Of a stretch of DNA of 52,648 nucleotides, positions 1-52,648 are shown in pieces. The notes below the pieces were generated by a model. It did not search any database. It worked only from the letters and a program-made list of their open reading frames with translations, and was not told the DNA's origin. Location of the stretch: NCBI GenBank assembly GCA_029262065.1, contig JAJDAC010000013.1, forward strand, positions 1-52,648. The letters run 5' to 3'. Positions within the stretch are counted from its first letter, which is position 1; every line of letters starts with the position of its first letter. Made by a program: the position numbers and the translations under genes. The DNA is from Candidatus Krumholzibacteriota bacterium. GTDB lineage: Bacteria > Krumholzibacteriota > Krumholzibacteriia > JAJRXK01.

Positions 1-1473
1 GGGGTCGGCATTCCTTCCGAACACCTGGACTCCATCTTCGAATCGTTCTCGCAGGTCGACGGTTCCAATACCCGCCGAATTGATGGCACAGGGTTGGGTC
101 TGGCTATTGTGACGCGGCTGTCGGGTTTGATGGGCGGCGAGGTTGGCGTCGAGAGTGAGCTGGGCAAGGGCACGACGTTTTGGTTCACCGTACGAGTTCC
201 CATTCTTCCGAGTTCCATTCCTATCGGCCGCTCGGACCGGGAGCTGCATGGAAAGCGGGCCATGATGGCCGTGGTCAACCCAACGCTGCGCAAGGTACTC
301 GCGGAGCTTTCCCAGGAGTGTGGAGTCGAAGCCATTGCTCTTGAAGACATGACATCGGAGCAGTTGGTGGCGAACACCAGCGGCAACCCGTTTGACCTGG
401 TGCTTCTGGACGCGGGAATCACCGAGGGAATCGCAAGTCGGTTGCTAACCAGCCTGAGTCAGACCGACCCGCCGCGCCGAATTCCCTGCATCATCATTGG
501 CTCGAACAAAGATTCGTTGGGCGTGGATGAGATTGGTGGGCCCGGGGTGGGTACATTCTTGTACAAACCGGTGAGCCGATCAAAATTGCGCGAGGCATTT
601 CAGAGGGTTCTCGTGGACGGTGAGATGGGACCCAAGAGCGGTCCGGTGCAGACCCTTCTGGGTAGCCTGGGTGGGTTGCGGGTACTCCTGGCCGAGGACA
701 ACCCCATCAATCAGGAAGTCGCTTTGGCCATGCTCGATGAGATCGAATGCGAGGTCACTTTGGTGGGCAACGGATCCGAGGCGGTAGAGGCCTGCCTGCA
801 CGACCGCTTCGACGTGGTTCTACTCGATTGCCAGATGCCCATCATGGATGGCTACGAAGCTGCGCGTCGAATGCGTGCTCATGAACAGCAAAGTGGTGAT
901 GGCGTTCGAGTACCCATCATTGCCCTGACGGCCAACGCTACCGCTGAAGGCCGCGAGGCGTGCTTGGAGTCGGGCATGGATGATTTTCTTTCCAAACCCT
1001 ACGACACGACCAAGCTGTACACATTCCTGGAGCGATGGAGTACAGGCAAGGGAGCGGCCGATTCTCGTCCGGTTCCCTTGGTCAAGTTGGCCCACACGAA
1101 TGTGCTGGATCAAGAGCGTGTGGACAGCCTTCGACAGATTCAGCGCAACGGCGAACCGATGCTGCTCATTCGTTCCGTTCGACTATACCTTGAATCGCAC
1201 GCCGAGCAGATTCAGGCCATGAGAGATAGCGCAGGGTCCAACGATCGAATCACGCTGACGCGATTGGCGCATACGTTCAAGTCGTCGGCGGCTAGCCTGG
1301 GTGCCTCGAAACTGGCGTTGCTGTGCGATCAGCTCGAGCATTTCGACCATGAAGCAGAGGGTGGAGAAGTATTCGACCTCCTGGCCGGTATCGAAGCGCA
1401 GAATCAACTGGCGGTGGTCGCACTCGAAGCTCTGCTCGGCGAACTGGTCTCGGAAGTCGCGCCGACACCCTGA
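1..1473 (+). CDS. Hybrid sensor histidine kinase, C-terminal part (HATPase end, degenerate receiver, receiver, HPt)
   Basis: The reading frame is open from base 1, so the gene starts upstream of the window and only about 490 C-terminal residues are visible. Visible residues 1-60 are the end of a histidine-kinase ATPase domain: a GVGIP box at the first residue and GTGLGLA at about 29-35. A receiver-like segment follows (about 80-200) that lacks the acidic pair after its first strand and is probably a pseudo-receiver. A canonical receiver comes next (AEDNPINQ near 225-235, phospho-acceptor Asp at about 276 in VLLDCQMP, Lys in SKP). The C-terminus is an HPt domain with its His at about 424 (LAHTFKSSAASLGA). 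This is the layout of BarA/TorS-type phosphorelay kinases, which pass phosphate internally to the HPt and then to a separate regulator. The sensor input is outside the window. It is convergent with the next gene. Confidence 0.93.
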   Translation, partial: GVGIPSEHLDSIFESFSQVDGSNTRRIDGTGLGLAIVTRLSGLMGGEVGVESELGKGTTFWFTVRVPILPSSIPIGRSDRELHGKRAMMAVVNPTLRKVLAELSQECGVEAIALEDMTSEQLVANTSGNPFDLVLLDAGITEGIASRLLTSLSQTDPPRRIPCIIIGSNKDSLGVDEIGGPGVGTFLYKPVSRSKLREAFQRVLVDGEMGPKSGPVQTLLGSLGGLRVLLAEDNPINQEVALAMLDEIECEVTLVGNGSEAVEACLHDRFDVVLLDCQMPIMDGYEAARRMRAHEQQSGDGVRVPIIALTANATAEGREACLESGMDDFLSKPYDTTKLYTFLERWSTGKGAADSRPVPLVKLAHTNVLDQERVDSLRQIQRNGEPMLLIRSVRLYLESHAEQIQAMRDSAGSNDRITLTRLAHTFKSSAASLGASKLALLCDQLEHFDHEAEGGEVFDLLAGIEAQNQLAVVALEALLGELVSEVAPTP

Positions 1474-1514
1474 CCTTGCGGGTCCCGCTTCACCGGGCTG
1501 CTCGCAGTGTGATG

Positions 1515-2402
1515 TCAGAGTCTGGGATCTTGGCGAGAAGGACGAGAAGAATATGTTACTTGGGCCAGGAAGGATCGGGGGAAGGTTTCCACTCCGGCGA
1601 AACCAAGCTCGATGTCCCGGCCATCGGCCGGCAGGTACGCGCTTCCAAACAGGTAGTCCCAAACGCTCAGGCTGATGCCGAAGTTCACTCCATATTTGGA
1701 GTGGGCGGGAAACTCCTTCACGTGGTGCCAGATGTGCATCTGCGGGTTGTTGAACACGTACTTCAGTGGCCCCAAAGGAACTCTCACATTCGCGTGATTT
1801 ACGTGACCAACCGTGAGAGCTGCGAAATGCACGAGCATGAAATCGTCGATTCCGAACCCGATCATGGCCATGGGTATGTACTCGAGTGTTCGGTAGACAA
1901 CGTTTTCCATCCAGTGATAACGCAGGTGGGCAGCGAATCCCATTTCGATGACCGAATGGTGCACCTTGTGGAATTCCCACAGCGCGGGAACGCGGTGGAG
2001 CAGGCGATGCACGTTCCAGTGGATGAAGTCGCGCACCAGGAAAAGCGTCAGAAGCTGAGCCCAGGTGGGAAGTGATGACACCTCGATGGCCACGAGGTTT
2101 TCGATGCCCACCGCGGCAAGTCCGTCGTGAAACAGGCGCACGCCGACTTCGCTGATGGCGGCATAACCTACCAGGGAAAACAGGAAGAAATTGAAGAACA
2201 TGTAGAACGCGTCGAGCCAAAAATCCTGGCGGATACGGGCCTGGCGCTTCCGCCAGGGGAACGCGATCTCGGTGGCGTAGACCACCAGGGATATCGCAAT
2301 GAGCCCGTAGAAGTAGTTATGAAGCCCGGGATGCGTGACCGAATGCCAGAGGTAGGCGCCGTAGCCCTGGAATGATCGGATGAAAAGATCGATATAGTCC
2401 AA
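1515..2402 (-). CDS. Fatty acid hydroxylase / sterol desaturase superfamily protein
   Basis: This is a 295-residue integral membrane protein with hydrophobic segments near residues 30-48, 68-85 and 112-126. The di-iron histidine clusters of the superfamily are present in order: HWNVH at 128-132 with His136, HKVHH at 145-149, and HIWHH at 223-227. Family members are membrane-bound oxygen-dependent hydroxylases or desaturases acting on lipids (sterols, carotenoids, fatty acids); the substrate here cannot be read from the sequence. The likely start is TTG (bases 2402-2400), preceded by a weak GGGGAA. The gene is divergent from the ferredoxin gene at 2578, with 175 bases between them; on its own strand a TATACT hexamer lies in that gap. 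Family assignment is firm, start codon moderate. Confidence 0.9.
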   Translation of the reverse strand: MDYIDLFIRSFQGYGAYLWHSVTHPGLHNYFYGLIAISLVVYATEIAFPWRKRQARIRQDFWLDAFYMFFNFFLFSLVGYAAISEVGVRLFHDGLAAVGIENLVAIEVSSLPTWAQLLTLFLVRDFIHWNVHRLLHRVPALWEFHKVHHSVIEMGFAAHLRYHWMENVVYRTLEYIPMAMIGFGIDDFMLVHFAALTVGHVNHANVRVPLGPLKYVFNNPQMHIWHHVKEFPAHSKYGVNFGISLSVWDYLFGSAYLPADGRDIELGFAGVETFPRSFLAQVTYSSRPSRQDPRL

Positions 2403-2577
2403 ACGATTCCCCAGAGGCCGATGGTAGGTAGCATGGAGCGACGCCCGAACAGTATACCGCCCCAGGACAGCGGCGCCCCGACTGATTCAGGGGTTCGCGA
2501 TCAACGTCGTTGGCGGTTAGAATGCCGCTGGACTTCATGGCCAAGATCGACGCGAAAGGCGCGAGGAGGTTACGCCG

Positions 2578-4113
2578 ATGGAGCGCCTCGACAGTCTACC
2601 GGTCCTGGACAAGCATACGCCCCGCTGTGAGCCGGTTGGTAGCTCACGTAACGCGAAGCTGCGTGCCCTGTCGTTGCTGCTCTTTCATGTGGTGGCCGCG
2701 GTGCACATTGCCCACTGGAAGATCACGGGCAGCTCGATCACTCCAGTCGAACCTTCAGAGGCCATGCAGACCCTCGAGCTGGGTCTACTCAACGCCGGTT
2801 TTCTGCTCTTCGTGGGCCTCATTCTTTCTACCGCCGTGTTGGGTCGCTTCTTCTGCGGATGGGCTTGCCACTTCGTGGCTTATCAGGACATGGCGGGCTG
2901 GGTGCTGCGTAAGCTGTCCATCAAGCCGCGTCCGGTACGGTCAAGGCTCCTGATCCTGGTGCCATTCGGGGCCGCGTTCTACATGTTTCTGTGGCCGACA
3001 CTCGCGCGCATGCTCGCCGGGCACGAGGCTCCTGCATTGGTCGCCCACCTGACCACCGAGGACTTCTGGGGCACGTTTCCTGGTCCTTTTGTCACTGCGC
3101 TTACCGTACTCCTGGACGGATTCCTGATTGTCTACTTCCTGGGAGCCAAGGGATTTTGCACCTACGGATGCCCCTACGGAGCGTTCTTCAATGTAGCCGA
3201 ACGTTTGGCTCCGGTGGGAATTCAGGTTACTGAATCGTGCGAGCAGTGCGGGCACTGCACCGACGTGTGCACCAGCAATGTGCGAGTGCACGAGGAGGTC
3301 GCGAAGTTCGGTGGCGTGGTCGATCCCGGATGCATGAAGTGTCTGGACTGCGTGAGCGTCTGCCCGAAGGATGCCTTGTACGTGGGGCGGCGAACGCCAA
3401 CGGTTCTGCGGCTGGGCGAAATAACCCGCCGCAAGAAACGGGCATGGGATTTCACGTGGGTTGAGGAAGTCGCCATGGCGATGGTGTTCTTCGTGGGGTT
3501 GTACGCGTTTCGCGGACTGTACGAGGCCGTGCCGTTTCTGTTGTCGTTGGGCATCAGCGTGTGCCTGGCAATGCTGGCTGTTGCCGGTTGGCGCTTGCTG
3601 CGCCGCCGCACCGTGACTCTGCAGCACCAGGCTCTTCGGGTGGACGGAACATTTACTCGTGCTGGGGTGGCCCTGGTTCTTGGCCTTCCGTTGTTGTTGG
3701 CATTCACTTCCCACAGCGCAGTGGTTCAGCATCAGACTCGCGAGGGGACTCGTCTCCTGGTGGAGGCAGAATCGGTTCAGGGCCGAGCCCAGGAAGCACT
3801 CATTGTCGAAAGTCTGGCCCATCTGCAGCGAGCGTCGTCGTTCGGTCTGATTCCGGTGGGAAGTCTCCACCTGAAAATGGGAGCCATACGTCGCGCGCAG
3901 GGAGACCTTGTCGGCGCCGAGCGCGAAATGCGTCGGGCCATCGAAATTGATCCGTCCATGCGCACGCCGCGCCTTGAACTGGCTGAGATATTGGTGCGTA
4001 AGGGCGACCTATCCGGTGCCCAGGCGGTCCTGGAAGAACTGCTGGTCATCGACCCCGCCAATGCCGGGGGCCGGCGTCTGCTGGAGCGCGTCCAGGCCCA
4101 ACGGCGTCGATGA
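2578..4113 (+). CDS. Membrane 4Fe-4S ferredoxin (NapH/CcoG-like) fused to C-terminal TPRs
   Basis: The 511-residue protein has membrane segments around residues 28-46, 70-90, 124-141, 172-190 and about 290-345. Membrane-facing Cys pairs occur at 93/97 (CGWAC) and 194/198 (CTYGC), a pattern found in the NapH/NosR/CcoG family. Two cytoplasmic 4Fe-4S motifs follow: CEQCGHCTDVC (Cys 221, 224, 227, 231) and CMKCLDCVSVCP (Cys 252, 255, 258, 262). After another membrane stretch near 365, residues about 385-511 form tetratricopeptide-like helices rich in Ala, Leu and Arg. NapH-like proteins move electrons between the quinone pool and periplasmic or membrane partners. The TPR tail is not part of the usual NapH/CcoG layout and may recruit a partner. 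ATG is preceded by AGGAGG with an 8-base spacer. Confidence 0.88.
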   Translation: MERLDSLPVLDKHTPRCEPVGSSRNAKLRALSLLLFHVVAAVHIAHWKITGSSITPVEPSEAMQTLELGLLNAGFLLFVGLILSTAVLGRFFCGWACHFVAYQDMAGWVLRKLSIKPRPVRSRLLILVPFGAAFYMFLWPTLARMLAGHEAPALVAHLTTEDFWGTFPGPFVTALTVLLDGFLIVYFLGAKGFCTYGCPYGAFFNVAERLAPVGIQVTESCEQCGHCTDVCTSNVRVHEEVAKFGGVVDPGCMKCLDCVSVCPKDALYVGRRTPTVLRLGEITRRKKRAWDFTWVEEVAMAMVFFVGLYAFRGLYEAVPFLLSLGISVCLAMLAVAGWRLLRRRTVTLQHQALRVDGTFTRAGVALVLGLPLLLAFTSHSAVVQHQTREGTRLLVEAESVQGRAQEALIVESLAHLQRASSFGLIPVGSLHLKMGAIRRAQGDLVGAEREMRRAIEIDPSMRTPRLELAEILVRKGDLSGAQAVLEELLVIDPANAGGRRLLERVQAQRRR

Positions 4114-4124
4114 GACCATCGGTT

Positions 4125-5411
4125 CTACCAGGGTGCGAATCTCACGGAGAAGTGGATATCGTTTGGCCGTTCCGGACCTACCGGCACTGCGATGTCCAGC
4201 CGAACGTTGGCGGCGCGACCGGGGAACCCGAGAAATTGTTGCACACCCAGGCCTACCGAGTGGATCCAGGTATCAGAGGTGCCGTCGAACACGCGGGCGG
4301 CATCTGCGAACGGAACGAACTGAAGCCGTGCCCGGGTGAACAGAGGTAACCTGAGTCGGCCCAGCACGTCGTAGGGCACCAGGATCTCAATCCGGCCGGC
4401 GATCGACTCACGACCAACCCGCGTGCGCCGATGGAACCCGCGCACCGTGCTGATTCCGCCCACGTCGGCCAGTCGTTGCACCGGGGGGGCGCCGCCGGTA
4501 CGAACGTACTCGATCTGAGGCACGAACTCGAAACGCTGGATGTAGTGGCGTGCCTTCAACGAAAGATCGGCGCGGTTGTAGGCGAAGTCTCCACCGAGTC
4601 CGTCGCCCGAGACCCGGTAGTTGGCGCTTGCCTGCAGTCGGGCCAACTCGGACTGGCGGCCCCAGCTGAGTCCAAGCGTGATTGACCGGTCGATGCCTTC
4701 CTGTACCGGTGGATTGAACGGGGCCAGGTCACCGAACAGCGCGGTGGACGTGCTCACGCCAACGCTGGTTTCCTTGTGCGCCTCGTAGCCCAAATCGATC
4801 GAGGCGCGTCCTCGCTGCCACGAACTGACTACGCCACCGCCGCGACGGCGTAGATAGTCCTGCTCGTCAGCGCCTCCAAGCAGTCCTCGCATGGTGTTCC
4901 CGAAGGGACGGTTCGACCCGTACGCGTCAACCCGATCGGCGTAGTGAAAACCCAGGCTCGCCGCGGACTCTCTTCCTTCCCATGGGAGTTCCAGTCGACC
5001 CAGGTACCGGTACTTGCCCGGCGCCAAGGCACGCCCGCCTTCGGCCGACAGTTCGAATCCTCTCGGGCCGAACGGACGCACGCTCATGGCCAGTGCAAGG
5101 GTCAATCCTTCAACCCGGTTGTAGCCCATTAGCTTGGTTCCCGGGCCGAAGTCGGTCTGGAAGCGTCGAGACAGTTGCCCCTGCTCCCTCTCGAATTCCT
5201 CGAGACCGAGCGTATCCAGGCGGGCCACCAAGGAGTCCTGGAAGGCGGTGTCGATCTCCAGAATGTCGATTGGAAAGAGCTCGAAGTCCTGTTGCTTCAA
5301 GCGCTCCAGGATGCCACCGTGCTCCAGGCTGTCGGGCGCGGCGGTGCTTGGCTCGGAAGTGCCTTGTGCAGGGCCTAGTACCAGGGTGGCCAACGCCAAT
5401 GCCAGGATCAT
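4125..5411 (-). CDS. Omp85/surface-antigen (D15)-like outer-membrane barrel protein
   Basis: The 428-residue protein begins with a signal peptide (about 1-18). A soluble segment to about 85 is followed by alternating amphipathic strands to a C-terminal aromatic residue (FSVRFAPW), typical of BAM-inserted barrels. An NRVEG motif opens the barrel region, and a GGISTVRGF-type segment near residue 310 resembles the conserved VRGY/F loop motif of Omp85 barrels. No POTRA domains are evident, so it is a short surface-antigen form rather than BamA itself. Its start overlaps the stop of the upstream LolA-like gene by four bases (ATGA), which implies translational coupling and a shared envelope task. 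The substrate is unknown. It is convergent with the ferredoxin-TPR gene, 11 bases apart. Confidence 0.8.
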   Translation of the reverse strand: MILALALATLVLGPAQGTSEPSTAAPDSLEHGGILERLKQQDFELFPIDILEIDTAFQDSLVARLDTLGLEEFEREQGQLSRRFQTDFGPGTKLMGYNRVEGLTLALAMSVRPFGPRGFELSAEGGRALAPGKYRYLGRLELPWEGRESAASLGFHYADRVDAYGSNRPFGNTMRGLLGGADEQDYLRRRGGGVVSSWQRGRASIDLGYEAHKETSVGVSTSTALFGDLAPFNPPVQEGIDRSITLGLSWGRQSELARLQASANYRVSGDGLGGDFAYNRADLSLKARHYIQRFEFVPQIEYVRTGGAPPVQRLADVGGISTVRGFHRRTRVGRESIAGRIEILVPYDVLGRLRLPLFTRARLQFVPFADAARVFDGTSDTWIHSVGLGVQQFLGFPGRAANVRLDIAVPVGPERPNDIHFSVRFAPW

Positions 5412-6355
5412 TGTCTCTCTCCGAATACTCGCTCGTCGTAGTCCGTATCGAATTCGAAGTGGTCTCGCACCACGGCAACCGCTACACGCTGGGGAATGAA
5501 CCCGAACGGATCGCTACGTAGCTCTATTTCGGCCATCAAACGGGTGAAGACCCACTGTCCACCGGGTAGTTCGCTCCAGTGGCGGGTCATCCGTTTGAGG
5601 TCTTTCAGTATCAACGGAAACGGATTCTGCTCGAAGTCGTACTCTTCGTAGATGATCCGGTAGTTGTTGGTATCCACGTATACTATTCCGCGCGGCAGCG
5701 GTTTGAATTCGGATTTGGGTTCGAAGGCGATCTTGAAGACAACGTGGTCGACTTCGACGAAGCGTTCAAGTAGGTCAAAGTCGAACTCGGACAGTTCTTC
5801 CAGGAAGATCGGGAGCTCGGTGAAATCGCTGTATCCATCGGTCTCGACCTGGACGGTGCCATCTTTGTCTTCGTTCTCGTCGGTCTTGACCGCCCATTCG
5901 TCCCCGTCACGGATATATTGCGTCTTCCGTTCGGCCAGTTGAATCGAGCGGGAGAAGTTCTCGTCGTCGCTGTACAGGCGATAAACAGAATCGTAGATTT
6001 CCTTCTTGTTCTCCCAGAACGCGGCCGTACGGATACTGGCCGTGCAGGTCATGTTGCGGTGCCCGCTCAGGCGGGAGCGCTCTCCTTCGATGCAACGAGC
6101 GATGATCTCTCGCAGGGTCAGGCGCCGCCGCTTCACGTCGAGTGTGTCCGCGACCACCGCGTCGGGGAGCTGGATTGTGGGCCAGCTCGCGAGCGAGTCG
6201 GCGATGTTGCCGGTGGGGCTGGCGTCCTGGCGGGCACCCAGGGGTTCGCCGTGAGCGCTGAGAATCGCCGCGATGACGACCGAAAAAAGTACCGCAAGTA
6301 CTTTATTGACAGCGAGTTGAGAGTTCGAACTCGAAACGGGGACCTGGCGGGTCAT
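5408..6355 (-). CDS. Exported protein of unknown function, possibly LolA-like beta sheet fold
   Basis: This 315-residue protein has an N-terminal hydrophobic segment (about 17-34) after a polar N-terminus, consistent with a signal peptide. The mature part is rich in acidic and aromatic residues with beta-strand character. It contains the pattern PRGIVYVDTNNYRIIYEE and, later, a Trp-rich region. That recalls LolA/outer-membrane-lipoprotein-sorting folds, where a substrate-binding half-barrel reads out strands of this kind, but the match is by eye only. It lies immediately upstream of, and overlaps by four bases, the Omp85-like barrel gene; the two probably form a two-gene envelope unit. A GAAGGA sequence precedes the ATG. 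I do not recognise a specific family. Confidence 0.75.
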   Translation of the reverse strand: MTRQVPVSSSNSQLAVNKVLAVLFSVVIAAILSAHGEPLGARQDASPTGNIADSLASWPTIQLPDAVVADTLDVKRRRLTLREIIARCIEGERSRLSGHRNMTCTASIRTAAFWENKKEIYDSVYRLYSDDENFSRSIQLAERKTQYIRDGDEWAVKTDENEDKDGTVQVETDGYSDFTELPIFLEELSEFDFDLLERFVEVDHVVFKIAFEPKSEFKPLPRGIVYVDTNNYRIIYEEYDFEQNPFPLILKDLKRMTRHWSELPGGQWVFTRLMAEIELRSDPFGFIPQRVAVAVVRDHFEFDTDYDERVFGERQ

Positions 6356-6502
6356 CTACGCATCCTTCGGGTTCTGAGATCCTCAGCCTACGCATCTTCG
6401 GAATGTCTTGTTGCGGGCCTAAAGACCCACCGAATATTTGCCGATCTTCTTTCGGAGTGCCCTGATTCGTTCGTGAGCGGACTCCCTTGAAATGGAAACG
6501 CA

Positions 6503-6970
6503 ATGGCCAGCCTTGACTCCCGGGAAATCGTAATTCTGATGGCCGATGATGACCCCGATGATCGCTTCCTGGCGCAGGAAGCCCTGAGCATGGCGCGTGT
6601 AGCCAACCGTTTGCTCTTCGTGAACGACGGGGAGGACCTCATGGACTATCTACATCGCCGTGGCGCCTACACGGATCCGGCTCGATCACCTCGGCCCGGA
6701 TTGGTCCTGATGGATCTCAACATGCCCAAGATGGACGGTTGCGAGGCGCTGGCCGAAATCAAGGCCGACCCGGACCTACGATCGTTACCCGTGGTGATGC
6801 TCACCACGTCGCAGGCCGAGACCGACATCTTTCGCTCCTACGTCCTCGGCGCAAACTCGTTCATTACCAAACCAGTGACGTTCGACGGCTTGGTAGAGGT
6901 CATGCACGGCATCGTACACTACTGGTTCCAGATCGTGACCACCCCCAATCAATTACCATCGCCTCGTTAG
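6503..6970 (+). CDS. Single-domain response regulator (Rcp1/CheY-like receiver)
   Basis: The 155-residue protein is a stand-alone receiver. The acidic cluster is ADDDPDDR near residue 13-20, the phospho-acceptor Asp is in VLMDLNMPKMDG near 74, the Thr is in MLTTSQ, and the conserved Lys is in FITKPVTF. The long insertion after the acidic cluster (HRRGAYTDP) is typical of Rcp1-type partners of phytochrome-like kinases. There is no output domain, so it should act by protein contact or in a phosphorelay. It is the first gene of a tight operon (9-base gap to the next), directly upstream of a GAF-PAS histidine kinase that is its likely partner. GGAA lies seven bases before the ATG. Confidence 0.92.
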   Translation: MASLDSREIVILMADDDPDDRFLAQEALSMARVANRLLFVNDGEDLMDYLHRRGAYTDPARSPRPGLVLMDLNMPKMDGCEALAEIKADPDLRSLPVVMLTTSQAETDIFRSYVLGANSFITKPVTFDGLVEVMHGIVHYWFQIVTTPNQLPSPR

Positions 6971-6979
6971 ATCCTCATC

Positions 6980-8602
6980 GTGGGAATGTGCAAAGTGTTG
7001 AAGCCAACCTTTCCAAGCAATGAAAAAGAGCGCCTTGAGGCGTTGTGGGCCCTGGAGGTACTGGACACCGAACCTGAAGAGCGGTTCGACCGCATAACCA
7101 GGATCGCGCAGCGCGTGTTCGGCGTGCCCATAACCCTGGTCAGTTTGGTCGATGGTGACAGACAGTGGTTCAAGTCGCGCCAAGGGCTTGCGGCAACTCA
7201 AACTCCACGGGATATTTCGTTCTGCGGGCACGCGATACTCGAAGACCGACCGTTCGTTGTGGAGGACACCAGCACGGACCCCCGCTTTGCCGACAACCCA
7301 TTGGTTACCGATGATCCGTCCATCGGTTTCTACGCGGGCCGCCCACTTGCGGATGCCAAGGGTCACAGGCTGGGAACACTGTGTCTTATCGATCGACAAC
7401 CCAGGCAACTCGATGAGAACGAGTTGGCTATTCTGGACGACCTGGCCAAGATGGTTGAATCCGAGTTGCAGCTCATGAATACCCGTCGCCTGTTGCTCAA
7501 GGTAGAAGCGGAAACCCTGGCGCGCAAAGAAGCCGAGTTCGAACGCGACCACTTCTTCAATCAGTCTCCAATGTTGTTTTGCATCGGCGATTTCGAGGGC
7601 CAGATTCGGCACGTGAATCGGCATTGGAGGAAATCACTCGGGTACGACGATGACAGCCTGACCGACCAGAGTTTTCTGGAGCTGGTTCATCCCGCCGATC
7701 GCAGACGAACCGAAGCCGAGATTCAGGGGCTCTCCCGGGGCGGCGAAGCATCCACGTTCGAGAATCGGATGCGTGCCAAGGATGGCAGCTATCGCACTTT
7801 GGAGTGGGCGGCGGTGGTATCGCCTCGCACGGGGCGCATTTTTGGTGCAGCGCACGACGTGACCCACCAACGCGAGCTCGAGAAAGCACTTCGCCTGTCC
7901 AACAAGGAATTGGAGCAGTTCGCCTCGGTGGCGTCGCACGACCTGCAGGAGCCCCTGCGCAAGGTACAGACCTTTGGCGGACGCCTAAGGAGCGTGCTTG
8001 GCGATCAGCTGGACGAGACGGCCCAAGACTATATGGACCGCATGTTGGGAGCCACCACCCGTATGCAGACCTTGATCGACGAATTGCTCCAGTACTCGCG
8101 GGTTATCAGCAAGAAGCGGTCTTTCGAGCCGGTAGATCTGGCCCGGGTGGTGGCGGAAGTCTGTGAAGACCTGGAAATCAGCATCCAGGAGGCAGAGGCC
8201 ACGATCGAAATCGGGCCTCTACCCGTGGTGGAGGCCGATGCAACGCAAATGCGTCAGTTGTTCCAGAATCTCATTGGCAACGCGTTGAAGTTTCGGCGCG
8301 AGGATGTACGTCCAAGAATCCGCGTGGGCTTGCGCGAAGGGTCGGACTCGCCATCCGCGTTGGTGACGGTTGAAGACAACGGAATAGGCTTCGATCAAAA
8401 GTATGCCGATCGCATATTCGGCGTATTTCAGCGGTTGCACGGTAGAACCGAGTTCGACGGGAGCGGTATAGGTCTCGCGCTATGTCGCCGGATCATGGAC
8501 GGCCACGACGGCCACGTTCATGCCAAGGCAAGCGTCGGGGACGGATCCATCTTTTATCTGGAATTCTCGCCGGCCATGATCGTCGAGGCGGAACTGGTCT
8601 GA
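6980..8602 (+). CDS. GAF-PAS sensor histidine kinase
   Basis: This is a 540-residue cytoplasmic kinase with no membrane segment. Domains in order: GAF (about 15-165; DISFCGHAI, PRFADNPLV and GTLCLIDRQP), PAS/PAC (about 190-305; HPADR and RAKDGSYR), HisKA (about 310-375; phospho-acceptor His in FASVASHDLQEPLRK) and HATPase (about 425-535; N-box NLIGNALKF, DNGIGF, GSGIGLAL). The SHDLQEPLRKV form of the H-box is that of phytochrome-like kinases. The start is GTG at 6980, with an ATG two codons later as an alternative. The GAF domain is a clear paralogue of that in the kinase at 14535. Its likely target is the receiver just upstream or the receiver of the next gene. Confidence 0.93.
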   Translation: MGMCKVLKPTFPSNEKERLEALWALEVLDTEPEERFDRITRIAQRVFGVPITLVSLVDGDRQWFKSRQGLAATQTPRDISFCGHAILEDRPFVVEDTSTDPRFADNPLVTDDPSIGFYAGRPLADAKGHRLGTLCLIDRQPRQLDENELAILDDLAKMVESELQLMNTRRLLLKVEAETLARKEAEFERDHFFNQSPMLFCIGDFEGQIRHVNRHWRKSLGYDDDSLTDQSFLELVHPADRRRTEAEIQGLSRGGEASTFENRMRAKDGSYRTLEWAAVVSPRTGRIFGAAHDVTHQRELEKALRLSNKELEQFASVASHDLQEPLRKVQTFGGRLRSVLGDQLDETAQDYMDRMLGATTRMQTLIDELLQYSRVISKKRSFEPVDLARVVAEVCEDLEISIQEAEATIEIGPLPVVEADATQMRQLFQNLIGNALKFRREDVRPRIRVGLREGSDSPSALVTVEDNGIGFDQKYADRIFGVFQRLHGRTEFDGSGIGLALCRRIMDGHDGHVHAKASVGDGSIFYLEFSPAMIVEAELV

Positions 8603-8607
8603 AAAGC

Positions 8608-10509
8608 ATGGAAACCGTTCGACTGCGCATCCTGCTCATTGATGACGATGACGACGATCACGTCATCCTTCGCGACGTGATTCGAGAGTCCGATCTGGAC
8701 GCGGATCTGGTCGGCGCGACGTCGTTCGACCTCGGCGTCGAACACCTGGGAACGGGCGATTTCGACGTGTGCCTGGTCGACTATCGATTGGGCGCACGAA
8801 CGGGGGTGGATCTCCTGATTCTGGCTCGAGACCAGGCGTGGTCGACGCCCATGATCTTGCTGACGGGACAGGATACCTCGGAGGTCGATGTATCCGCGCT
8901 GCGGTCGGGAGCTGAAGACTACCTGGTGAAGAGCGAGCTGACGGCGTCGTTGTTGAGTCGTGCGGTACGGTATGCCATTGAACGCGCCAAGGTGAATCAG
9001 AGACTGCGCGACAGCGAAGATCGCTACGCCCTGGCGGCGCGTGGCGCCAACGATGGAATCTGGGATTGGGACCTTCGCAGCGACGAGATCTTCTACTCCG
9101 ATCGGTGGAAGTCCATGCTTGGGCATACTGCCGATGAAATCGCCCCCAATATCGTGGAATGGTTCGATCGCGTGCATCCCAAGGACCAGGATCGGTTGCG
9201 CGAAGAACTCGAAGCTCATATTCGGGGAGGCACGCCTTCATTTCGATGCGAACACCGCATGCGACACCGCGACGGAACCTACCTCTGGGTTCTGAATCGG
9301 GGCGTTGCAGTACGAGATGGCCAAGGAAGGTCGTACCGGGTTGCCGGCTCCCAGACAGACGTCAGTAGCCGACGCGAACAGGAAGAAGAGCTTCTGAGTC
9401 ACGTGACACACGAGCTGCGAACGCCATTGAACGCGCTGTACCAGTACACGAGTCTTGTGTACGACGGGGTTCTCGGAGACCTGGCCCCCAAACAGAAAGA
9501 GATTCTGGGCCGCGCGCTTCAAAACGTCGATCAACTCAAGGCCATGATCGGCGATCTCATGCATAGTACACGCATCCAGAACGGCAAGTTTGCCGTGGAA
9601 CCAATACCGATGTACCTGCCGAAGCTCATCGATGAGTCACTCAATTCGCTGCGCCCGTCGGCCACGATGAAGGGAATCGAACTGCTCACTTCGCTCGATT
9701 CGCAGTTACCGCCGGTGTTCGGTGACCCCGATCGGATCCGGCAAATCCTGATAAACCTGTGCGACAACGCCATGAAATTTACCGACCCAGGGGGGACGAT
9801 AACCATTTTCGCCGGCGAGTCGGCGGCGGAACCCGCAATGGCGTGCATTTCCGTGCGCGATACCGGTTGTGGAATAAGCGCTGAGGCAACCCAGGTCGTT
9901 TTCGAGCGCTTGAACCAGGCGCAGGCCAGTACCGAGGCCAGCCGCAAGGGTCTGGGGCTTGGCCTCCACATTTGCAAGGAGATCGCGCGTCGCCAAGGCG
10001 GTCGGATCTGGGTCGAGAGCGAATTGGGCGTGGGCAGCGAGTTTTTCGTCACCGTTCCCTTGTTTCGCGTGGCGCGAATGTTGGAAGACACCTTGCCCGC
10101 CGTTCCCGACGACGCGGATTGTATCTCGGTGCTCGAACTCTATCTGGATTCCGACGGCCAACGCCCATTGCCCAAAGAGGTGCTCCGGGACGCCCAGGCG
10201 ATTGCCACGGGAAGTATCATTGCTGAGTTGGACGTGGTCATTCCGACGTGGGGAGGCCATGACGAAGAACCCGTCCTTCGGGTTGTTTCGTACTGTGATT
10301 CGGCGGGCGCCCACGCCATGGCCGAACGGCTTGGAAAACGCTTTGCCCAGGAAGGATCCTTCCGGTGGGCCAGCGCAAGCCTGAAGGTCGATACCTTGGC
10401 GATCCCTCCCAGAGAGGACCGAGCTGGTCCAAAAGAAAGACTAAAGCAGTGTGTTGGGCTGGTCGAAAACCATCTCGAGTCCCGGAGCCCATCTCTGATA
10501 GGAGTTTGA
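8608..10509 (+). CDS. Receiver-PAS-histidine kinase with C-terminal extension
   Basis: The 633-residue protein has an N-terminal receiver (about 5-125; IDDDDDDH, phospho-Asp in CLVDYRLG, Lys in YLVKSE), a PAS/PAC domain (about 135-255; WDWDLRSDEIFY, HPKDQDR, RHRDGTYLW), HisKA (about 260-325; LLSHVTHELRTPLNAL) and HATPase (about 370-485; NLCDNAMKF, DTGCGIS, GLGLGLHI). After the ATPase domain about 145 residues remain that match no domain I recognise. They are acidic and contain a short beta-like stretch near the end. An in-frame reading extends into the previous gene, but the ATG at 8608, five bases after the previous stop, begins right before the receiver and is preferred. The kinase's own receiver suggests input from another kinase, probably the one upstream. 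Confidence 0.9.
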   Translation: METVRLRILLIDDDDDDHVILRDVIRESDLDADLVGATSFDLGVEHLGTGDFDVCLVDYRLGARTGVDLLILARDQAWSTPMILLTGQDTSEVDVSALRSGAEDYLVKSELTASLLSRAVRYAIERAKVNQRLRDSEDRYALAARGANDGIWDWDLRSDEIFYSDRWKSMLGHTADEIAPNIVEWFDRVHPKDQDRLREELEAHIRGGTPSFRCEHRMRHRDGTYLWVLNRGVAVRDGQGRSYRVAGSQTDVSSRREQEEELLSHVTHELRTPLNALYQYTSLVYDGVLGDLAPKQKEILGRALQNVDQLKAMIGDLMHSTRIQNGKFAVEPIPMYLPKLIDESLNSLRPSATMKGIELLTSLDSQLPPVFGDPDRIRQILINLCDNAMKFTDPGGTITIFAGESAAEPAMACISVRDTGCGISAEATQVVFERLNQAQASTEASRKGLGLGLHICKEIARRQGGRIWVESELGVGSEFFVTVPLFRVARMLEDTLPAVPDDADCISVLELYLDSDGQRPLPKEVLRDAQAIATGSIIAELDVVIPTWGGHDEEPVLRVVSYCDSAGAHAMAERLGKRFAQEGSFRWASASLKVDTLAIPPREDRAGPKERLKQCVGLVENHLESRSPSLIGV

Positions 10510-10514
10510 ACGCC

Positions 10515-10898
10515 ATGAGCAAGACCGTGCTGCTGATCGAGGACGATCCCGATACCCAGATGGGTTTGAAGCTCCGCCTGGAGTTCAGCGACTACGAGGT
10601 TCACATTGCCTCAGATGGCGTATCAGCGATCTCGCTGGCCCGGACGGTCAAACCGGATCTCATTCTCCTGGATCTGGGCTTGCCGGCGGGCGATGGGTAC
10701 GTAGTCATGGAGCGTTTGAAAGCCCTGGGGGGCGTCTCGACCGTTCCCATCGTCGTGCTTACAGCCCGCGTCGCGGCCACCAACAAGGATCGCTCCATCG
10801 AGGCGGGCGCATCCGCGTTCTTGACCAAGCCAGTGGACAACGCCGAGTTGGTCGGCACCATTGATCGGCTCACTGGGCGCAATCGCATGATGGTGTAG
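10515..10898 (+). CDS. Single-domain response regulator
   Basis: The 127-residue protein is a receiver only: acidic pair in LIEDDPDTQ, phospho-acceptor Asp in LILLDLGLPAGDGY, Thr in VLTARV and Lys in FLTKPVDN. It starts at an ATG five bases after the stop of the preceding kinase gene and is preceded by AGGAG with an 11-base spacer, closing the four-gene two-component operon. No DNA-binding domain is present, so it probably relays phosphate or acts by protein contact. A strong hairpin follows the stop. Confidence 0.92.
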   Translation: MSKTVLLIEDDPDTQMGLKLRLEFSDYEVHIASDGVSAISLARTVKPDLILLDLGLPAGDGYVVMERLKALGGVSTVPIVVLTARVAATNKDRSIEAGASAFLTKPVDNAELVGTIDRLTGRNRMMV

Positions 10899-10910
10899 GT
10901 CGGGATACAA

Positions 10911-10944
10911 CGAGACCCCGCCCGACGAATCGGACGGGGCCTCG
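10911..10944. terminator. GC-rich hairpin between convergent genes, likely bidirectional terminator
   Basis: Bases 10911-10925 pair with 10930-10944 around a four-base loop, giving 13 pairs and two mismatches with a core of four G-C pairs. It sits in the 77-base gap between the response regulator (plus) and the cytochrome gene (minus). There is no T-tract, so termination would rely on the stem alone or on Rho. Confidence 0.6.
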
Positions 10945-10975
10945 CGCTTCGCGGCGGCCGGGTTCGCCGCAGGAG

Positions 10976-12643
10976 CTAGTTACCCAGCGTCACTTTCTGA
11001 CTGCGGGACTTCGAGCCCGCGTCCAGCCGGATCAGGTACTGGCCGTGCGCGGCTCTTGAGCCATCATTTGTCCGACCATCCCAGGTAGCTACGTACTCGC
11101 CCGGAGCCCGAACCCGGTTCTCCAGAACGGCCACTCGGCGACCTCGCAGGTCGAACACCGAAACCATGACTTTTTCCATGGCGGGTAGCGAGTACTGGAT
11201 GCTCATCTCGCCCGAGAATGGATTTGGCCACGCCGGCGCCAATGCCACGTTGGTCAGGGCATTGGTCTCGTCGACGTCGAACGGGCCGTACCAGGTAGTA
11301 CTCTCGGTCTCGATGGCTTGCAGCCAGTAGGTCAAGGCCTCCGAAGGTGCCGAACGATCGGTGAACGCGAACTGCTCGTCTCCGTTTACGGGCTGGTTCG
11401 TGACTTCGACGCGATCACCGTTCCAGGTTTCTCGGTACACCCTGAAGTCGGCCGTGCCGTTCATCCGCCAGCGCAGTTGGACGGACAATCCGTCACGCTG
11501 GGCCTGGAAGCCGCTCAGCACGATGGGTACGGGGTGGTTGTTGTGGATGCCCGCCGCGTACAGCGAGGCGTCCTGAAGAGTCAAGCCGTCGCCCACATCT
11601 TCGTGACAGCCCAGGCAAGCGTAATCCAGGGTGACGAACGCGTTCCCGTCCAGGTCCTGGTTCCAGAACGTGCTTCCGCCGTCTTCGTAGGTGTTGTCCG
11701 CGGCGGCGGTCGGGTCGGTCATGATTGCGAACAGGTGCCCTCGGATATCGCCGGTGTAGGTGTTGAACGACTGGCCGGATTTACCCGTGAACGGCATGTG
11801 GCAATCGATACAATCTACGTTGGCCATTCCGGCGACGCGGTAGAACCCATTGGCCTGGTCGCCCGAGTGGCAGTCGACGCACTCTTTGATGGTGCCGCCA
11901 TCGTTGTACACGACCGAACGGTGGGGGTTGTGGCAGGTATTGCAGTCCAGCATGACGCTGTGGGGGGAGTGGCTGAAATCTTCCGACTGCTGGTGGTGGC
12001 GCATGAAGCCACCCGACCACGGCATGCGGAATCCAGCATCACGGAAATGGCAGTCCGCGCAGTCTTTGCCCCCCGGAGGCGAGACGTCGCCGAAACTGGC
12101 TACGTGGTCGCTGCTGGGTCCGTGGCACGCTTCACAGCGGACCCCATCCTGGGCCCAGGTGCCCACCAAGCCAGTCAAGCCATGCTGATTCCCCGTGGGT
12201 TCGTAGCCCGTCGTGTGACACTGGCCGCAGTTGAACGGACGCTGCTCGCCAGGGTGATACGGAACCCATTCTTCCTTCAGCACGTTCCATTGGGTCGTGT
12301 CGTCGATGTCTCCCGTCCAGATGAATCCCTGGCGGTCTATGAATCGCGTCTTCCAATAGAAATTTCCGATCACGTATTCCACATCGCTCCAGTCCAACTG
12401 CATGTTGTTGGCGCTGGGGAGCGGGGGAACCGGAGTGTGTGGCCACGCATCAGGGGCCGGAGTCTGGCCCTCGGTGCGGAAGATCTTCCATGGATGGCCG
12501 GAGTTCATGTACCCGTCGAAGAAGCCTTGACTGGGGTTGTTGGCGTGACAGGTGCCGCAAACCTGGTCTCCTTCGTAGGTTTGCGCCAGCGCCGTAGCGC
12601 TGAAAAAGAACAACGGCAGGACGAGCAGCAGTAACGACTTCAT
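10976..12643 (-). CDS. Secreted octaheme c-type cytochrome with C-terminal sorting tail
   Basis: The 555-residue protein has a signal peptide (1-20) and eight CxxCH heme sites, in order CGTCH, CGQCH, CEACH, CADCH, CNTCH, CVDCH, CIDCH and CLGCH. Spacing and adjacent histidines resemble the NapC/NrfB/octaheme multiheme cytochromes that store or pass electrons outside the cytoplasm. Residues about 470-555 form a beta-sandwich tail (PAWPNPFSGEMSIQYSLP, FDLRGRRVAVLE, a terminal KVTLGN) like the FlgD-Ig/type-9 sorting tails of Bacteroidota-related phyla. This suggests export across the outer membrane. The start at 12643 is supported by GGGAGGAAAGG immediately upstream; a longer reading would put 43 residues before the signal peptide. 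A role in extracellular electron transfer or as a reductase is possible. Confidence 0.92.
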   Translation of the reverse strand: MKSLLLLVLPLFFFSATALAQTYEGDQVCGTCHANNPSQGFFDGYMNSGHPWKIFRTEGQTPAPDAWPHTPVPPLPSANNMQLDWSDVEYVIGNFYWKTRFIDRQGFIWTGDIDDTTQWNVLKEEWVPYHPGEQRPFNCGQCHTTGYEPTGNQHGLTGLVGTWAQDGVRCEACHGPSSDHVASFGDVSPPGGKDCADCHFRDAGFRMPWSGGFMRHHQQSEDFSHSPHSVMLDCNTCHNPHRSVVYNDGGTIKECVDCHSGDQANGFYRVAGMANVDCIDCHMPFTGKSGQSFNTYTGDIRGHLFAIMTDPTAAADNTYEDGGSTFWNQDLDGNAFVTLDYACLGCHEDVGDGLTLQDASLYAAGIHNNHPVPIVLSGFQAQRDGLSVQLRWRMNGTADFRVYRETWNGDRVEVTNQPVNGDEQFAFTDRSAPSEALTYWLQAIETESTTWYGPFDVDETNALTNVALAPAWPNPFSGEMSIQYSLPAMEKVMVSVFDLRGRRVAVLENRVRAPGEYVATWDGRTNDGSRAAHGQYLIRLDAGSKSRSQKVTLGN

Positions 12644-12833
12644 TGCCTTTCCTCCCGGCCGGATTGAGAGTTGATCACGGCTAGAGAATAGGAGCAGGCA
12701 CCTCGGTTGGAAGCGGCCAATAATGTGATTTGAGTTCGCCGCTGTAGCGCATTTGTGATCGCGCGGGAACAATTTGACCGGTGGCGGTTTTGCGGGGCGG
12801 CGTTGGTGAACCGGCGGCCGTGGTCGGGGTCTC

Positions 12834-14375
12834 CTAGTGCAGAACGACTACGCGAGTTGACCCTCGGCGCCCTCCGGCCTCCACCCTCACGTAGTACACG
12901 CCAGCGGCAACTCTTGCGCCTTGCTCATCGACACCGGCCCATTGCGCGAAGTGTCGACCGGCGTCGCGTTCGCTGTTTTCCAGCGTGCGCACGCGTTTGC
13001 CGGAAACATCGTGCACGGTGACGTTCACGCTGGAGCGGAACGGCAGTTCAAAAGACACGGTCGCAATGCTCGTTGGTCCACCCAATGGGTTGGGCGCGCT
13101 GGGATAGACGCGGAGTGAAGTGGCGTTGGGCGCAATGACCTCGGGGTGCTCGGGATCGGAAATGCCCAGTCCGTTACAGCCCGGGCCGGCGTTTACCGGA
13201 ATGCCGATCGTTGCGTTGCAGGTGTTGTTTCGGGGCAGCAAGGGAGAGTCGTTACTCACCTCGAGAATGGCCAGCCCTGTCGAACAGAAGTTCGGGTTCT
13301 CCGACATGTTGCCGTTTTCGCCCAGGTGCTGGGCCATCGACGCCGTCCAATTGCCACCCAGGTTGGCGAAGGAATCGTTGCAGGTCACGGTTTCCTGAAC
13401 GTCTTGTTCCAGGAAGAAGGCGGGCCCGGGGCGATTGGATGCCACAAGGTTGTGGTGGAAGTCCAACTGGGCGACGCCGTCTCCGACGGCGGGATTCACC
13501 GCCATGTACACGGCGGCACCGGAACTTTCGTTTCCGCGAAAGATATTGCCGTACACTTCACCCGGTTTCGCGTTCACGGTGATGAACGCGCTGCCGCCAG
13601 ACTCTGACGAGTTGTTGATGAACAGGCTGTTTCGCAGGATGAACTTGTTGTTGTAGCAATACAGGCCGCCACCCAGCCCGTAGGCGCCGGTCTGTACTTG
13701 TTCGACGGCTTCGTTGCCCTCAAAGACGCAGTCTTCGACGATGCTTTCCTTGAAGCTGTTGATGATGAGCATGCCGCCGCCGGCCAACGATCGATTGTTC
13801 AGGAAGCGACAGCTTCGAAACGTGATACTGCTAACCCCTCCCGCCCATACGCCTCCCCCGGTATCGGCGTAGTTGTTGTCGAACACGATGTCTTCCAGAA
13901 GCGGGTATACCAGATGCATGGCCAATCCCCCGCCCTCGGTCGGGAAGGGGCGTTGGGGTACGACAGGCGCCACGCCGTTGCGTATGGTGAAGCCGCGCAA
14001 CATGAACTCGACTGGCTCGTCGGGCACGTTGTTTCCGTTGGCGAACATCACCCGGCCCTGGAACTGGGCGTCGAGAATGGTCTGGGCCGAGCCCATCTCC
14101 GATTCGAAGGTCACCCCGCGGGGCTGGTCCACCCACAACACCACCATTCCGTGATTCGTGTCGTTGCCGGGTCCCTGGTTTGCCCAGGTGTATTCGCCGG
14201 GGCCGACGAGAACCGTGTCGCCGTACTCGGCGGCATCGACTGCTTCCTGGATGCGAGTGAAGTCACCGCTACCGTCCAAGCGTACCAGCCAGGTGCGAGC
14301 CAGGGCGGTTGTGGTCAGAGCAGTAAGTGCAAACACTAGCAGGGCACCGAAGGCGAGGTGCGAGCGGAGGGCCAC
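12834..14375 (-). CDS. Secreted right-handed beta-helix protein with C-terminal sorting tail
   Basis: The 513-residue protein begins with a signal peptide (about 1-26), then DGSGDFTRIQEAVDAAEYGDTV, the classic N-cap of pectin-lyase-like parallel beta helices. Many short Gly/Asn-rich coils follow (GGGLAM, GGGVWAGG, GGGMLI, GGGLYCY), consistent with helix rungs. The last 85 residues are a sorting-type tail (VYPSAPNPLGGPTSIATVSF, VHDVSGKRVRTLE, final RVVVLH). No catalytic set of a pectate lyase was identified, so a structural or glycan-binding role is as likely as an enzymatic one. It lies upstream of the octaheme cytochrome on the same strand with 190 bases between, so the two may be separate units. 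Confidence 0.88.
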   Translation of the reverse strand: MALRSHLAFGALLVFALTALTTTALARTWLVRLDGSGDFTRIQEAVDAAEYGDTVLVGPGEYTWANQGPGNDTNHGMVVLWVDQPRGVTFESEMGSAQTILDAQFQGRVMFANGNNVPDEPVEFMLRGFTIRNGVAPVVPQRPFPTEGGGLAMHLVYPLLEDIVFDNNYADTGGGVWAGGVSSITFRSCRFLNNRSLAGGGMLIINSFKESIVEDCVFEGNEAVEQVQTGAYGLGGGLYCYNNKFILRNSLFINNSSESGGSAFITVNAKPGEVYGNIFRGNESSGAAVYMAVNPAVGDGVAQLDFHHNLVASNRPGPAFFLEQDVQETVTCNDSFANLGGNWTASMAQHLGENGNMSENPNFCSTGLAILEVSNDSPLLPRNNTCNATIGIPVNAGPGCNGLGISDPEHPEVIAPNATSLRVYPSAPNPLGGPTSIATVSFELPFRSSVNVTVHDVSGKRVRTLENSERDAGRHFAQWAGVDEQGARVAAGVYYVRVEAGGRRGSTRVVVLH

Positions 14376-14430
14376 GTCAAGGCCTCCTGGGGTCAGAGAG
14401 AGGGGGATGGGGTCCGACCATCGCCATTAT

Positions 14431-14447
14431 ATCGTGAAAGTCACGAT
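14431..14447. promoter_or_regulatory. Perfect 7-bp inverted repeat, operator-like
   Basis: Bases 14431-14437 (atcgtga) and 14441-14447 (tcacgat) are perfect inverted copies around a three-base centre. They lie in the 159-base divergent gap between the beta-helix gene and the GAF hybrid kinase, where a shared regulator could bind. The spacing fits a dimeric helix-turn-helix regulator. No regulator gene is adjacent. Confidence 0.4.
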
Positions 14448-14534
14448 CCAGGGAATCCCCTCGTCCCAAACTTCAATGGCCCCCCTCAGCCAGCGTACGA
14501 TTTATGGAAGTTTTGCTAAAGATCGCCGCCAACC

Positions 14535-16298
14535 GTGTCGAAACCTCCCAAGGCCCAGAATCAGCTTCCTGTCACTGGAGACCACGCAACCGTGATCGAG
14601 CCCAAGACTCCCGACGACGAACAGAGTCGCCTAGCCGCTCTGCACTTCCTTGAAATCCTCGATACGCGGTCCGAAGAACGCTTCGACCGTATCACTGCCC
14701 TTGCCTGTGACCTGTTGAAGGTGCCCATCTGCCTGATCAGTCTGGTTGATGAGGGACGGCAGTGGTTCAAGTCGCGACAGGGGCTGGATGCCACGGAAAC
14801 CCCGCGAGATATCTCTTTTTGTGGTCACGCGATCCTCGACGGGGATACGTTCATCGTTGAGGACGCGTCCCGCGATGACCGGTTCGCAGACAATCCGTTG
14901 GTTGCAAGCGATCCCAACATTCGCTTCTACGCCGGGGCACCGCTGGCCACGACCGATGGCCACCGCATAGGAACCTTGTGCATCATCGATCGCCAGCCCA
15001 AGCAACTCGACGTGGCCGACCAGAGGATCCTCGAGAATCTGGCCGAAATCGTGGAAAGCGAACTTCGGTCACGCGAGGAAATCCGGTTGTACAACCAACA
15101 GTTGGAAGAAGCGAAGCGTCGAATACGTGACAACGCCGACGTGAAACTTCAGTTCCTGGCTACCATGAGCCACGAGATTCGCACGCCGATGACGTCCATG
15201 TTGGGGTACCTCGAACTTCTCGAAGAAGCTTCGCCGGAAGACCATACGGAGTATGTCGGAATCATGAAAAGCAGCGGTGAGCAATTGCTTTCGCTGATCA
15301 ACGAAATCCTCGATCACTCCAAGGTCGAAGCCGGGCAGATGCGGGCCGAACGGGTGTCCGTGGAAACGACTTCGGCATTGAGCGACGTGGTAAAGCTCAT
15401 GCGGGTGCGCGCCGAGCAGAAGGGCATTGCCTTGACCCTTCGGTTCGATGGTCAGTTGCCCGCGCTCATTCAGACCGATCCGATCCGCCTGCGTCAGATT
15501 CTCGTGAACTTGGTGGGGAACGCGGTCAAGTTCACCGAGTCAGGCATCGTGGAGGTAGTAGCCTCGTTCGACGCGACGGGCGAACGCCCGATGCTCTCGA
15601 TGGCCGTGCACGATTCCGGAATCGGAATAAGCCCCGAACATCTGGACGGGATCTTCGAGCCGTTTGCCCAAGCCGAAGACAGTATTTCGCGGCGCTATGG
15701 TGGTACCGGGTTGGGGTTGTCGCTTTCGCGGCAGCTGGCGGAATTGCTGGGTGGATCGATCGAAGTAGAAAGCACCTTGGGCCGGGGAAGCGTATTCAGT
15801 CTGAGCATCGACGCGGGGGCCCATGAGGGCATCCGCTCCAACGACGATCTCCTGGCGCATTCGGCTCGGACGGAGCAGAGACACGTAGCTGGTGAAATCT
15901 CTGGCCGTGTCTTGATTGCCGATGACCAGCCGGTCAACCAACGGCTCCTGGAGAAAATCCTCCAGACGCATGACCTGCATTCACAGAGTGTGGCCGACGG
16001 TGCGCAAGCCGTGGAAGTTGCAATGAGAGCCAAGGACGCTGGCGAGGCCTTCGATCTGATCCTGATGGATATGGTGATGCCGGTTCTGGACGGGTATACC
16101 GCCACGAGCCGCCTCCGAGCGGAGGGTTATCGCGGGCCGATCGTCGCCTTGACCGCCAATACCCAGGAGACCGATCGGGAGAAGTGCCTCCGTTCGGGTT
16201 GCGATGAGTTCCTCACCAAGCCATTCGACAGAGCTGAGTTGGATCGCGTGTTGATGCGTTTCCTGGCTACGAGCTCGCCGAAGCCAGCCGGGGTCTAG
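14535..16298 (+). CDS. GAF-domain hybrid histidine kinase with C-terminal receiver
   Basis: The 587-residue cytoplasmic protein has a GAF domain (about 30-185), a short coiled coil (about 185-205), HisKA (about 205-270; phospho-acceptor His in FLATMSHEIRTPM), HATPase (about 315-430; NLVGNAVKF, DSGIGIS, GTGLGLSL) and a receiver (about 455-575; ADDQPVNQ, phospho-Asp in LILMDMVMP, Lys in FLTKPFD). Its GAF is strongly similar to that of the kinase at 6980 (shared DISFCGHAI, RFADNPLV, GTLC-IDRQP), showing duplication followed by swapping of downstream domains. GTG at 14535 is the likely start; GTG at 14592 is an alternative. There is no HPt here, so it probably works with a separate HPt such as that at the left edge. 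Confidence 0.92.
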   Translation: MSKPPKAQNQLPVTGDHATVIEPKTPDDEQSRLAALHFLEILDTRSEERFDRITALACDLLKVPICLISLVDEGRQWFKSRQGLDATETPRDISFCGHAILDGDTFIVEDASRDDRFADNPLVASDPNIRFYAGAPLATTDGHRIGTLCIIDRQPKQLDVADQRILENLAEIVESELRSREEIRLYNQQLEEAKRRIRDNADVKLQFLATMSHEIRTPMTSMLGYLELLEEASPEDHTEYVGIMKSSGEQLLSLINEILDHSKVEAGQMRAERVSVETTSALSDVVKLMRVRAEQKGIALTLRFDGQLPALIQTDPIRLRQILVNLVGNAVKFTESGIVEVVASFDATGERPMLSMAVHDSGIGISPEHLDGIFEPFAQAEDSISRRYGGTGLGLSLSRQLAELLGGSIEVESTLGRGSVFSLSIDAGAHEGIRSNDDLLAHSARTEQRHVAGEISGRVLIADDQPVNQRLLEKILQTHDLHSQSVADGAQAVEVAMRAKDAGEAFDLILMDMVMPVLDGYTATSRLRAEGYRGPIVALTANTQETDREKCLRSGCDEFLTKPFDRAELDRVLMRFLATSSPKPAGV

Positions 16299-16332
16299 TC
16301 GCGGGGCCTCGCCCTTGACCGCGGCTGCTGGA

Positions 16333-16361
16333 TTGAAGCTCGTCGTCCAGACGGCTATACT
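16333..16361 (+). promoter_or_regulatory. Sigma-70-like promoter for the hemerythrin gene
   Basis: TTGAAG at 16333-16338 and TATACT at 16356-16361 are separated by the optimal 17 bases. The predicted transcript start is about 40 bases before the ATG at 16408. It is one of the better promoter matches seen in the window. Confidence 0.5.
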
Positions 16362-16407
16362 GGGAGATCCATTCCACCAATCCTCAGTTGACCCCGGACC
16401 GGAATCC

Positions 16408-16980
16408 ATGCCTGACACGATCATTTTCCTACAGCTCGAGCACGGTACCATCGCGCGACTTCTGGCTCTGGTTCAGAAGCTGGGAGAAAGAATCGAGGCG
16501 GGAGAAGAACCCGATTTCGATTTGTTGACCATGTTGATGGAATATTTCCAGGACTATCCCGATGCCTGCCATCACCCCAAGGAAGACCTGGTGTTTCGAG
16601 CCTTGAAGCAGCGTCATCCAGAGGCGGCTGGCAAATTGGATGACCTTCTGGGTGACCATCGGGAGCTTGAGGCGCTCACCGACCGCACTGCGGGCCTGGT
16701 TTCCCGTTCGAGTCGTGAAGACAAGTCCGGCGCCTCGCGTAAGTTGTTGGCCGAGGGTTTGACGCAATTCACCCGTGAGTACTGGCGGCACCTTCGGGCC
16801 GAGGAAGAGCATTTTTTCCCCGCGGCCAGTCGCCATTTGACGCGCGAGGATTGGGACATCATCGACTTCACGCTCTTCGATCGAAGCGATCCCATGTATC
16901 ACGAGTCGACCGAGAGCCGTTTCAAGAAGCTGCGTGATCTCATTTGGGATGCCGCGTCTGACGATCAGCCGAGGACTTAG
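16408..16980 (+). CDS. Hemerythrin HHE-domain protein
   Basis: The 190-residue, mostly helical protein carries the metal-binding His/Glu set of hemerythrins: LQLEHGTI (His near 11), DACHHPKEDLVF, GDHREL and RHLRAEEEHFFP. The spacing of helices fits a four-helix bundle with a di-iron centre. Bacterial HHE proteins bind oxygen or nitric oxide or take part in repair of iron-sulfur damage. The family usually uses this core at 140-190 residues, so the ATG at 16408 is preferred over a longer reading from 16315. A promoter-like sequence lies just upstream. The next gene begins 15 bases downstream and may be co-transcribed. Confidence 0.9.
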   Translation: MPDTIIFLQLEHGTIARLLALVQKLGERIEAGEEPDFDLLTMLMEYFQDYPDACHHPKEDLVFRALKQRHPEAAGKLDDLLGDHRELEALTDRTAGLVSRSSREDKSGASRKLLAEGLTQFTREYWRHLRAEEEHFFPAASRHLTREDWDIIDFTLFDRSDPMYHESTESRFKKLRDLIWDAASDDQPRT

Positions 16981-16995
16981 GCGAACCGCCTCCTT

Positions 16996-18027
16996 GTGAG
17001 CACTCCGCCTCATTCACAACGACTCGGTACACGAGCCGAACGCCACACTCTCCAACTCGCGCTTGTCGCCGGGTTGGTGACCGCGGGCATTTCCCTGGTC
17101 ATGGCTTTCCTGTTTCGCGGAGCGGGTCTATCGCTGGTGGTCTCGGCGCCGGTCGCGCTGGCGCTGGGGTGGGGCGCATACTACTGGTGGATGGCTCCGG
17201 CGCGTCGTCGTCGTGAGGTTCTGGGTCAACCGTTTCCCAGCGAGTGGGAGGCGGTTCTTCAGAAGGACGTCGTTTTCTTCCGCGCTCTGAATGCTGAGGG
17301 CCAGTCGCGGTTCCGCCGGGAGCTGCAGGTGTTCTTGGGCGAGAAGCGAATTACGGGAATCAAGACCTCTGTTGATGTGACTACCCGCGTGCTCGCCGGC
17401 GCCAGCGCGATCATTCCCATTTTCGGCTTTCCCCAGTGGGAGTGGGATCACATCTCGGAGGTATTGATATACCCGGGCCGATTCGGCGAGGGGTTCGACT
17501 TTCAGGAAGGCGACGATCGTAACACGCTGGGTATGGTGGGTACCGGAAGCATGAACCGGATCATGATTCTGTCCAAGCCAGACCTGATTCAGGGATTTCG
17601 CAATCCGAGCGACAAAAAGAACGTGGGACTGCACGAGTTCGCTCACCTGGTGGACAAGTCCGATGGCACGATCGACGGCGTGCCTGCACTTGGCCTCGAC
17701 CGGAGCACGATCGGGCCGTGGGTCGAGTTGATCCGGCGTAAGATGAAAGAAATTGAAGACGGTGAATCCGACATCGATCGCTATGCATTGACCAACGAAG
17801 CTGAGTTTTTCGCGGTGGTCACCGAGTATCTTTTTGAGCGACCAGATCTGATGCAGCGGAAACACCCCGAGCTGTTCGCGGCGCTCGAGAAGATATTCCA
17901 CCAGGATTTGACGGGGATGATTTCTGACATCGGGCGCGAGAGGCTCGAGCGTCCCAAGCAGTTCGGTCGCAACTCGCCGTGTCCATGCGGCAGCGGAAAA
18001 AAGTTCAAGAAGTGCTGCCTGGACTGA
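16996..18027 (+). CDS. M90-family zinc peptidase (MtfA-like) with N-terminal membrane hairpin and SEC-C tail
   Basis: The 343-residue protein has two hydrophobic segments (about 22-40 and 43-66), then an MtfA/M90 domain with the active-site motif HEFAHLVD (His213, Glu214, His217, Asp220) and a downstream NEAEFFAVVTEYLF segment typical of the family. E. coli MtfA is cytosolic, so the membrane hairpin is a difference. The C-terminus is a SEC-C zinc motif (NSPCPCGSGKKFKKCCLD; Cys329, 331, 340, 341), best known from SecA and here fused to a peptidase. The start is GTG. Fifteen bases separate it from the hemerythrin gene, and it is convergent with the small zinc-ribbon gene. The role is unknown; MtfA family members process Mlc or other proteins. 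Confidence 0.88.
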   Translation: MSTPPHSQRLGTRAERHTLQLALVAGLVTAGISLVMAFLFRGAGLSLVVSAPVALALGWGAYYWWMAPARRRREVLGQPFPSEWEAVLQKDVVFFRALNAEGQSRFRRELQVFLGEKRITGIKTSVDVTTRVLAGASAIIPIFGFPQWEWDHISEVLIYPGRFGEGFDFQEGDDRNTLGMVGTGSMNRIMILSKPDLIQGFRNPSDKKNVGLHEFAHLVDKSDGTIDGVPALGLDRSTIGPWVELIRRKMKEIEDGESDIDRYALTNEAEFFAVVTEYLFERPDLMQRKHPELFAALEKIFHQDLTGMISDIGRERLERPKQFGRNSPCPCGSGKKFKKCCLD

Positions 18028-18041
18028 ATTCGCGGGTGGGC

Positions 18042-18221
18042 CTACTCGAACCGGGAGTGTGGAATTCTCTCCACGGCTGATGGTCCGATTCCCTTGCAGC
18101 ATTCGGTGGCTTCTTCGGCCGTGTTGCTGCGCAAGCCACACCGCGGACAGCGGTGCTTGCCATTGACTCGCCCTTCGGCGATAGCGAGGTCCCGTGCGCG
18201 GGCAGACTCGGCGTCGTTCAT
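18042..18221 (-). CDS. Small zinc-ribbon protein (59 residues)
   Basis: This short frame on the minus strand encodes 59 residues beginning MNDAESARARDLAIAEGRVN, followed by HRCPRCGL and TECCKG. The two Cys pairs (Cys25/28 and Cys41/42) could bind one zinc. A GGAGAG sequence lies just upstream of the ATG. The first part is charged and helical, the rest a compact ribbon. It ends 14 bases from the convergent M90 peptidase gene, whose own tail is a CxC...CC zinc motif. Function is unknown. The reading is supported by the ordered Cys pattern, the ribosome site and lack of overlap with another gene. Confidence 0.7.
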   Translation of the reverse strand: MNDAESARARDLAIAEGRVNGKHRCPRCGLRSNTAEEATECCKGIGPSAVERIPHSRFE

Positions 18222-18522
18222 GGAACTCTCCGGAGAGGCTGGTCTGATCCAATGTCACGGCCAGGCGCCGTGCACAGTCCAAATATAGGTCGATCTATGA
18301 TTATGTGACAGGGGCGGCGGTCCACCTAGCTCAAAAAAAGCCAACTTGCAGCCGTGGCTGCCCAGGGTCTCGCTGACGTTTTCGTCCTTTCCCGGACCAT
18401 CCCATGAGATCCAATGATATCCGGCGAAGGCGGTAGTGCTGATAAATCAAAGGGTTGCGCGGGCCGCTTCGGACCACGGGACTCAGTGCCGGGGGTACGG
18501 ACGGCGAGCACCCCGTCTTGAG
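18222..18522. other. Intergenic gap with terminator candidate, otherwise empty
   Basis: About 300 bases between the zinc-ribbon gene and the DUF3047 gene, both on the minus strand. It holds a minus-strand terminator candidate at 18333-18359 and presumably the promoter of the zinc-ribbon gene. I see no tRNA T-arm or convincing reading frame. Confidence 0.5.
18333..18359 (-). terminator. Candidate intrinsic terminator downstream of the DUF3047 gene
   Basis: Read on the minus strand, AGCCA (18359-18355) pairs with TGGCT (18343-18339), and the transcript then runs into seven T bases (18339-18333). A competing GCAGCC/GGCTGC stem overlaps it. It lies about 165 bases past the stop of the DUF3047 gene. 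Confidence 0.4.
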
Positions 18523-19212
18523 CTACTCTACGCGGAACACGAGATCGTCAAACCAGGCCTTGGTGCGGGTACCTGTGTTGTCGGTATCGACCATGACCGC
18601 AAACGCCTCGACCTTCTCCGGGGTTTTCCCGAAGACCGCCAGGTGGTCCGCTACCAGGTCGCGGTTCTCCAGGACCCACCGACGGGCGTTGTCGTTGCCG
18701 CTTTGCAGCACGATGGTTTTCACGTGGCCCGTGAACGGGTTGGGGTAGCTCTCGCCTACGTTTTCCTCGCCGGCCCAAACGTAGCAGATGGCGTTGGTTC
18801 GCCACGGCAGCAACGGCTTGTTGAACGCGACGAACACGCGGGCGGCGTAGTCATCGCCTTCTTTCCTGCGTTCGTCGAACGGGCTGGCCAGGCTGCGATC
18901 GACCTTCCATCGCCAAGACAGTCGCGCAGCGGACAGGGGCTCGACCTTCAGCTTGTGCCATAGGCCCGATGCGGTGCTTTGACTGTCGAATTCGAGTACG
19001 GGGTTGTCGTTCTCGTCGGGAACCACGTGCAGCCGGTTCGGATCGTCGCTGAATTTCTTCAGCTTCCACTGCGACTCCCATCCGTCGGGGAAGTCTCCGA
19101 GGAGCTCGAACGATCGGGGGCCAGGATCCGCAGGTCCATCCATTGGCGCGAAGGCGACGATAAGCAGCGTTCCAAGGGTTGCCCTGGCCATTCTGCCGGA
19201 CCACGCGTTCAT
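18523..19212 (-). CDS. DUF3047 family exported protein
   Basis: The 229-residue protein has a signal-like hydrophobic N-terminus (about 7-22). The mature part fits DUF3047, a secreted beta-sandwich family: SWRWKVDRSLASPFDERRKEGDDYAARVF in parts, ICYVWAGEE, YPNPFTGHVKTIVL, and the ending KAWFDDLVFRVE. The characteristic features are the conserved Trp-rich strand, the acidic DDYAAR and the C-terminal F-DD--F-VE strand. The function of the family is not known. The N-terminus could also start at internal Met codons, but the signal sequence favours 19212. A candidate terminator lies downstream. Confidence 0.85.
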   Translation of the reverse strand: MNAWSGRMARATLGTLLIVAFAPMDGPADPGPRSFELLGDFPDGWESQWKLKKFSDDPNRLHVVPDENDNPVLEFDSQSTASGLWHKLKVEPLSAARLSWRWKVDRSLASPFDERRKEGDDYAARVFVAFNKPLLPWRTNAICYVWAGEENVGESYPNPFTGHVKTIVLQSGNDNARRWVLENRDLVADHLAVFGKTPEKVEAFAVMVDTDNTGTRTKAWFDDLVFRVE

Positions 19213-19470
19213 GTTGCCGTCTCGCTTGACTTGGGTTCCCAGCGTCGTGCCTTCAAGGAAACAACGTCGTTCGCCGGGAAGTGTGACCGATCAGGCCTCA
19301 ACCGGGAGAAATGACCCGGAAGCAGATCCGACCGCTCGCATTCGATCCACCCGCAATGTTCGAGCCTGATTCTTCCTCGTACTACCTCATTGCACCGCGT
19401 GACTTCCTCAGGTCTTGGCACACGTTCTGCCTCGCCTTGGGAGTCGAACTTCCCCAACGGAGGCCCCACG

Positions 19471-22400
19471 GTGCTCGCCCTCGCCCTTGCCCTGGCTGTT
19501 TTGCCGGCCGCCTACTCCTGGTGGGACGCGCGACGACTGATGCCCCACGTCGACGAACCGGCGTTTGCCGAGCTCTGGCAGGCTCGAACCGCCAGGATCG
19601 CAAGGGTACTCATTGCTACCTGGCTCGTGGTGGCGATCGTCGCCGGGCGGCACGCGGCCTGGTCGTTGGCGTTGGCCTGTGTACTGCTATTGGTGGCCGC
19701 GTACCCCTCCCGCAAGATCGTGTTCGCCGAGTCCTGGAGTTTGGGTAGCTATCTTTGGCACCACGTGCGATTCGTGCTCGCGCTATTCGGCCCGTGGGTC
19801 GCCATGTTCCTTGCCGTGCCACTGGTGTTGAATGGTGCTTCCTTGGTTTCCAGTTGGATGCTGGTGGCGGTGGTCGCGCTTTGGAGCCTGCTGGGGTCTC
19901 GAATGTTGTTGATCCTGATGCGCGCGCGTCCGGCCGCACACGTTGAACTCGAGCCCCGTTTTCGTGAGATGCTCGATCGTGCCAAGTGTCGCGAGCCTCG
20001 TGTGTACTTCGCGGGCACGGCGGGAGGCAGCTTCGTCAACGCGTTTGCCGTCCCACACTACCGGTCCCCGGCCATCGTGCTGTCCGATGAACTGGTGGCG
20101 AAGCTGAGTCCAGATGAAACGATGGCCATTTTCGGCCACGAGGTCGCGCACCTGGAGGAGATCAAGGCCGGCAAGTGGCTTCTGCGTTCTTCGATCGCGC
20201 CAGTCCTGTGCGCGAGTCTCGTAGTCGCGCAGCAGATGGCTCCGGACTCTACCTTGTCTTCACTGTTGGCCCTTCTGTGGCCGCTGCTCATCTTCTTCCT
20301 GTTGGCGATTCTGCAAGGTGGTTCGCGCAAGCATGAAACCGAGAGCGATCTGCGTTCCATCGAGTTGTGTGGCGATCCTGAGGCGCTCATCCGTGCGCTC
20401 GAGAAAATCCATGCGCTGACCAAGCAACCGCGCCGCTTGGCAGCTAGCGCGGAACGGCGAGCAACCCATCCCAGCCTCGCCCGACGAATCCAATCCATTC
20501 GCGAAGTGGCGGGCGAGAAGCTCCCGGGGGTCGCCGTACACCATGACCTTACGGTGCGCGCGGCCGATGATTCGTCGCTGGCCATGACGCTGGAAGCCGA
20601 CCGCCTGCGTGTGTTCGAGGGCATCGAGGTTGCCGCGAACGCTTCTGAATTCTCGTGGGAACAGGCCACGAACATCCGGTCGTTTCTCTACAGTGAACTG
20701 GACGAGCTGCGAGTCGACGCGAAAGGCCCCGACCAGTGTTGGCTGATCGTCAAAGCCGGTGATGGTTGGGCGCGTCGCGTGCGTCTGGACCCCAAAAGCG
20801 TGGCACAGGTACAGGCGCGACTCGACGCCGTCGATCATCTACTTGGAGCCATACGGGTTCCAGCGGCGCGGTTGCCCATGGCCGGTCGAATCATGGGGCT
20901 TGTCGCCTTGCTCGCCGGCCTTCTGCCCCCGGTGAGCTGGAGCCTGGCGCTCTTGGGTTTGCTTGTCACAATCTGGCCGCGAACCCGTGTCCAACTTGCC
21001 GCGGCCGTGGTCGCCGTACTCGAGTTGATGCGGGCCAGGTTTCTGGCTCCGGGGTTGAACAACTGGAATCAGATGCTGGGGGTGGATCAATCGACGGGGT
21101 GGGTGATCCAGATCCTGGCGGCGATACTCCTGATGACGGGGGCCGTGCTTGGCCTTCGTGAGGCGAGGCCCGCCCCGAATCGAAGTGACAAACTGGCGTT
21201 GACGGTCGTGGCGTCGTTCGCGGCGCTCTGGTGTCTTTGGTCTGCGCTTGCCAGAGGATGGCCAGCCTCGGGCATGGAGCTTCATTTCTGGGCGCGTTCG
21301 GTACCGTCTGCCTTGATGCTTCTGATTGGCCTCGCCATTGCCCTGGTCACCATGCGCTCTCGGCTTGCCCGAACGGGCGGATGGGTGACCGTGTTGCTTG
21401 TGGTGGTCGTTGTCGCGGTAGGAACCGGTCGGTTTCGAGAGCGCTGGAGCGATGACTTGTTCGCCGCGGTGCCTACGGCGGCGAACCCGGTGCCCGTGAG
21501 TGTACGGGCCGTACGCAGTTTCCGTGTGAACGAGAATCTGCAGGCGCTGTATGTCTCGCCCGATGGCCAGCGCCTGGCTCTTGCCGTCGAATCACAGGGC
21601 GAAGAGGACTACGGCACCGCTTACTTCCTGGTCGAGGCGCAGCTGGGAGAAGCAAAGCAAAAGGTGATCGGCAGCCAACTGTGTTGGTTTGATAGTACTC
21701 GTCTGGCAACCCTCGATCACGACCAGGGCCGCTACTGGTTGCAGACGCTGGACGTTGAGAGTGGAACTACTTCCCGGATGCAGTTGCCCGGGTTGTCACA
21801 GCCCACGTTGACAGTACTTCGGGCCGGCCACTGGGTGGTAAACGCGCTATCTGAGCACGGTGAACTCATTGAAATTGTTCCGTCTTCTTCTCCGCCGGGT
21901 TGGTCCCAGCGTCGGTGGCCTATTGGCTGGGATCCCTCTACTGCGTTGACGGCCGTTGCATCGACGAGGTACGGCGCGCAGGCAATCGGCACGCGCTACG
22001 ATACCTGGGGTTCGTTGGGCCGCGTTTCGGGTTTCGCCCCGCCGCGGTCGCGAACCGAACTATGGGTTACCGGGCATGAGCGTTTAGTTCAAGCTGGATC
22101 GACAACGCAGACGGTATCGGTACTACAGGCGGCTGAGTCGGGCGATACCACGCTTTGTCTGAGTTCCTGGTCGTTTCAGCGTTCAGAGTTGTGGTCGCTC
22201 GATTCCGAATCGGGTGTACCCATTGTCGGTATCGACCTGAATCAATGGTACTGGCCCCTGAACAAGGCGGGGACTGTGCTGTGTGCAACATGGACGTCAC
22301 CCTGGTTGCTGGTCCAGGCCGAACCGTTGGAATTGCTGGAAGTCCAGATCGACGGTCACGGGTCTTCGAGGGTTCACTATATCGCTGATTACCGCGATAG

Positions 22401-22485
22401 AACCCTGGCCGCCGCGAGCTACGACGAAGACGGCACCACGGTGAATGTGTTCGAGCTCGTCGATGAGGACGTCCTGGCTCGCTGA
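19471..22485 (+). CDS. M48-family membrane peptidase fused to beta-propeller
   Basis: The likely start is GTG at 19471, preceded by GGAGG seven bases earlier, giving 1004 residues; longer readings begin at a poor TTG. Membrane segments occur near 1-15, 45-75, 98-150 and again about 255-295. HEVAH at 223-227 with an upstream Gly (FGHEVAHLEE) and a downstream ESDLRSIEL third-ligand segment match the M48/HtpX-like peptidase core. More membrane helices follow (about 465-640), and the last 310 residues look like a propeller of WD40/TolB type with repeated aromatic-acidic blades (VRVNENLQALYVSPDGQRLA and similar). HtpX-type proteases degrade misfolded membrane proteins; the propeller probably selects substrates or partners. 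The size and fusion are unusual. Confidence 0.85.
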   Translation: MLALALALAVLPAAYSWWDARRLMPHVDEPAFAELWQARTARIARVLIATWLVVAIVAGRHAAWSLALACVLLLVAAYPSRKIVFAESWSLGSYLWHHVRFVLALFGPWVAMFLAVPLVLNGASLVSSWMLVAVVALWSLLGSRMLLILMRARPAAHVELEPRFREMLDRAKCREPRVYFAGTAGGSFVNAFAVPHYRSPAIVLSDELVAKLSPDETMAIFGHEVAHLEEIKAGKWLLRSSIAPVLCASLVVAQQMAPDSTLSSLLALLWPLLIFFLLAILQGGSRKHETESDLRSIELCGDPEALIRALEKIHALTKQPRRLAASAERRATHPSLARRIQSIREVAGEKLPGVAVHHDLTVRAADDSSLAMTLEADRLRVFEGIEVAANASEFSWEQATNIRSFLYSELDELRVDAKGPDQCWLIVKAGDGWARRVRLDPKSVAQVQARLDAVDHLLGAIRVPAARLPMAGRIMGLVALLAGLLPPVSWSLALLGLLVTIWPRTRVQLAAAVVAVLELMRARFLAPGLNNWNQMLGVDQSTGWVIQILAAILLMTGAVLGLREARPAPNRSDKLALTVVASFAALWCLWSALARGWPASGMELHFWARSVPSALMLLIGLAIALVTMRSRLARTGGWVTVLLVVVVVAVGTGRFRERWSDDLFAAVPTAANPVPVSVRAVRSFRVNENLQALYVSPDGQRLALAVESQGEEDYGTAYFLVEAQLGEAKQKVIGSQLCWFDSTRLATLDHDQGRYWLQTLDVESGTTSRMQLPGLSQPTLTVLRAGHWVVNALSEHGELIEIVPSSSPPGWSQRRWPIGWDPSTALTAVASTRYGAQAIGTRYDTWGSLGRVSGFAPPRSRTELWVTGHERLVQAGSTTQTVSVLQAAESGDTTLCLSSWSFQRSELWSLDSESGVPIVGIDLNQWYWPLNKAGTVLCATWTSPWLLVQAEPLELLEVQIDGHGSSRVHYIADYRDRTLAAASYDEDGTTVNVFELVDEDVLAR

Positions 22486-22632
22486 TTACCGACTTCGACC
22501 TCCCTTCGGGAACGCATAGTTGCCCCCGGGCCGTAGGCACCCCACGATTGTGATGACCGTCAACGCACAGGCTTAAGGGCGAATGGGTCCGTGTGCTATG
22601 CTTGGGGCCCTTAGTCCCCGGAGATAGCTAAA

Positions 22633-23331
22633 ATGAACCAGGTTATCCCATCGAAATTCCTGGCGGCCAGTACCGTTGCCCTCGTCGTGGGTCTTACCTT
22701 CGGATCGCCGCACGCGCTTGTGATCAACGAGATCCGTATCGATGAAGGCGGCGACAACGACAACGAGTACTTCGAACTCTACGGCGAGCCGGGCGAGAGC
22801 CTCGACGATCTCACGTACATTGTGATCGGAGACGGCGTCAGCGAAAACGGAACCGTCGAGGCGGTAATCGATCTCGATGGCCTCAGTATCCCCGCCAGCG
22901 GATACTTCCTGTGTGCAGAGGCCGGCTTCACGGGTTCCGCCGTCCCTGATCATGTGCGAAACCTCGCCTTCGAGAATCTCGACAATGTGACTCATCTCCT
23001 CGTCCGCGGCTACAGAGGCGCCATCGGCTCCGACGCGGATACGAATGAGGATTGTCGGATCGATCCGAATATCTTCTGGGACTCGGAGCTGGACCGGTTG
23101 GCATTCGTGGTTGCGCCCAACGGATGGCCCGGGGCTGATTGTCACTACGGACCTCCGTTCGCGGGAAATCACATTTCACAGCGCCCCGCGCACGCGTTTC
23201 GATGCAGCGATGTCTGGCACCTGGGCCCGTTTGCCTATCCCAGCAGTGACACTCCCGGCGAAACCAACGCGCCGATCTGCGCCGTTCCCACCGAAAGCTC
23301 CTCCTGGGGTACAATTAAAGCCCGGTACTGA
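22633..23331 (+). CDS. Exported protein with lamin-tail-like domain
   Basis: The 232-residue protein has a signal peptide (about 1-28). The mature part starts LVINEIRIDEGGDNDNEYFE, the first strand of the lamin-tail (LTD) fold, and continues with ELYGEPGESL and an Ala/Gly-rich strand (IPASGYFLCAEAGF), both LTD features. The C-terminal half is Cys-containing and less conserved. Bacterial LTD proteins are surface or secreted proteins, often of nuclease or adhesin families; no catalytic residues were found. GGAGATAGC precedes the ATG. There is no sorting tail of the NPF type, although the next gene has one. Confidence 0.8.
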   Translation: MNQVIPSKFLAASTVALVVGLTFGSPHALVINEIRIDEGGDNDNEYFELYGEPGESLDDLTYIVIGDGVSENGTVEAVIDLDGLSIPASGYFLCAEAGFTGSAVPDHVRNLAFENLDNVTHLLVRGYRGAIGSDADTNEDCRIDPNIFWDSELDRLAFVVAPNGWPGADCHYGPPFAGNHISQRPAHAFRCSDVWHLGPFAYPSSDTPGETNAPICAVPTESSSWGTIKARY

Positions 23332-23434
23332 TCCGGTCGGATCCGGTGCGGGAGTCTGAATGCGGACGAGTCACAATCTCGTTCGTTGTGCGACCTATGT
23401 ACTGACAACATCAACGCTACACCAGGGGAAGCAC

Positions 23435-25066
23435 ATGCGAAGCTTGAGGTTCCGGCCAACTCACCTTGGCCCCGGTCTCTTCCTGTACCTGATTCTGGCT
23501 GGATCCATTCTTCCATCGGTCGTTCAGGCAGTGCAGGAATTCAGTTCTCCCGCGCCAGTCGCCGGGGGAAATTTCGGTATTTCGGTAGCTGGTGCAGGTG
23601 ACCTCAACGGCAACGGCGCCGACGATTTCATTGTTGGAGCACCGGTCGAAAATGGCGACGGCCCGCTGGGTGGCCTCGCCGGGCGCATCTACGTGTACGA
23701 CGGAGGCACCGGCGCTCTGATCTGGAATCTGTTCCCGCCACCGTTCTTGGGCCAACGCTACGGAACCACGGTGGCTGGCGGATCCGACATCAACGGCGAC
23801 GGCATCAATGACATCATCGCCGGCTCGCTGAGCGACAAGGCACTGGCTTTCAGCGGCGCCACCGGTGACACGCTTTTTCTCATGGAGCATCCGACGGGGC
23901 TGTTTTCGACGTCATTTGGCGTAGAGGTAGGTGACGCCGGCGACTTCAACAACGATGGTTCCTCCGACGTCATCGTGGGCGCGTACAACGAAGACGTTGG
24001 TGGCTTCCTGCGCGCGGGTCGTGCCTACGTGTTTGGCGGTCCCAATGGTGGTTTGATTGCCACGTTGGAATCTCCATTGCTCGAAGATGGCCAGTTTGGA
24101 ATCGATGTGGCAGGCGCGGGAGACGTCAACAACGACGGCTGGGACGATGTCATTATCGGAGCGTATCTCGATCGGGTAAACGGACTGAGTGACTCGGGCC
24201 GGGCCTATGTATTCAGCGGAGCCACGGAAGACACGTTGTTCTCATTGCAGGCTCCGGTGCCCCTCCAATCCGCCCACTTTGGCAAGGCCGTCGATGGTCT
24301 GGGCGACATCACGGGCGATGGCCGCGCTGACGTGATTGTGGGTGCACTGCAGGATTTCGTATGGCCGTCGTTCAGCAAGGGTGGCAAGGCCTACGTATTC
24401 AGCGGCGCGGACGGTTCGCTCGTATACGAGCTGCAATCACCTACTCCCGACACCAATGGATTCTTTGGGTCGCAGGTGGCGGGAGTGGGCGACTACGACG
24501 GCGACGGCATCAATGACATGGTCGTGTGTGCTCACACCGAAGACGAAGGCGGAATCAACGGTTCGGGGCGCGCCCACGTTTTCAGCGGTGCAACGGGATT
24601 GTTGTTGGACACGTTTGTGTCGCCCAATTTGGAGAACTTCGGCCGCTTCGGAATTGGTGGCGCGGCTGGGGGCGACATCAACAACGATGGTCGAAGCGAC
24701 ATCATGATCGGCGCCGGTCTGGAAGTCTCGGCTGGTCTGAACGATGCCGGCCGGGCGTATCTGTTTACGGCGCCACTGGCGACGCCCGCTCCGCCGCTGC
24801 GGTCCGCGTTCAATCTGGGGCAGAACGTTCCCAACCCCTTCAACCCGAATACGGTCATTCATTTCGAACTGTCGCGTCCGGCCATGGCCCAGCTCACCGT
24901 GTTCGACGCACGCGGGAGAAGGGTGGAGGTGCTATTGGATAAGTGGCTGGAGTCCGGAAGTCACGTAGTTCACTGGGACGCGGCTCAGAATGCTTCGGGC
25001 ACCTACTTCTATGAGCTGAGTGTCGGTGGGCAGGTAGCTACGCAGAAGATGGTCCTGCTGAAATGA
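23435..25066 (+). CDS. Secreted FG-GAP/integrin-alpha-like propeller with C-terminal sorting tail
   Basis: The 543-residue protein has a signal peptide (about 1-32) and seven FG-GAP-type blades, each with a DxNxDGxxD calcium loop (DLNGNGADDFIVGAP, DINGDGINDIIAG, DFNNDGSSDVIVG, DVNNDGWDDVIIG, DITGDGRADVIVG, DYDGDGINDMVV, DINNDGRSDIMIG) and a GxAYVF strand. Seven calcium loops fit a seven-bladed propeller. The tail from about 455 (NPFNPNTVIHFELSRP, FDARGRRVEVLL, QKMVLLK) is FlgD-Ig/type-9-like. Such proteins bind cells or matrix. AGGGGAA lies close upstream of the ATG at 23435; starting at 23360 would place 25 residues before the signal peptide. Confidence 0.92.
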   Translation: MRSLRFRPTHLGPGLFLYLILAGSILPSVVQAVQEFSSPAPVAGGNFGISVAGAGDLNGNGADDFIVGAPVENGDGPLGGLAGRIYVYDGGTGALIWNLFPPPFLGQRYGTTVAGGSDINGDGINDIIAGSLSDKALAFSGATGDTLFLMEHPTGLFSTSFGVEVGDAGDFNNDGSSDVIVGAYNEDVGGFLRAGRAYVFGGPNGGLIATLESPLLEDGQFGIDVAGAGDVNNDGWDDVIIGAYLDRVNGLSDSGRAYVFSGATEDTLFSLQAPVPLQSAHFGKAVDGLGDITGDGRADVIVGALQDFVWPSFSKGGKAYVFSGADGSLVYELQSPTPDTNGFFGSQVAGVGDYDGDGINDMVVCAHTEDEGGINGSGRAHVFSGATGLLLDTFVSPNLENFGRFGIGGAAGGDINNDGRSDIMIGAGLEVSAGLNDAGRAYLFTAPLATPAPPLRSAFNLGQNVPNPFNPNTVIHFELSRPAMAQLTVFDARGRRVEVLLDKWLESGSHVVHWDAAQNASGTYFYELSVGGQVATQKMVLLK

Positions 25067-25078
25067 CACGCTAGGCGG

Positions 25079-25107
25079 TTCACGAAGCTTCTGATACGGC
25101 GTACACT
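25079..25107 (+). promoter_or_regulatory. Promoter-like sequence before the ClC gene
   Basis: TTCACG (25079-25084) and TACACT (25102-25107) are 17 bases apart. The predicted transcript start is about 25 bases before the ATG at 25141. The hexamers are only partial consensus matches. Confidence 0.35.
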
Positions 25108-25140
25108 GCAGCTCCCGTTTCCACCAACCAGAGCGCAGTG

Positions 25141-27213
25141 ATGAGCGAAGATCAAGAAGCCTCTGTCCCGATCTCGCCCCCCGGCATTCGGAGCGGCCTT
25201 TTGGCACGCCTACGCATGTCGGGCCATACCTACATGCTGATCCTGGCTATTCTCGTGGGCTGTCTGGGCGGGCTTGGCGCCGTCGGATTCAGGCTCCTTA
25301 TCCAGGCGTTGCAGGCGGTCGCCTGGGGAGAATGGAACTACAGCCTCGACCTGGTGAGGAGTCACCCGTGGTGGTGGATCGTCCTGGTCCCCACGGTTGG
25401 CGGAATGATCGTCGGTCCGCTGGTGCACTTCCTGGCGCGGGAGGCCAAGGGACATGGCGTTCCCGAGGTCATGGAAGCGGTGGCCGTGAACTCGGGTTTT
25501 ATCCGCGTGCGCGTTGTCGTGGTGAAGAGTCTGGCTTCGGCCATTACCATCGCCAGCGGCGGTTCGGTGGGACGAGAAGGGCCGATCGTACAAATCGGCG
25601 CGGCTCTGGGATCTTCGATCGGTCAGTTGCTTCGAGTCTCCGGCGGGAGACTGCGGACTTTGGCGGCTTGTGGTGCGGCAGCGGGTATTGCGGCGACCTT
25701 CAACGCCCCCGTGGCGGGGGCTCTGTTCGCCGTGGAAATCATTCTCGGCGATTTTGGTGTGACCCAGTTCAGCCCCATCGTCATCTCCTCGGTCATTGCC
25801 ACGGTAGTTTCACGTCATTTCCTGGGCGACTTCCCTGCGTTCGAGGTGCCGGTCTACGGACTGCAAAGCCCCTGGGAACTACTCATCTATCTGGTGTTGG
25901 CCGGCTTCACCGCGGTCGTCGCGGCAACGTTCATCAAGTCGCTCTACTCGCTGGAAGATTTTTGCGACAGGTTGCCGATTCGACCTTGGCTCCTGACGCC
26001 AATTGGTGGCCTGATAATCGGTCTGATCGGATTGCGCTTTCCCGAGGTGTTTGGGGTTGGTTACGAGGCTATCGACGCGGCGCTCAGTGGAGACCTGGGT
26101 CTGGGAGTTCTGGCCTCCCTGCTGGTTGTGAAACTTCTGGCCACGGGCATTACAATTTCCACCGGCGGATCCGGTGGAGTCTTTGCCCCCTCCTTGTTCC
26201 TGGGAGCCATGGCGGGAGGCCTGGTTGGAGTAGTTGCGAACGAGCTGTTTCCGACGATTACAGCCGCGCCCGGAGCCTATGCGCTCGTGGGCATGGGGGC
26301 CGTGGTGTCGGGTGCCACCCACGCGCCCATTACCGCGATTCTCATCATCTTCGAACTCACCAATGACTATCAGCTCATTGTGCCGCTCATGGGCGCCTGC
26401 ATCATATCTACCTTGGCTACCACCCGGCTCAAACCCGAAAGCATCTACACCCTCAAACTATTGCGCCGCGGCGTGGATATCTCCGCGGGTCGAGAACTGA
26501 ACATTCTGCGTTCGCAGCGCGTTGAGCAGGTCATGGTGACCGAAAACGACGGAGCGGTGATTGGAACCGATACACCACTGGCGGTGCTGCTTGAAACCAT
26601 GACCAGCGGCGGGCCGACCTACTCCTACGTTGTCGACAGTGAAGGAAGACTACAGGGAGTTGTTGGCCCCGACGAGCTAAGGACAACACTACTCCACGCC
26701 GAAAGCCTGCACGGGTTGGTGAATGCTTCGGATCTCTTGAGGCAGGATGTTCCGACCGTTACGCCGGATCAGGATCTGGATGCGGTCATGCGAATCTTCG
26801 GTGGAAAGAACCGCGAGGAACTGCCCGTCATCGATTCGCATGAGAATCGGCGCTTCGTAGGCACCATCACGCGCGACCACCTGCTCGAGGCCTACAAGCG
26901 CGAGCTGCATCGCCGCGACATGGTCATGAGCCTCGCTGGTGACCTCTCGGGAAGCACCCAAGACGAAATTTCACTCGGTGGAGACCACTGGATGGCTGAG
27001 CTTCCCGTCCCCAGTGGTTTTCGCGATCGAACACTGCGGGAGTTGGACCTTCGCCAGACTCTGGGTGTTCAAGTGGTGCTGGTGCGGCGGCGACAGGGGA
27101 CAACTGAGGAACCTCTCGAGATGGTCCCCCAGCCGGATACCCGGCTTCAGTTGGGCGACGCGATCGTGGTCATGGGGCCAAGACAGGCACTTCGACAGTT
27201 GAGAAACTCGTGA
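25141..27213 (+). CDS. ClC-type chloride channel/transporter with CBS pair and TrkA-C domain
   Basis: The 690-residue membrane protein shows the ClC core: GSVGREGP (gating Glu) near 140, FNAPVAGALFAVE, GSGGVFAPSLFLGA near 340 and a GAxxAPI-like ATHAPITA segment. Residues about 445-590 form two CBS domains (VEQVMVTENDGAVIGTDTPL, then DVPTVTPDQDLDAVM), and 600-690 is a TrkA-C domain (ELDLRQTLGVQVVLVRR, GDAIVVMGP). The CBS and TrkA-C parts suggest nucleotide or ligand gating. By eye, the position of the internal proton glutamate of E. coli ClcA (second Glu of its FIIEEM) reads Ile here (FAVEIIL), which may change coupling. GTG at 25138 is a possible start three bases earlier. A hairpin follows the stop. 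Confidence 0.93.
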   Translation: MSEDQEASVPISPPGIRSGLLARLRMSGHTYMLILAILVGCLGGLGAVGFRLLIQALQAVAWGEWNYSLDLVRSHPWWWIVLVPTVGGMIVGPLVHFLAREAKGHGVPEVMEAVAVNSGFIRVRVVVVKSLASAITIASGGSVGREGPIVQIGAALGSSIGQLLRVSGGRLRTLAACGAAAGIAATFNAPVAGALFAVEIILGDFGVTQFSPIVISSVIATVVSRHFLGDFPAFEVPVYGLQSPWELLIYLVLAGFTAVVAATFIKSLYSLEDFCDRLPIRPWLLTPIGGLIIGLIGLRFPEVFGVGYEAIDAALSGDLGLGVLASLLVVKLLATGITISTGGSGGVFAPSLFLGAMAGGLVGVVANELFPTITAAPGAYALVGMGAVVSGATHAPITAILIIFELTNDYQLIVPLMGACIISTLATTRLKPESIYTLKLLRRGVDISAGRELNILRSQRVEQVMVTENDGAVIGTDTPLAVLLETMTSGGPTYSYVVDSEGRLQGVVGPDELRTTLLHAESLHGLVNASDLLRQDVPTVTPDQDLDAVMRIFGGKNREELPVIDSHENRRFVGTITRDHLLEAYKRELHRRDMVMSLAGDLSGSTQDEISLGGDHWMAELPVPSGFRDRTLRELDLRQTLGVQVVLVRRRQGTTEEPLEMVPQPDTRLQLGDAIVVMGPRQALRQLRNS

Positions 27214-27222
27214 GCGCGTCGA

Positions 27223-27248
27223 GGGGGCCCAAGTTGCCTTGGACCCCC
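27223..27248. terminator. Hairpin between convergent genes
   Basis: Bases 27223-27233 pair with 27238-27248 (11 positions, one mismatch) around a four-base loop. It lies between the convergent ClC and Cys-rich lipoprotein genes. No T-tract follows on either strand. Confidence 0.55.
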
Positions 27249-27265
27249 GACAGATTCGTTCAAGC

Positions 27266-27658
27266 TTAGGGTCTCTGCTGAAGGAGCACAGGACGGTCGG
27301 GAGGATAGAGCACGTCGCCGCCGCCACCGCCGCCACCACCGTCGCTGTCGCACGCCTCGACGCAGGATCGCCATGCCCGTTCACATGCCTCAAGCGCGTT
27401 GTCGTGCCCGTCCCAACACCATTCATCGGAGAACCCGGGCGGACATTCGAGCAGATCGCCGGACGCATCCAAAGAGCATTCCGAAAAGGTTGCATCACAG
27501 GCCTGGGTGCATTCAAACCATCCTTTGCTGACTCCCATCTCGCCAACGTCGGTGGGGCCCATGGGGTTTGAACCTGGCTCCTGCGATGAACAGCCCGAGT
27601 TCAGCGCGAGGGTAGGAAGGATCGCCGAGAGCAGTAGCCAGTTGGTGAGATTCTTCAT
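27266..27658 (-). CDS. Cys-rich lipoprotein with poly-Gly tail
   Basis: The 130-residue protein begins MKNLTNWLLLSAILPTLALN, then SGC, a lipobox-like signal (LNSGC, lipidated Cys about residue 23). The mature part contains seven further Cys residues in an ordered pattern (ECTQAC, SEC, ECPP, WCWDG, ACERAWRSC, ACDSD), suggesting disulfides. It ends in eight consecutive Gly and a Pro-rich tail. The Gly run is encoded by GGC/GGT triplets (bases 27317-27340). The start at 27658 avoids a 64-residue leader without a signal peptide. Function is unknown. It is divergent from the Ser/Thr kinase gene, with about 200 bases between. Confidence 0.75.
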   Translation of the reverse strand: MKNLTNWLLLSAILPTLALNSGCSSQEPGSNPMGPTDVGEMGVSKGWFECTQACDATFSECSLDASGDLLECPPGFSDEWCWDGHDNALEACERAWRSCVEACDSDGGGGGGGGDVLYPPDRPVLLQQRP

Positions 27659-27861
27659 GATCGTAGAAGTTCCTTGGAAATAGGGCTCAGAGCTGGGACT
27701 CACGAATAGGTGCATGCTCACGGTCGATCCGTGCAGATCTACTCGAGTTCGCGCCTGGGCTCGGCCACGGCGGGGGTGGTCCGACTTCTTGATCACCGCT
27801 ATTCCTCGTGCTAGCGTCCAACCATGGCTCCCTGTATTCCTATCTTCCACAAGATGTTGCC

Positions 27862-30414
27862 GTGATCGGCCAGGTCGTTGGCGGCTACCAGATCCTGGAA
27901 CGGCTGGGTGCCGGCGGCATGGGGGTGGTCTACCGCGCGCGCGATCCTCGGTTGGAACGCGATGTGGCCATCAAGTTCATCTCACCGTCCAGTGCGGCGG
28001 ACGAGACCGCGAAGGCGCGTTTCCTACGCGAGGCGCGCGCCGCATCGGCGCTGGATCATGCCAACATCTGTGCCATCCACGGCGTCGACGAAACCGACGA
28101 CGGACAGCTCTATATTGTCATGGGGTACTACCCCGGCGAGAACCTCAGCGCTCGTATCGCGCGCCAGCGGCCTACTCCGGGCCAGGGGCTGGAACTCGCG
28201 GTCCAGATCGCGGCGGGAGTAGCCAAGGCCCACGAGGTGGGCGTGGTGCATCGCGACCTGAAGCCATCCAACGTCATGGTGACCAACGACGGCGTGGTGA
28301 AGATCCTCGACTTCGGCCTGGCCAAACGCATGGAATCGCAGGACGACGACCTCACGCAGACCGGCACGTCCATGGGCAGCCCGTGGTTCATGTCCCCAGA
28401 GCAGGTGAGGGGCGAGTCGCTGGATGCCCGCACCGATGTTTGGTCGATGGGCGTGATGTTGCACGAGTTGTTGGCGGGCGAGCGTCCCTTCGCGCGTGAG
28501 AGCATGGCGGCATCGTTGTACGCGGTGGTGAACGACCCCACGCCGAAAATGCCCGACACCGTGCCGGCACGGTTGCGCGAGATTGTGGCGTCGTGCCTCC
28601 AGAAAGATCGCAACCAGCGTTGGCCAGATGCGGCCTCGCTGTACCGCGAGTTGCACGCACAACATCGCCTCCTGGGAGACGATGACACGCGGACGCAGCC
28701 GCTGGAGTCGATCGGAGAAGCCACGGTGCCATTGTCTGGCACCACTGCCGTTCTACCAACCAGGAGATCGTCGGTACGGCAAGGGCTGCTGGCCGTATTG
28801 TTCCTTGCGGTGCTTGCCAGCGCTGGATGGGGTGGGTGGAAGCTACTGAACCCCGCGGTCGATCCATTGCGCGTGGTGGTTGTTTCTCCGCGAGTAACAG
28901 CCGACGTCGAAGGGGCAGGTGAGAGGGCCGAACTGTCCGTCCGCGCCGACATCCTGAAGAGCCTTGGCGCGCTGCGCGATGTGGTGCCCATCGACCCAAC
29001 CGTCGCTGGCCAGGCCGAGGGTGGATCCTTGGCCATGGCGCGTGCACTGAACGCAACCGATCTCATCACGGCCGAAGTCGCGGTTCACGGTTTGGACATG
29101 AAGGTTGCACTTCAGCGTATCGATGTTGTCGACGGTTCAGTTGTTTGGAGTGGAGAAGTGAGCGCCCCTACCAATTCACGGCTTCCGTTGTCGAAGGCGC
29201 TGCTGGGACGCGTACGCAGTGCCTTTCCGGAGCGAAGAGTTCGTCGGGGTATGGAATCGTTCGATGTCGACCCCGTGGCTTATGAGCGTTTGATGGAACT
29301 GGTGGCGACCAAGCCGACGGAAGCAAGCCTTGACTCGCTTCGCTCCGCGACGGACCAGGTTGTCGCCATCCAACGGCTGGCCCCGAGTTTCGCAGAGGCC
29401 TACGTTTGGGAGGCACGGTTCGCCTATCTCATGTTCTGGCGTTCGCGGGAGGTGGCCGACTACGACCGTTGTGTGGATGCCGTCAAGAAAGCTCGTGAGC
29501 TAGCGCCGGACAGCCCCTTGCCTTTGAGCGCGCTCCTCCGATTGCAGCTGATCGACGATCGTGTTGACGAAGCTCGTATTACGCTGAAGGAATTGGAGCG
29601 AGTTACACCAGGAGACGTGGGCCTTTTTGTGTGGAAGGCCAAGCTCGCGTACCAGACGCAGGACAGCGAAAAAGCGGTGGCCCTGATGACCGAGGCTGCG
29701 TCCCGCCTTCCGTCGGCGCTGAATCTCTTCGAGCTAGCTGAAATGCAGTACAACCTCAACCGATTTGATGCAGCGATCTCTACCTTGGAAGACCTCCTCG
29801 ATCGATTTCCGGGCCGGCGGGAGGCTCAGTCCAAATTGGCTGAGATCGAGCTTCTATACGGCGATCCCGCGCGGGCGGACGAACTCTACACCGATCTCAT
29901 TGAGCGGACCGGAGCAGAGAATTTCCACGTGAATCGTGGTTTGGCCAGAGAGTTGTTGGGCCAATACGAACTCGCACTGGCCGACATGGAAGTGGCCATG
30001 GAGCAGGCGCCCAAGAACGCCTATTACCGCCTGAATCTAGCCGACTGCCTTGCGTTGGTGGGCAGGCAGGAAGAGGCGAAACGGAATTACGCACTTGCAC
30101 TCACGCAGTACCTTCCTTTGGAGAATCTGACCAGTTGGGATGACCTGATGGTTGCGGCCCAGTGCCTTGTGCATCTGGACCGCAAGGATGAGGCGATCGA
30201 AGCGGTGAACCGCGCATTGCGTTCAGCCAATGAAGAGGCCGAGATGTTCTACCTGGCCTCGCTCGTGTACGCCGTCACAGGAGAGCGCGCGTCGGCCGTA
30301 TACAACGCCAACGAGGCCCTCCGGCTGGGTACAGAGCCACGTTGGTTCTGGCTTCCATGGTTTGATCCAATCCGTGACGAATTGCCCACGGCCGCCCAGG
30401 GTCAGTCCACCTGA
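27862..30414 (+). CDS. Ser/Thr protein kinase with transmembrane segment and TPRs
   Basis: The start is GTG at 27862, giving a protein that begins M-I-G-Q-VVGGYQILERLGAGGMG, the usual opening of this family; an earlier GTG at 27808 would add 18 residues. Kinase motifs: glycine loop GAGGMG (16-21), Lys38, HRDLKPSN (His130-Arg131-Asp132) and DFGLA (Asp150). A single membrane segment at about 308-330 links the cytosolic kinase to an extracytoplasmic region. That region first resembles the FlgN/TolB-like domain of such kinases (about 340-450) and then several TPRs (about 460-800). Family members sense envelope or small-molecule signals and phosphorylate regulators, often FHA or SpoIIE partners; an FHA-SpoIIE phosphatase lies 1.2 kb downstream. 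It is convergent with the tectonin-like gene, six bases apart. Confidence 0.92.
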   Translation: MIGQVVGGYQILERLGAGGMGVVYRARDPRLERDVAIKFISPSSAADETAKARFLREARAASALDHANICAIHGVDETDDGQLYIVMGYYPGENLSARIARQRPTPGQGLELAVQIAAGVAKAHEVGVVHRDLKPSNVMVTNDGVVKILDFGLAKRMESQDDDLTQTGTSMGSPWFMSPEQVRGESLDARTDVWSMGVMLHELLAGERPFARESMAASLYAVVNDPTPKMPDTVPARLREIVASCLQKDRNQRWPDAASLYRELHAQHRLLGDDDTRTQPLESIGEATVPLSGTTAVLPTRRSSVRQGLLAVLFLAVLASAGWGGWKLLNPAVDPLRVVVVSPRVTADVEGAGERAELSVRADILKSLGALRDVVPIDPTVAGQAEGGSLAMARALNATDLITAEVAVHGLDMKVALQRIDVVDGSVVWSGEVSAPTNSRLPLSKALLGRVRSAFPERRVRRGMESFDVDPVAYERLMELVATKPTEASLDSLRSATDQVVAIQRLAPSFAEAYVWEARFAYLMFWRSREVADYDRCVDAVKKARELAPDSPLPLSALLRLQLIDDRVDEARITLKELERVTPGDVGLFVWKAKLAYQTQDSEKAVALMTEAASRLPSALNLFELAEMQYNLNRFDAAISTLEDLLDRFPGRREAQSKLAEIELLYGDPARADELYTDLIERTGAENFHVNRGLARELLGQYELALADMEVAMEQAPKNAYYRLNLADCLALVGRQEEAKRNYALALTQYLPLENLTSWDDLMVAAQCLVHLDRKDEAIEAVNRALRSANEEAEMFYLASLVYAVTGERASAVYNANEALRLGTEPRWFWLPWFDPIRDELPTAAQGQST

Positions 30415-30420
30415 AGCGTG

Positions 30421-31482
30421 TCAGTCACCGCCGGTCGAAGGCTGATTGATGATCTTCGGGTCGGTATTGAAGCTCTGCCCATCGGCGGTCAGGTACAGCG
30501 TGTAGTTGAAGCCATTGTCGTTGTTGCCCGGGTTCAAGTCGTTGTCGACCACGAACACCGAGGGTCCGAAGTTGCCGCAGAGATTGGCGAACGGCGGATC
30601 ATTGTCGAACGTGATAGCTGTGATGCTCACGTTGTTGTGGCCCGTGGCGTTGACGGTCCACTGTAGCTTATAGGTTTTACCGAACGGCACCGTGACTTCG
30701 TCGGGCGCGATGCTGAGTTTGTTGTTGGTGCCGAAGTTCACTGTCAGCGGAATCGTGGTGTCCACCCGCAGCTTGTAGATCGCGTCGTGACGATTCACCC
30801 CCCAAACGTCTGCGCCATCAAAACAGGAGATCTGCGCCAGTCCTCCGGGAATCGTCAGCCAATTCTTGCGGCCTGGGTCGCCGCCCTGGCCTACGTAGCG
30901 ATATATCTTGTTTGCGGTATCGATTGCGTACATCACGCCTTCATACCCCACGGCTACGTCAACAATGCTGAGCCCCGGGTCCATGGGCAGTGTGTCCCAG
31001 GCAAACGAAGTTGGGTTGTACTTGAACACGATACCACCGTTGACGATGAGAACCGTGTCGGGTTGGCCGACATCGAATTGGGTGATGGTGCCGTTGATGG
31101 CGGAACCCACCGCGACTGGGGTGCCGGTACCCAGGTTGTAGACCTGAACCAGGGTAGCCGCGAACAGCGTGCCATCTTTGGCCAGCGCCACGTGTTGATA
31201 CGCGCCATCGTGTATCTGGCCCCAGCCTTGGCCGTCCGCTCGGTACGCCCAGATATTGCCCGCCTGGTCGACACCATACATGTCGCCGTTGTCGGCCAGG
31301 GCCACCTGCTTGACGGTGCCAGGGTTGTCAATCTGCGTCCACGAGTTGTTCCTGGGTTGGTACTTGTAGATGCCTCCCGCGCTATTTACTCCAGCGGCGT
31401 GGTCGCCGTTGGCGGCGGTAACCTGGGCGAGGCTTCCGGGCACGTTGACCCAAGGGGACGGAGCGGGTTGGGGTGCGGACAT
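30421..31482 (-). CDS. Tectonin-type beta-propeller protein with C-terminal beta domain
   Basis: The 353-residue protein has tectonin-like blades, each with a pattern of W-x-x-V/I-PG then L-x-Q-(V/I/A) and D/N-G-x-(V/Y)-(Y/W): WVNVPGSLAQVTAANGD, WTQIDNPGTVKQVALADNGD, WGQIHDGAYQHVALAKDG and WLTIPGGLAQISCFDGADVWGV. Residues about 255-353 form a separate beta domain with a strongly acidic, Asn-rich run (NDNPGNNDN-like). No signal peptide or membrane segment is visible, so it may be cytoplasmic or use an unusual route. Tectonin proteins bind glycans or lipids. Upstream, AGAAAGGT precedes the ATG. Its convergent neighbour is the kinase and its divergent neighbour is the FHA phosphatase. Confidence 0.8.
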   Translation of the reverse strand: MSAPQPAPSPWVNVPGSLAQVTAANGDHAAGVNSAGGIYKYQPRNNSWTQIDNPGTVKQVALADNGDMYGVDQAGNIWAYRADGQGWGQIHDGAYQHVALAKDGTLFAATLVQVYNLGTGTPVAVGSAINGTITQFDVGQPDTVLIVNGGIVFKYNPTSFAWDTLPMDPGLSIVDVAVGYEGVMYAIDTANKIYRYVGQGGDPGRKNWLTIPGGLAQISCFDGADVWGVNRHDAIYKLRVDTTIPLTVNFGTNNKLSIAPDEVTVPFGKTYKLQWTVNATGHNNVSITAITFDNDPPFANLCGNFGPSVFVVDNDLNPGNNDNGFNYTLYLTADGQSFNTDPKIINQPSTGGD

Positions 31483-31641
31483 GTGGGGTATACCTTTCTG
31501 GCATTACCAGCCGCCGGGCAAGATGGGCCCAGGACTGGGAGGCCGTATCCACGGGGCAACGGAACGATTTCAGCTAAGGGTTTAGCTTAGACGGAATCAC
31601 CCGTTCAGGTCTACATTGGAACGACCAAGGGAGTCTGAAGA

Positions 31642-33270
31642 ATGCCCGACCTTCATCTTGAGTGGACCGACGACGCCGGCGATCTGCACGCGTTCCCGGT
31701 TACCGGCGACGCGATCCTGATTGGACGCCGCTTCGAGTGCGACCTGGTGCTCCCGTTCGATTTCATTTCGGGCAACCACGCGCGAGTCGAGCGCAATGCG
31801 CGCGGCAACGTGAGGATCGAGGATCTCGGCAGCACCAACGGCACGTTCGTGAACGACAAGAAGGTCAAGAGTGCGGCCATCGAAGTCGGTGATCGCATAG
31901 GCTTCGGTCAGCTGACCTTGCATCTTCGAAGCTCCGACGAGGTCGCCGCGGGGTCTGGCGATGCCCTCGAGGAATTCGCGACCCAGTTTCACAGCAGTAG
32001 TGGCGACAGCCCGGGCGGGCTGGACAAGCTCTCCGTACTTCTTGAGTTCCAGCTCAAGTGGGGGCAGAGCTTCAGCGCTCCCGATCTTTTTCGCGCTATT
32101 CTTCGCCATGCCCTGGAACTGAGTCACGCGCAGCGGGGGTTTGTGCTCGTACGCAACGACGAGGGGTTCGAGTTCGCGGCCGGGCTCGATGAAACGGGCT
32201 CGTCCCTGCACGCCGACAGCTTTACCACCAGCCGCAGCGTGGTTCGCAAGGTGAGCGAGGAGCGCGAACCCGTGTTCATGATGACCGGCATCACGGGGGA
32301 CTTCGCAGAGGAAGAGAGTATCAGGGCCATGGACCTGCGTGCGGTGGCTTGCCTTCCTCTACTGGAGTCGGCGGGGGAGAACGAACCCAGTCTGGTCGCG
32401 GGAATTCTGTATCTCGATAGTACGCTTGGCATGCACCGGCTCAGCGGGCTCGACGAGCAGATTCTACAGGGGTTGGCGGTGGAGGCGGCGCGCGTGTTGG
32501 AGCGCCTGGGCATGCTCCGAGACCGCGAAGAGCGCGAGAACATCGAGCGCGAACTACAGCTCGCGCGCCAGACCCAGGAAGAGCTTCTTCCGCGCAAACT
32601 CCCCGACAGCGCGGAGTGGACCGTGCGGGCCTGGTGTCGACCGACCCGTCAGGTTGGCGGAGATCTTTTCGACTTCATCCAGCGAGACTCCGGCAACCTG
32701 GTTGGGTTGCTGGCCGACGTCTCGGGCAAGGGTGTGGCCGCGTCGCTTCTGAGCTCCTCGGTGCAGGGCGCAATGCAGGCGTGGGTGCGCGCGGGCCTTG
32801 GGTTGCAAAAGTGTGTAGAGGGGTTGAACGCCTACCTTTGTGAAAGGTCTCGCGACGATCGGTTCGTCACGCTCTTCACTTTCGATCTCTCGCGCGAAGG
32901 CCATGGCGTCTATGTCAACGCGGGACACTTGCCTGCCCTGGTGTTTCGCGCCGCGGACGGTCGCGTGGAGCAACTCGACGAACGCGGACTGGTGGTTGGT
33001 GCGTTGGAGGACATGTCCTACATCGAACACGAACTGACGTTGGCCAGCGGCGACCTGCTACTCGTGTACTCCGATGGGGTGACCGAGGCGGCCGACGGAA
33101 AAGGAGAAGAATTCGGTGAGGAGCAACTCGAAAGGGTCTTCACCGCGGCGGCGTCGCAGGGAATTGCGGCCACGGCCGATGCCCTCGATGCCGCTCTCGC
33201 GACTCACCTGGACGGCGGCGAGCCCGGCGACGATGTGACCGTGGTGTTGTTGGGGAGGGTGGCGCCCTGA
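31642..33270 (+). CDS. FHA-GAF-SpoIIE-type Ser/Thr phosphatase (RsbU-like)
   Basis: The 542-residue protein has an FHA domain (about 1-95; IGRRFECDLVL, SGNHARVERN, DLGSTNGTFVN), a GAF domain (about 130-295), a short coiled linker (about 295-320; RDREERENIERELQLARQTQ) and a PPM/SpoIIE phosphatase domain (about 330-540). The phosphatase motifs are VGGDLFDFI, LADVSGKGVAASL, YSDGVTEA and GDDVTVVLL. FHA binds phosphothreonine, so a Ser/Thr kinase such as that at 27862 could recruit it. SpoIIE/RsbU phosphatases dephosphorylate STAS proteins, and an RsbW-STAS pair lies at 40901-41630. It could be the activating phosphatase of a partner-switch. Confidence 0.92.
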   Translation: MPDLHLEWTDDAGDLHAFPVTGDAILIGRRFECDLVLPFDFISGNHARVERNARGNVRIEDLGSTNGTFVNDKKVKSAAIEVGDRIGFGQLTLHLRSSDEVAAGSGDALEEFATQFHSSSGDSPGGLDKLSVLLEFQLKWGQSFSAPDLFRAILRHALELSHAQRGFVLVRNDEGFEFAAGLDETGSSLHADSFTTSRSVVRKVSEEREPVFMMTGITGDFAEEESIRAMDLRAVACLPLLESAGENEPSLVAGILYLDSTLGMHRLSGLDEQILQGLAVEAARVLERLGMLRDREERENIERELQLARQTQEELLPRKLPDSAEWTVRAWCRPTRQVGGDLFDFIQRDSGNLVGLLADVSGKGVAASLLSSSVQGAMQAWVRAGLGLQKCVEGLNAYLCERSRDDRFVTLFTFDLSREGHGVYVNAGHLPALVFRAADGRVEQLDERGLVVGALEDMSYIEHELTLASGDLLLVYSDGVTEAADGKGEEFGEEQLERVFTAAASQGIAATADALDAALATHLDGGEPGDDVTVVLLGRVAP

Positions 33271-33349
33271 TCGCCTGTACCCTTAAGGGCATCCCCGACG
33301 GGGTTGTCCCGGCCGAGGATCGACGTTCTACTCCTTGAGCCCTCGCATG

Positions 33350-33376
33350 TTCCAAGTTATTTTATTTCAGTATATT
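33350..33376 (+). promoter_or_regulatory. AT-rich promoter-like patch
   Basis: An AT-rich stretch contains TTCCAA (33350-33355) and TATATT (33371-33376) with 15 bases between. It is the only AT-rich patch between the FHA phosphatase and the sigma gene, and so a plausible promoter for the leader. The spacing is short and this is a weak call. Confidence 0.3.
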
Positions 33377-33396
33377 ACGAGGGAATTCAGCCAACA

Positions 33397-33500
33397 CGTG
33401 GTGGCCCTTCGGGGCCATCAATCCACGGACCGGTCGCCCAATCCAACCGGTTTGGGGTAGCCTCATTCCGTAGGCTCCTACCCCGTCCGGTCTGTACCGG
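33397..33500 (+). promoter_or_regulatory. Hairpin-tiled leader upstream of the ECF sigma gene
   Basis: Four stems cover almost every base from 33397 to the ATG at 33501. Stem 1: 33397-33427, cgtgg/ccacg outer pair plus tggccc/gggcca capped by a ttcg loop. Stem 2: accggt 33429-33434 with 33446-33451. Stem 3: ggggtag 33454-33460 with ctacccc 33478-33484, plus cct/agg inside. Stem 4: ccggt 33487-33491 with accgg 33496-33500. The self-complementary accggt units could also pair with each other, giving alternative folds. No ribosome-binding site precedes the ATG. It could be a regulatory RNA element, thermometer or attenuator. Confidence 0.55.
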
Positions 33501-34136
33501 ATGCCCTCGCTGATGGATGCCCCCATGTCTGTTTCCCCCGACTCCCAAAACGAGCGCCAACTTCCCTTCACCCCGGAAGTACTTAGGACGAACCAAGCTC
33601 GCGAAGACGCCGCGCAGGTCAAGCGCGCCCTTGCCGGCGAGCCCGAAGCATTTGATTGTCTCGTCCAAAGGTATCAGCCTGTGCTCTACAACGTGGCTTT
33701 GCGAGTTACCGGAAACCCAGACGACGCGCAGGACATCGCACAGATGGCCTTCCTGCGAGCCTGGACCAACCTGCATAAATTCGATCCAGGGCGCAGATTC
33801 TTCAGCTGGCTGTATCGGATTGCGTTGAATCTTTCGCTGACGACGAAGTCGCGGCGAGCCGAAATAACCGAAGTTCCCGAAAACCTCGCCAGTATCGCGG
33901 CTTCTCCGCTCGAAGAAATAGAGATGCGTCAGCGCCGCCAGAGCATGAACAAGGCCATTGCCTCGTTGCCGTTGCACTATCGCGAGGTGGTGTTGCTTCG
34001 GCATATGGGCGAGCTGAGCTACCAGGAGATCGCCGACGCTCTCGGGTTACCCGAAAAAACCGTCAAGTCTCGTCTCTTCACCGCCCGTCGACAGCTGGCC
34101 GAACAGGTTTCCCGCTCGGAAGGGCACATGACGTGA
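33501..34136 (+). CDS. ECF-type RNA polymerase sigma factor
   Basis: The 211-residue protein has sigma-70 region 2 (about 45-112; FDCLVQRYQPVLYNVALRVT, DAQDIAQMAFLRAW, FFSWLYRIALN) and region 4 (about 150-203; LPLHYREVVLLRHMGELSYQ, DALGLPEKTVKSRLFTARRQ). No region 3, fitting group IV (RpoE/SigW-like) factors. Met codons at 33513 and 33525 are alternative starts; none has a clear ribosome site, and the first lies directly after a hairpin. The stop overlaps the next start by four bases (GTGA), a common arrangement for sigma/anti-sigma pairs. It should direct transcription under envelope stress and probably of its own cluster. Confidence 0.93.
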   Translation: MPSLMDAPMSVSPDSQNERQLPFTPEVLRTNQAREDAAQVKRALAGEPEAFDCLVQRYQPVLYNVALRVTGNPDDAQDIAQMAFLRAWTNLHKFDPGRRFFSWLYRIALNLSLTTKSRRAEITEVPENLASIAASPLEEIEMRQRRQSMNKAIASLPLHYREVVLLRHMGELSYQEIADALGLPEKTVKSRLFTARRQLAEQVSRSEGHMT

Positions 34137-34957
34137 GCCACCTTCCGCCGATCGATGAGGGTCTCGATGCGATCGCGCAGTCCGTACTCGACGGCACGGC
34201 CGACGCCTCGACCATTGAACGATTTCACGCGCGGGTGGCCGAAGACGACAATCTGCGGTCTCACTTTGAAAGCCTGCGGAACACGTTCGCGGCGCTCGAC
34301 TCCCTCGACCGCGCGGAATCTCCGGCTGAGATACACCGCGCGGTCATGGAACAGGTCGCGATCGGTCGACCGCCCTCGCCAGTTCGAGTAGCCAACTCCG
34401 AACGCTGGCGCCCACGCCTGGGACGTGCTCGTGAATGGTTTGCCTTTGCCGCGGGAGCGGCGGCGGTTGCACTGCTCTCGGTGATGATCCCCAGCCTTTC
34501 GAACCGCACCGAGCCCTCGCTCAACGATGCCATGGGCACGCTGCTGCTGGCGAACTTCGATCGTTCCGCTACCGAGTCCCAGGCCTGGAGTTGGTCCGAG
34601 TCATGGGGGAGCGGCGAGGCTGTCATGCGCGAGGAATCGCATCGCACGGTGGTTAGCATTCATTTCCAGGGCACTGAGCCCACGACGATTGCGCTTGGTT
34701 TCGACCCCGAGCGGTTCGAGTTGGCAGAGTTCGGAGCAGCGGATGCCGTATCAAGCGCTCGCATTGACCGACCCGGTGCCCTGGAGTTGGTCTTGGGACA
34801 GCAGAACCACGTAGCCGTGGTGTTCACTCCTCGCGGTTCACCGAGTGGTTCCCCGGATATCGAGATCGGAGTTCTGACGTCGCGCGGTGATGTCAGGACC
34901 CGGCTGGGCAGCGGTTCCTCGGAGAATCTTTCGCCCGGCACCAACTTCGACGGATGA
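34133..34957 (+). CDS. Single-pass membrane protein, probable anti-sigma factor
   Basis: The 274-residue protein has a cytosolic N-terminus (about 1-100) of charged helices, one membrane segment (about 101-120; WFAFAAGAAAVALLSVMIPS) and an extracytoplasmic C-terminus (about 120-274) with beta character. This is the layout of ECF anti-sigma factors. No HxxxCxxC zinc motif is present, so it is not of the zinc-binding ZAS type. It overlaps the sigma gene by four bases, and 64 bases separate it from the repeat-protein gene. The GTG start fits the overlap. The identity rests on context and topology rather than a recognised family. The PrsW-type protease at 39871 could act on its membrane segment. 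Confidence 0.75.
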   Translation: MSHLPPIDEGLDAIAQSVLDGTADASTIERFHARVAEDDNLRSHFESLRNTFAALDSLDRAESPAEIHRAVMEQVAIGRPPSPVRVANSERWRPRLGRAREWFAFAAGAAAVALLSVMIPSLSNRTEPSLNDAMGTLLLANFDRSATESQAWSWSESWGSGEAVMREESHRTVVSIHFQGTEPTTIALGFDPERFELAEFGAADAVSSARIDRPGALELVLGQQNHVAVVFTPRGSPSGSPDIEIGVLTSRGDVRTRLGSGSSENLSPGTNFDG

Positions 34958-35021
34958 GAAGAGTACGTAGCAATAGACCCCTGAGGGTCAATTTCGAAAG
35001 ACCCGTGACCGGAGGTAGAAC

Positions 35022-36785
35022 ATGTCGAGTAAGGCAATACTGATCGGCATCGCGATCTTGGCCGTGGCGGTTGTGGCTTACTTTGGTGTTACCGGCTATC
35101 CGCCGTCCGAAGACGGAGCCGAGGGAACCATTGGGGTGGCCGAGCGTCACCAGACCACACAGATCAAGGCGTCGGACATCAAGCTGGAGGACCCCGAGTT
35201 CCAGCAATGGCTACAGAGTGACGTCGTGCAACGCATGATCACCGACGAAACCTTCACTCGGGTGTTTGCTCGGGCCGACGTCCAGGCTGCGCTGGCAAGT
35301 CCGCAAATGCAGGCCGCGTTGGCGAGCCCTCAGTTCCAGAAGGCCCTCGCTTCACCGGACTTCCAGGCGGCGCTGGCCAGCCCGGACTTCCAGGCTGCTT
35401 TGGCGTCGCCCGCGTTTCAGGCGGCTCTGGCCAATCCTCAGTTCCAACAGGCTCTGGCCAGCCCGGACTTCCAGGCCGCCTTGGCCAAGCCCGAGTTCCA
35501 GCAGGCCTTGGCCAACCCTCAGTTCCAGTCGGCCTTGGCCAACCCTCAATTCCAGTCGGCCCTGGCCAGTCCCGAGTTCCAGTCGGCCCTGGCGTCGCCT
35601 GAATTCCAGTCGGCTTTGGCCCGGCCCGAGTTCAGCTCGGCCATGGCCAGCGCGGAGTTCCAACAGGCTCTGGCCAGTCCGCAGTTTCACGCCGCGCTGG
35701 CCAACCCGGCAATTGCCCAGGCCCTGGCTTCGCCCGATTTCCGATCCGCGTTGGCGCGCCCGGAGTTTCGCGACGCCCTGGCTTCGCCGGACCTTCGCGC
35801 GTCCTTGGCCTCGGCCGAGTTCCAGCAGGCGCTGGCCAACCCGGAAATTCGCGACGCGATGGCTCGTCCGGAGTTTCAGCAGGCTTTGGCATCGGCCGAC
35901 CTGCGTCAGTCTTTCGGCCGGCCCGAATTCCGCGACGCGTTGGCGAACCCCGACGTTCGTCGGGCGCTGGCCTCGCCCGATTTCCAGGCGGCCCTGGCCA
36001 ACCCCGAGTTGAAGCAGGTCTTTGCCAAGCCCGAGATGCAGGCGGCCCTGGCCCGTCCTGACTTCCGTCAGGCATTGGCGAACCCCGACATGCAGGCTGC
36101 CTTGGCCCGGCCGGATTTCCGCAACGCTCTGGCGAATCCGGACATCCATGCCGCGTTGGCCAGCCCCGACCTGCGTGCGGCGCTAGCCCGACCCGAGGTG
36201 CGTGACGCCATGGCGCGTCCGCAGTTTGCCCAGGCATTGGCGAGCGCCGACATTCGCGCGGCGTTGGCGAACCCCGAGTTCCAGCAGGCGTTGGCTCGAC
36301 CCAACGTGCGCGACGCCATGGCCAACCCGCAGTTCACCGCCGCGCTGGCGAGTCCCCAGGTGCGTCAGGCTCTGGCCACGCCAGACTTCCGCGCCGCCTT
36401 GGCTGCTCCCGGCTTCCAGCAGGCTCTGGCCAACCCGGCCATGCGCCAGGCCATGGCGGCGCCAAACTTCCGTCGCGCCTTGGCTTCGGCCGACGTGAGG
36501 CAGATGTTGGCTCGTCCCGAAATGCGCGAAGCGATGGCCCAGCCGCAGGTCGTGGCGGCCTTGGCCTCGCCCAACTTCCGCTCGGTGCTGGCCCAGCCAA
36601 ACCTGCGTCAGGCGTTGGCGAATGCCGACTTGCGGCAGGTCATGGCCAACCCGGAAATGCGCCAGGTGATGGCGAAGCCCGATCTGCAGGCAGCGCTGGC
36701 GAACCCGGCGTTTCGTCAGGCGCTGGCCAATCCGGACTTCGTGCAGTCGATGGCTCGCGGTGATTTGAAGTCAAAGATCGACTAA
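35022..36785 (+). CDS. Membrane-anchored protein of 55 nine-residue repeats (STI1-like motif)
   Basis: The 587-residue protein starts with one hydrophobic segment (about 4-24) and a linker (25-59). Three degenerate nonamers follow (60-86), then 55 uninterrupted nine-residue units (87-581) and a short basic tail (LKSKID). The unit consensus is F-x-x-A-L-A-(S/N/R)-P-(D/E/Q), with position 1 hydrophobic, 4-6 Ala-Leu/Met-Ala, and Pro (rarely Ala) at 8. The Ser/Asn-Pro-Asp/Glu turns look like helix N-caps, so each unit may be a short helix in a regular solenoid or filament. By eye it resembles the NPxxxxxL repeats of STI1/ubiquilin domains that hold hydrophobic segments. GGAGGTAGAAC precedes the ATG. 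It is the third gene of the sigma unit and probably a sigma target. The family and function are not known to me. Confidence 0.9.
   Translation: MSSKAILIGIAILAVAVVAYFGVTGYPPSEDGAEGTIGVAERHQTTQIKASDIKLEDPEFQQWLQSDVVQRMITDETFTRVFARADVQAALASPQMQAALASPQFQKALASPDFQAALASPDFQAALASPAFQAALANPQFQQALASPDFQAALAKPEFQQALANPQFQSALANPQFQSALASPEFQSALASPEFQSALARPEFSSAMASAEFQQALASPQFHAALANPAIAQALASPDFRSALARPEFRDALASPDLRASLASAEFQQALANPEIRDAMARPEFQQALASADLRQSFGRPEFRDALANPDVRRALASPDFQAALANPELKQVFAKPEMQAALARPDFRQALANPDMQAALARPDFRNALANPDIHAALASPDLRAALARPEVRDAMARPQFAQALASADIRAALANPEFQQALARPNVRDAMANPQFTAALASPQVRQALATPDFRAALAAPGFQQALANPAMRQAMAAPNFRRALASADVRQMLARPEMREAMAQPQVVAALASPNFRSVLAQPNLRQALANADLRQVMANPEMRQVMAKPDLQAALANPAFRQALANPDFVQSMARGDLKSKID
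35280..36764 (+). repeat. Tandem array of 55 coding 27-bp units
   Basis: The repeats of the membrane-anchored protein are exactly 27 bases long without insertions. Neighbouring units keep protein identity but differ at many synonymous positions, e.g. units 10-13 use GCC TTG, GCC CTG and GCT TTG for Ala-Leu. The array is therefore old and held by selection on the protein, not a recent slippage product. Confidence 0.9.
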
Positions 36786-36812
36786 GCGGGGGTTGACCCC
36801 GACTGGTTGAAC

Positions 36813-36876
36813 CCGGCCGTCTGGCGAGCCGGTCACCGCAAGACGGCCGGACCCGCCCTCCCCCCCGAGGGCGGGT
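36813..36876 (+). terminator. Two adjacent perfect hairpins after the repeat-protein gene
   Basis: Stem 1: 36813-36822 with 36841-36850 (10 perfect pairs, 18-base loop). Stem 2: 36851-36860 with 36867-36876 (10 perfect pairs, loop of six C). The stems abut, 27 bases after the stop, and end 46 bases before the next start. No T-tract is present. Likely termination or 3'-end protection of the sigma-operon transcript, possibly with partial read-through. Confidence 0.6.
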
Positions 36877-36922
36877 TCGCTCGCTTTGTTCCACCGCGCA
36901 TTCCAGAGGTCAGCTCCGCTCC

Positions 36923-39874
36923 ATGTCTGCTCGTTGCCGTGTGCGTTTCGCTGCTCTCTTCCTTCTGGCCGTCTCCACATGCGTCACGGCAAACGCTCGC
37001 GCGCAACTCTACTCGTTGGAAACCGATGACCTGCGCCTGATCTATCTACACCCGGTTCATACCTATCTCGCTCCGCACATCGCCCGCTGTTTCCAGAACT
37101 CGCTTGAATTCCAGAAGCGCGCGTTCGACTTCGAATCGGACGAGAAGGTTACGGTAATACTCAGCGACTTCTCGGACATGGGAAACGCGGGTGCGGGGTC
37201 GGTGCCCCGCAACGGCATGGCGGTGATGATCGCTCCACTGGCGTTCACCTACGAAACGTATCCCGCCAACGAGCGCATGAACACGCTCATGAACCACGAG
37301 TTGGTGCACGTGGTGAACTTCGATCGAGCGGTGGGAAGCGATCGGTTCTTTCGAGGGCTATTTCGTGGCAAGGTTCGCGCGGTGGCCGAACATCCCGAGA
37401 CCATTGTCTACAACTACCTGACGGCTCCCCGCGCCAGCGCGCCCCGATGGTATCATGAAGGCATTGCGGTATTCGTGGAAACGTGGATGGCCGGAGGCAT
37501 TGGCCGCGCCCAGGGCTCGTACGATGAAATGGTGTTCCGCGCGATGGTGCGGGATGGAAGCCGATTCTACGACCCATTGGGACTGGTGGCCGAGGGCACG
37601 CAAACCGATTTTCAATTGGAAATGAACTCGTATTTGTATGGCGCTCGTTTCATGAGCTGGCTGGCGTACGAGCGTTCGCCTGCAAAGTTGATGGAGTGGG
37701 TGACTCGCGCGCCGGGAACCCGCGGCCACTACGCCCGGCAGTTCGGCAAGGTATTCGATCAATCGCTCGATGACGCCTGGCGAGAGTGGATTGCTTTTGA
37801 GCGGGAGTTTCAGGCCGCCAACCTCGATTCGCTACGGCGCTATCCGGTGACTTCCTTCCGTGACATTTCAAGTCGCGGCCTGGGATCCATCTCCAGAGCC
37901 TGGTACGATCCCGATGAGAGTAGATTATACGTGGCGCTGAACTATCCGGGACGGGTGGCGCATGTGGCGGCCATCGATCTGGCCACGGGCGACATCGAAA
38001 GCCTCGTGGACGTGAAGGGACCCGTGCTCTATAGCGTCACTTCGCTGGCGTGGGACGCTCAAAGTCGAAAGCTGTTCTACACCACCGACAATTCTGCCTA
38101 CCGCGATATTGTCGAACTGGATCCCAGCACCGGCGAGACACGGCTACTGATGGAAGACGCAAGGGTGGGCGATATCGTGGTGGACCCCAGTGACGGCGCG
38201 ATATGGGGCATCCGTCACTACAACGGAATCGCCACAATCGTTCGCATTCCCCAGCCGTACACCGAATGGAACCAGGTGGTATCGCTGGAGTACGGCACGG
38301 TTCCCTACGATCTCGACATTTCTCCCGACGGTCAAATGATCGCGGCCGGGTTTGCCACTGCCGATGGTCGCGCCGAGGTTCGGGTTCTCGACGCCCAGGC
38401 ACTGCGCGCGTCGGGCGAGATGGTCGTGCTGCACCATTTCGATTTCGGTACGACGATTCCCATGAATTTTGTCTTCACGCCCGACGGCGAACAGTTGATG
38501 GGATCTTCCAACTTGACCGGCGTTTCCAATCTGTTCCGTTTCGATCTGCAGCAGGGCAAATGGGACGCGCTGACCAACACCGAAACTGGCCTGTTCCGGC
38601 CGGTGCCCGTGTCGGCAGACAGCGTTGTTGCGTTTCGGTTCACCGGTCAGGGGTTCGTGCCCTCGTGGCTGGAGGTGTCGCCACTGGAAGACCTGAACGC
38701 CATCAGCTTCCTGGGGGCGCGCATGGTGGAGCGCTACCCGGAATTGGCTGGCTGGCGGGTGGGATCTCCGGCCGAGGTGCCGCTGGACTCGATGATTACC
38801 TATCGCGGATCGTATCCGGCCCTCGCCAGCCTGGAGCTCGAGGCAATCTATCCGGTGGTGGAAGGCTACAAGCACTACACCGCCGCGGGGCTAAGCATGG
38901 ACCTGGGAGACCCTCTGGGCCTGCATCGATTCCACGCCACGGCAAGCTATACGCCCGATGGACGGCTGGATGAAGATCAGCGGTTTCACGCCCAGGCGTC
39001 CTATCGGCGCTTCGATTGGCGCGTCAGTGCCAAGTACAACGACGCGGACTTCTACGATCTGTTCGGACCAACCAAGAACAGTCGCAAGGGCTACTCCCTG
39101 GGTTTGGGATGGACGAAGAATCTCATCAACGATGCGCCGCGCAAACTCGATTTCAATATCGACGTCGCCGGGTGGGGAAACCTGGAGACCCTGCCAGACT
39201 ACCAGAATGTGTCGGCGTCGTTTGAAGAGCTGCTTACCGGTACCGCAAGGCTTGATTGGAGCAACCTCCGGTTCTCCATCGGCGCCGTGGACTACGAGAA
39301 GGGAACCCGGGCGTCAGTCCACGTGTCAGACAATCATGTGAACGGCCGCAGTTTTCCCAGCCTGGTTGGTGAGGCCCATCTGGGTGTTCCCGGTTTGATG
39401 ACCAACTCATCGTGGTGGCTGCGAAGCGCAGCGGGAGTCGCGCCGGCCGACCGCGACGAGCCTTTCTCCAACTTCTTTCTCGGTGGGTTTGGCAACAACT
39501 GGGTGGATCGAGGGGAGACCAAGCGCTATCGCGAATGGTACGCTTTTCCGGGTTTCGAGTTGAACGAGCTGGGCGGCACGAACTTCGTGAAGACCATGGT
39601 CGACTGGAATCTACCGCCGCTGCGCTTTCGCCGTCTCGGTCGGCCTGGTCTATACGCCAGCTGGATAAGAGCCAGCCTGTTCGGTGCCGGACTGATCACG
39701 AACGTCGATAATTCCGCTCTGAGTATGAAGGCCGCGAGTTTTGGCGGGCAAATCGATTTGCGAATGACCTTGTTGTCCCACCTGAGATTCACCGCCTCCG
39801 TTGGCTATGCAGTTGGCATTCGTGAAGGCCGACGGCAAGACAACGAATTGATGTTCTCCTTGAAAATCCTGTGA
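36923..39874 (+). CDS. Secreted metallopeptidase-propeller-outer-membrane-barrel fusion
   Basis: The 983-residue protein has a signal peptide (about 1-28). A gluzincin-type peptidase domain (about 30-300) carries HELVH (His125, Glu126, His129) and a downstream HEGIAVFVET as candidate third-ligand region. Residues about 310-610 form a TolB-like beta-propeller (LYVALNYPGRVAHVA, DLDISPDGQMIAAGFAT, NFVFTPDGEQLMG). From about 640 to the end the sequence alternates in amphipathic strands and ends in FSLKIL, like an Omp85/surface-antigen barrel. The combination would place a protease and a sensor propeller on an outer-membrane anchor. It precedes the PrsW-like gene with a four-base overlap. It may degrade damaged envelope proteins, but the substrate is unknown. 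Confidence 0.85.
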   Translation: MSARCRVRFAALFLLAVSTCVTANARAQLYSLETDDLRLIYLHPVHTYLAPHIARCFQNSLEFQKRAFDFESDEKVTVILSDFSDMGNAGAGSVPRNGMAVMIAPLAFTYETYPANERMNTLMNHELVHVVNFDRAVGSDRFFRGLFRGKVRAVAEHPETIVYNYLTAPRASAPRWYHEGIAVFVETWMAGGIGRAQGSYDEMVFRAMVRDGSRFYDPLGLVAEGTQTDFQLEMNSYLYGARFMSWLAYERSPAKLMEWVTRAPGTRGHYARQFGKVFDQSLDDAWREWIAFEREFQAANLDSLRRYPVTSFRDISSRGLGSISRAWYDPDESRLYVALNYPGRVAHVAAIDLATGDIESLVDVKGPVLYSVTSLAWDAQSRKLFYTTDNSAYRDIVELDPSTGETRLLMEDARVGDIVVDPSDGAIWGIRHYNGIATIVRIPQPYTEWNQVVSLEYGTVPYDLDISPDGQMIAAGFATADGRAEVRVLDAQALRASGEMVVLHHFDFGTTIPMNFVFTPDGEQLMGSSNLTGVSNLFRFDLQQGKWDALTNTETGLFRPVPVSADSVVAFRFTGQGFVPSWLEVSPLEDLNAISFLGARMVERYPELAGWRVGSPAEVPLDSMITYRGSYPALASLELEAIYPVVEGYKHYTAAGLSMDLGDPLGLHRFHATASYTPDGRLDEDQRFHAQASYRRFDWRVSAKYNDADFYDLFGPTKNSRKGYSLGLGWTKNLINDAPRKLDFNIDVAGWGNLETLPDYQNVSASFEELLTGTARLDWSNLRFSIGAVDYEKGTRASVHVSDNHVNGRSFPSLVGEAHLGVPGLMTNSSWWLRSAAGVAPADRDEPFSNFFLGGFGNNWVDRGETKRYREWYAFPGFELNELGGTNFVKTMVDWNLPPLRFRRLGRPGLYASWIRASLFGAGLITNVDNSALSMKAASFGGQIDLRMTLLSHLRFTASVGYAVGIREGRRQDNELMFSLKIL

Positions 39875-40887
39875 CCGAGATCGTCCCCGCTCTGCTCGCC
39901 CTGCTGCCGGTTGTGGCTTTTCTTGCGTTGCTCCGCGGCATGGACGCCTATCGTCTGGTTCCGTTGCCATCGGCTCTGCAGTCTCTACTCGCGGGTGTTG
40001 TGGCCGCTGCATTGGCCGCTCTCATCAATCGGTTGGTATGGGAGGGCGCCCACCCACCCTGGCAGTTGATGTCCCGATACGTCGGTCCGACAGTGGAGGA
40101 GATTGCGAAAGGCGCTTGGCCCCTGCTGTTGGTGAGGCGAAACCGCTGTGGATTCCAGGTCGATGCCGCAATCCACGGGTTCGCGGCGGGCGCGGGGTTT
40201 GCGCTCATGGAGAATCTCTACTATTTGCGAACCCTACCCGACGCAAGCCACGCACTCTGGGCGGTACGCGGGCTGGGTACTGCGGTCATGCACGGTTGTA
40301 CCACCGCCATCGTGGGCATCGTGGCGAAGGACCTCTGCGATCGGCACGCCAGCACGGCACTTCATTGGTTGGTTCTGGCTTTGGTCCCCGCGATTGTCTT
40401 GCACTCCGCGTTCAATCACTTTCTCTTCGGGACCGTCGCCACCACGCTTCTACTGCTTACACTTTTTCCCCTGGTAACCCTTGCAGTGTTTGCCAGGAGC
40501 GAGCGCGCAACCCGTCGGTGGCTCGGAAGCGGCTTTGATACTGATACAGAACTGTTGGAACTCTTGTTTGCGGGCGAATTGCCGGCTTCGCCCGTGGGCC
40601 GGTATCTGGACTCGTTCCGTAGCAGTTTTGCTCCCGACGTGGTAGGCGACATGCTTTCCTATTTGCAGGTGAGTCTTGAGCTATCGGTACGCGCGAAAGG
40701 AATCCTGTTGGCGCGAGAGAGCGGGCTCGATTTGCCGGTGGGTGAAGATGTCGCGCCCAAGCTCAAGGAAATGCGGTGGCTCGAACAGCGGCTGGGGGCG
40801 GCGGGGCGACTTGCTTTGGGGCCGTTGGTCCATCGCAGTGCGCGTGACTTGTGGCAGGTGATGGCGTTGAAGGAGCGGCTTCGCTGA
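39871..40887 (+). CDS. prsW: PrsW-family intramembrane protease
   Basis: The 338-residue membrane protein carries the PrsW family motifs: EEIAK (Glu76, Glu77, Lys80) in a membrane segment, GFALMEN (Glu114), MHGCTT and LHSAFNH. About eight hydrophobic segments lie within residues 5-235, and a helical tail (about 240-338) follows. PrsW of Bacillus subtilis is the site-1 protease that cleaves the anti-sigma factor RsiW. Here an ECF sigma/anti-sigma pair lies 5 kb upstream on the same strand, so a similar role is plausible. It starts with GTG overlapping the preceding stop (GTGA) and ends 13 bases before a convergent STAS gene. Confidence 0.88.
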   Translation: MTEIVPALLALLPVVAFLALLRGMDAYRLVPLPSALQSLLAGVVAAALAALINRLVWEGAHPPWQLMSRYVGPTVEEIAKGAWPLLLVRRNRCGFQVDAAIHGFAAGAGFALMENLYYLRTLPDASHALWAVRGLGTAVMHGCTTAIVGIVAKDLCDRHASTALHWLVLALVPAIVLHSAFNHFLFGTVATTLLLLTLFPLVTLAVFARSERATRRWLGSGFDTDTELLELLFAGELPASPVGRYLDSFRSSFAPDVVGDMLSYLQVSLELSVRAKGILLARESGLDLPVGEDVAPKLKEMRWLEQRLGAAGRLALGPLVHRSARDLWQVMALKERLR

Positions 40888-40900
40888 GAACACGCCGGAT

Positions 40901-41185
40901 CTATTCGATGGTCAGGATCTGGTCCAGGCCAGCGTAGTGGAAGATATTGCGGATGTGGGGAGGAGCTTCCACCAAACGGAGTTCCTGCCCTTCAGCCTTC
41001 AGACGCTTGAAGGTTTGCAGAACCACGCCGATGCCAGCGCTCGCAATGTAGTCCAGTCCCGCCAGGTTGATGGTCAGAGGGCCCGTCGCTTGCCCCAGCG
41101 TTGCTTGGGCGGCCTCGACCTGGGCCGCGTCAAATCGGCCCGACAGCGCAAGGACACCGCCTTCACGTTCTTCGATCTTCAGCAT
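40901..41185 (-). CDS. STAS-domain anti-sigma factor antagonist
   Basis: The 94-residue protein is a single STAS domain: IEEREGGVLALSGRFD, INLAGLDYIASAGIGVVLQTF and the helix ending in GLDQILTI. Ser49 in DYIASAGI is the expected phosphorylation site. Phosphorylation by an RsbW-like kinase would block it and dephosphorylation by a SpoIIE phosphatase would free it. GGAGGAAAG lies directly before the ATG at 41185; longer readings are unsupported. The start overlaps the end of the RsbW-like gene by 23 bases. Confidence 0.92.
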   Translation of the reverse strand: MLKIEEREGGVLALSGRFDAAQVEAAQATLGQATGPLTINLAGLDYIASAGIGVVLQTFKRLKAEGQELRLVEAPPHIRNIFHYAGLDQILTIE

Positions 41186-41630
41186 CTTTCCTCCGCGCCA
41201 GCAGAACCACGGTAGTGGTGCTATCTCCGGCCTCGTGATGATAGTCGAGTGAATCGACCATGTGCAGAACCAGGTGGAGGCCCAGTCCTCCGGGTTGGCG
41301 TTGTTCCAGTGGCGCACGGGTGTCGACCCGAGGCGCGCTGCGCGGATCGAAGGCGTGGACGCCTCGATCCACGAACCGAAGGACCAGGGATTGGGGGCTT
41401 CCCGCACGGGTGCCGGCGATCACCTCGATCGGATGTTTGCCCTCTGGGTTGTACTTCACCAGGTTCGTGAACAACTCCTCGGCCACCAACTCGGCGCGTC
41501 GAACCAAGGAAGAATCCAGTGCCAGGCGCGCACAGTGGGTTCGGACGAACGAGAACAGGCCCTCCAGTGATTCCATTTCACGGGGTAGCGCCAACTGAAC
41601 GGTGTCGGTAAGTTCCAGATCCATGCTCAT
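41163..41630 (-). CDS. RsbW-like anti-sigma serine kinase (HATPase)
   Basis: The 155-residue protein is a GHKL ATPase of the RsbW type: VAEELFTNLVKY (N-box Glu and Asn), FVDRGVHAFDP (G1-like) and GGLGLHLVLHMVDS (G2). Such proteins phosphorylate a STAS antagonist and bind a sigma factor. It overlaps the STAS gene by 23 bases and precedes it in one operon. The matching phosphatase is likely the FHA-GAF-SpoIIE protein at 31642. No group-3 sigma-B-type factor is in the window, so its final target is unknown. Met at 41624 is an alternative start. Confidence 0.92.
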   Translation of the reverse strand: MSMDLELTDTVQLALPREMESLEGLFSFVRTHCARLALDSSLVRRAELVAEELFTNLVKYNPEGKHPIEVIAGTRAGSPQSLVLRFVDRGVHAFDPRSAPRVDTRAPLEQRQPGGLGLHLVLHMVDSLDYHHEAGDSTTTVVLLARRKDAEDRRT

Positions 41631-41772
41631 TCATTCTCGAGAGCTTGGCCGATATCCACGTACAGGAGCTTACCAGTCACCGCGACGCGCGACGAGTGGT
41701 ATCGCTTGTTTGAGCCATGGGTTATGTTATGTGGCCCTGCGGTAGCCGAGACTCGCAAAGGAAAACTGATCC

Positions 41773-43014
41773 GTGGCAAAGACAGCCTGCGTTACCAAGC
41801 AGCCCCAGGGGCTCGGATTCTTCGAGCGTTACCTGACCGTGTGGGTGTTGTTGTGCATTGGTCTGGGCATCCTGCTTGGACGAGTCGCACCCGGGATTGC
41901 GAAGTCGTTGGACGCAATGACCTTGAACGTCGGCGGGGCGCCGGTGGTCTCGGTTCCCATTGCCGCCTGCCTGTTCTTCATGATGTATCCCATCATGGTC
42001 AAGATCGACTTTGCCGAGGTTCTCAGGGCGGGACAAACCGCAAAGCCGGTCATTCTGACGTTGGTCGTCAACTGGGCCATCAAGCCTTTCACGATGTACG
42101 GGCTCAGCAGTTTCTTCCTGGGATACGTCTTCCTGCAGTTCATTGGGCCCGAGGCGGTGGACTACATAAAAGTACCGTTGGGCCTGAACCCCGAAGTGGG
42201 TGCGAGCTACGGCGAAGGCACGGTTGTTCTCGTCGACGGGTTGAAGATGCTCGAGGTGCCTCTGTGGCGGAGCTACCTGGCCGGCTGCATTCTGCTGGGG
42301 ATCGCCCCGTGCACCGCCATGGTTTTGGTGTGGGGTTACCTGGCCCGCGGCAACGACGGCCATACGCTGGTCATGGTAGCCATCAACTCGCTGGCCATGC
42401 TCTTCCTGTATGGGCCGTTGGGTGGGTACCTGCTGGGGGTGGGACGGCTGCCCGTGCCTTGGCAGGCGTTGTTGCTTTCCATAGCGGTCTACGTTGCGCT
42501 GCCGCTGGTGGCGGGCTACATCTCGCGCCGCTGGATCGTCGCTGCCAAGGGTGAGGTCTGGTTTCAGGAGCGTTTCCTGCACCGCTTGACTCCAATTACC
42601 ATCGTCGCGCTTTTGGCTACGCTCATTTTGCTGTTTTCTTTCAAGGGCGAGGTCATTACCGCAAACCCGCTCACGATTCTATGGATCGCCGTACCGTTGT
42701 TCCTGCAGACGGTACTCATCTTCGGTGTTACCTACGTGGTGGCTCGCTGGATGCGTCTGGACTATCGCAACGCCGCTCCCTCCGCGCTCATTGGCGCATC
42801 GAACCATTTCGAAGTTGCCATTGCCACGGCGGTCATGCTGTTCGGTCTATCTTCTGGTGCGTCGTTGGCGACGGTGGTGGGAGTACTGATCGAGGTTCCG
42901 GTCATGCTTCTGCTGGTTCGCGTTTGCTTGCGGACCGAGTCATGGTTCGCGAAGACCGCCAACGAAGTGGATGTCGCAACGCATGGTTCCGAGAAGAAGC
43001 ACGTCCTGTCGTGA
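41773..43014 (+). CDS. acr3: Arsenite efflux transporter, Acr3 family
   Basis: The 413-residue protein has about ten hydrophobic segments and Acr3 signatures: [20 protein letters not shown] near the second segment, [12 protein letters not shown] with the conserved Cys at about 179, and [17 protein letters not shown] near 345. Acr3 exports arsenite (and antimonite in some cases) using the proton motive force. The start is GTG. The stop overlaps the ArsC start by four bases. No ArsR-type regulator is adjacent; the gene is divergent from the RsbW-like gene with 142 bases between. Confidence 0.93.
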
Positions 43015-43637
43015 AGCTGTACCCAAAGATAGCGACCTACATTCAGGCGCGTCAGGCGACGTTCGACAGTATCGACGCCGCGCGTCGATCGGACCTGGAA
43101 GAAATCGCGCGCTACGTCGAACGCAGCATCGTCGAGTATGACATTGCGAGCCTCACCTTTATCTGCACACACAACTCGCGGCGAAGTCACCTGGCGCAGA
43201 TCTGGGCCCGTGTTGCGGCGGATTGCTACGATGTGCCGAAGGTAGCTACCTTCTCCGGAGGAACCGAGGCTACGGCGTTCAACCCACGCGCGGTCGCGGC
43301 ATTGCAGAGAGTGGGATTTGCTATTGAAGAAAGCCAGGTCGAGGACAATCCGCACTACCAGGTTCGTTACGCGGAAGAGTGCACGCCAATCGTCGCTTTC
43401 TCGAAGGTGTACGACCAGGATCCGAATCCCAGCTGGGACTTCGCTGCGATCATGACCTGTTCGCAGGCCGACCAGCAGTGTCCGTTGGTGGTGGGCGCTG
43501 CGTTGCGAGCCTCTATTCCGTACGTCGACCCCAAGGAAGCAGACGACACCGATCGCGAATCCCAGGTGTACGACGAGCGATGTCGTCAGATCGCGACCGA
43601 GATGCTCTATCTGTTCTCGCGAGTTGGTTCGCCCTAG
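43011..43637 (+). CDS. arsC: Arsenate reductase / LMW protein-tyrosine-phosphatase-like (ArsC type)
   Basis: The 208-residue protein carries the CX5R P-loop as CTHNSRRS (near residue 47) and the DP-containing late segment ([11 protein letters not shown]), both of the low-molecular-weight phosphatase/ArsC fold. Cys residues around 145-155 ([10 protein letters not shown]) could serve in the thiol relay that follows arsenate binding. It starts with GTG overlapping the acr3 stop, so the two form an operon: reduce arsenate, export arsenite. The P-loop variant CTHNSRR is seen in related phyla. It is convergent with the sugar-dehydrogenase-like gene, 15 bases apart. Confidence 0.9.
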
Positions 43638-43652
43638 CACGCCGCGTTGGCG

Positions 43653-45365
43653 CTAACGGATGACACTCATCTTGCCCGCGCGTGTGGTGGACGGAGTTAC
43701 CAGCCGATAGTAGTAGACACCGCTGGAAACCTCTCTTCCGGCGGTGTCGGTTCCGTTCCAGGTGTACTGGTGTTCCCCGGCGTCCTGGGATGCACTCACA
43801 AGCTCGCGCACGATACGCCCCGCCACATCGTAGATGGCCAGGCTCACCTCGGAAGGGGTGGGCAGGAAAAATGAGATCACGGTGGTGGGGTTGAACGGGT
43901 TCGGTTGGTTGGGCCGCAGCCGTAGGGCGCTGGACACCGCGGGTGTGGGGGTTGCGGCGGCCGTGGGTACGAGTTCGCGAACGAAGCCGTCTTGCTTGGT
44001 TGTCACGTACAACTGGCCGGCCGACGTGGTACTGAAGCGCAGGTCCGCTCGCGAGATCGCGGGGCTTCCCAGCGCGTCCCGCACCAAATCCAACAGCGTT
44101 GTTTCAGATCCATTTCGCAGCAGCTGTAGTTGGTAGACCGCGGCGGTTGTTGCCGCGTCCCCGTCATCGGCGTCCAGCATGTCGCCGATGTCGGAATAGA
44201 ACAGGCGGCCGGTCACGATGTCTCCAAATACATACTTGCCCAGCAGAGCACTTGGGGGTCCTTGCCGCACGGCAAAGCCACCCGCAATCGCGATCCCCTC
44301 TTCGTGATCGTACTGCGCGACGGGGTAGGTGTAGCCAAGGGTGGAGTCGTTGGGTGGCAGCGCGAACACCGTGTTCTTGTCCACCGTCACATCCAGTGCG
44401 TAGGTGCCCTCGCGTAAAGGCCATCCGTGGTTCGTTCCCGCGGCCGGAAAATTCAGCTCTTCCAGATTGCTTTCGCCGATGTCGGCCAGGACGAGAGATC
44501 CGGATCCGCCGGGGTCGAAGTCGAAGTTCTGGGGATTGCGGAAACCGTAGGCGAAGATCTCTCCGAACGTCGATGGATCGACGTCGTCGGCAAACGGGTT
44601 TGAAGTGGGGATGCCGTACGGAAACGTGGTTGCGTTTCTCACGAACGGGATTCCAAGCGGATCAATTCGCAGAAGGCATCCATACACGGTATCGAGGCGT
44701 TGTACCTGAGCGGGATCGTTGCGTTGCACCGACCCGAAGTCGCCGGCCGCGACGTACAGCAGTCCGTAGGTGGAATCGACGGCGGCGACGTTGGGGTCGA
44801 AGCTCACTTCGCCCAGGTTGTGGACCGGGTGGGGAGACGCAACGCGCATCAAATCGCGGCTCGAGCCACTGAACGTGTTGGCGGCGGGGTTGGACGCCTG
44901 CCACTCGGTAAGCACGCTGTGGTGAATGATGGTCGCGGGGATCGCTGGCTCGAGATTGGGAGGGGTTGCTCCGACATCTTCAGTATGGACGGTATAGAAG
45001 AAACCGTTGGAGGCAAAGTCCGGGTGGAAGGCGAAGCTCACGAATCCCATCTGGAGTCCGCCGGTGTCCTTGAAGTCGCTGATCAGCACTTTCAGGTCCA
45101 TGTATGTTTGCACGGTTCCCTGATCTATCACATGCAGGGGCCCGCGCAGATCGTTCATGAACAGGCGGCCCGTATTGTCCGGGCTCTCTCGCATTACCGA
45201 GATGCGGGCCAGAGGTGGCGAGCCGGCCGATGCGGGAATCTGGGCGATGTCCACCAGTTCGGCTGTAACTCCCTCGTCGAGAACGGGACCCGAGAGAAGG
45301 CCAGCCTGGGCGATCGCAACCGGAAGAATGAGAAGCAGGCAGTTGAGCGTGATTGCACGATACAT
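43653..45365 (-). CDS. Secreted glucose/sorbosone dehydrogenase-like propeller with sorting tail
   Basis: The 570-residue protein has a signal peptide (about 1-20) and a soluble GSDH-type six-bladed propeller: RMNRLF-like PDNTGRLFMND, GGLQMGFVSFAFHPDFA, FFYTVHTEDV, GDFGSVQRNDP, FRNPQNFDFDP and LVLADIGESNLEELN. These proteins are often PQQ-dependent sugar dehydrogenases, though activity is not proven by sequence. The last 85 residues are a sorting-type tail (NQPNPFNPTTVISFFLPTPS, IYDVAGRIVRELV, GKMSVIR). AGGAA precedes the ATG at 45365 with a 12-base spacer; the 22-residue longer reading is unlikely. Confidence 0.9.
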   Translation of the reverse strand: MYRAITLNCLLLILPVAIAQAGLLSGPVLDEGVTAELVDIAQIPASAGSPPLARISVMRESPDNTGRLFMNDLRGPLHVIDQGTVQTYMDLKVLISDFKDTGGLQMGFVSFAFHPDFASNGFFYTVHTEDVGATPPNLEPAIPATIIHHSVLTEWQASNPAANTFSGSSRDLMRVASPHPVHNLGEVSFDPNVAAVDSTYGLLYVAAGDFGSVQRNDPAQVQRLDTVYGCLLRIDPLGIPFVRNATTFPYGIPTSNPFADDVDPSTFGEIFAYGFRNPQNFDFDPGGSGSLVLADIGESNLEELNFPAAGTNHGWPLREGTYALDVTVDKNTVFALPPNDSTLGYTYPVAQYDHEEGIAIAGGFAVRQGPPSALLGKYVFGDIVTGRLFYSDIGDMLDADDGDAATTAAVYQLQLLRNGSETTLLDLVRDALGSPAISRADLRFSTTSAGQLYVTTKQDGFVRELVPTAAATPTPAVSSALRLRPNQPNPFNPTTVISFFLPTPSEVSLAIYDVAGRIVRELVSASQDAGEHQYTWNGTDTAGREVSSGVYYYRLVTPSTTRAGKMSVIR

Positions 45366-45507
45366 GGCGTACAGTTCCTGCGTTGGGTTCCGTTGCATCG
45401 AACGTGCGGAGTTCAAAGTGTACCAGCCCATCTTCCCGTCGCCTAGATCGGCGGCCTGAAATCAGTTATCCTCGAACTACTCGTGATCCTGGCTATCCCG
45501 CATCGAA
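45366..45507. other. Intergenic segment, nothing recognised
   Basis: This is the first 142 bases of the 315-base gap between the sugar-dehydrogenase-like gene and the PAP2 gene. It should hold the promoter of the former on the minus strand. No hairpin, RNA gene or convincing repeat was seen. Confidence 0.4.
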
Positions 45508-45684
45508 ATGTTTCCTTCGCCCAAGACTGTCCCGTTGCTTCCGTCGAAGGTTCGATCGAGTGCGGGTGATCCCAACACATCGGACATCTGTGACGGAAAC
45601 ACGGGCGAATGCCTGACTCCGGTGGCCACGGAAAAGCAAGGCTGGGGAATGCTGAAGGCGCGATTCGGAAAGCGAGCGCCCTAG
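45508..45684 (+). CDS. Candidate small protein (58 residues), doubtful
   Basis: An ATG frame in the gap encodes 58 residues, starting MFPSPKTVPL, with two Cys (DICDGNTGEC) and a basic C-terminus (ARFGKRAP). The CxxxxxxC pattern and third-position GC of about 66% are compatible with a gene, but no ribosome site is visible. The stop overlaps the end of the opposite PAP2 gene by two bases. I include it because the gap is otherwise empty; chance is a real alternative. Confidence 0.25.
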   Translation: MFPSPKTVPLLPSKVRSSAGDPNTSDICDGNTGECLTPVATEKQGWGMLKARFGKRAP

Positions 45685-46514
45685 AACCGTGCGGTCCAGG
45701 CCAGCGCTGGTTGCCCGGTCGGCGTTACACCAATCGTAACGCTTGCGTCCGACTCTCCGTTCAGCAGACGATCGTGCCGGCGGGTAATGAGTCTTGCCGA
45801 CGCGATGCCTGAAACCGCGCCAAGCCAGATATCGCTAGCCCAGTGTGACTCGCTCGTCAGGCGTTGATACGCGATGGTACCGGCCAGTGTGTAGCACGCC
45901 GCGGTGGCCCAGGTTCGATCGATGTGGTGGGCCAACACTCCGAACGCGGCGAACGCCGACGATGCGTGGCCGCTGGGGAGCGACGTGCCGCCATCGAATT
46001 CGAATTTGTAGGCACCTTGTCTCTCGTTGGGGCGCCGCCGGCCCAGAACGATCTTGCCCAGGTTTCGTATTCCACCAGAGATGTACTGGGCCAGGAGGAT
46101 CTCGCCGCCCACCCGCGTGAGCGTGGTGTTGCCAATGGCGTAGCCAACCGTCGTCGCTCCCAGATAGATGGGCCACGTGGTTCCCATCAGTCCAATGTCT
46201 TCGATTTCCTCGCCCATCCTTCGGACCGCCTTGAACGGATGGTCGTTGTCGTTTCGAAGGGCGAATTCGGTCATGTCCTCGTCGAACGCAAACATGACTC
46301 CGGCGATCGCGAGCACGCCGGCCAGTTTGAGCGCGCTTTCACGGTTCATGTGAAACGGAGAGGCAATGACGGCCGCGGCGTCGTCGACTACGAGCCTGCC
46401 TGCGAACGCGACGTCGCCGAAGAAGCCACGGTCGGGCTCGACATCCTGGGCCGCGGCGCCGGGGACGAGCAGCGCGAGCAACCATGGAACCAAGGTGGAT
46501 CCGAGCATTCTCAT
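45681..46514 (-). CDS. PAP2-superfamily phosphatase
   Basis: The 277-residue protein has a signal or membrane segment at about 4-22, several hydrophobic segments and the three PAP2 motifs: KIVLGRRRP (about 160), SLPSGHASSAF (about 185) and SESHWASDIWLG (about 225; catalytic His and Asp). It likely removes phosphate from lipid phosphates such as undecaprenyl diphosphate or phosphatidate at the outer face of the inner membrane. It is divergent from the DUF2089 gene, with 223 bases between. Confidence 0.9.
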   Translation of the reverse strand: MRMLGSTLVPWLLALLVPGAAAQDVEPDRGFFGDVAFAGRLVVDDAAAVIASPFHMNRESALKLAGVLAIAGVMFAFDEDMTEFALRNDNDHPFKAVRRMGEEIEDIGLMGTTWPIYLGATTVGYAIGNTTLTRVGGEILLAQYISGGIRNLGKIVLGRRRPNERQGAYKFEFDGGTSLPSGHASSAFAAFGVLAHHIDRTWATAACYTLAGTIAYQRLTSESHWASDIWLGAVSGIASARLITRRHDRLLNGESDASVTIGVTPTGQPALAWTARF

Positions 46515-46663
46515 GATCTCTGGCCCACGGGCTGGAGTTCAGGGGGGCTGGCCGGCCAGCAGAATCTGTTGGGAAAACGGAGGTTACGCGGGCCGGTAGA
46601 ATCCGGTCAATCACGCGTGGGTCCGGGTCCAGGGAAGATGGGAGGGCCATTTATCCGGTAGAA

Positions 46664-46692
46664 TATTGATAAACTCAATATCATTATTGATA
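46664..46692. promoter_or_regulatory. AT-rich operator-like array upstream of the DUF2089 gene
   Basis: The half-site tattga occurs at 46664-46669, inverted (tcaata) at 46675-46680, and again direct as tattgat at 46685-46691. Centres are about 10-11 bases apart, so they face one side of the helix. Bases 46677-46683 and 46688-46694 also form an aatatca/tgatatt inverted pair. The stretch is strikingly AT-rich in a GC-rich genome and lies 46 bases before the DUF2089 start. Self-regulation by that HTH protein is the simplest reading. Confidence 0.5.
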
Positions 46693-46737
46693 TTCATGAT
46701 TATTTTGCTTAGTCTTCTTCCAGAAGGGAAGGTTGAT

Positions 46738-47091
46738 ATGGATATCTCAAAGGCGCGCTGCGCGGAGTGCGATCGGGCGATGGCCGTCTCCAGGATGGTC
46801 TGTTCAACGTGCGATGTGCGCCTGGAAGGTGATTTCGAGGTCCCGGCCCTGGCCAGGTTATCGATCGAGGACCAGGCCTTCGTCATTGCTTTCGTTCGGC
46901 ACCATGGCTCGATCAAGAAGATGGAAGGCCTCTTCGGAATCAGCTACCCGACCGTGAAGAATCGCCTGAATGCGATTGCCCGTCAGCTTGATGAAACATT
47001 CAACGCACCTACGTCCAACGAGCTTGTCTTGGATCAGTTGGCGCGCGGAGAGATCACCGTCGACCAGGCTCTCGAGAGGTTGCACCCATGA
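46738..47091 (+). CDS. DUF2089-type regulator (zinc ribbon plus HTH)
   Basis: The 117-residue protein has an N-terminal zinc ribbon (CAECDRAM, then VCSTCDVRLEG; Cys8, 11, 22, 25) and an HTH segment (about 46-75; FVRHHGSIKKMEGLFGISYP, then VKNRLNAI), the DUF2089 layout, known in putative regulators. AGAAGGGAAGG precedes the ATG at 46738; a longer frame starting at 46666 would run through the operator-like array and is rejected. The stop overlaps an ATG (ATGA) of the next frame, but that gene's better start is 47127. Confidence 0.85.
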   Translation: MDISKARCAECDRAMAVSRMVCSTCDVRLEGDFEVPALARLSIEDQAFVIAFVRHHGSIKKMEGLFGISYPTVKNRLNAIARQLDETFNAPTSNELVLDQLARGEITVDQALERLHP

Positions 47092-47126
47092 TGCCTGCAT
47101 TCAGCAAAGACCCAGGAGGAACGAAT

Positions 47127-47534
47127 ATGTCCCGTGAACGCACGAAGATCCTGCGGATGGTAGCCGAGGGAACCATCACTCCTGAAGAAGGAGAGAAGTT
47201 GCTCAGTCGATTGGACTCCACGCCGACCGCCACGGCGCTCATTGATCCACGCTTCGAAACCGGCGAACAGAAACCCGGTCCATTGAAGTACCTGCGCGTG
47301 GTGGTCGATGGTGGCGACAAGATCAATGTGCGCGTTCCGATCGGACTGATCCGGACCGGAATAAAGCTCACCACGCTCATCCCGATGCACGCCAGCGAGC
47401 ATCTGACTGACCACGGGATCGATCTTTCGAAGTTCAACAACCTCGACGGCGATGAGCTGACCGAGGCGCTGCGTGAGCTGAAGGTAGAAGTGGACTCCGA
47501 AGACGGAGACATCATTCGGATCTTCTGCGAATAG
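47127..47534 (+). CDS. SHOCT-like / YvlB-LiaX N-terminal-like protein
   Basis: The 135-residue protein opens with a short helical pair (SRERTKILRMVAEGTITPEE, then GEKLLSRLD) of the YvlB/LiaX N-terminal (SHOCT-like) type. About 90 residues without a recognised domain follow, containing alternating strands (YLRVVVDGGDKINVRVPIGL and the FNNLDGDELTEAL helix). AGGAGG followed by a seven-base spacer marks the ATG at 47127; the frame from 47088 overlaps the preceding stop but lacks such a site. In other bacteria DUF2089 genes often neighbour DUF4097/YvlB-type genes, linked to envelope stress. Here the C-terminus is shorter and no DUF4097 domain is seen. Confidence 0.75.
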   Translation: MSRERTKILRMVAEGTITPEEGEKLLSRLDSTPTATALIDPRFETGEQKPGPLKYLRVVVDGGDKINVRVPIGLIRTGIKLTTLIPMHASEHLTDHGIDLSKFNNLDGDELTEALRELKVEVDSEDGDIIRIFCE

Positions 47535-47536
47535 GT

Positions 47537-47836
47537 CTACGTCGCTTCGTAGTTCGGTCGGATCAGGACGAACAGAGTTGCTACGATGATGAACCCCAGA
47601 ATGAGCCATGTGGCGCGGGTGGGGCGGCGCCTGTGAATCAGGACGCTGGAGATTCCGATGCCCAGGCATTCCACGGTGGTCCAAACCACGCGCAGGCCCA
47701 ACGTCGGTCGCGGCGTGTTCTGGATGGCCGAGTCGGCGAACAGGTCATAGTACGCGGGTTCGAACACTCGCTCGCGCAGGCGGCGCGGGAGAACATGGCG
47801 CATTCGGAACCATGCGGATGCACGCGGATCACGCAT
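47537..47836 (-). CDS. Small membrane protein, unknown function
   Basis: The 99-residue protein has a basic N-terminus (RDPRASAWFRMRHVLPRRLR) and two likely membrane segments (about 48-65 and 75-92). Its start overlaps the stop of the PadR gene by eight bases, a common arrangement for a regulator and its partner or target. It may act with the regulator or be its regulated product. Family not recognised. Confidence 0.6.
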   Translation of the reverse strand: MRDPRASAWFRMRHVLPRRLRERVFEPAYYDLFADSAIQNTPRPTLGLRVVWTTVECLGIGISSVLIHRRRPTRATWLILGFIIVATLFVLIRPNYEAT

Positions 47837-48155
47837 TGGCGGGTCCCAAGCCTTCGCCCAGAAGTTGAATACTCTTGAGGTAGAAGTTACGGCTGGTACG
47901 CCATGCTTGTTGCCCCTGGGAAGTCACCTCGTAGCGACGCTGATTGATGCGTTGCCCATCGATGATCTGTTGCTCGTACGCTCCGGTCACAAACCCGCCA
48001 TCTTCCAGTCGGCTCATCATCTGGTAGAAGCCAGGCCCCGATTTCTTTACGCCGAACTCAGCCAGACGTTCACGCACATCGCGGCCGAACTGGGATCCTT
48101 CCAGCAGGAGCCCCAGGACCAGGAATTGGAGGTGGGTGATTTCCGGTAGAGACAT
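47829..48155 (-). CDS. PadR-family transcriptional regulator
   Basis: The 108-residue protein has a winged-helix N-terminus typical of PadR (THLQFLVLGLLLEGSQFGRD, GPGFYQMMSRLEDGGFV, RRYEVTSQGQQAW). These regulators repress neighbouring genes through dimer binding. The wing and C-terminal helix are present; it is a short PadR-s2-type form. Ten bases separate its start from the stop of the cytochrome gene upstream, on the same strand, so it may regulate or be co-transcribed with it. Confidence 0.88.
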   Translation of the reverse strand: MSLPEITHLQFLVLGLLLEGSQFGRDVRERLAEFGVKKSGPGFYQMMSRLEDGGFVTGAYEQQIIDGQRINQRRYEVTSQGQQAWRTSRNFYLKSIQLLGEGLGPANA

Positions 48156-48165
48156 GGACCCTCAG

Positions 48166-48912
48166 CTATTCGAGTTGTTTCAGCAATGCTTGGACGCGAG
48201 CGTGGTCGGGGTCGATGGCCAGAGCTTGCTCAGCGTACTTGCGCGCTTCGGATGTGTTGCCCATGCGCATGAAGGACATCGCCAACATTAGTCTACTGTC
48301 TACGGCGTCGGGGAACAACTCTGCCCCAAGTAGAAGCACCTTCACGGTAGATGCCATGTCGCCCTGCTGCATGAACTGGCTGGCAAAAAGGATGAGCGGC
48401 CTTTCGCGAAAGTCATAGGCGCCCGCGCCGTACCACTCACCGCGTAGCGCTTTGTACTTTTCAATAGCCTGATCCACGCCCCCCGCCGTGTGCGCGACAT
48501 CCAGCTCCTGATGGATCGTCTTGGGGCGAAGTTGGCCCCGATGGCAGGTTCCGCACGTCGCCTGCGGCGCCGTGTCCGCGAAGCTGGGCAGTTCGGGAAG
48601 GTGCTGTCCGTTGATGTCACTGGTCATGCGCAACATGATGCGTGCGGCAGCTTTCGATTGTTTCTCGTCGGAGGCGAAGTCGAACGTGGACATGGGTTGC
48701 CCGTCTTCGCCCACATGGCACTGGGTGCAGGTAACGCCCAGTCCCACGGCAAACCCCCGCATGGTATCCATCAGCTCGTTCGAAGAGATCTCCGATGGAA
48801 GAACCTGCAGATTCTCGAAGGTTGTGGGTATCTGTGCTCGGCTGGGACCAAGCTGGGCGATCGCCAGAGTGCAACAACACAGGCACCCGACAAGGATGAG
48901 TTTCCGGAACAT
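48166..48912 (-). CDS. c-type cytochrome of the reaction-centre-subunit family with TPR tail
   Basis: The 248-residue protein has a signal sequence with several Cys (about 5-20) and two heme sites: CTQCH at about 62 and CGTCH at about 119. The preceding segment (FENLQVLPSEISSNELMDTM, then RGFAVGLGV) matches the cytochrome c subunit family of photosynthetic reaction centres, which also occurs in many non-phototrophic bacteria. The C-terminal third (about 165-248) is a TPR pair (SEARKYAEQALAIDPDHARV). It probably carries electrons in the periplasm. It is divergent from the DoxX gene, with about 109 bases between. Confidence 0.88.
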   Translation of the reverse strand: MFRKLILVGCLCCCTLAIAQLGPSRAQIPTTFENLQVLPSEISSNELMDTMRGFAVGLGVTCTQCHVGEDGQPMSTFDFASDEKQSKAAARIMLRMTSDINGQHLPELPSFADTAPQATCGTCHRGQLRPKTIHQELDVAHTAGGVDQAIEKYKALRGEWYGAGAYDFRERPLILFASQFMQQGDMASTVKVLLLGAELFPDAVDSRLMLAMSFMRMGNTSEARKYAEQALAIDPDHARVQALLKQLE

Positions 48913-48947
48913 GGTATCTCCAACGCGGCTGGTCGGGGTTGCGTCGC

Positions 48948-48984
48948 TAGGTCATGGCATGTAACATAATGCCACGTTAGGTCA
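48948..48984. promoter_or_regulatory. Direct and inverted repeats in the cytochrome/DoxX divergent gap
   Basis: taggtca occurs at 48948-48954 and again at 48978-48984, exactly 30 bases apart, flanking a tggcat/atgcca inverted repeat (48955-48960 and 48969-48974). The arrangement is operator-like and lies between two divergent redox-related genes. The PadR gene is two genes away and is a candidate binder. Confidence 0.45.
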
Positions 48985-49021
48985 CTTGGCAATACTAAAA
49001 TTGAAACCACAGGAGACGATG

Positions 49022-49411
49022 ATGCAAATCCGTTGGAAGTCGTTTGGGTTCAGGGCACTGGCGGTTCTCTTGGGCCTGCTGTTCCTGGCCGCGGGGCTAC
49101 CGAAGCTGATTGCCGCACCGAACTTCGCGGAGCAGTTCGCGGCGTGGGGATACCCCGCTTGGTTGCCCCGTCTCGTGGGTCTGGGAGAGACACTGGGTGC
49201 TTTGACGATTCTCGTTGGCCGATTCAATCGACCTGGTTCAGCGTTGCTGGTCGCGATCATGATCGGTGCCGCGGTGACGCACATAAGGGTTGGGGAGTGG
49301 TCGAGAGTGCCGTTTGTTGTGATCCTGATCCTGGCGTTGATGGCCTTGTTCTATCGGGCACGCGAAACCCGTGATATCGTTGACCAGCGGAAGCAGCGAC
49401 CGGCCACTTGA
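49022..49411 (+). CDS. DoxX-family membrane protein
   Basis: The protein of about 129 residues has four hydrophobic segments and DoxX features: FLAAGLPKLIAAPNFAEQFA in the first part, LVGLGETLGALTIL in the second and GAAVTHIRVGEW in the third. DoxX/DoxD-like proteins are membrane quinone oxidoreductase or redox-associated subunits. AGGAG sits at the right distance from the ATG at 49022; ATG at 49019 is nearly equivalent. It may share a transcript with the LysE gene downstream. Confidence 0.87.
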   Translation: MQIRWKSFGFRALAVLLGLLFLAAGLPKLIAAPNFAEQFAAWGYPAWLPRLVGLGETLGALTILVGRFNRPGSALLVAIMIGAAVTHIRVGEWSRVPFVVILILALMALFYRARETRDIVDQRKQRPAT

Positions 49412-49422
49412 ACGGAGGGGTC

Positions 49423-50049
49423 ATGTTCGGAATCCAGGATTTCGGTGTTTTTCTGGCCACAGGAATTGTCTTGAATCTCACGCCCGGCCCGGACTCGCTC
49501 TACATCTTCGGGCGCAGCATGGCGCACGGCCGCGGTGCTGGGGTGGCGTCGGCCCTTGGGGTTGGAGCGGGTTCTATTGTTCATACAATTGCGGCCGCGG
49601 TGGGGCTGTCGACATTGATCGCCGCCTCGGCGACGGCGTTCTTGGCCGTGAAATACGCTGGTGCGGCCTATCTGGTATTTCTGGGCGTGAAGATGTTGTT
49701 CAGTCAGGCACCGGTCGCGGCCGCGCCTTCCAGTTTCACAAGTTCAAGCAGCGCGGCCGCGTTTCGCCAGGGTATGGTGACCAACGTCTTGAATCCGAAG
49801 GTCGCATTGTTCTACCTGGCTTTTCTGCCGCAGTTCATTGCCGCGGATAGCTCGTCGAAGTTCGCGGCGTTCCTGACGCTTGGCCTGGCCTTCGTAGCCA
49901 CTGGGACCGCATGGTGTTTGTGTATTGCCTGGTTCTCATCGCTACTGGGCAACCGATTTCGAAGCGACGCCACGGTGGCCAAACTTCTGAACCGGGCGGC
50001 GGGAGCGTTGTTCGTGGGACTCGGTGTGCGCTTGGCGACCAGCGATTGA
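49423..50049 (+). CDS. LysE/RhtB-family amino acid exporter
   Basis: The 208-residue protein has about six hydrophobic segments and the LysE-family opening motif NLTPGPDSLYIFGRSMAHGR with a following GVGAGSIVHT. The FRQGMVTNVLNPKVALFYLA segment near residue 115 is also family-typical. These transporters expel amino acids or related solutes. GGAGGGGTC lies immediately before the ATG at 49423, so the frame's earlier TTG is less likely. Eleven bases separate it from the DoxX gene. Confidence 0.9.
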   Translation: MFGIQDFGVFLATGIVLNLTPGPDSLYIFGRSMAHGRGAGVASALGVGAGSIVHTIAAAVGLSTLIAASATAFLAVKYAGAAYLVFLGVKMLFSQAPVAAAPSSFTSSSSAAAFRQGMVTNVLNPKVALFYLAFLPQFIAADSSSKFAAFLTLGLAFVATGTAWCLCIAWFSSLLGNRFRSDATVAKLLNRAAGALFVGLGVRLATSD

Positions 50050-50120
50050 CGCGTTCATCAAGAGTTGGCGGCTCAATGTGAATGCTTGATTTCCCGGCCG
50101 CGTGAACCGATTCTACGCCC

Positions 50121-52037
50121 ATGCTTGAGACACTGCTCTACCTCGTCGGATTCCTGTGCCTAGCCCTCTCTTCGCGCCAGATTGGCGGTCTTTTCTCGCG
50201 CGTCCACCTGCCTCTGATCACGGGCTACTTGCTGGCCGGAGTCCTGGTCGGCCCCTTTGGGTTGGATTTTCTGACATCCGAAGCCATTCCCAGGCTCCGC
50301 TTCGTCGATGAAGTGGCTCTCGCGGTGATCGCTTTCACCGCGGGCAGTGAGTTCTATCTGGCCGAAATGCGCAGCCGCATGCGCAGCGTTACGTGGGTGA
50401 CCACCGGACTCATCGTCGCCACGTTCCTGCTGGGCGCCACGGTGTTATTCCTGATCGCGGATCGGATTCCCGTGCCGTGGGAGCTTTCCACGACCGACCG
50501 ACTTGCCGTCGCCGTGTTGGGTGCGACCATCCTGGTGACGCGGTCGCCGTCGTCGGCGGTCGCGATCATACGAGAGCTTCGCGCCAAGGGCCCTTTTACC
50601 AAGACGGTCCTGGGCGTGACCGTGGTAATGGACGTGGCCGTCATCGTCCTGTTTGGGTTCACTGCTTCGCTGGCCGCTGCGTTGTTGACCGGTCAGGGCA
50701 TGGGCATGGGCTTCGTGGCACTCGTACTAGGCGAATTGGCCCTGGCGTTGGTCGCCGGACTCGTGCTGGCCAAACTCATCCAGATCGTGCTCGCGTTGTC
50801 GGTGCGGCGGGGCCTGAAAGTCGCCATGATTCTCGTCGTGGCCGCGTTCGTGTTTCGGGGCTCCGACGAGCTTCGTCACCTGTCTGCGGCGCGCACGCCC
50901 TTCGAAGTCTTGGCCGAGCCGCTGCTGATTTGTATGGTCGCGAGTTTCGTTGTCACCAACTACAGCCGATTTCGACAGGAATTCTCCGAGCTGTTGCACG
51001 ACATCGGGCCACCCATATTTGTTGCGTTCTTCACCTTGACCGGTGCGTCCATGGAATTGGACGTGTTGTTTCAGGTTTGGCCCATCGCGCTGGGATTGGT
51101 GGTTACGCGCTTGGTGGGCATTGCCATCGGTACATTTACCGGCGGTGTAATAGCGGGCGATCCCATGCAGTTCAATCGCATTGCGTGGATGGGCTACATT
51201 ACGCAGGCCGGCATCGGTCTGGGTTTGGCCAAGGAAGTCGCCGACGAGTTTCCGAGCCTGGGGACGGCCTTCGCAACAATTTTCATTTCGGTGATCGTCG
51301 TCAACCAGCTGATCGGGCCACCTTTCTTCAAGTTGGCCATCCGAAGATTGGGCGAGGCGCACGATCGGGCGAAGTCCGCCCCTGATGACGTGCTGGATGT
51401 TCTCATTCTGGGAATCGAAGGTCCCTCGATCAGTTTGGCCCGGCAACTTCAGAGTCAGGGTTGGACCGTCACGCTTGCCGACACCGATGCCGATGTCGTA
51501 CCCGGGGACTCCGCCGACGGCATCAACCGGGTTCACATTCCTGAGATCACGTCGGACGCCCTGGGTAGGCATGTTACCAAGGCAACCGATGCGTTGGTGG
51601 CCATGCTGCACGATGATGAAGCAAACTTGCGGGCCTGCGAGCTGGCCTACCAGGAGTTTGGCATTCCCCGGTTGATCGTTCGTTTGAACGATCCAACCCA
51701 CACCGAGCAGTTTCGCGAGCTGGGAGTGCTCGTGGTCGATCCCACTTCGGCCATGGTAAGCCTGCTGGATCGCTTCGTGCGATCACCATGGGCGGCGCGG
51801 CTCATTCAACAGGATCCGTTGTACGATACCGTGGAGGTCACCGTTTCCGATCCGGACCTGGCGGGTCGATCGTTGCGGCAGCTACGGCTTCCGGAGGATG
51901 TTCTCGTGCTCAGTCTGCATCGCAGCAACCATTGGGTGGTTCCGCACGGTCATACGGTATTGCGGCAGAACGACCGGATCACCCTCATGGGGTCCACCCA
52001 GAGTCTCGAGGATCTGAGTCTACGATTTGAGGCGTAG
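50121..52037 (+). CDS. CPA2-family cation/proton antiporter with TrkA-N and TrkA-C domains
   Basis: The 638-residue protein has a 12-helix-like membrane region (about 1-410) with the CPA2/KefB pattern (LPLITGYLLAGVLVGPFGLD, FTAGSEF, the polar charged stretch RSPSSAVAIIREL). Residues about 422-540 form a Rossmann-type TrkA-N domain (VLDVLILGIEGPSISLARQL, DTDADV), and 560-638 a TrkA-C domain (VEVTVSDPDLAGRSLRQLRL). KefB-like proteins exchange K+ or Na+ for protons and are gated by nucleotide binding. A glycine-rich GxGxxG fingerprint is weakened to GIEGPS here, so NAD binding is uncertain. Confidence 0.92.
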   Translation: MLETLLYLVGFLCLALSSRQIGGLFSRVHLPLITGYLLAGVLVGPFGLDFLTSEAIPRLRFVDEVALAVIAFTAGSEFYLAEMRSRMRSVTWVTTGLIVATFLLGATVLFLIADRIPVPWELSTTDRLAVAVLGATILVTRSPSSAVAIIRELRAKGPFTKTVLGVTVVMDVAVIVLFGFTASLAAALLTGQGMGMGFVALVLGELALALVAGLVLAKLIQIVLALSVRRGLKVAMILVVAAFVFRGSDELRHLSAARTPFEVLAEPLLICMVASFVVTNYSRFRQEFSELLHDIGPPIFVAFFTLTGASMELDVLFQVWPIALGLVVTRLVGIAIGTFTGGVIAGDPMQFNRIAWMGYITQAGIGLGLAKEVADEFPSLGTAFATIFISVIVVNQLIGPPFFKLAIRRLGEAHDRAKSAPDDVLDVLILGIEGPSISLARQLQSQGWTVTLADTDADVVPGDSADGINRVHIPEITSDALGRHVTKATDALVAMLHDDEANLRACELAYQEFGIPRLIVRLNDPTHTEQFRELGVLVVDPTSAMVSLLDRFVRSPWAARLIQQDPLYDTVEVTVSDPDLAGRSLRQLRLPEDVLVLSLHRSNHWVVPHGHTVLRQNDRITLMGSTQSLEDLSLRFEA

Positions 52038-52118
52038 ATGGTGTTGCTGCGTTGAAGTTTGGTTCTTGCGCTGGATGCTATTGATCGTCGGTCCGGCAGC
52101 TTGTAGGCTGGGTACCTC

Positions 52119-52409
52119 ATGCGCAGCCTGCACATTCTTCTGATATCGTCCGTCGTGGGCCTGGGGACCGGTTGCTCACGCCCGCTGCCCGAGGCCGGCA
52201 GTATTGACGCCCAGCTCTACGTTCAGTACTGCAGCGGGTCGGGTTGCCACACACCAATTCCGCCGGGCCAAAGCACGGTGGCCATGTGGAACCTGCAGTA
52301 CGAACGAATGCTCACTACGATGCGCGAGGCCCGGCGGGCGTTGCCATCATCCGACGAGGAGAAGCGTATCCTCGCGTACCTGCATCGGAATGCCGAGGGA
52401 TCGCGCTGA
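52119..52409 (+). CDS. Small lipoprotein with CX4CH heme-like motif
   Basis: The 96-residue protein has a lipobox signal (LGTGC; lipidated Cys at about 19) and one CSGSGCH motif near 38-44, a CX4CH variant of the heme site, preceded by YVQY and followed by a Pro-rich loop as in class-I cytochromes. A downstream Met (MWNLQY or ERM) could be the axial ligand. It may be a small electron carrier attached to the membrane or merely resemble one. No strong ribosome site is visible. It precedes a response-regulator gene by 52 bases. Confidence 0.7.
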   Translation: MRSLHILLISSVVGLGTGCSRPLPEAGSIDAQLYVQYCSGSGCHTPIPPGQSTVAMWNLQYERMLTTMREARRALPSSDEEKRILAYLHRNAEGSR

Positions 52410-52461
52410 CCGACGAAGTCCATCAGATGAATGAGACCAACCACGACGCGGGGCGGCAGCG

Positions 52462-52648
52462 ATGATTCGGATTCTGGTGATCGAAGGCAGCGCCGACCAG
52501 GCCGATGAGATATCGGTCCTTTTGAAGGCCGAGGAATACAAGGTGGTCATCGCAGGAGGCGGGCTCGAAGCCATGGCCACCCTCAGGTGTGATCCGTGCC
52601 AGTTGGTGTTGACCGATCTCCATGTGCCCGACATGGATGGGCTCGAGC
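52462..52648 (+). CDS. Response regulator, N-terminal part, cut by the window edge
   Basis: The frame runs from ATG at 52462 off the window end (62 residues visible). It shows a receiver fold: ILVIEGSADQADEI, a GGGLEAM helix start and VLTDLHVPDMDGLE with the phospho-acceptor Asp near 53. The usual acidic pair after the first strand reads Glu-Gly instead of Asp-Asp, so metal binding may be impaired. The rest of the gene, including any output domain, is outside. Confidence 0.8.
   Translation, partial: MIRILVIEGSADQADEISVLLKAEEYKVVIAGGGLEAMATLRCDPCQLVLTDLHVPDMDGLE

Follow-up and report, generated by a model that had tools for sequence, protein, structure and literature searches.

The window, meaning the whole stretch of 52,648 nucleotides analysed here, carries a gene for a membrane-anchored protein with a long array of nine-residue repeats, set among genes of sigma factor control (Table 1). 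The gene of the ECF sigma factor, which is of the stress type, overlaps that of an anti-sigma factor with one transmembrane (TM) segment, the arrangement of an ECF sigma/membrane anti-sigma module; this TM segment is followed by 'GTL', and slot and layout of the gene are as in its relatives. The repeat gene is followed by that of a large HExxH protein, hereafter the barrel protein; among ten members of its family, Peptidase_MA_2 (0.0029), PD40 (1.2e-4) and Omp85_2 (4.8e-4) came up as weak matches. The HExxH motif was found in 89 of 89 relatives of this protein and the EExxK motif in 78 of 79 relatives of the PrsW-family protease, which is encoded intact together with the anti-sigma factor, as in systems under PrsW control. 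An SpoIIE-type phosphatase upstream is a probable partner-switching input, and a HATPase/STAS pair is encoded downstream, on the minus strand. A Ser/Thr protein kinase with TPR repeats is encoded upstream of the locus (27808-30414), and similar kinases were seen near 7 of 36 sufficiently long relative loci.

Table 1. Features of the locus, with positions in the window.
Feature	Position	Strand	Basis or remark
FHA-GAF-SpoIIE (PP2C-type) phosphatase	31642..33270	+	Pfam SpoIIE 5e-42, FHA 2e-18, GAF 4e-6
ECF sigma factor	33501..34136	+	Pfam Sigma70_r2 5e-18, r4_2 7e-17; TIGR02937 5e-33
Membrane anti-sigma factor	34133..34957	+	Overlaps sigma stop; NCBIfam NF052375 7.5e-10, below its cut-off
Ribosome-binding site of repeat gene, GGAGGT	35011..35016	+	Sequence
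Anchored nonamer-array protein	35022..36785	+	ATG start, 587 aa
Conserved anchor (aa 1-60)	35022..35201	+	Alignments; HMM matches across phyla
Head segment (aa 57-85), FQQWLQSDVVQRMITDETF	35190..35276	+	Common to most period-9 relatives
Array of 55 nonamers (aa 86-580)	35277..36761	+	Predicted one 7-8-residue helix per unit
HExxH metallopeptidase-like/beta-propeller/C-terminal beta-barrel-like protein, 983 aa	36923..39874	+	HELVH and HEG(I/M)A conserved
PrsW-family membrane protease	39871..40887	+	Overlaps barrel-gene stop by 4 bp; Pfam PrsW (PF13367) 4e-21
STAS-domain antagonist	40901..41185	-	Pfam STAS_2 9e-14
RsbW-like HATPase, kinase partner of the STAS protein	41163..41630	-	Pfam HATPase_c_2 2e-16

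The nonamer array and its anchor

Autocorrelation of the repeat protein confirmed the 55 consecutive nonamers described in an earlier note on this DNA: all units stand in one register, and the period is sharp, with residue identities of 0.50-0.55 at lags of 9, 18, 27 and 36 compared to 0.05-0.13 at other lags. By column, the unit consensus is [DEQ]-F-[RQ]-[QA]-A-L-A-[SNR]-P, with alanine at position 7 in 54 and proline at position 9 in 48 of the 55 units. Typically, RTX nonapeptide repeats are calcium-binding beta-roll units of the type GGxGxDxUx. This pattern is absent from the window array, whose unit [DEQ]FxxALA[SN]P gave no RTX family match and is predicted to be helical. Two antisense open reading frames (35352-36149 and 35632-36237) were discarded as shadows of the repeat.

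At the DNA level, identical codons were used for the same residue at a frequency of 0.44, compared to 0.385 expected from codon usage, and neighbouring units were no more alike (0.584) than distant ones (0.591). Since codon identity is close to expectation and neighbours are no closer to each other than distant units, the array is not the product of recent slippage. This implies that it is old and that selection on the protein has apparently kept it uniform.

The N-terminal membrane anchor proposed in the same note proved to be a single hydrophobic helix (H3-24), and the periplasmic location suggested there for the array is likely, judging from the sequence. The three degenerate leading units of that account (EFQQWLQSD, VVQRMITDE and TFTRVFARA) are indeed present, but they actually correspond to a head motif, (E)xQ..(L/M)Q(S/T/N)D..., that is found in most period-9 members of the family.

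Conservation of the operon and divergence of the repeats

With the barrel protein as bait, at least 558 relatives were detected in a collection of 84,980 species, and the best 80 were fetched. According to the record labels, these best 80 of at least 558 bring the operon from about a dozen phyla and almost only from uncultured bacteria; the labels comprise Acidobacteriota, Gammaproteobacteria, Eisenbacteria, Zixibacteria, KSB1, Ignavibacteria, Bacteroidota, Balneolaceae, Caldithrix, Neomarinimicrobiota, Aminicenantes, Latescibacterota and Krumholzibacteriia. The conserved gene order is ECF sigma, anti-sigma, anchored repeat protein (slot 3), barrel protein and PrsW, usually preceded in the relatives by SpoIIE phosphatase, HATPase and STAS genes. 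Where at least 3.2 kb of sequence precedes the barrel gene (47 loci), an anchored repeat protein adjoins this gene in 44 cases and a sigma gene lies upstream in 40, while PrsW directly follows the barrel gene in 63 of 68 loci. An SpoIIE-type gene is located near 20 of the 36 relative loci with at least 5.5 kb upstream. STAS genes immediately precede 51 of 58 sigma genes, and HATPase genes lie upstream of 47 of the 58. The conserved stretch upstream of the sigma genes is the coding end of STAS; an ECF-type promoter was seen there in 2 of 27 cases, with no signal above background.

In the class to which the window belongs, 21 genomes encode the barrel protein, and 20 of them the anchored protein as well; of 59 genomes lacking the barrel protein, about 2 encode the anchored protein (Fisher 1e-15). 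The anchored gene was single copy in all 20 carrier genomes tested. The anchor model is specific: anchors were detected in 2 of 369 gammaproteobacterial genomes; in the phylum of a Holophagae MAG labelled Acidobacteriota (G098, locus L076) 14 of 297 genomes had one, and in the class of an Ignavibacteriales MAG (G108) 15 of 197. This wider search gave two matches in each of two genomes. Altogether, the linkage to sigma and protease genes, which the earlier note had offered as an inference to be checked by a survey of neighbours in homologues, is strongly supported by the conserved operon, by co-occurrence and by the gene fusions described below.

Some loci depart from the common arrangement. 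Three Neomarinimicrobiota-like loci (L146, L148, L149) keep arm, barrel protein, PrsW and SpoIIE, with no sigma gene seen in the available stretch; their arm is rich in Asp, Gln and Phe and has a period of 9 that is only weak. Two Vicinamibacteria-type MAGs (L100, L103) encode the barrel protein with no sigma factor, anchored array or PrsW within 6 kb.

When related genomes were searched with the repeat protein, the N-terminus was matched and the repeats remained unmatched in most hits. Alignments of the relatives define the anchor as a TM helix plus the juxtamembrane motif PP...GTIG..(K/R)(Y/H)(R/Q)..Q(I/M)...D(V/I).L. Strong internal repetition was detected in 69 of 78 anchored proteins, which range in length from 187 to 807 aa. 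About half have a period of 9 or a multiple thereof and about a quarter a period of 12 or 6; periods of 10, 11 and 13 also occur. One clade has a period of 12. Period 9 is the commonest among the relatives detected, so that the earlier statement that no family shares this exact period does not hold. Period-9 units vary between species (FRAALANDA, FARALGNAD, FAELAKDAR, LQAALKSPE and VAAALANKD are examples), while 1051 units from 31 proteins share the pattern hydrophobic-x-x-(A/L)-(L/M)-x-(S/N/D)-x-x, and 79% of these units have an N-cap residue [SNDT] for a helix at position 7.

Other repeats fill the array slot at L082:5007-5855, L140:4766-5737, L124:4938-5822 and L119:2-1225, namely PDADGGRQIKL (11 residues), VDIDAQKRQN-type (12), GLSGKE (6) and a 20-residue unit with ADRPWKWQKLF. 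The genome of the window also encodes a second, short anchored protein of 187 aa with the GTIG motif and no array (L003:1306-1869; match G000:C15:126513-126659). In genome G012 an anchored protein of 108 aa without array (L040:6181-6504), possibly a short paralogue, adjoins an SpoIIE-type gene.

Ten open reading frames (in L086, L088, L104, L115, L118, L126, L132, L137, L141 and L147) join an anti-sigma domain (E 5e-16 to 2e-26), a TM segment, a GTIG-type motif and a nonamer array in frame, and no separate anti-sigma gene was seen in any of these ten loci. The fusion of the repeats to the inhibitor in some bacteria suggests that they form its sensor arm. In a FastTree phylogeny of the barrel protein, fusion accounts for about three changes of state and period for about four. 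The window copy clusters with those of Eisenbacteria, Acidobacteria and Gammaproteobacteria and apart from the members of its own class that have period 12. This indicates that the class holds two versions, and gene transfer is a possible cause. One record titled Bifidobacterium breve (L085) groups with Acidobacteriota in this tree; its MAG label is probably wrong.

A rival reading is a mainly mechanical role, in which a trans-periplasmic rod would tether the inner membrane to the outer-membrane barrel protein, or act as a ruler, while the sigma factor merely controls expression. The fixed pairing with the barrel gene, the predicted rod-like repeat and the conservation of the hydrophobic pattern with variable surface residues fit such a tether. 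We nevertheless hold it to be rather unlikely, as the fusions to the anti-sigma factor favour signalling and the spread of protein lengths argues against a strict ruler of the periplasm, which we disfavour.

'GT(I/M)' behind the TM segment is enriched in anti-sigma factors and anchors (26 of 46, compared to a background of 10%), whereas profile alignment of the juxtamembrane segments of the two gave no significance. The shared motif is a candidate for a protease or contact site common to both. A conserved motif just beyond the TM helix would also suit an array that is cut there by PrsW and/or the HExxH peptidase and exported through the Omp85-like barrel as a surface fibre or coat, as would the weak Omp85_2 similarity of the barrel and the divergence of units between species, which is frequent in surface proteins. 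Export of this kind would make the anti-sigma fusions hard to explain and fits poorly with a period that changed only about four times on the tree; we regard it as very improbable.

Predicted fold and family resemblances

An AlphaFold2 model of the repeat protein, based on 26 aligned relatives (pLDDT 74, pTM 0.47), places one two-turn helix of 7-8 residues on every nonamer, which would amount to some 58 short helices following one another without a break. For a period-12 relative, one helix of about 10 residues per unit was predicted, which lends weak support to the helix-per-unit arrangement because confidence was low (pLDDT 57). AlphaFold2 over-predicts solenoids for artificial perfect repeats and may be over-confident on repeats (PMC11795689), so that the overall shape of the array in this model is tentative. 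The N-cap recurring every nine residues independently supports one helix per unit. Neither Foldseek nor VIA found a solved structure resembling the whole protein; Foldseek matches to TALE and designed repeats (TM-scores of at most 0.25) and VIA matches (Z of at most 5.4, under the level that VIA's notes deem meaningful for repeats) were dismissed.

The earlier note had likened the units to STI1 chaperone domains. The window protein does pass the curated cut-off of PF17830 (STI1-HOP_DP; 1e-24, 86.6 bits compared to 29.1), and like STI1/HOP DP and ubiquilin STI1 domains it has short helices opened by N/D/S-P-(D/E) at a spacing of about nine residues. The match was kept after within-column shuffling and mostly lost upon column permutation or reversal of the array. 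As it needs the column order, PF17830 reads the local pattern P-[DE]-phi-x-x-A-L. Control arrays of this kind scored 1e-8 to 1e-11 against unrelated families, which were matched by permuted and reversed arrays as well, and PF17830 matches at E of at most 0.01 in 12 of 26 relatives stand beside many to unrelated families. Moreover, proline occupies its unit position in only 13% of the 1051 period-9 units, compared to 48 of 55 in the window. On the low family-wide conservation of proline and the permutation controls we do not consider STI1 membership supported; the score is inflated by repetition, the Asp/Asn-Pro signature is absent from most relatives, and we read the resemblance as probable convergence on a common way to start short helices. 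STI1 is a compact, U-shaped domain of six helices whose groove is rich in Met (PMC13083928), compared to an array of 55 units here. No STI1 structure was listed by Foldseek or VIA for the model, a listing that is by itself a weak test of the STI1 fold.

A holdase or unfolded-protein sensor, whose hydrophobic face would bind unfolded outer-membrane proteins or stray hydrophobic segments and signal its occupancy via the anti-sigma factor, could draw on the column-order-dependent PF17830 and UBQLN1 pattern matches and on the regular F, L and A positions of the window units. Given the missing STI1 signature in most relatives, the 12-mer and 11-mer arrays in the equivalent slot and the similar scores of unrelated families, this seems quite improbable to us.

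The B-domain of coagulation factor V likewise has nine-residue repeats; the match to this protein (2.5e-14), with no supporting feature, was taken as repeat-driven, and Pfam matches to Med31, DUF826, Plasmodium HRP, RPN13_C and others as noise from repetitive sequence. The 12-residue helical repeats of period-12 relatives match MgtE_N-like helical superhelices (1.5e-14 and 9e-18), but these are pattern-level matches on repeat arrays with no MgtE domain, and the period in the window is 9.

A putative sensor arm and its counterparts

The presence of a sigma factor, a membrane anti-sigma factor and PrsW, together with the fusions, is most simply explained if the array gives the anti-sigma factor a periplasmic input arm, with PrsW-type proteolysis as the readout. 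We propose, with a probability of roughly 0.6, that the repeat protein serves a membrane-bound sigma/anti-sigma system for envelope signalling as its sensor arm in the periplasm. The missing sigma gene in the available stretches of the three Neomarinimicrobiota-like loci, the non-significant profile alignment of the juxtamembrane segments and the modest pTM of a model built on 26 aligned sequences speak against it. Gene order, co-occurrence, fusions, conserved anchor and repeat anatomy are the observed framework, to which the proposal would add periplasmic topology, sensing, proteolysis and contact with the outer-membrane protein.

One TM helix would fix the arm in the inner membrane; beyond the conserved juxtamembrane segment GTIG..KYR..Q..D, 55 two-turn helices would form a rod or solenoid. 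The arm would be part of the anti-sigma polypeptide in some relatives and a separate partner encoded by a neighbouring gene in the window and most others; direct contact of the two in the window is assumed, since they are separate genes there. At rest, the arm would keep the anti-sigma factor intact, and the outer-membrane peptidase/propeller/barrel protein may hold the arm. A change in the envelope would shift the state of the arm and open the juxtamembrane region to PrsW, perhaps also to the HExxH peptidase, upon which the anti-sigma factor would be degraded and the sigma factor released. The SpoIIE/HATPase/STAS partner switch would provide a second, cytoplasmic input.

More tentatively, the locus may represent a new trans-envelope sigma apparatus, in which an alpha-solenoid of nine-residue units, fused to the anti-sigma factor or acting as its partner, extends towards the outer-membrane barrel protein and reports envelope state or spacing to the sigma factor via PrsW, the partner switch being a second input; we consider this possible but doubtful. 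If true, the nine-residue units would be among the shortest helical solenoid repeats.

We found no published description of the locus in the open-access literature, most subscription papers lying outside the scope of the search. With up to eight genes, the conserved locus appears to encode sigma signalling with a repeat-built periplasmic arm and offers a concrete gene set for asking how the envelope, its state or its width, is sensed in Gram-negative bacteria. It also poses an evolutionary puzzle, as the units are uniform within a protein despite near-saturated synonymous sites, yet differ between species.

In Bacillus subtilis, site-1 cleavage of the anti-sigma factor RsiW is carried out by PrsW (PMC3498285). 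The SigW-RsiW-PrsW system of this species and other ECF systems controlled by RIP share with the present locus an ECF sigma factor, a membrane anti-sigma factor and a PrsW-family protease; the locus described here adds the repeat arm, the outer-membrane-type HExxH/propeller/barrel protein and the SpoIIE/HATPase/STAS switch. To our knowledge, RsiW has no helical repeat arm. Anti-sigma factors of the RsgI type have a large extracytoplasmic sensing part and are released by membrane proteolysis (PMC12203970). The proposed system resembles them in pairing an anti-sigma factor that has a large extracytoplasmic sensor with, presumably, membrane proteolysis. The sensors of RsgI are extracellular binding modules or disordered linkers, whereas the sensor proposed here is a helical nonamer array. 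We conclude that the locus is a variant of the membrane anti-sigma systems under RIP control, distinguished by an unusual putative sensor arm.
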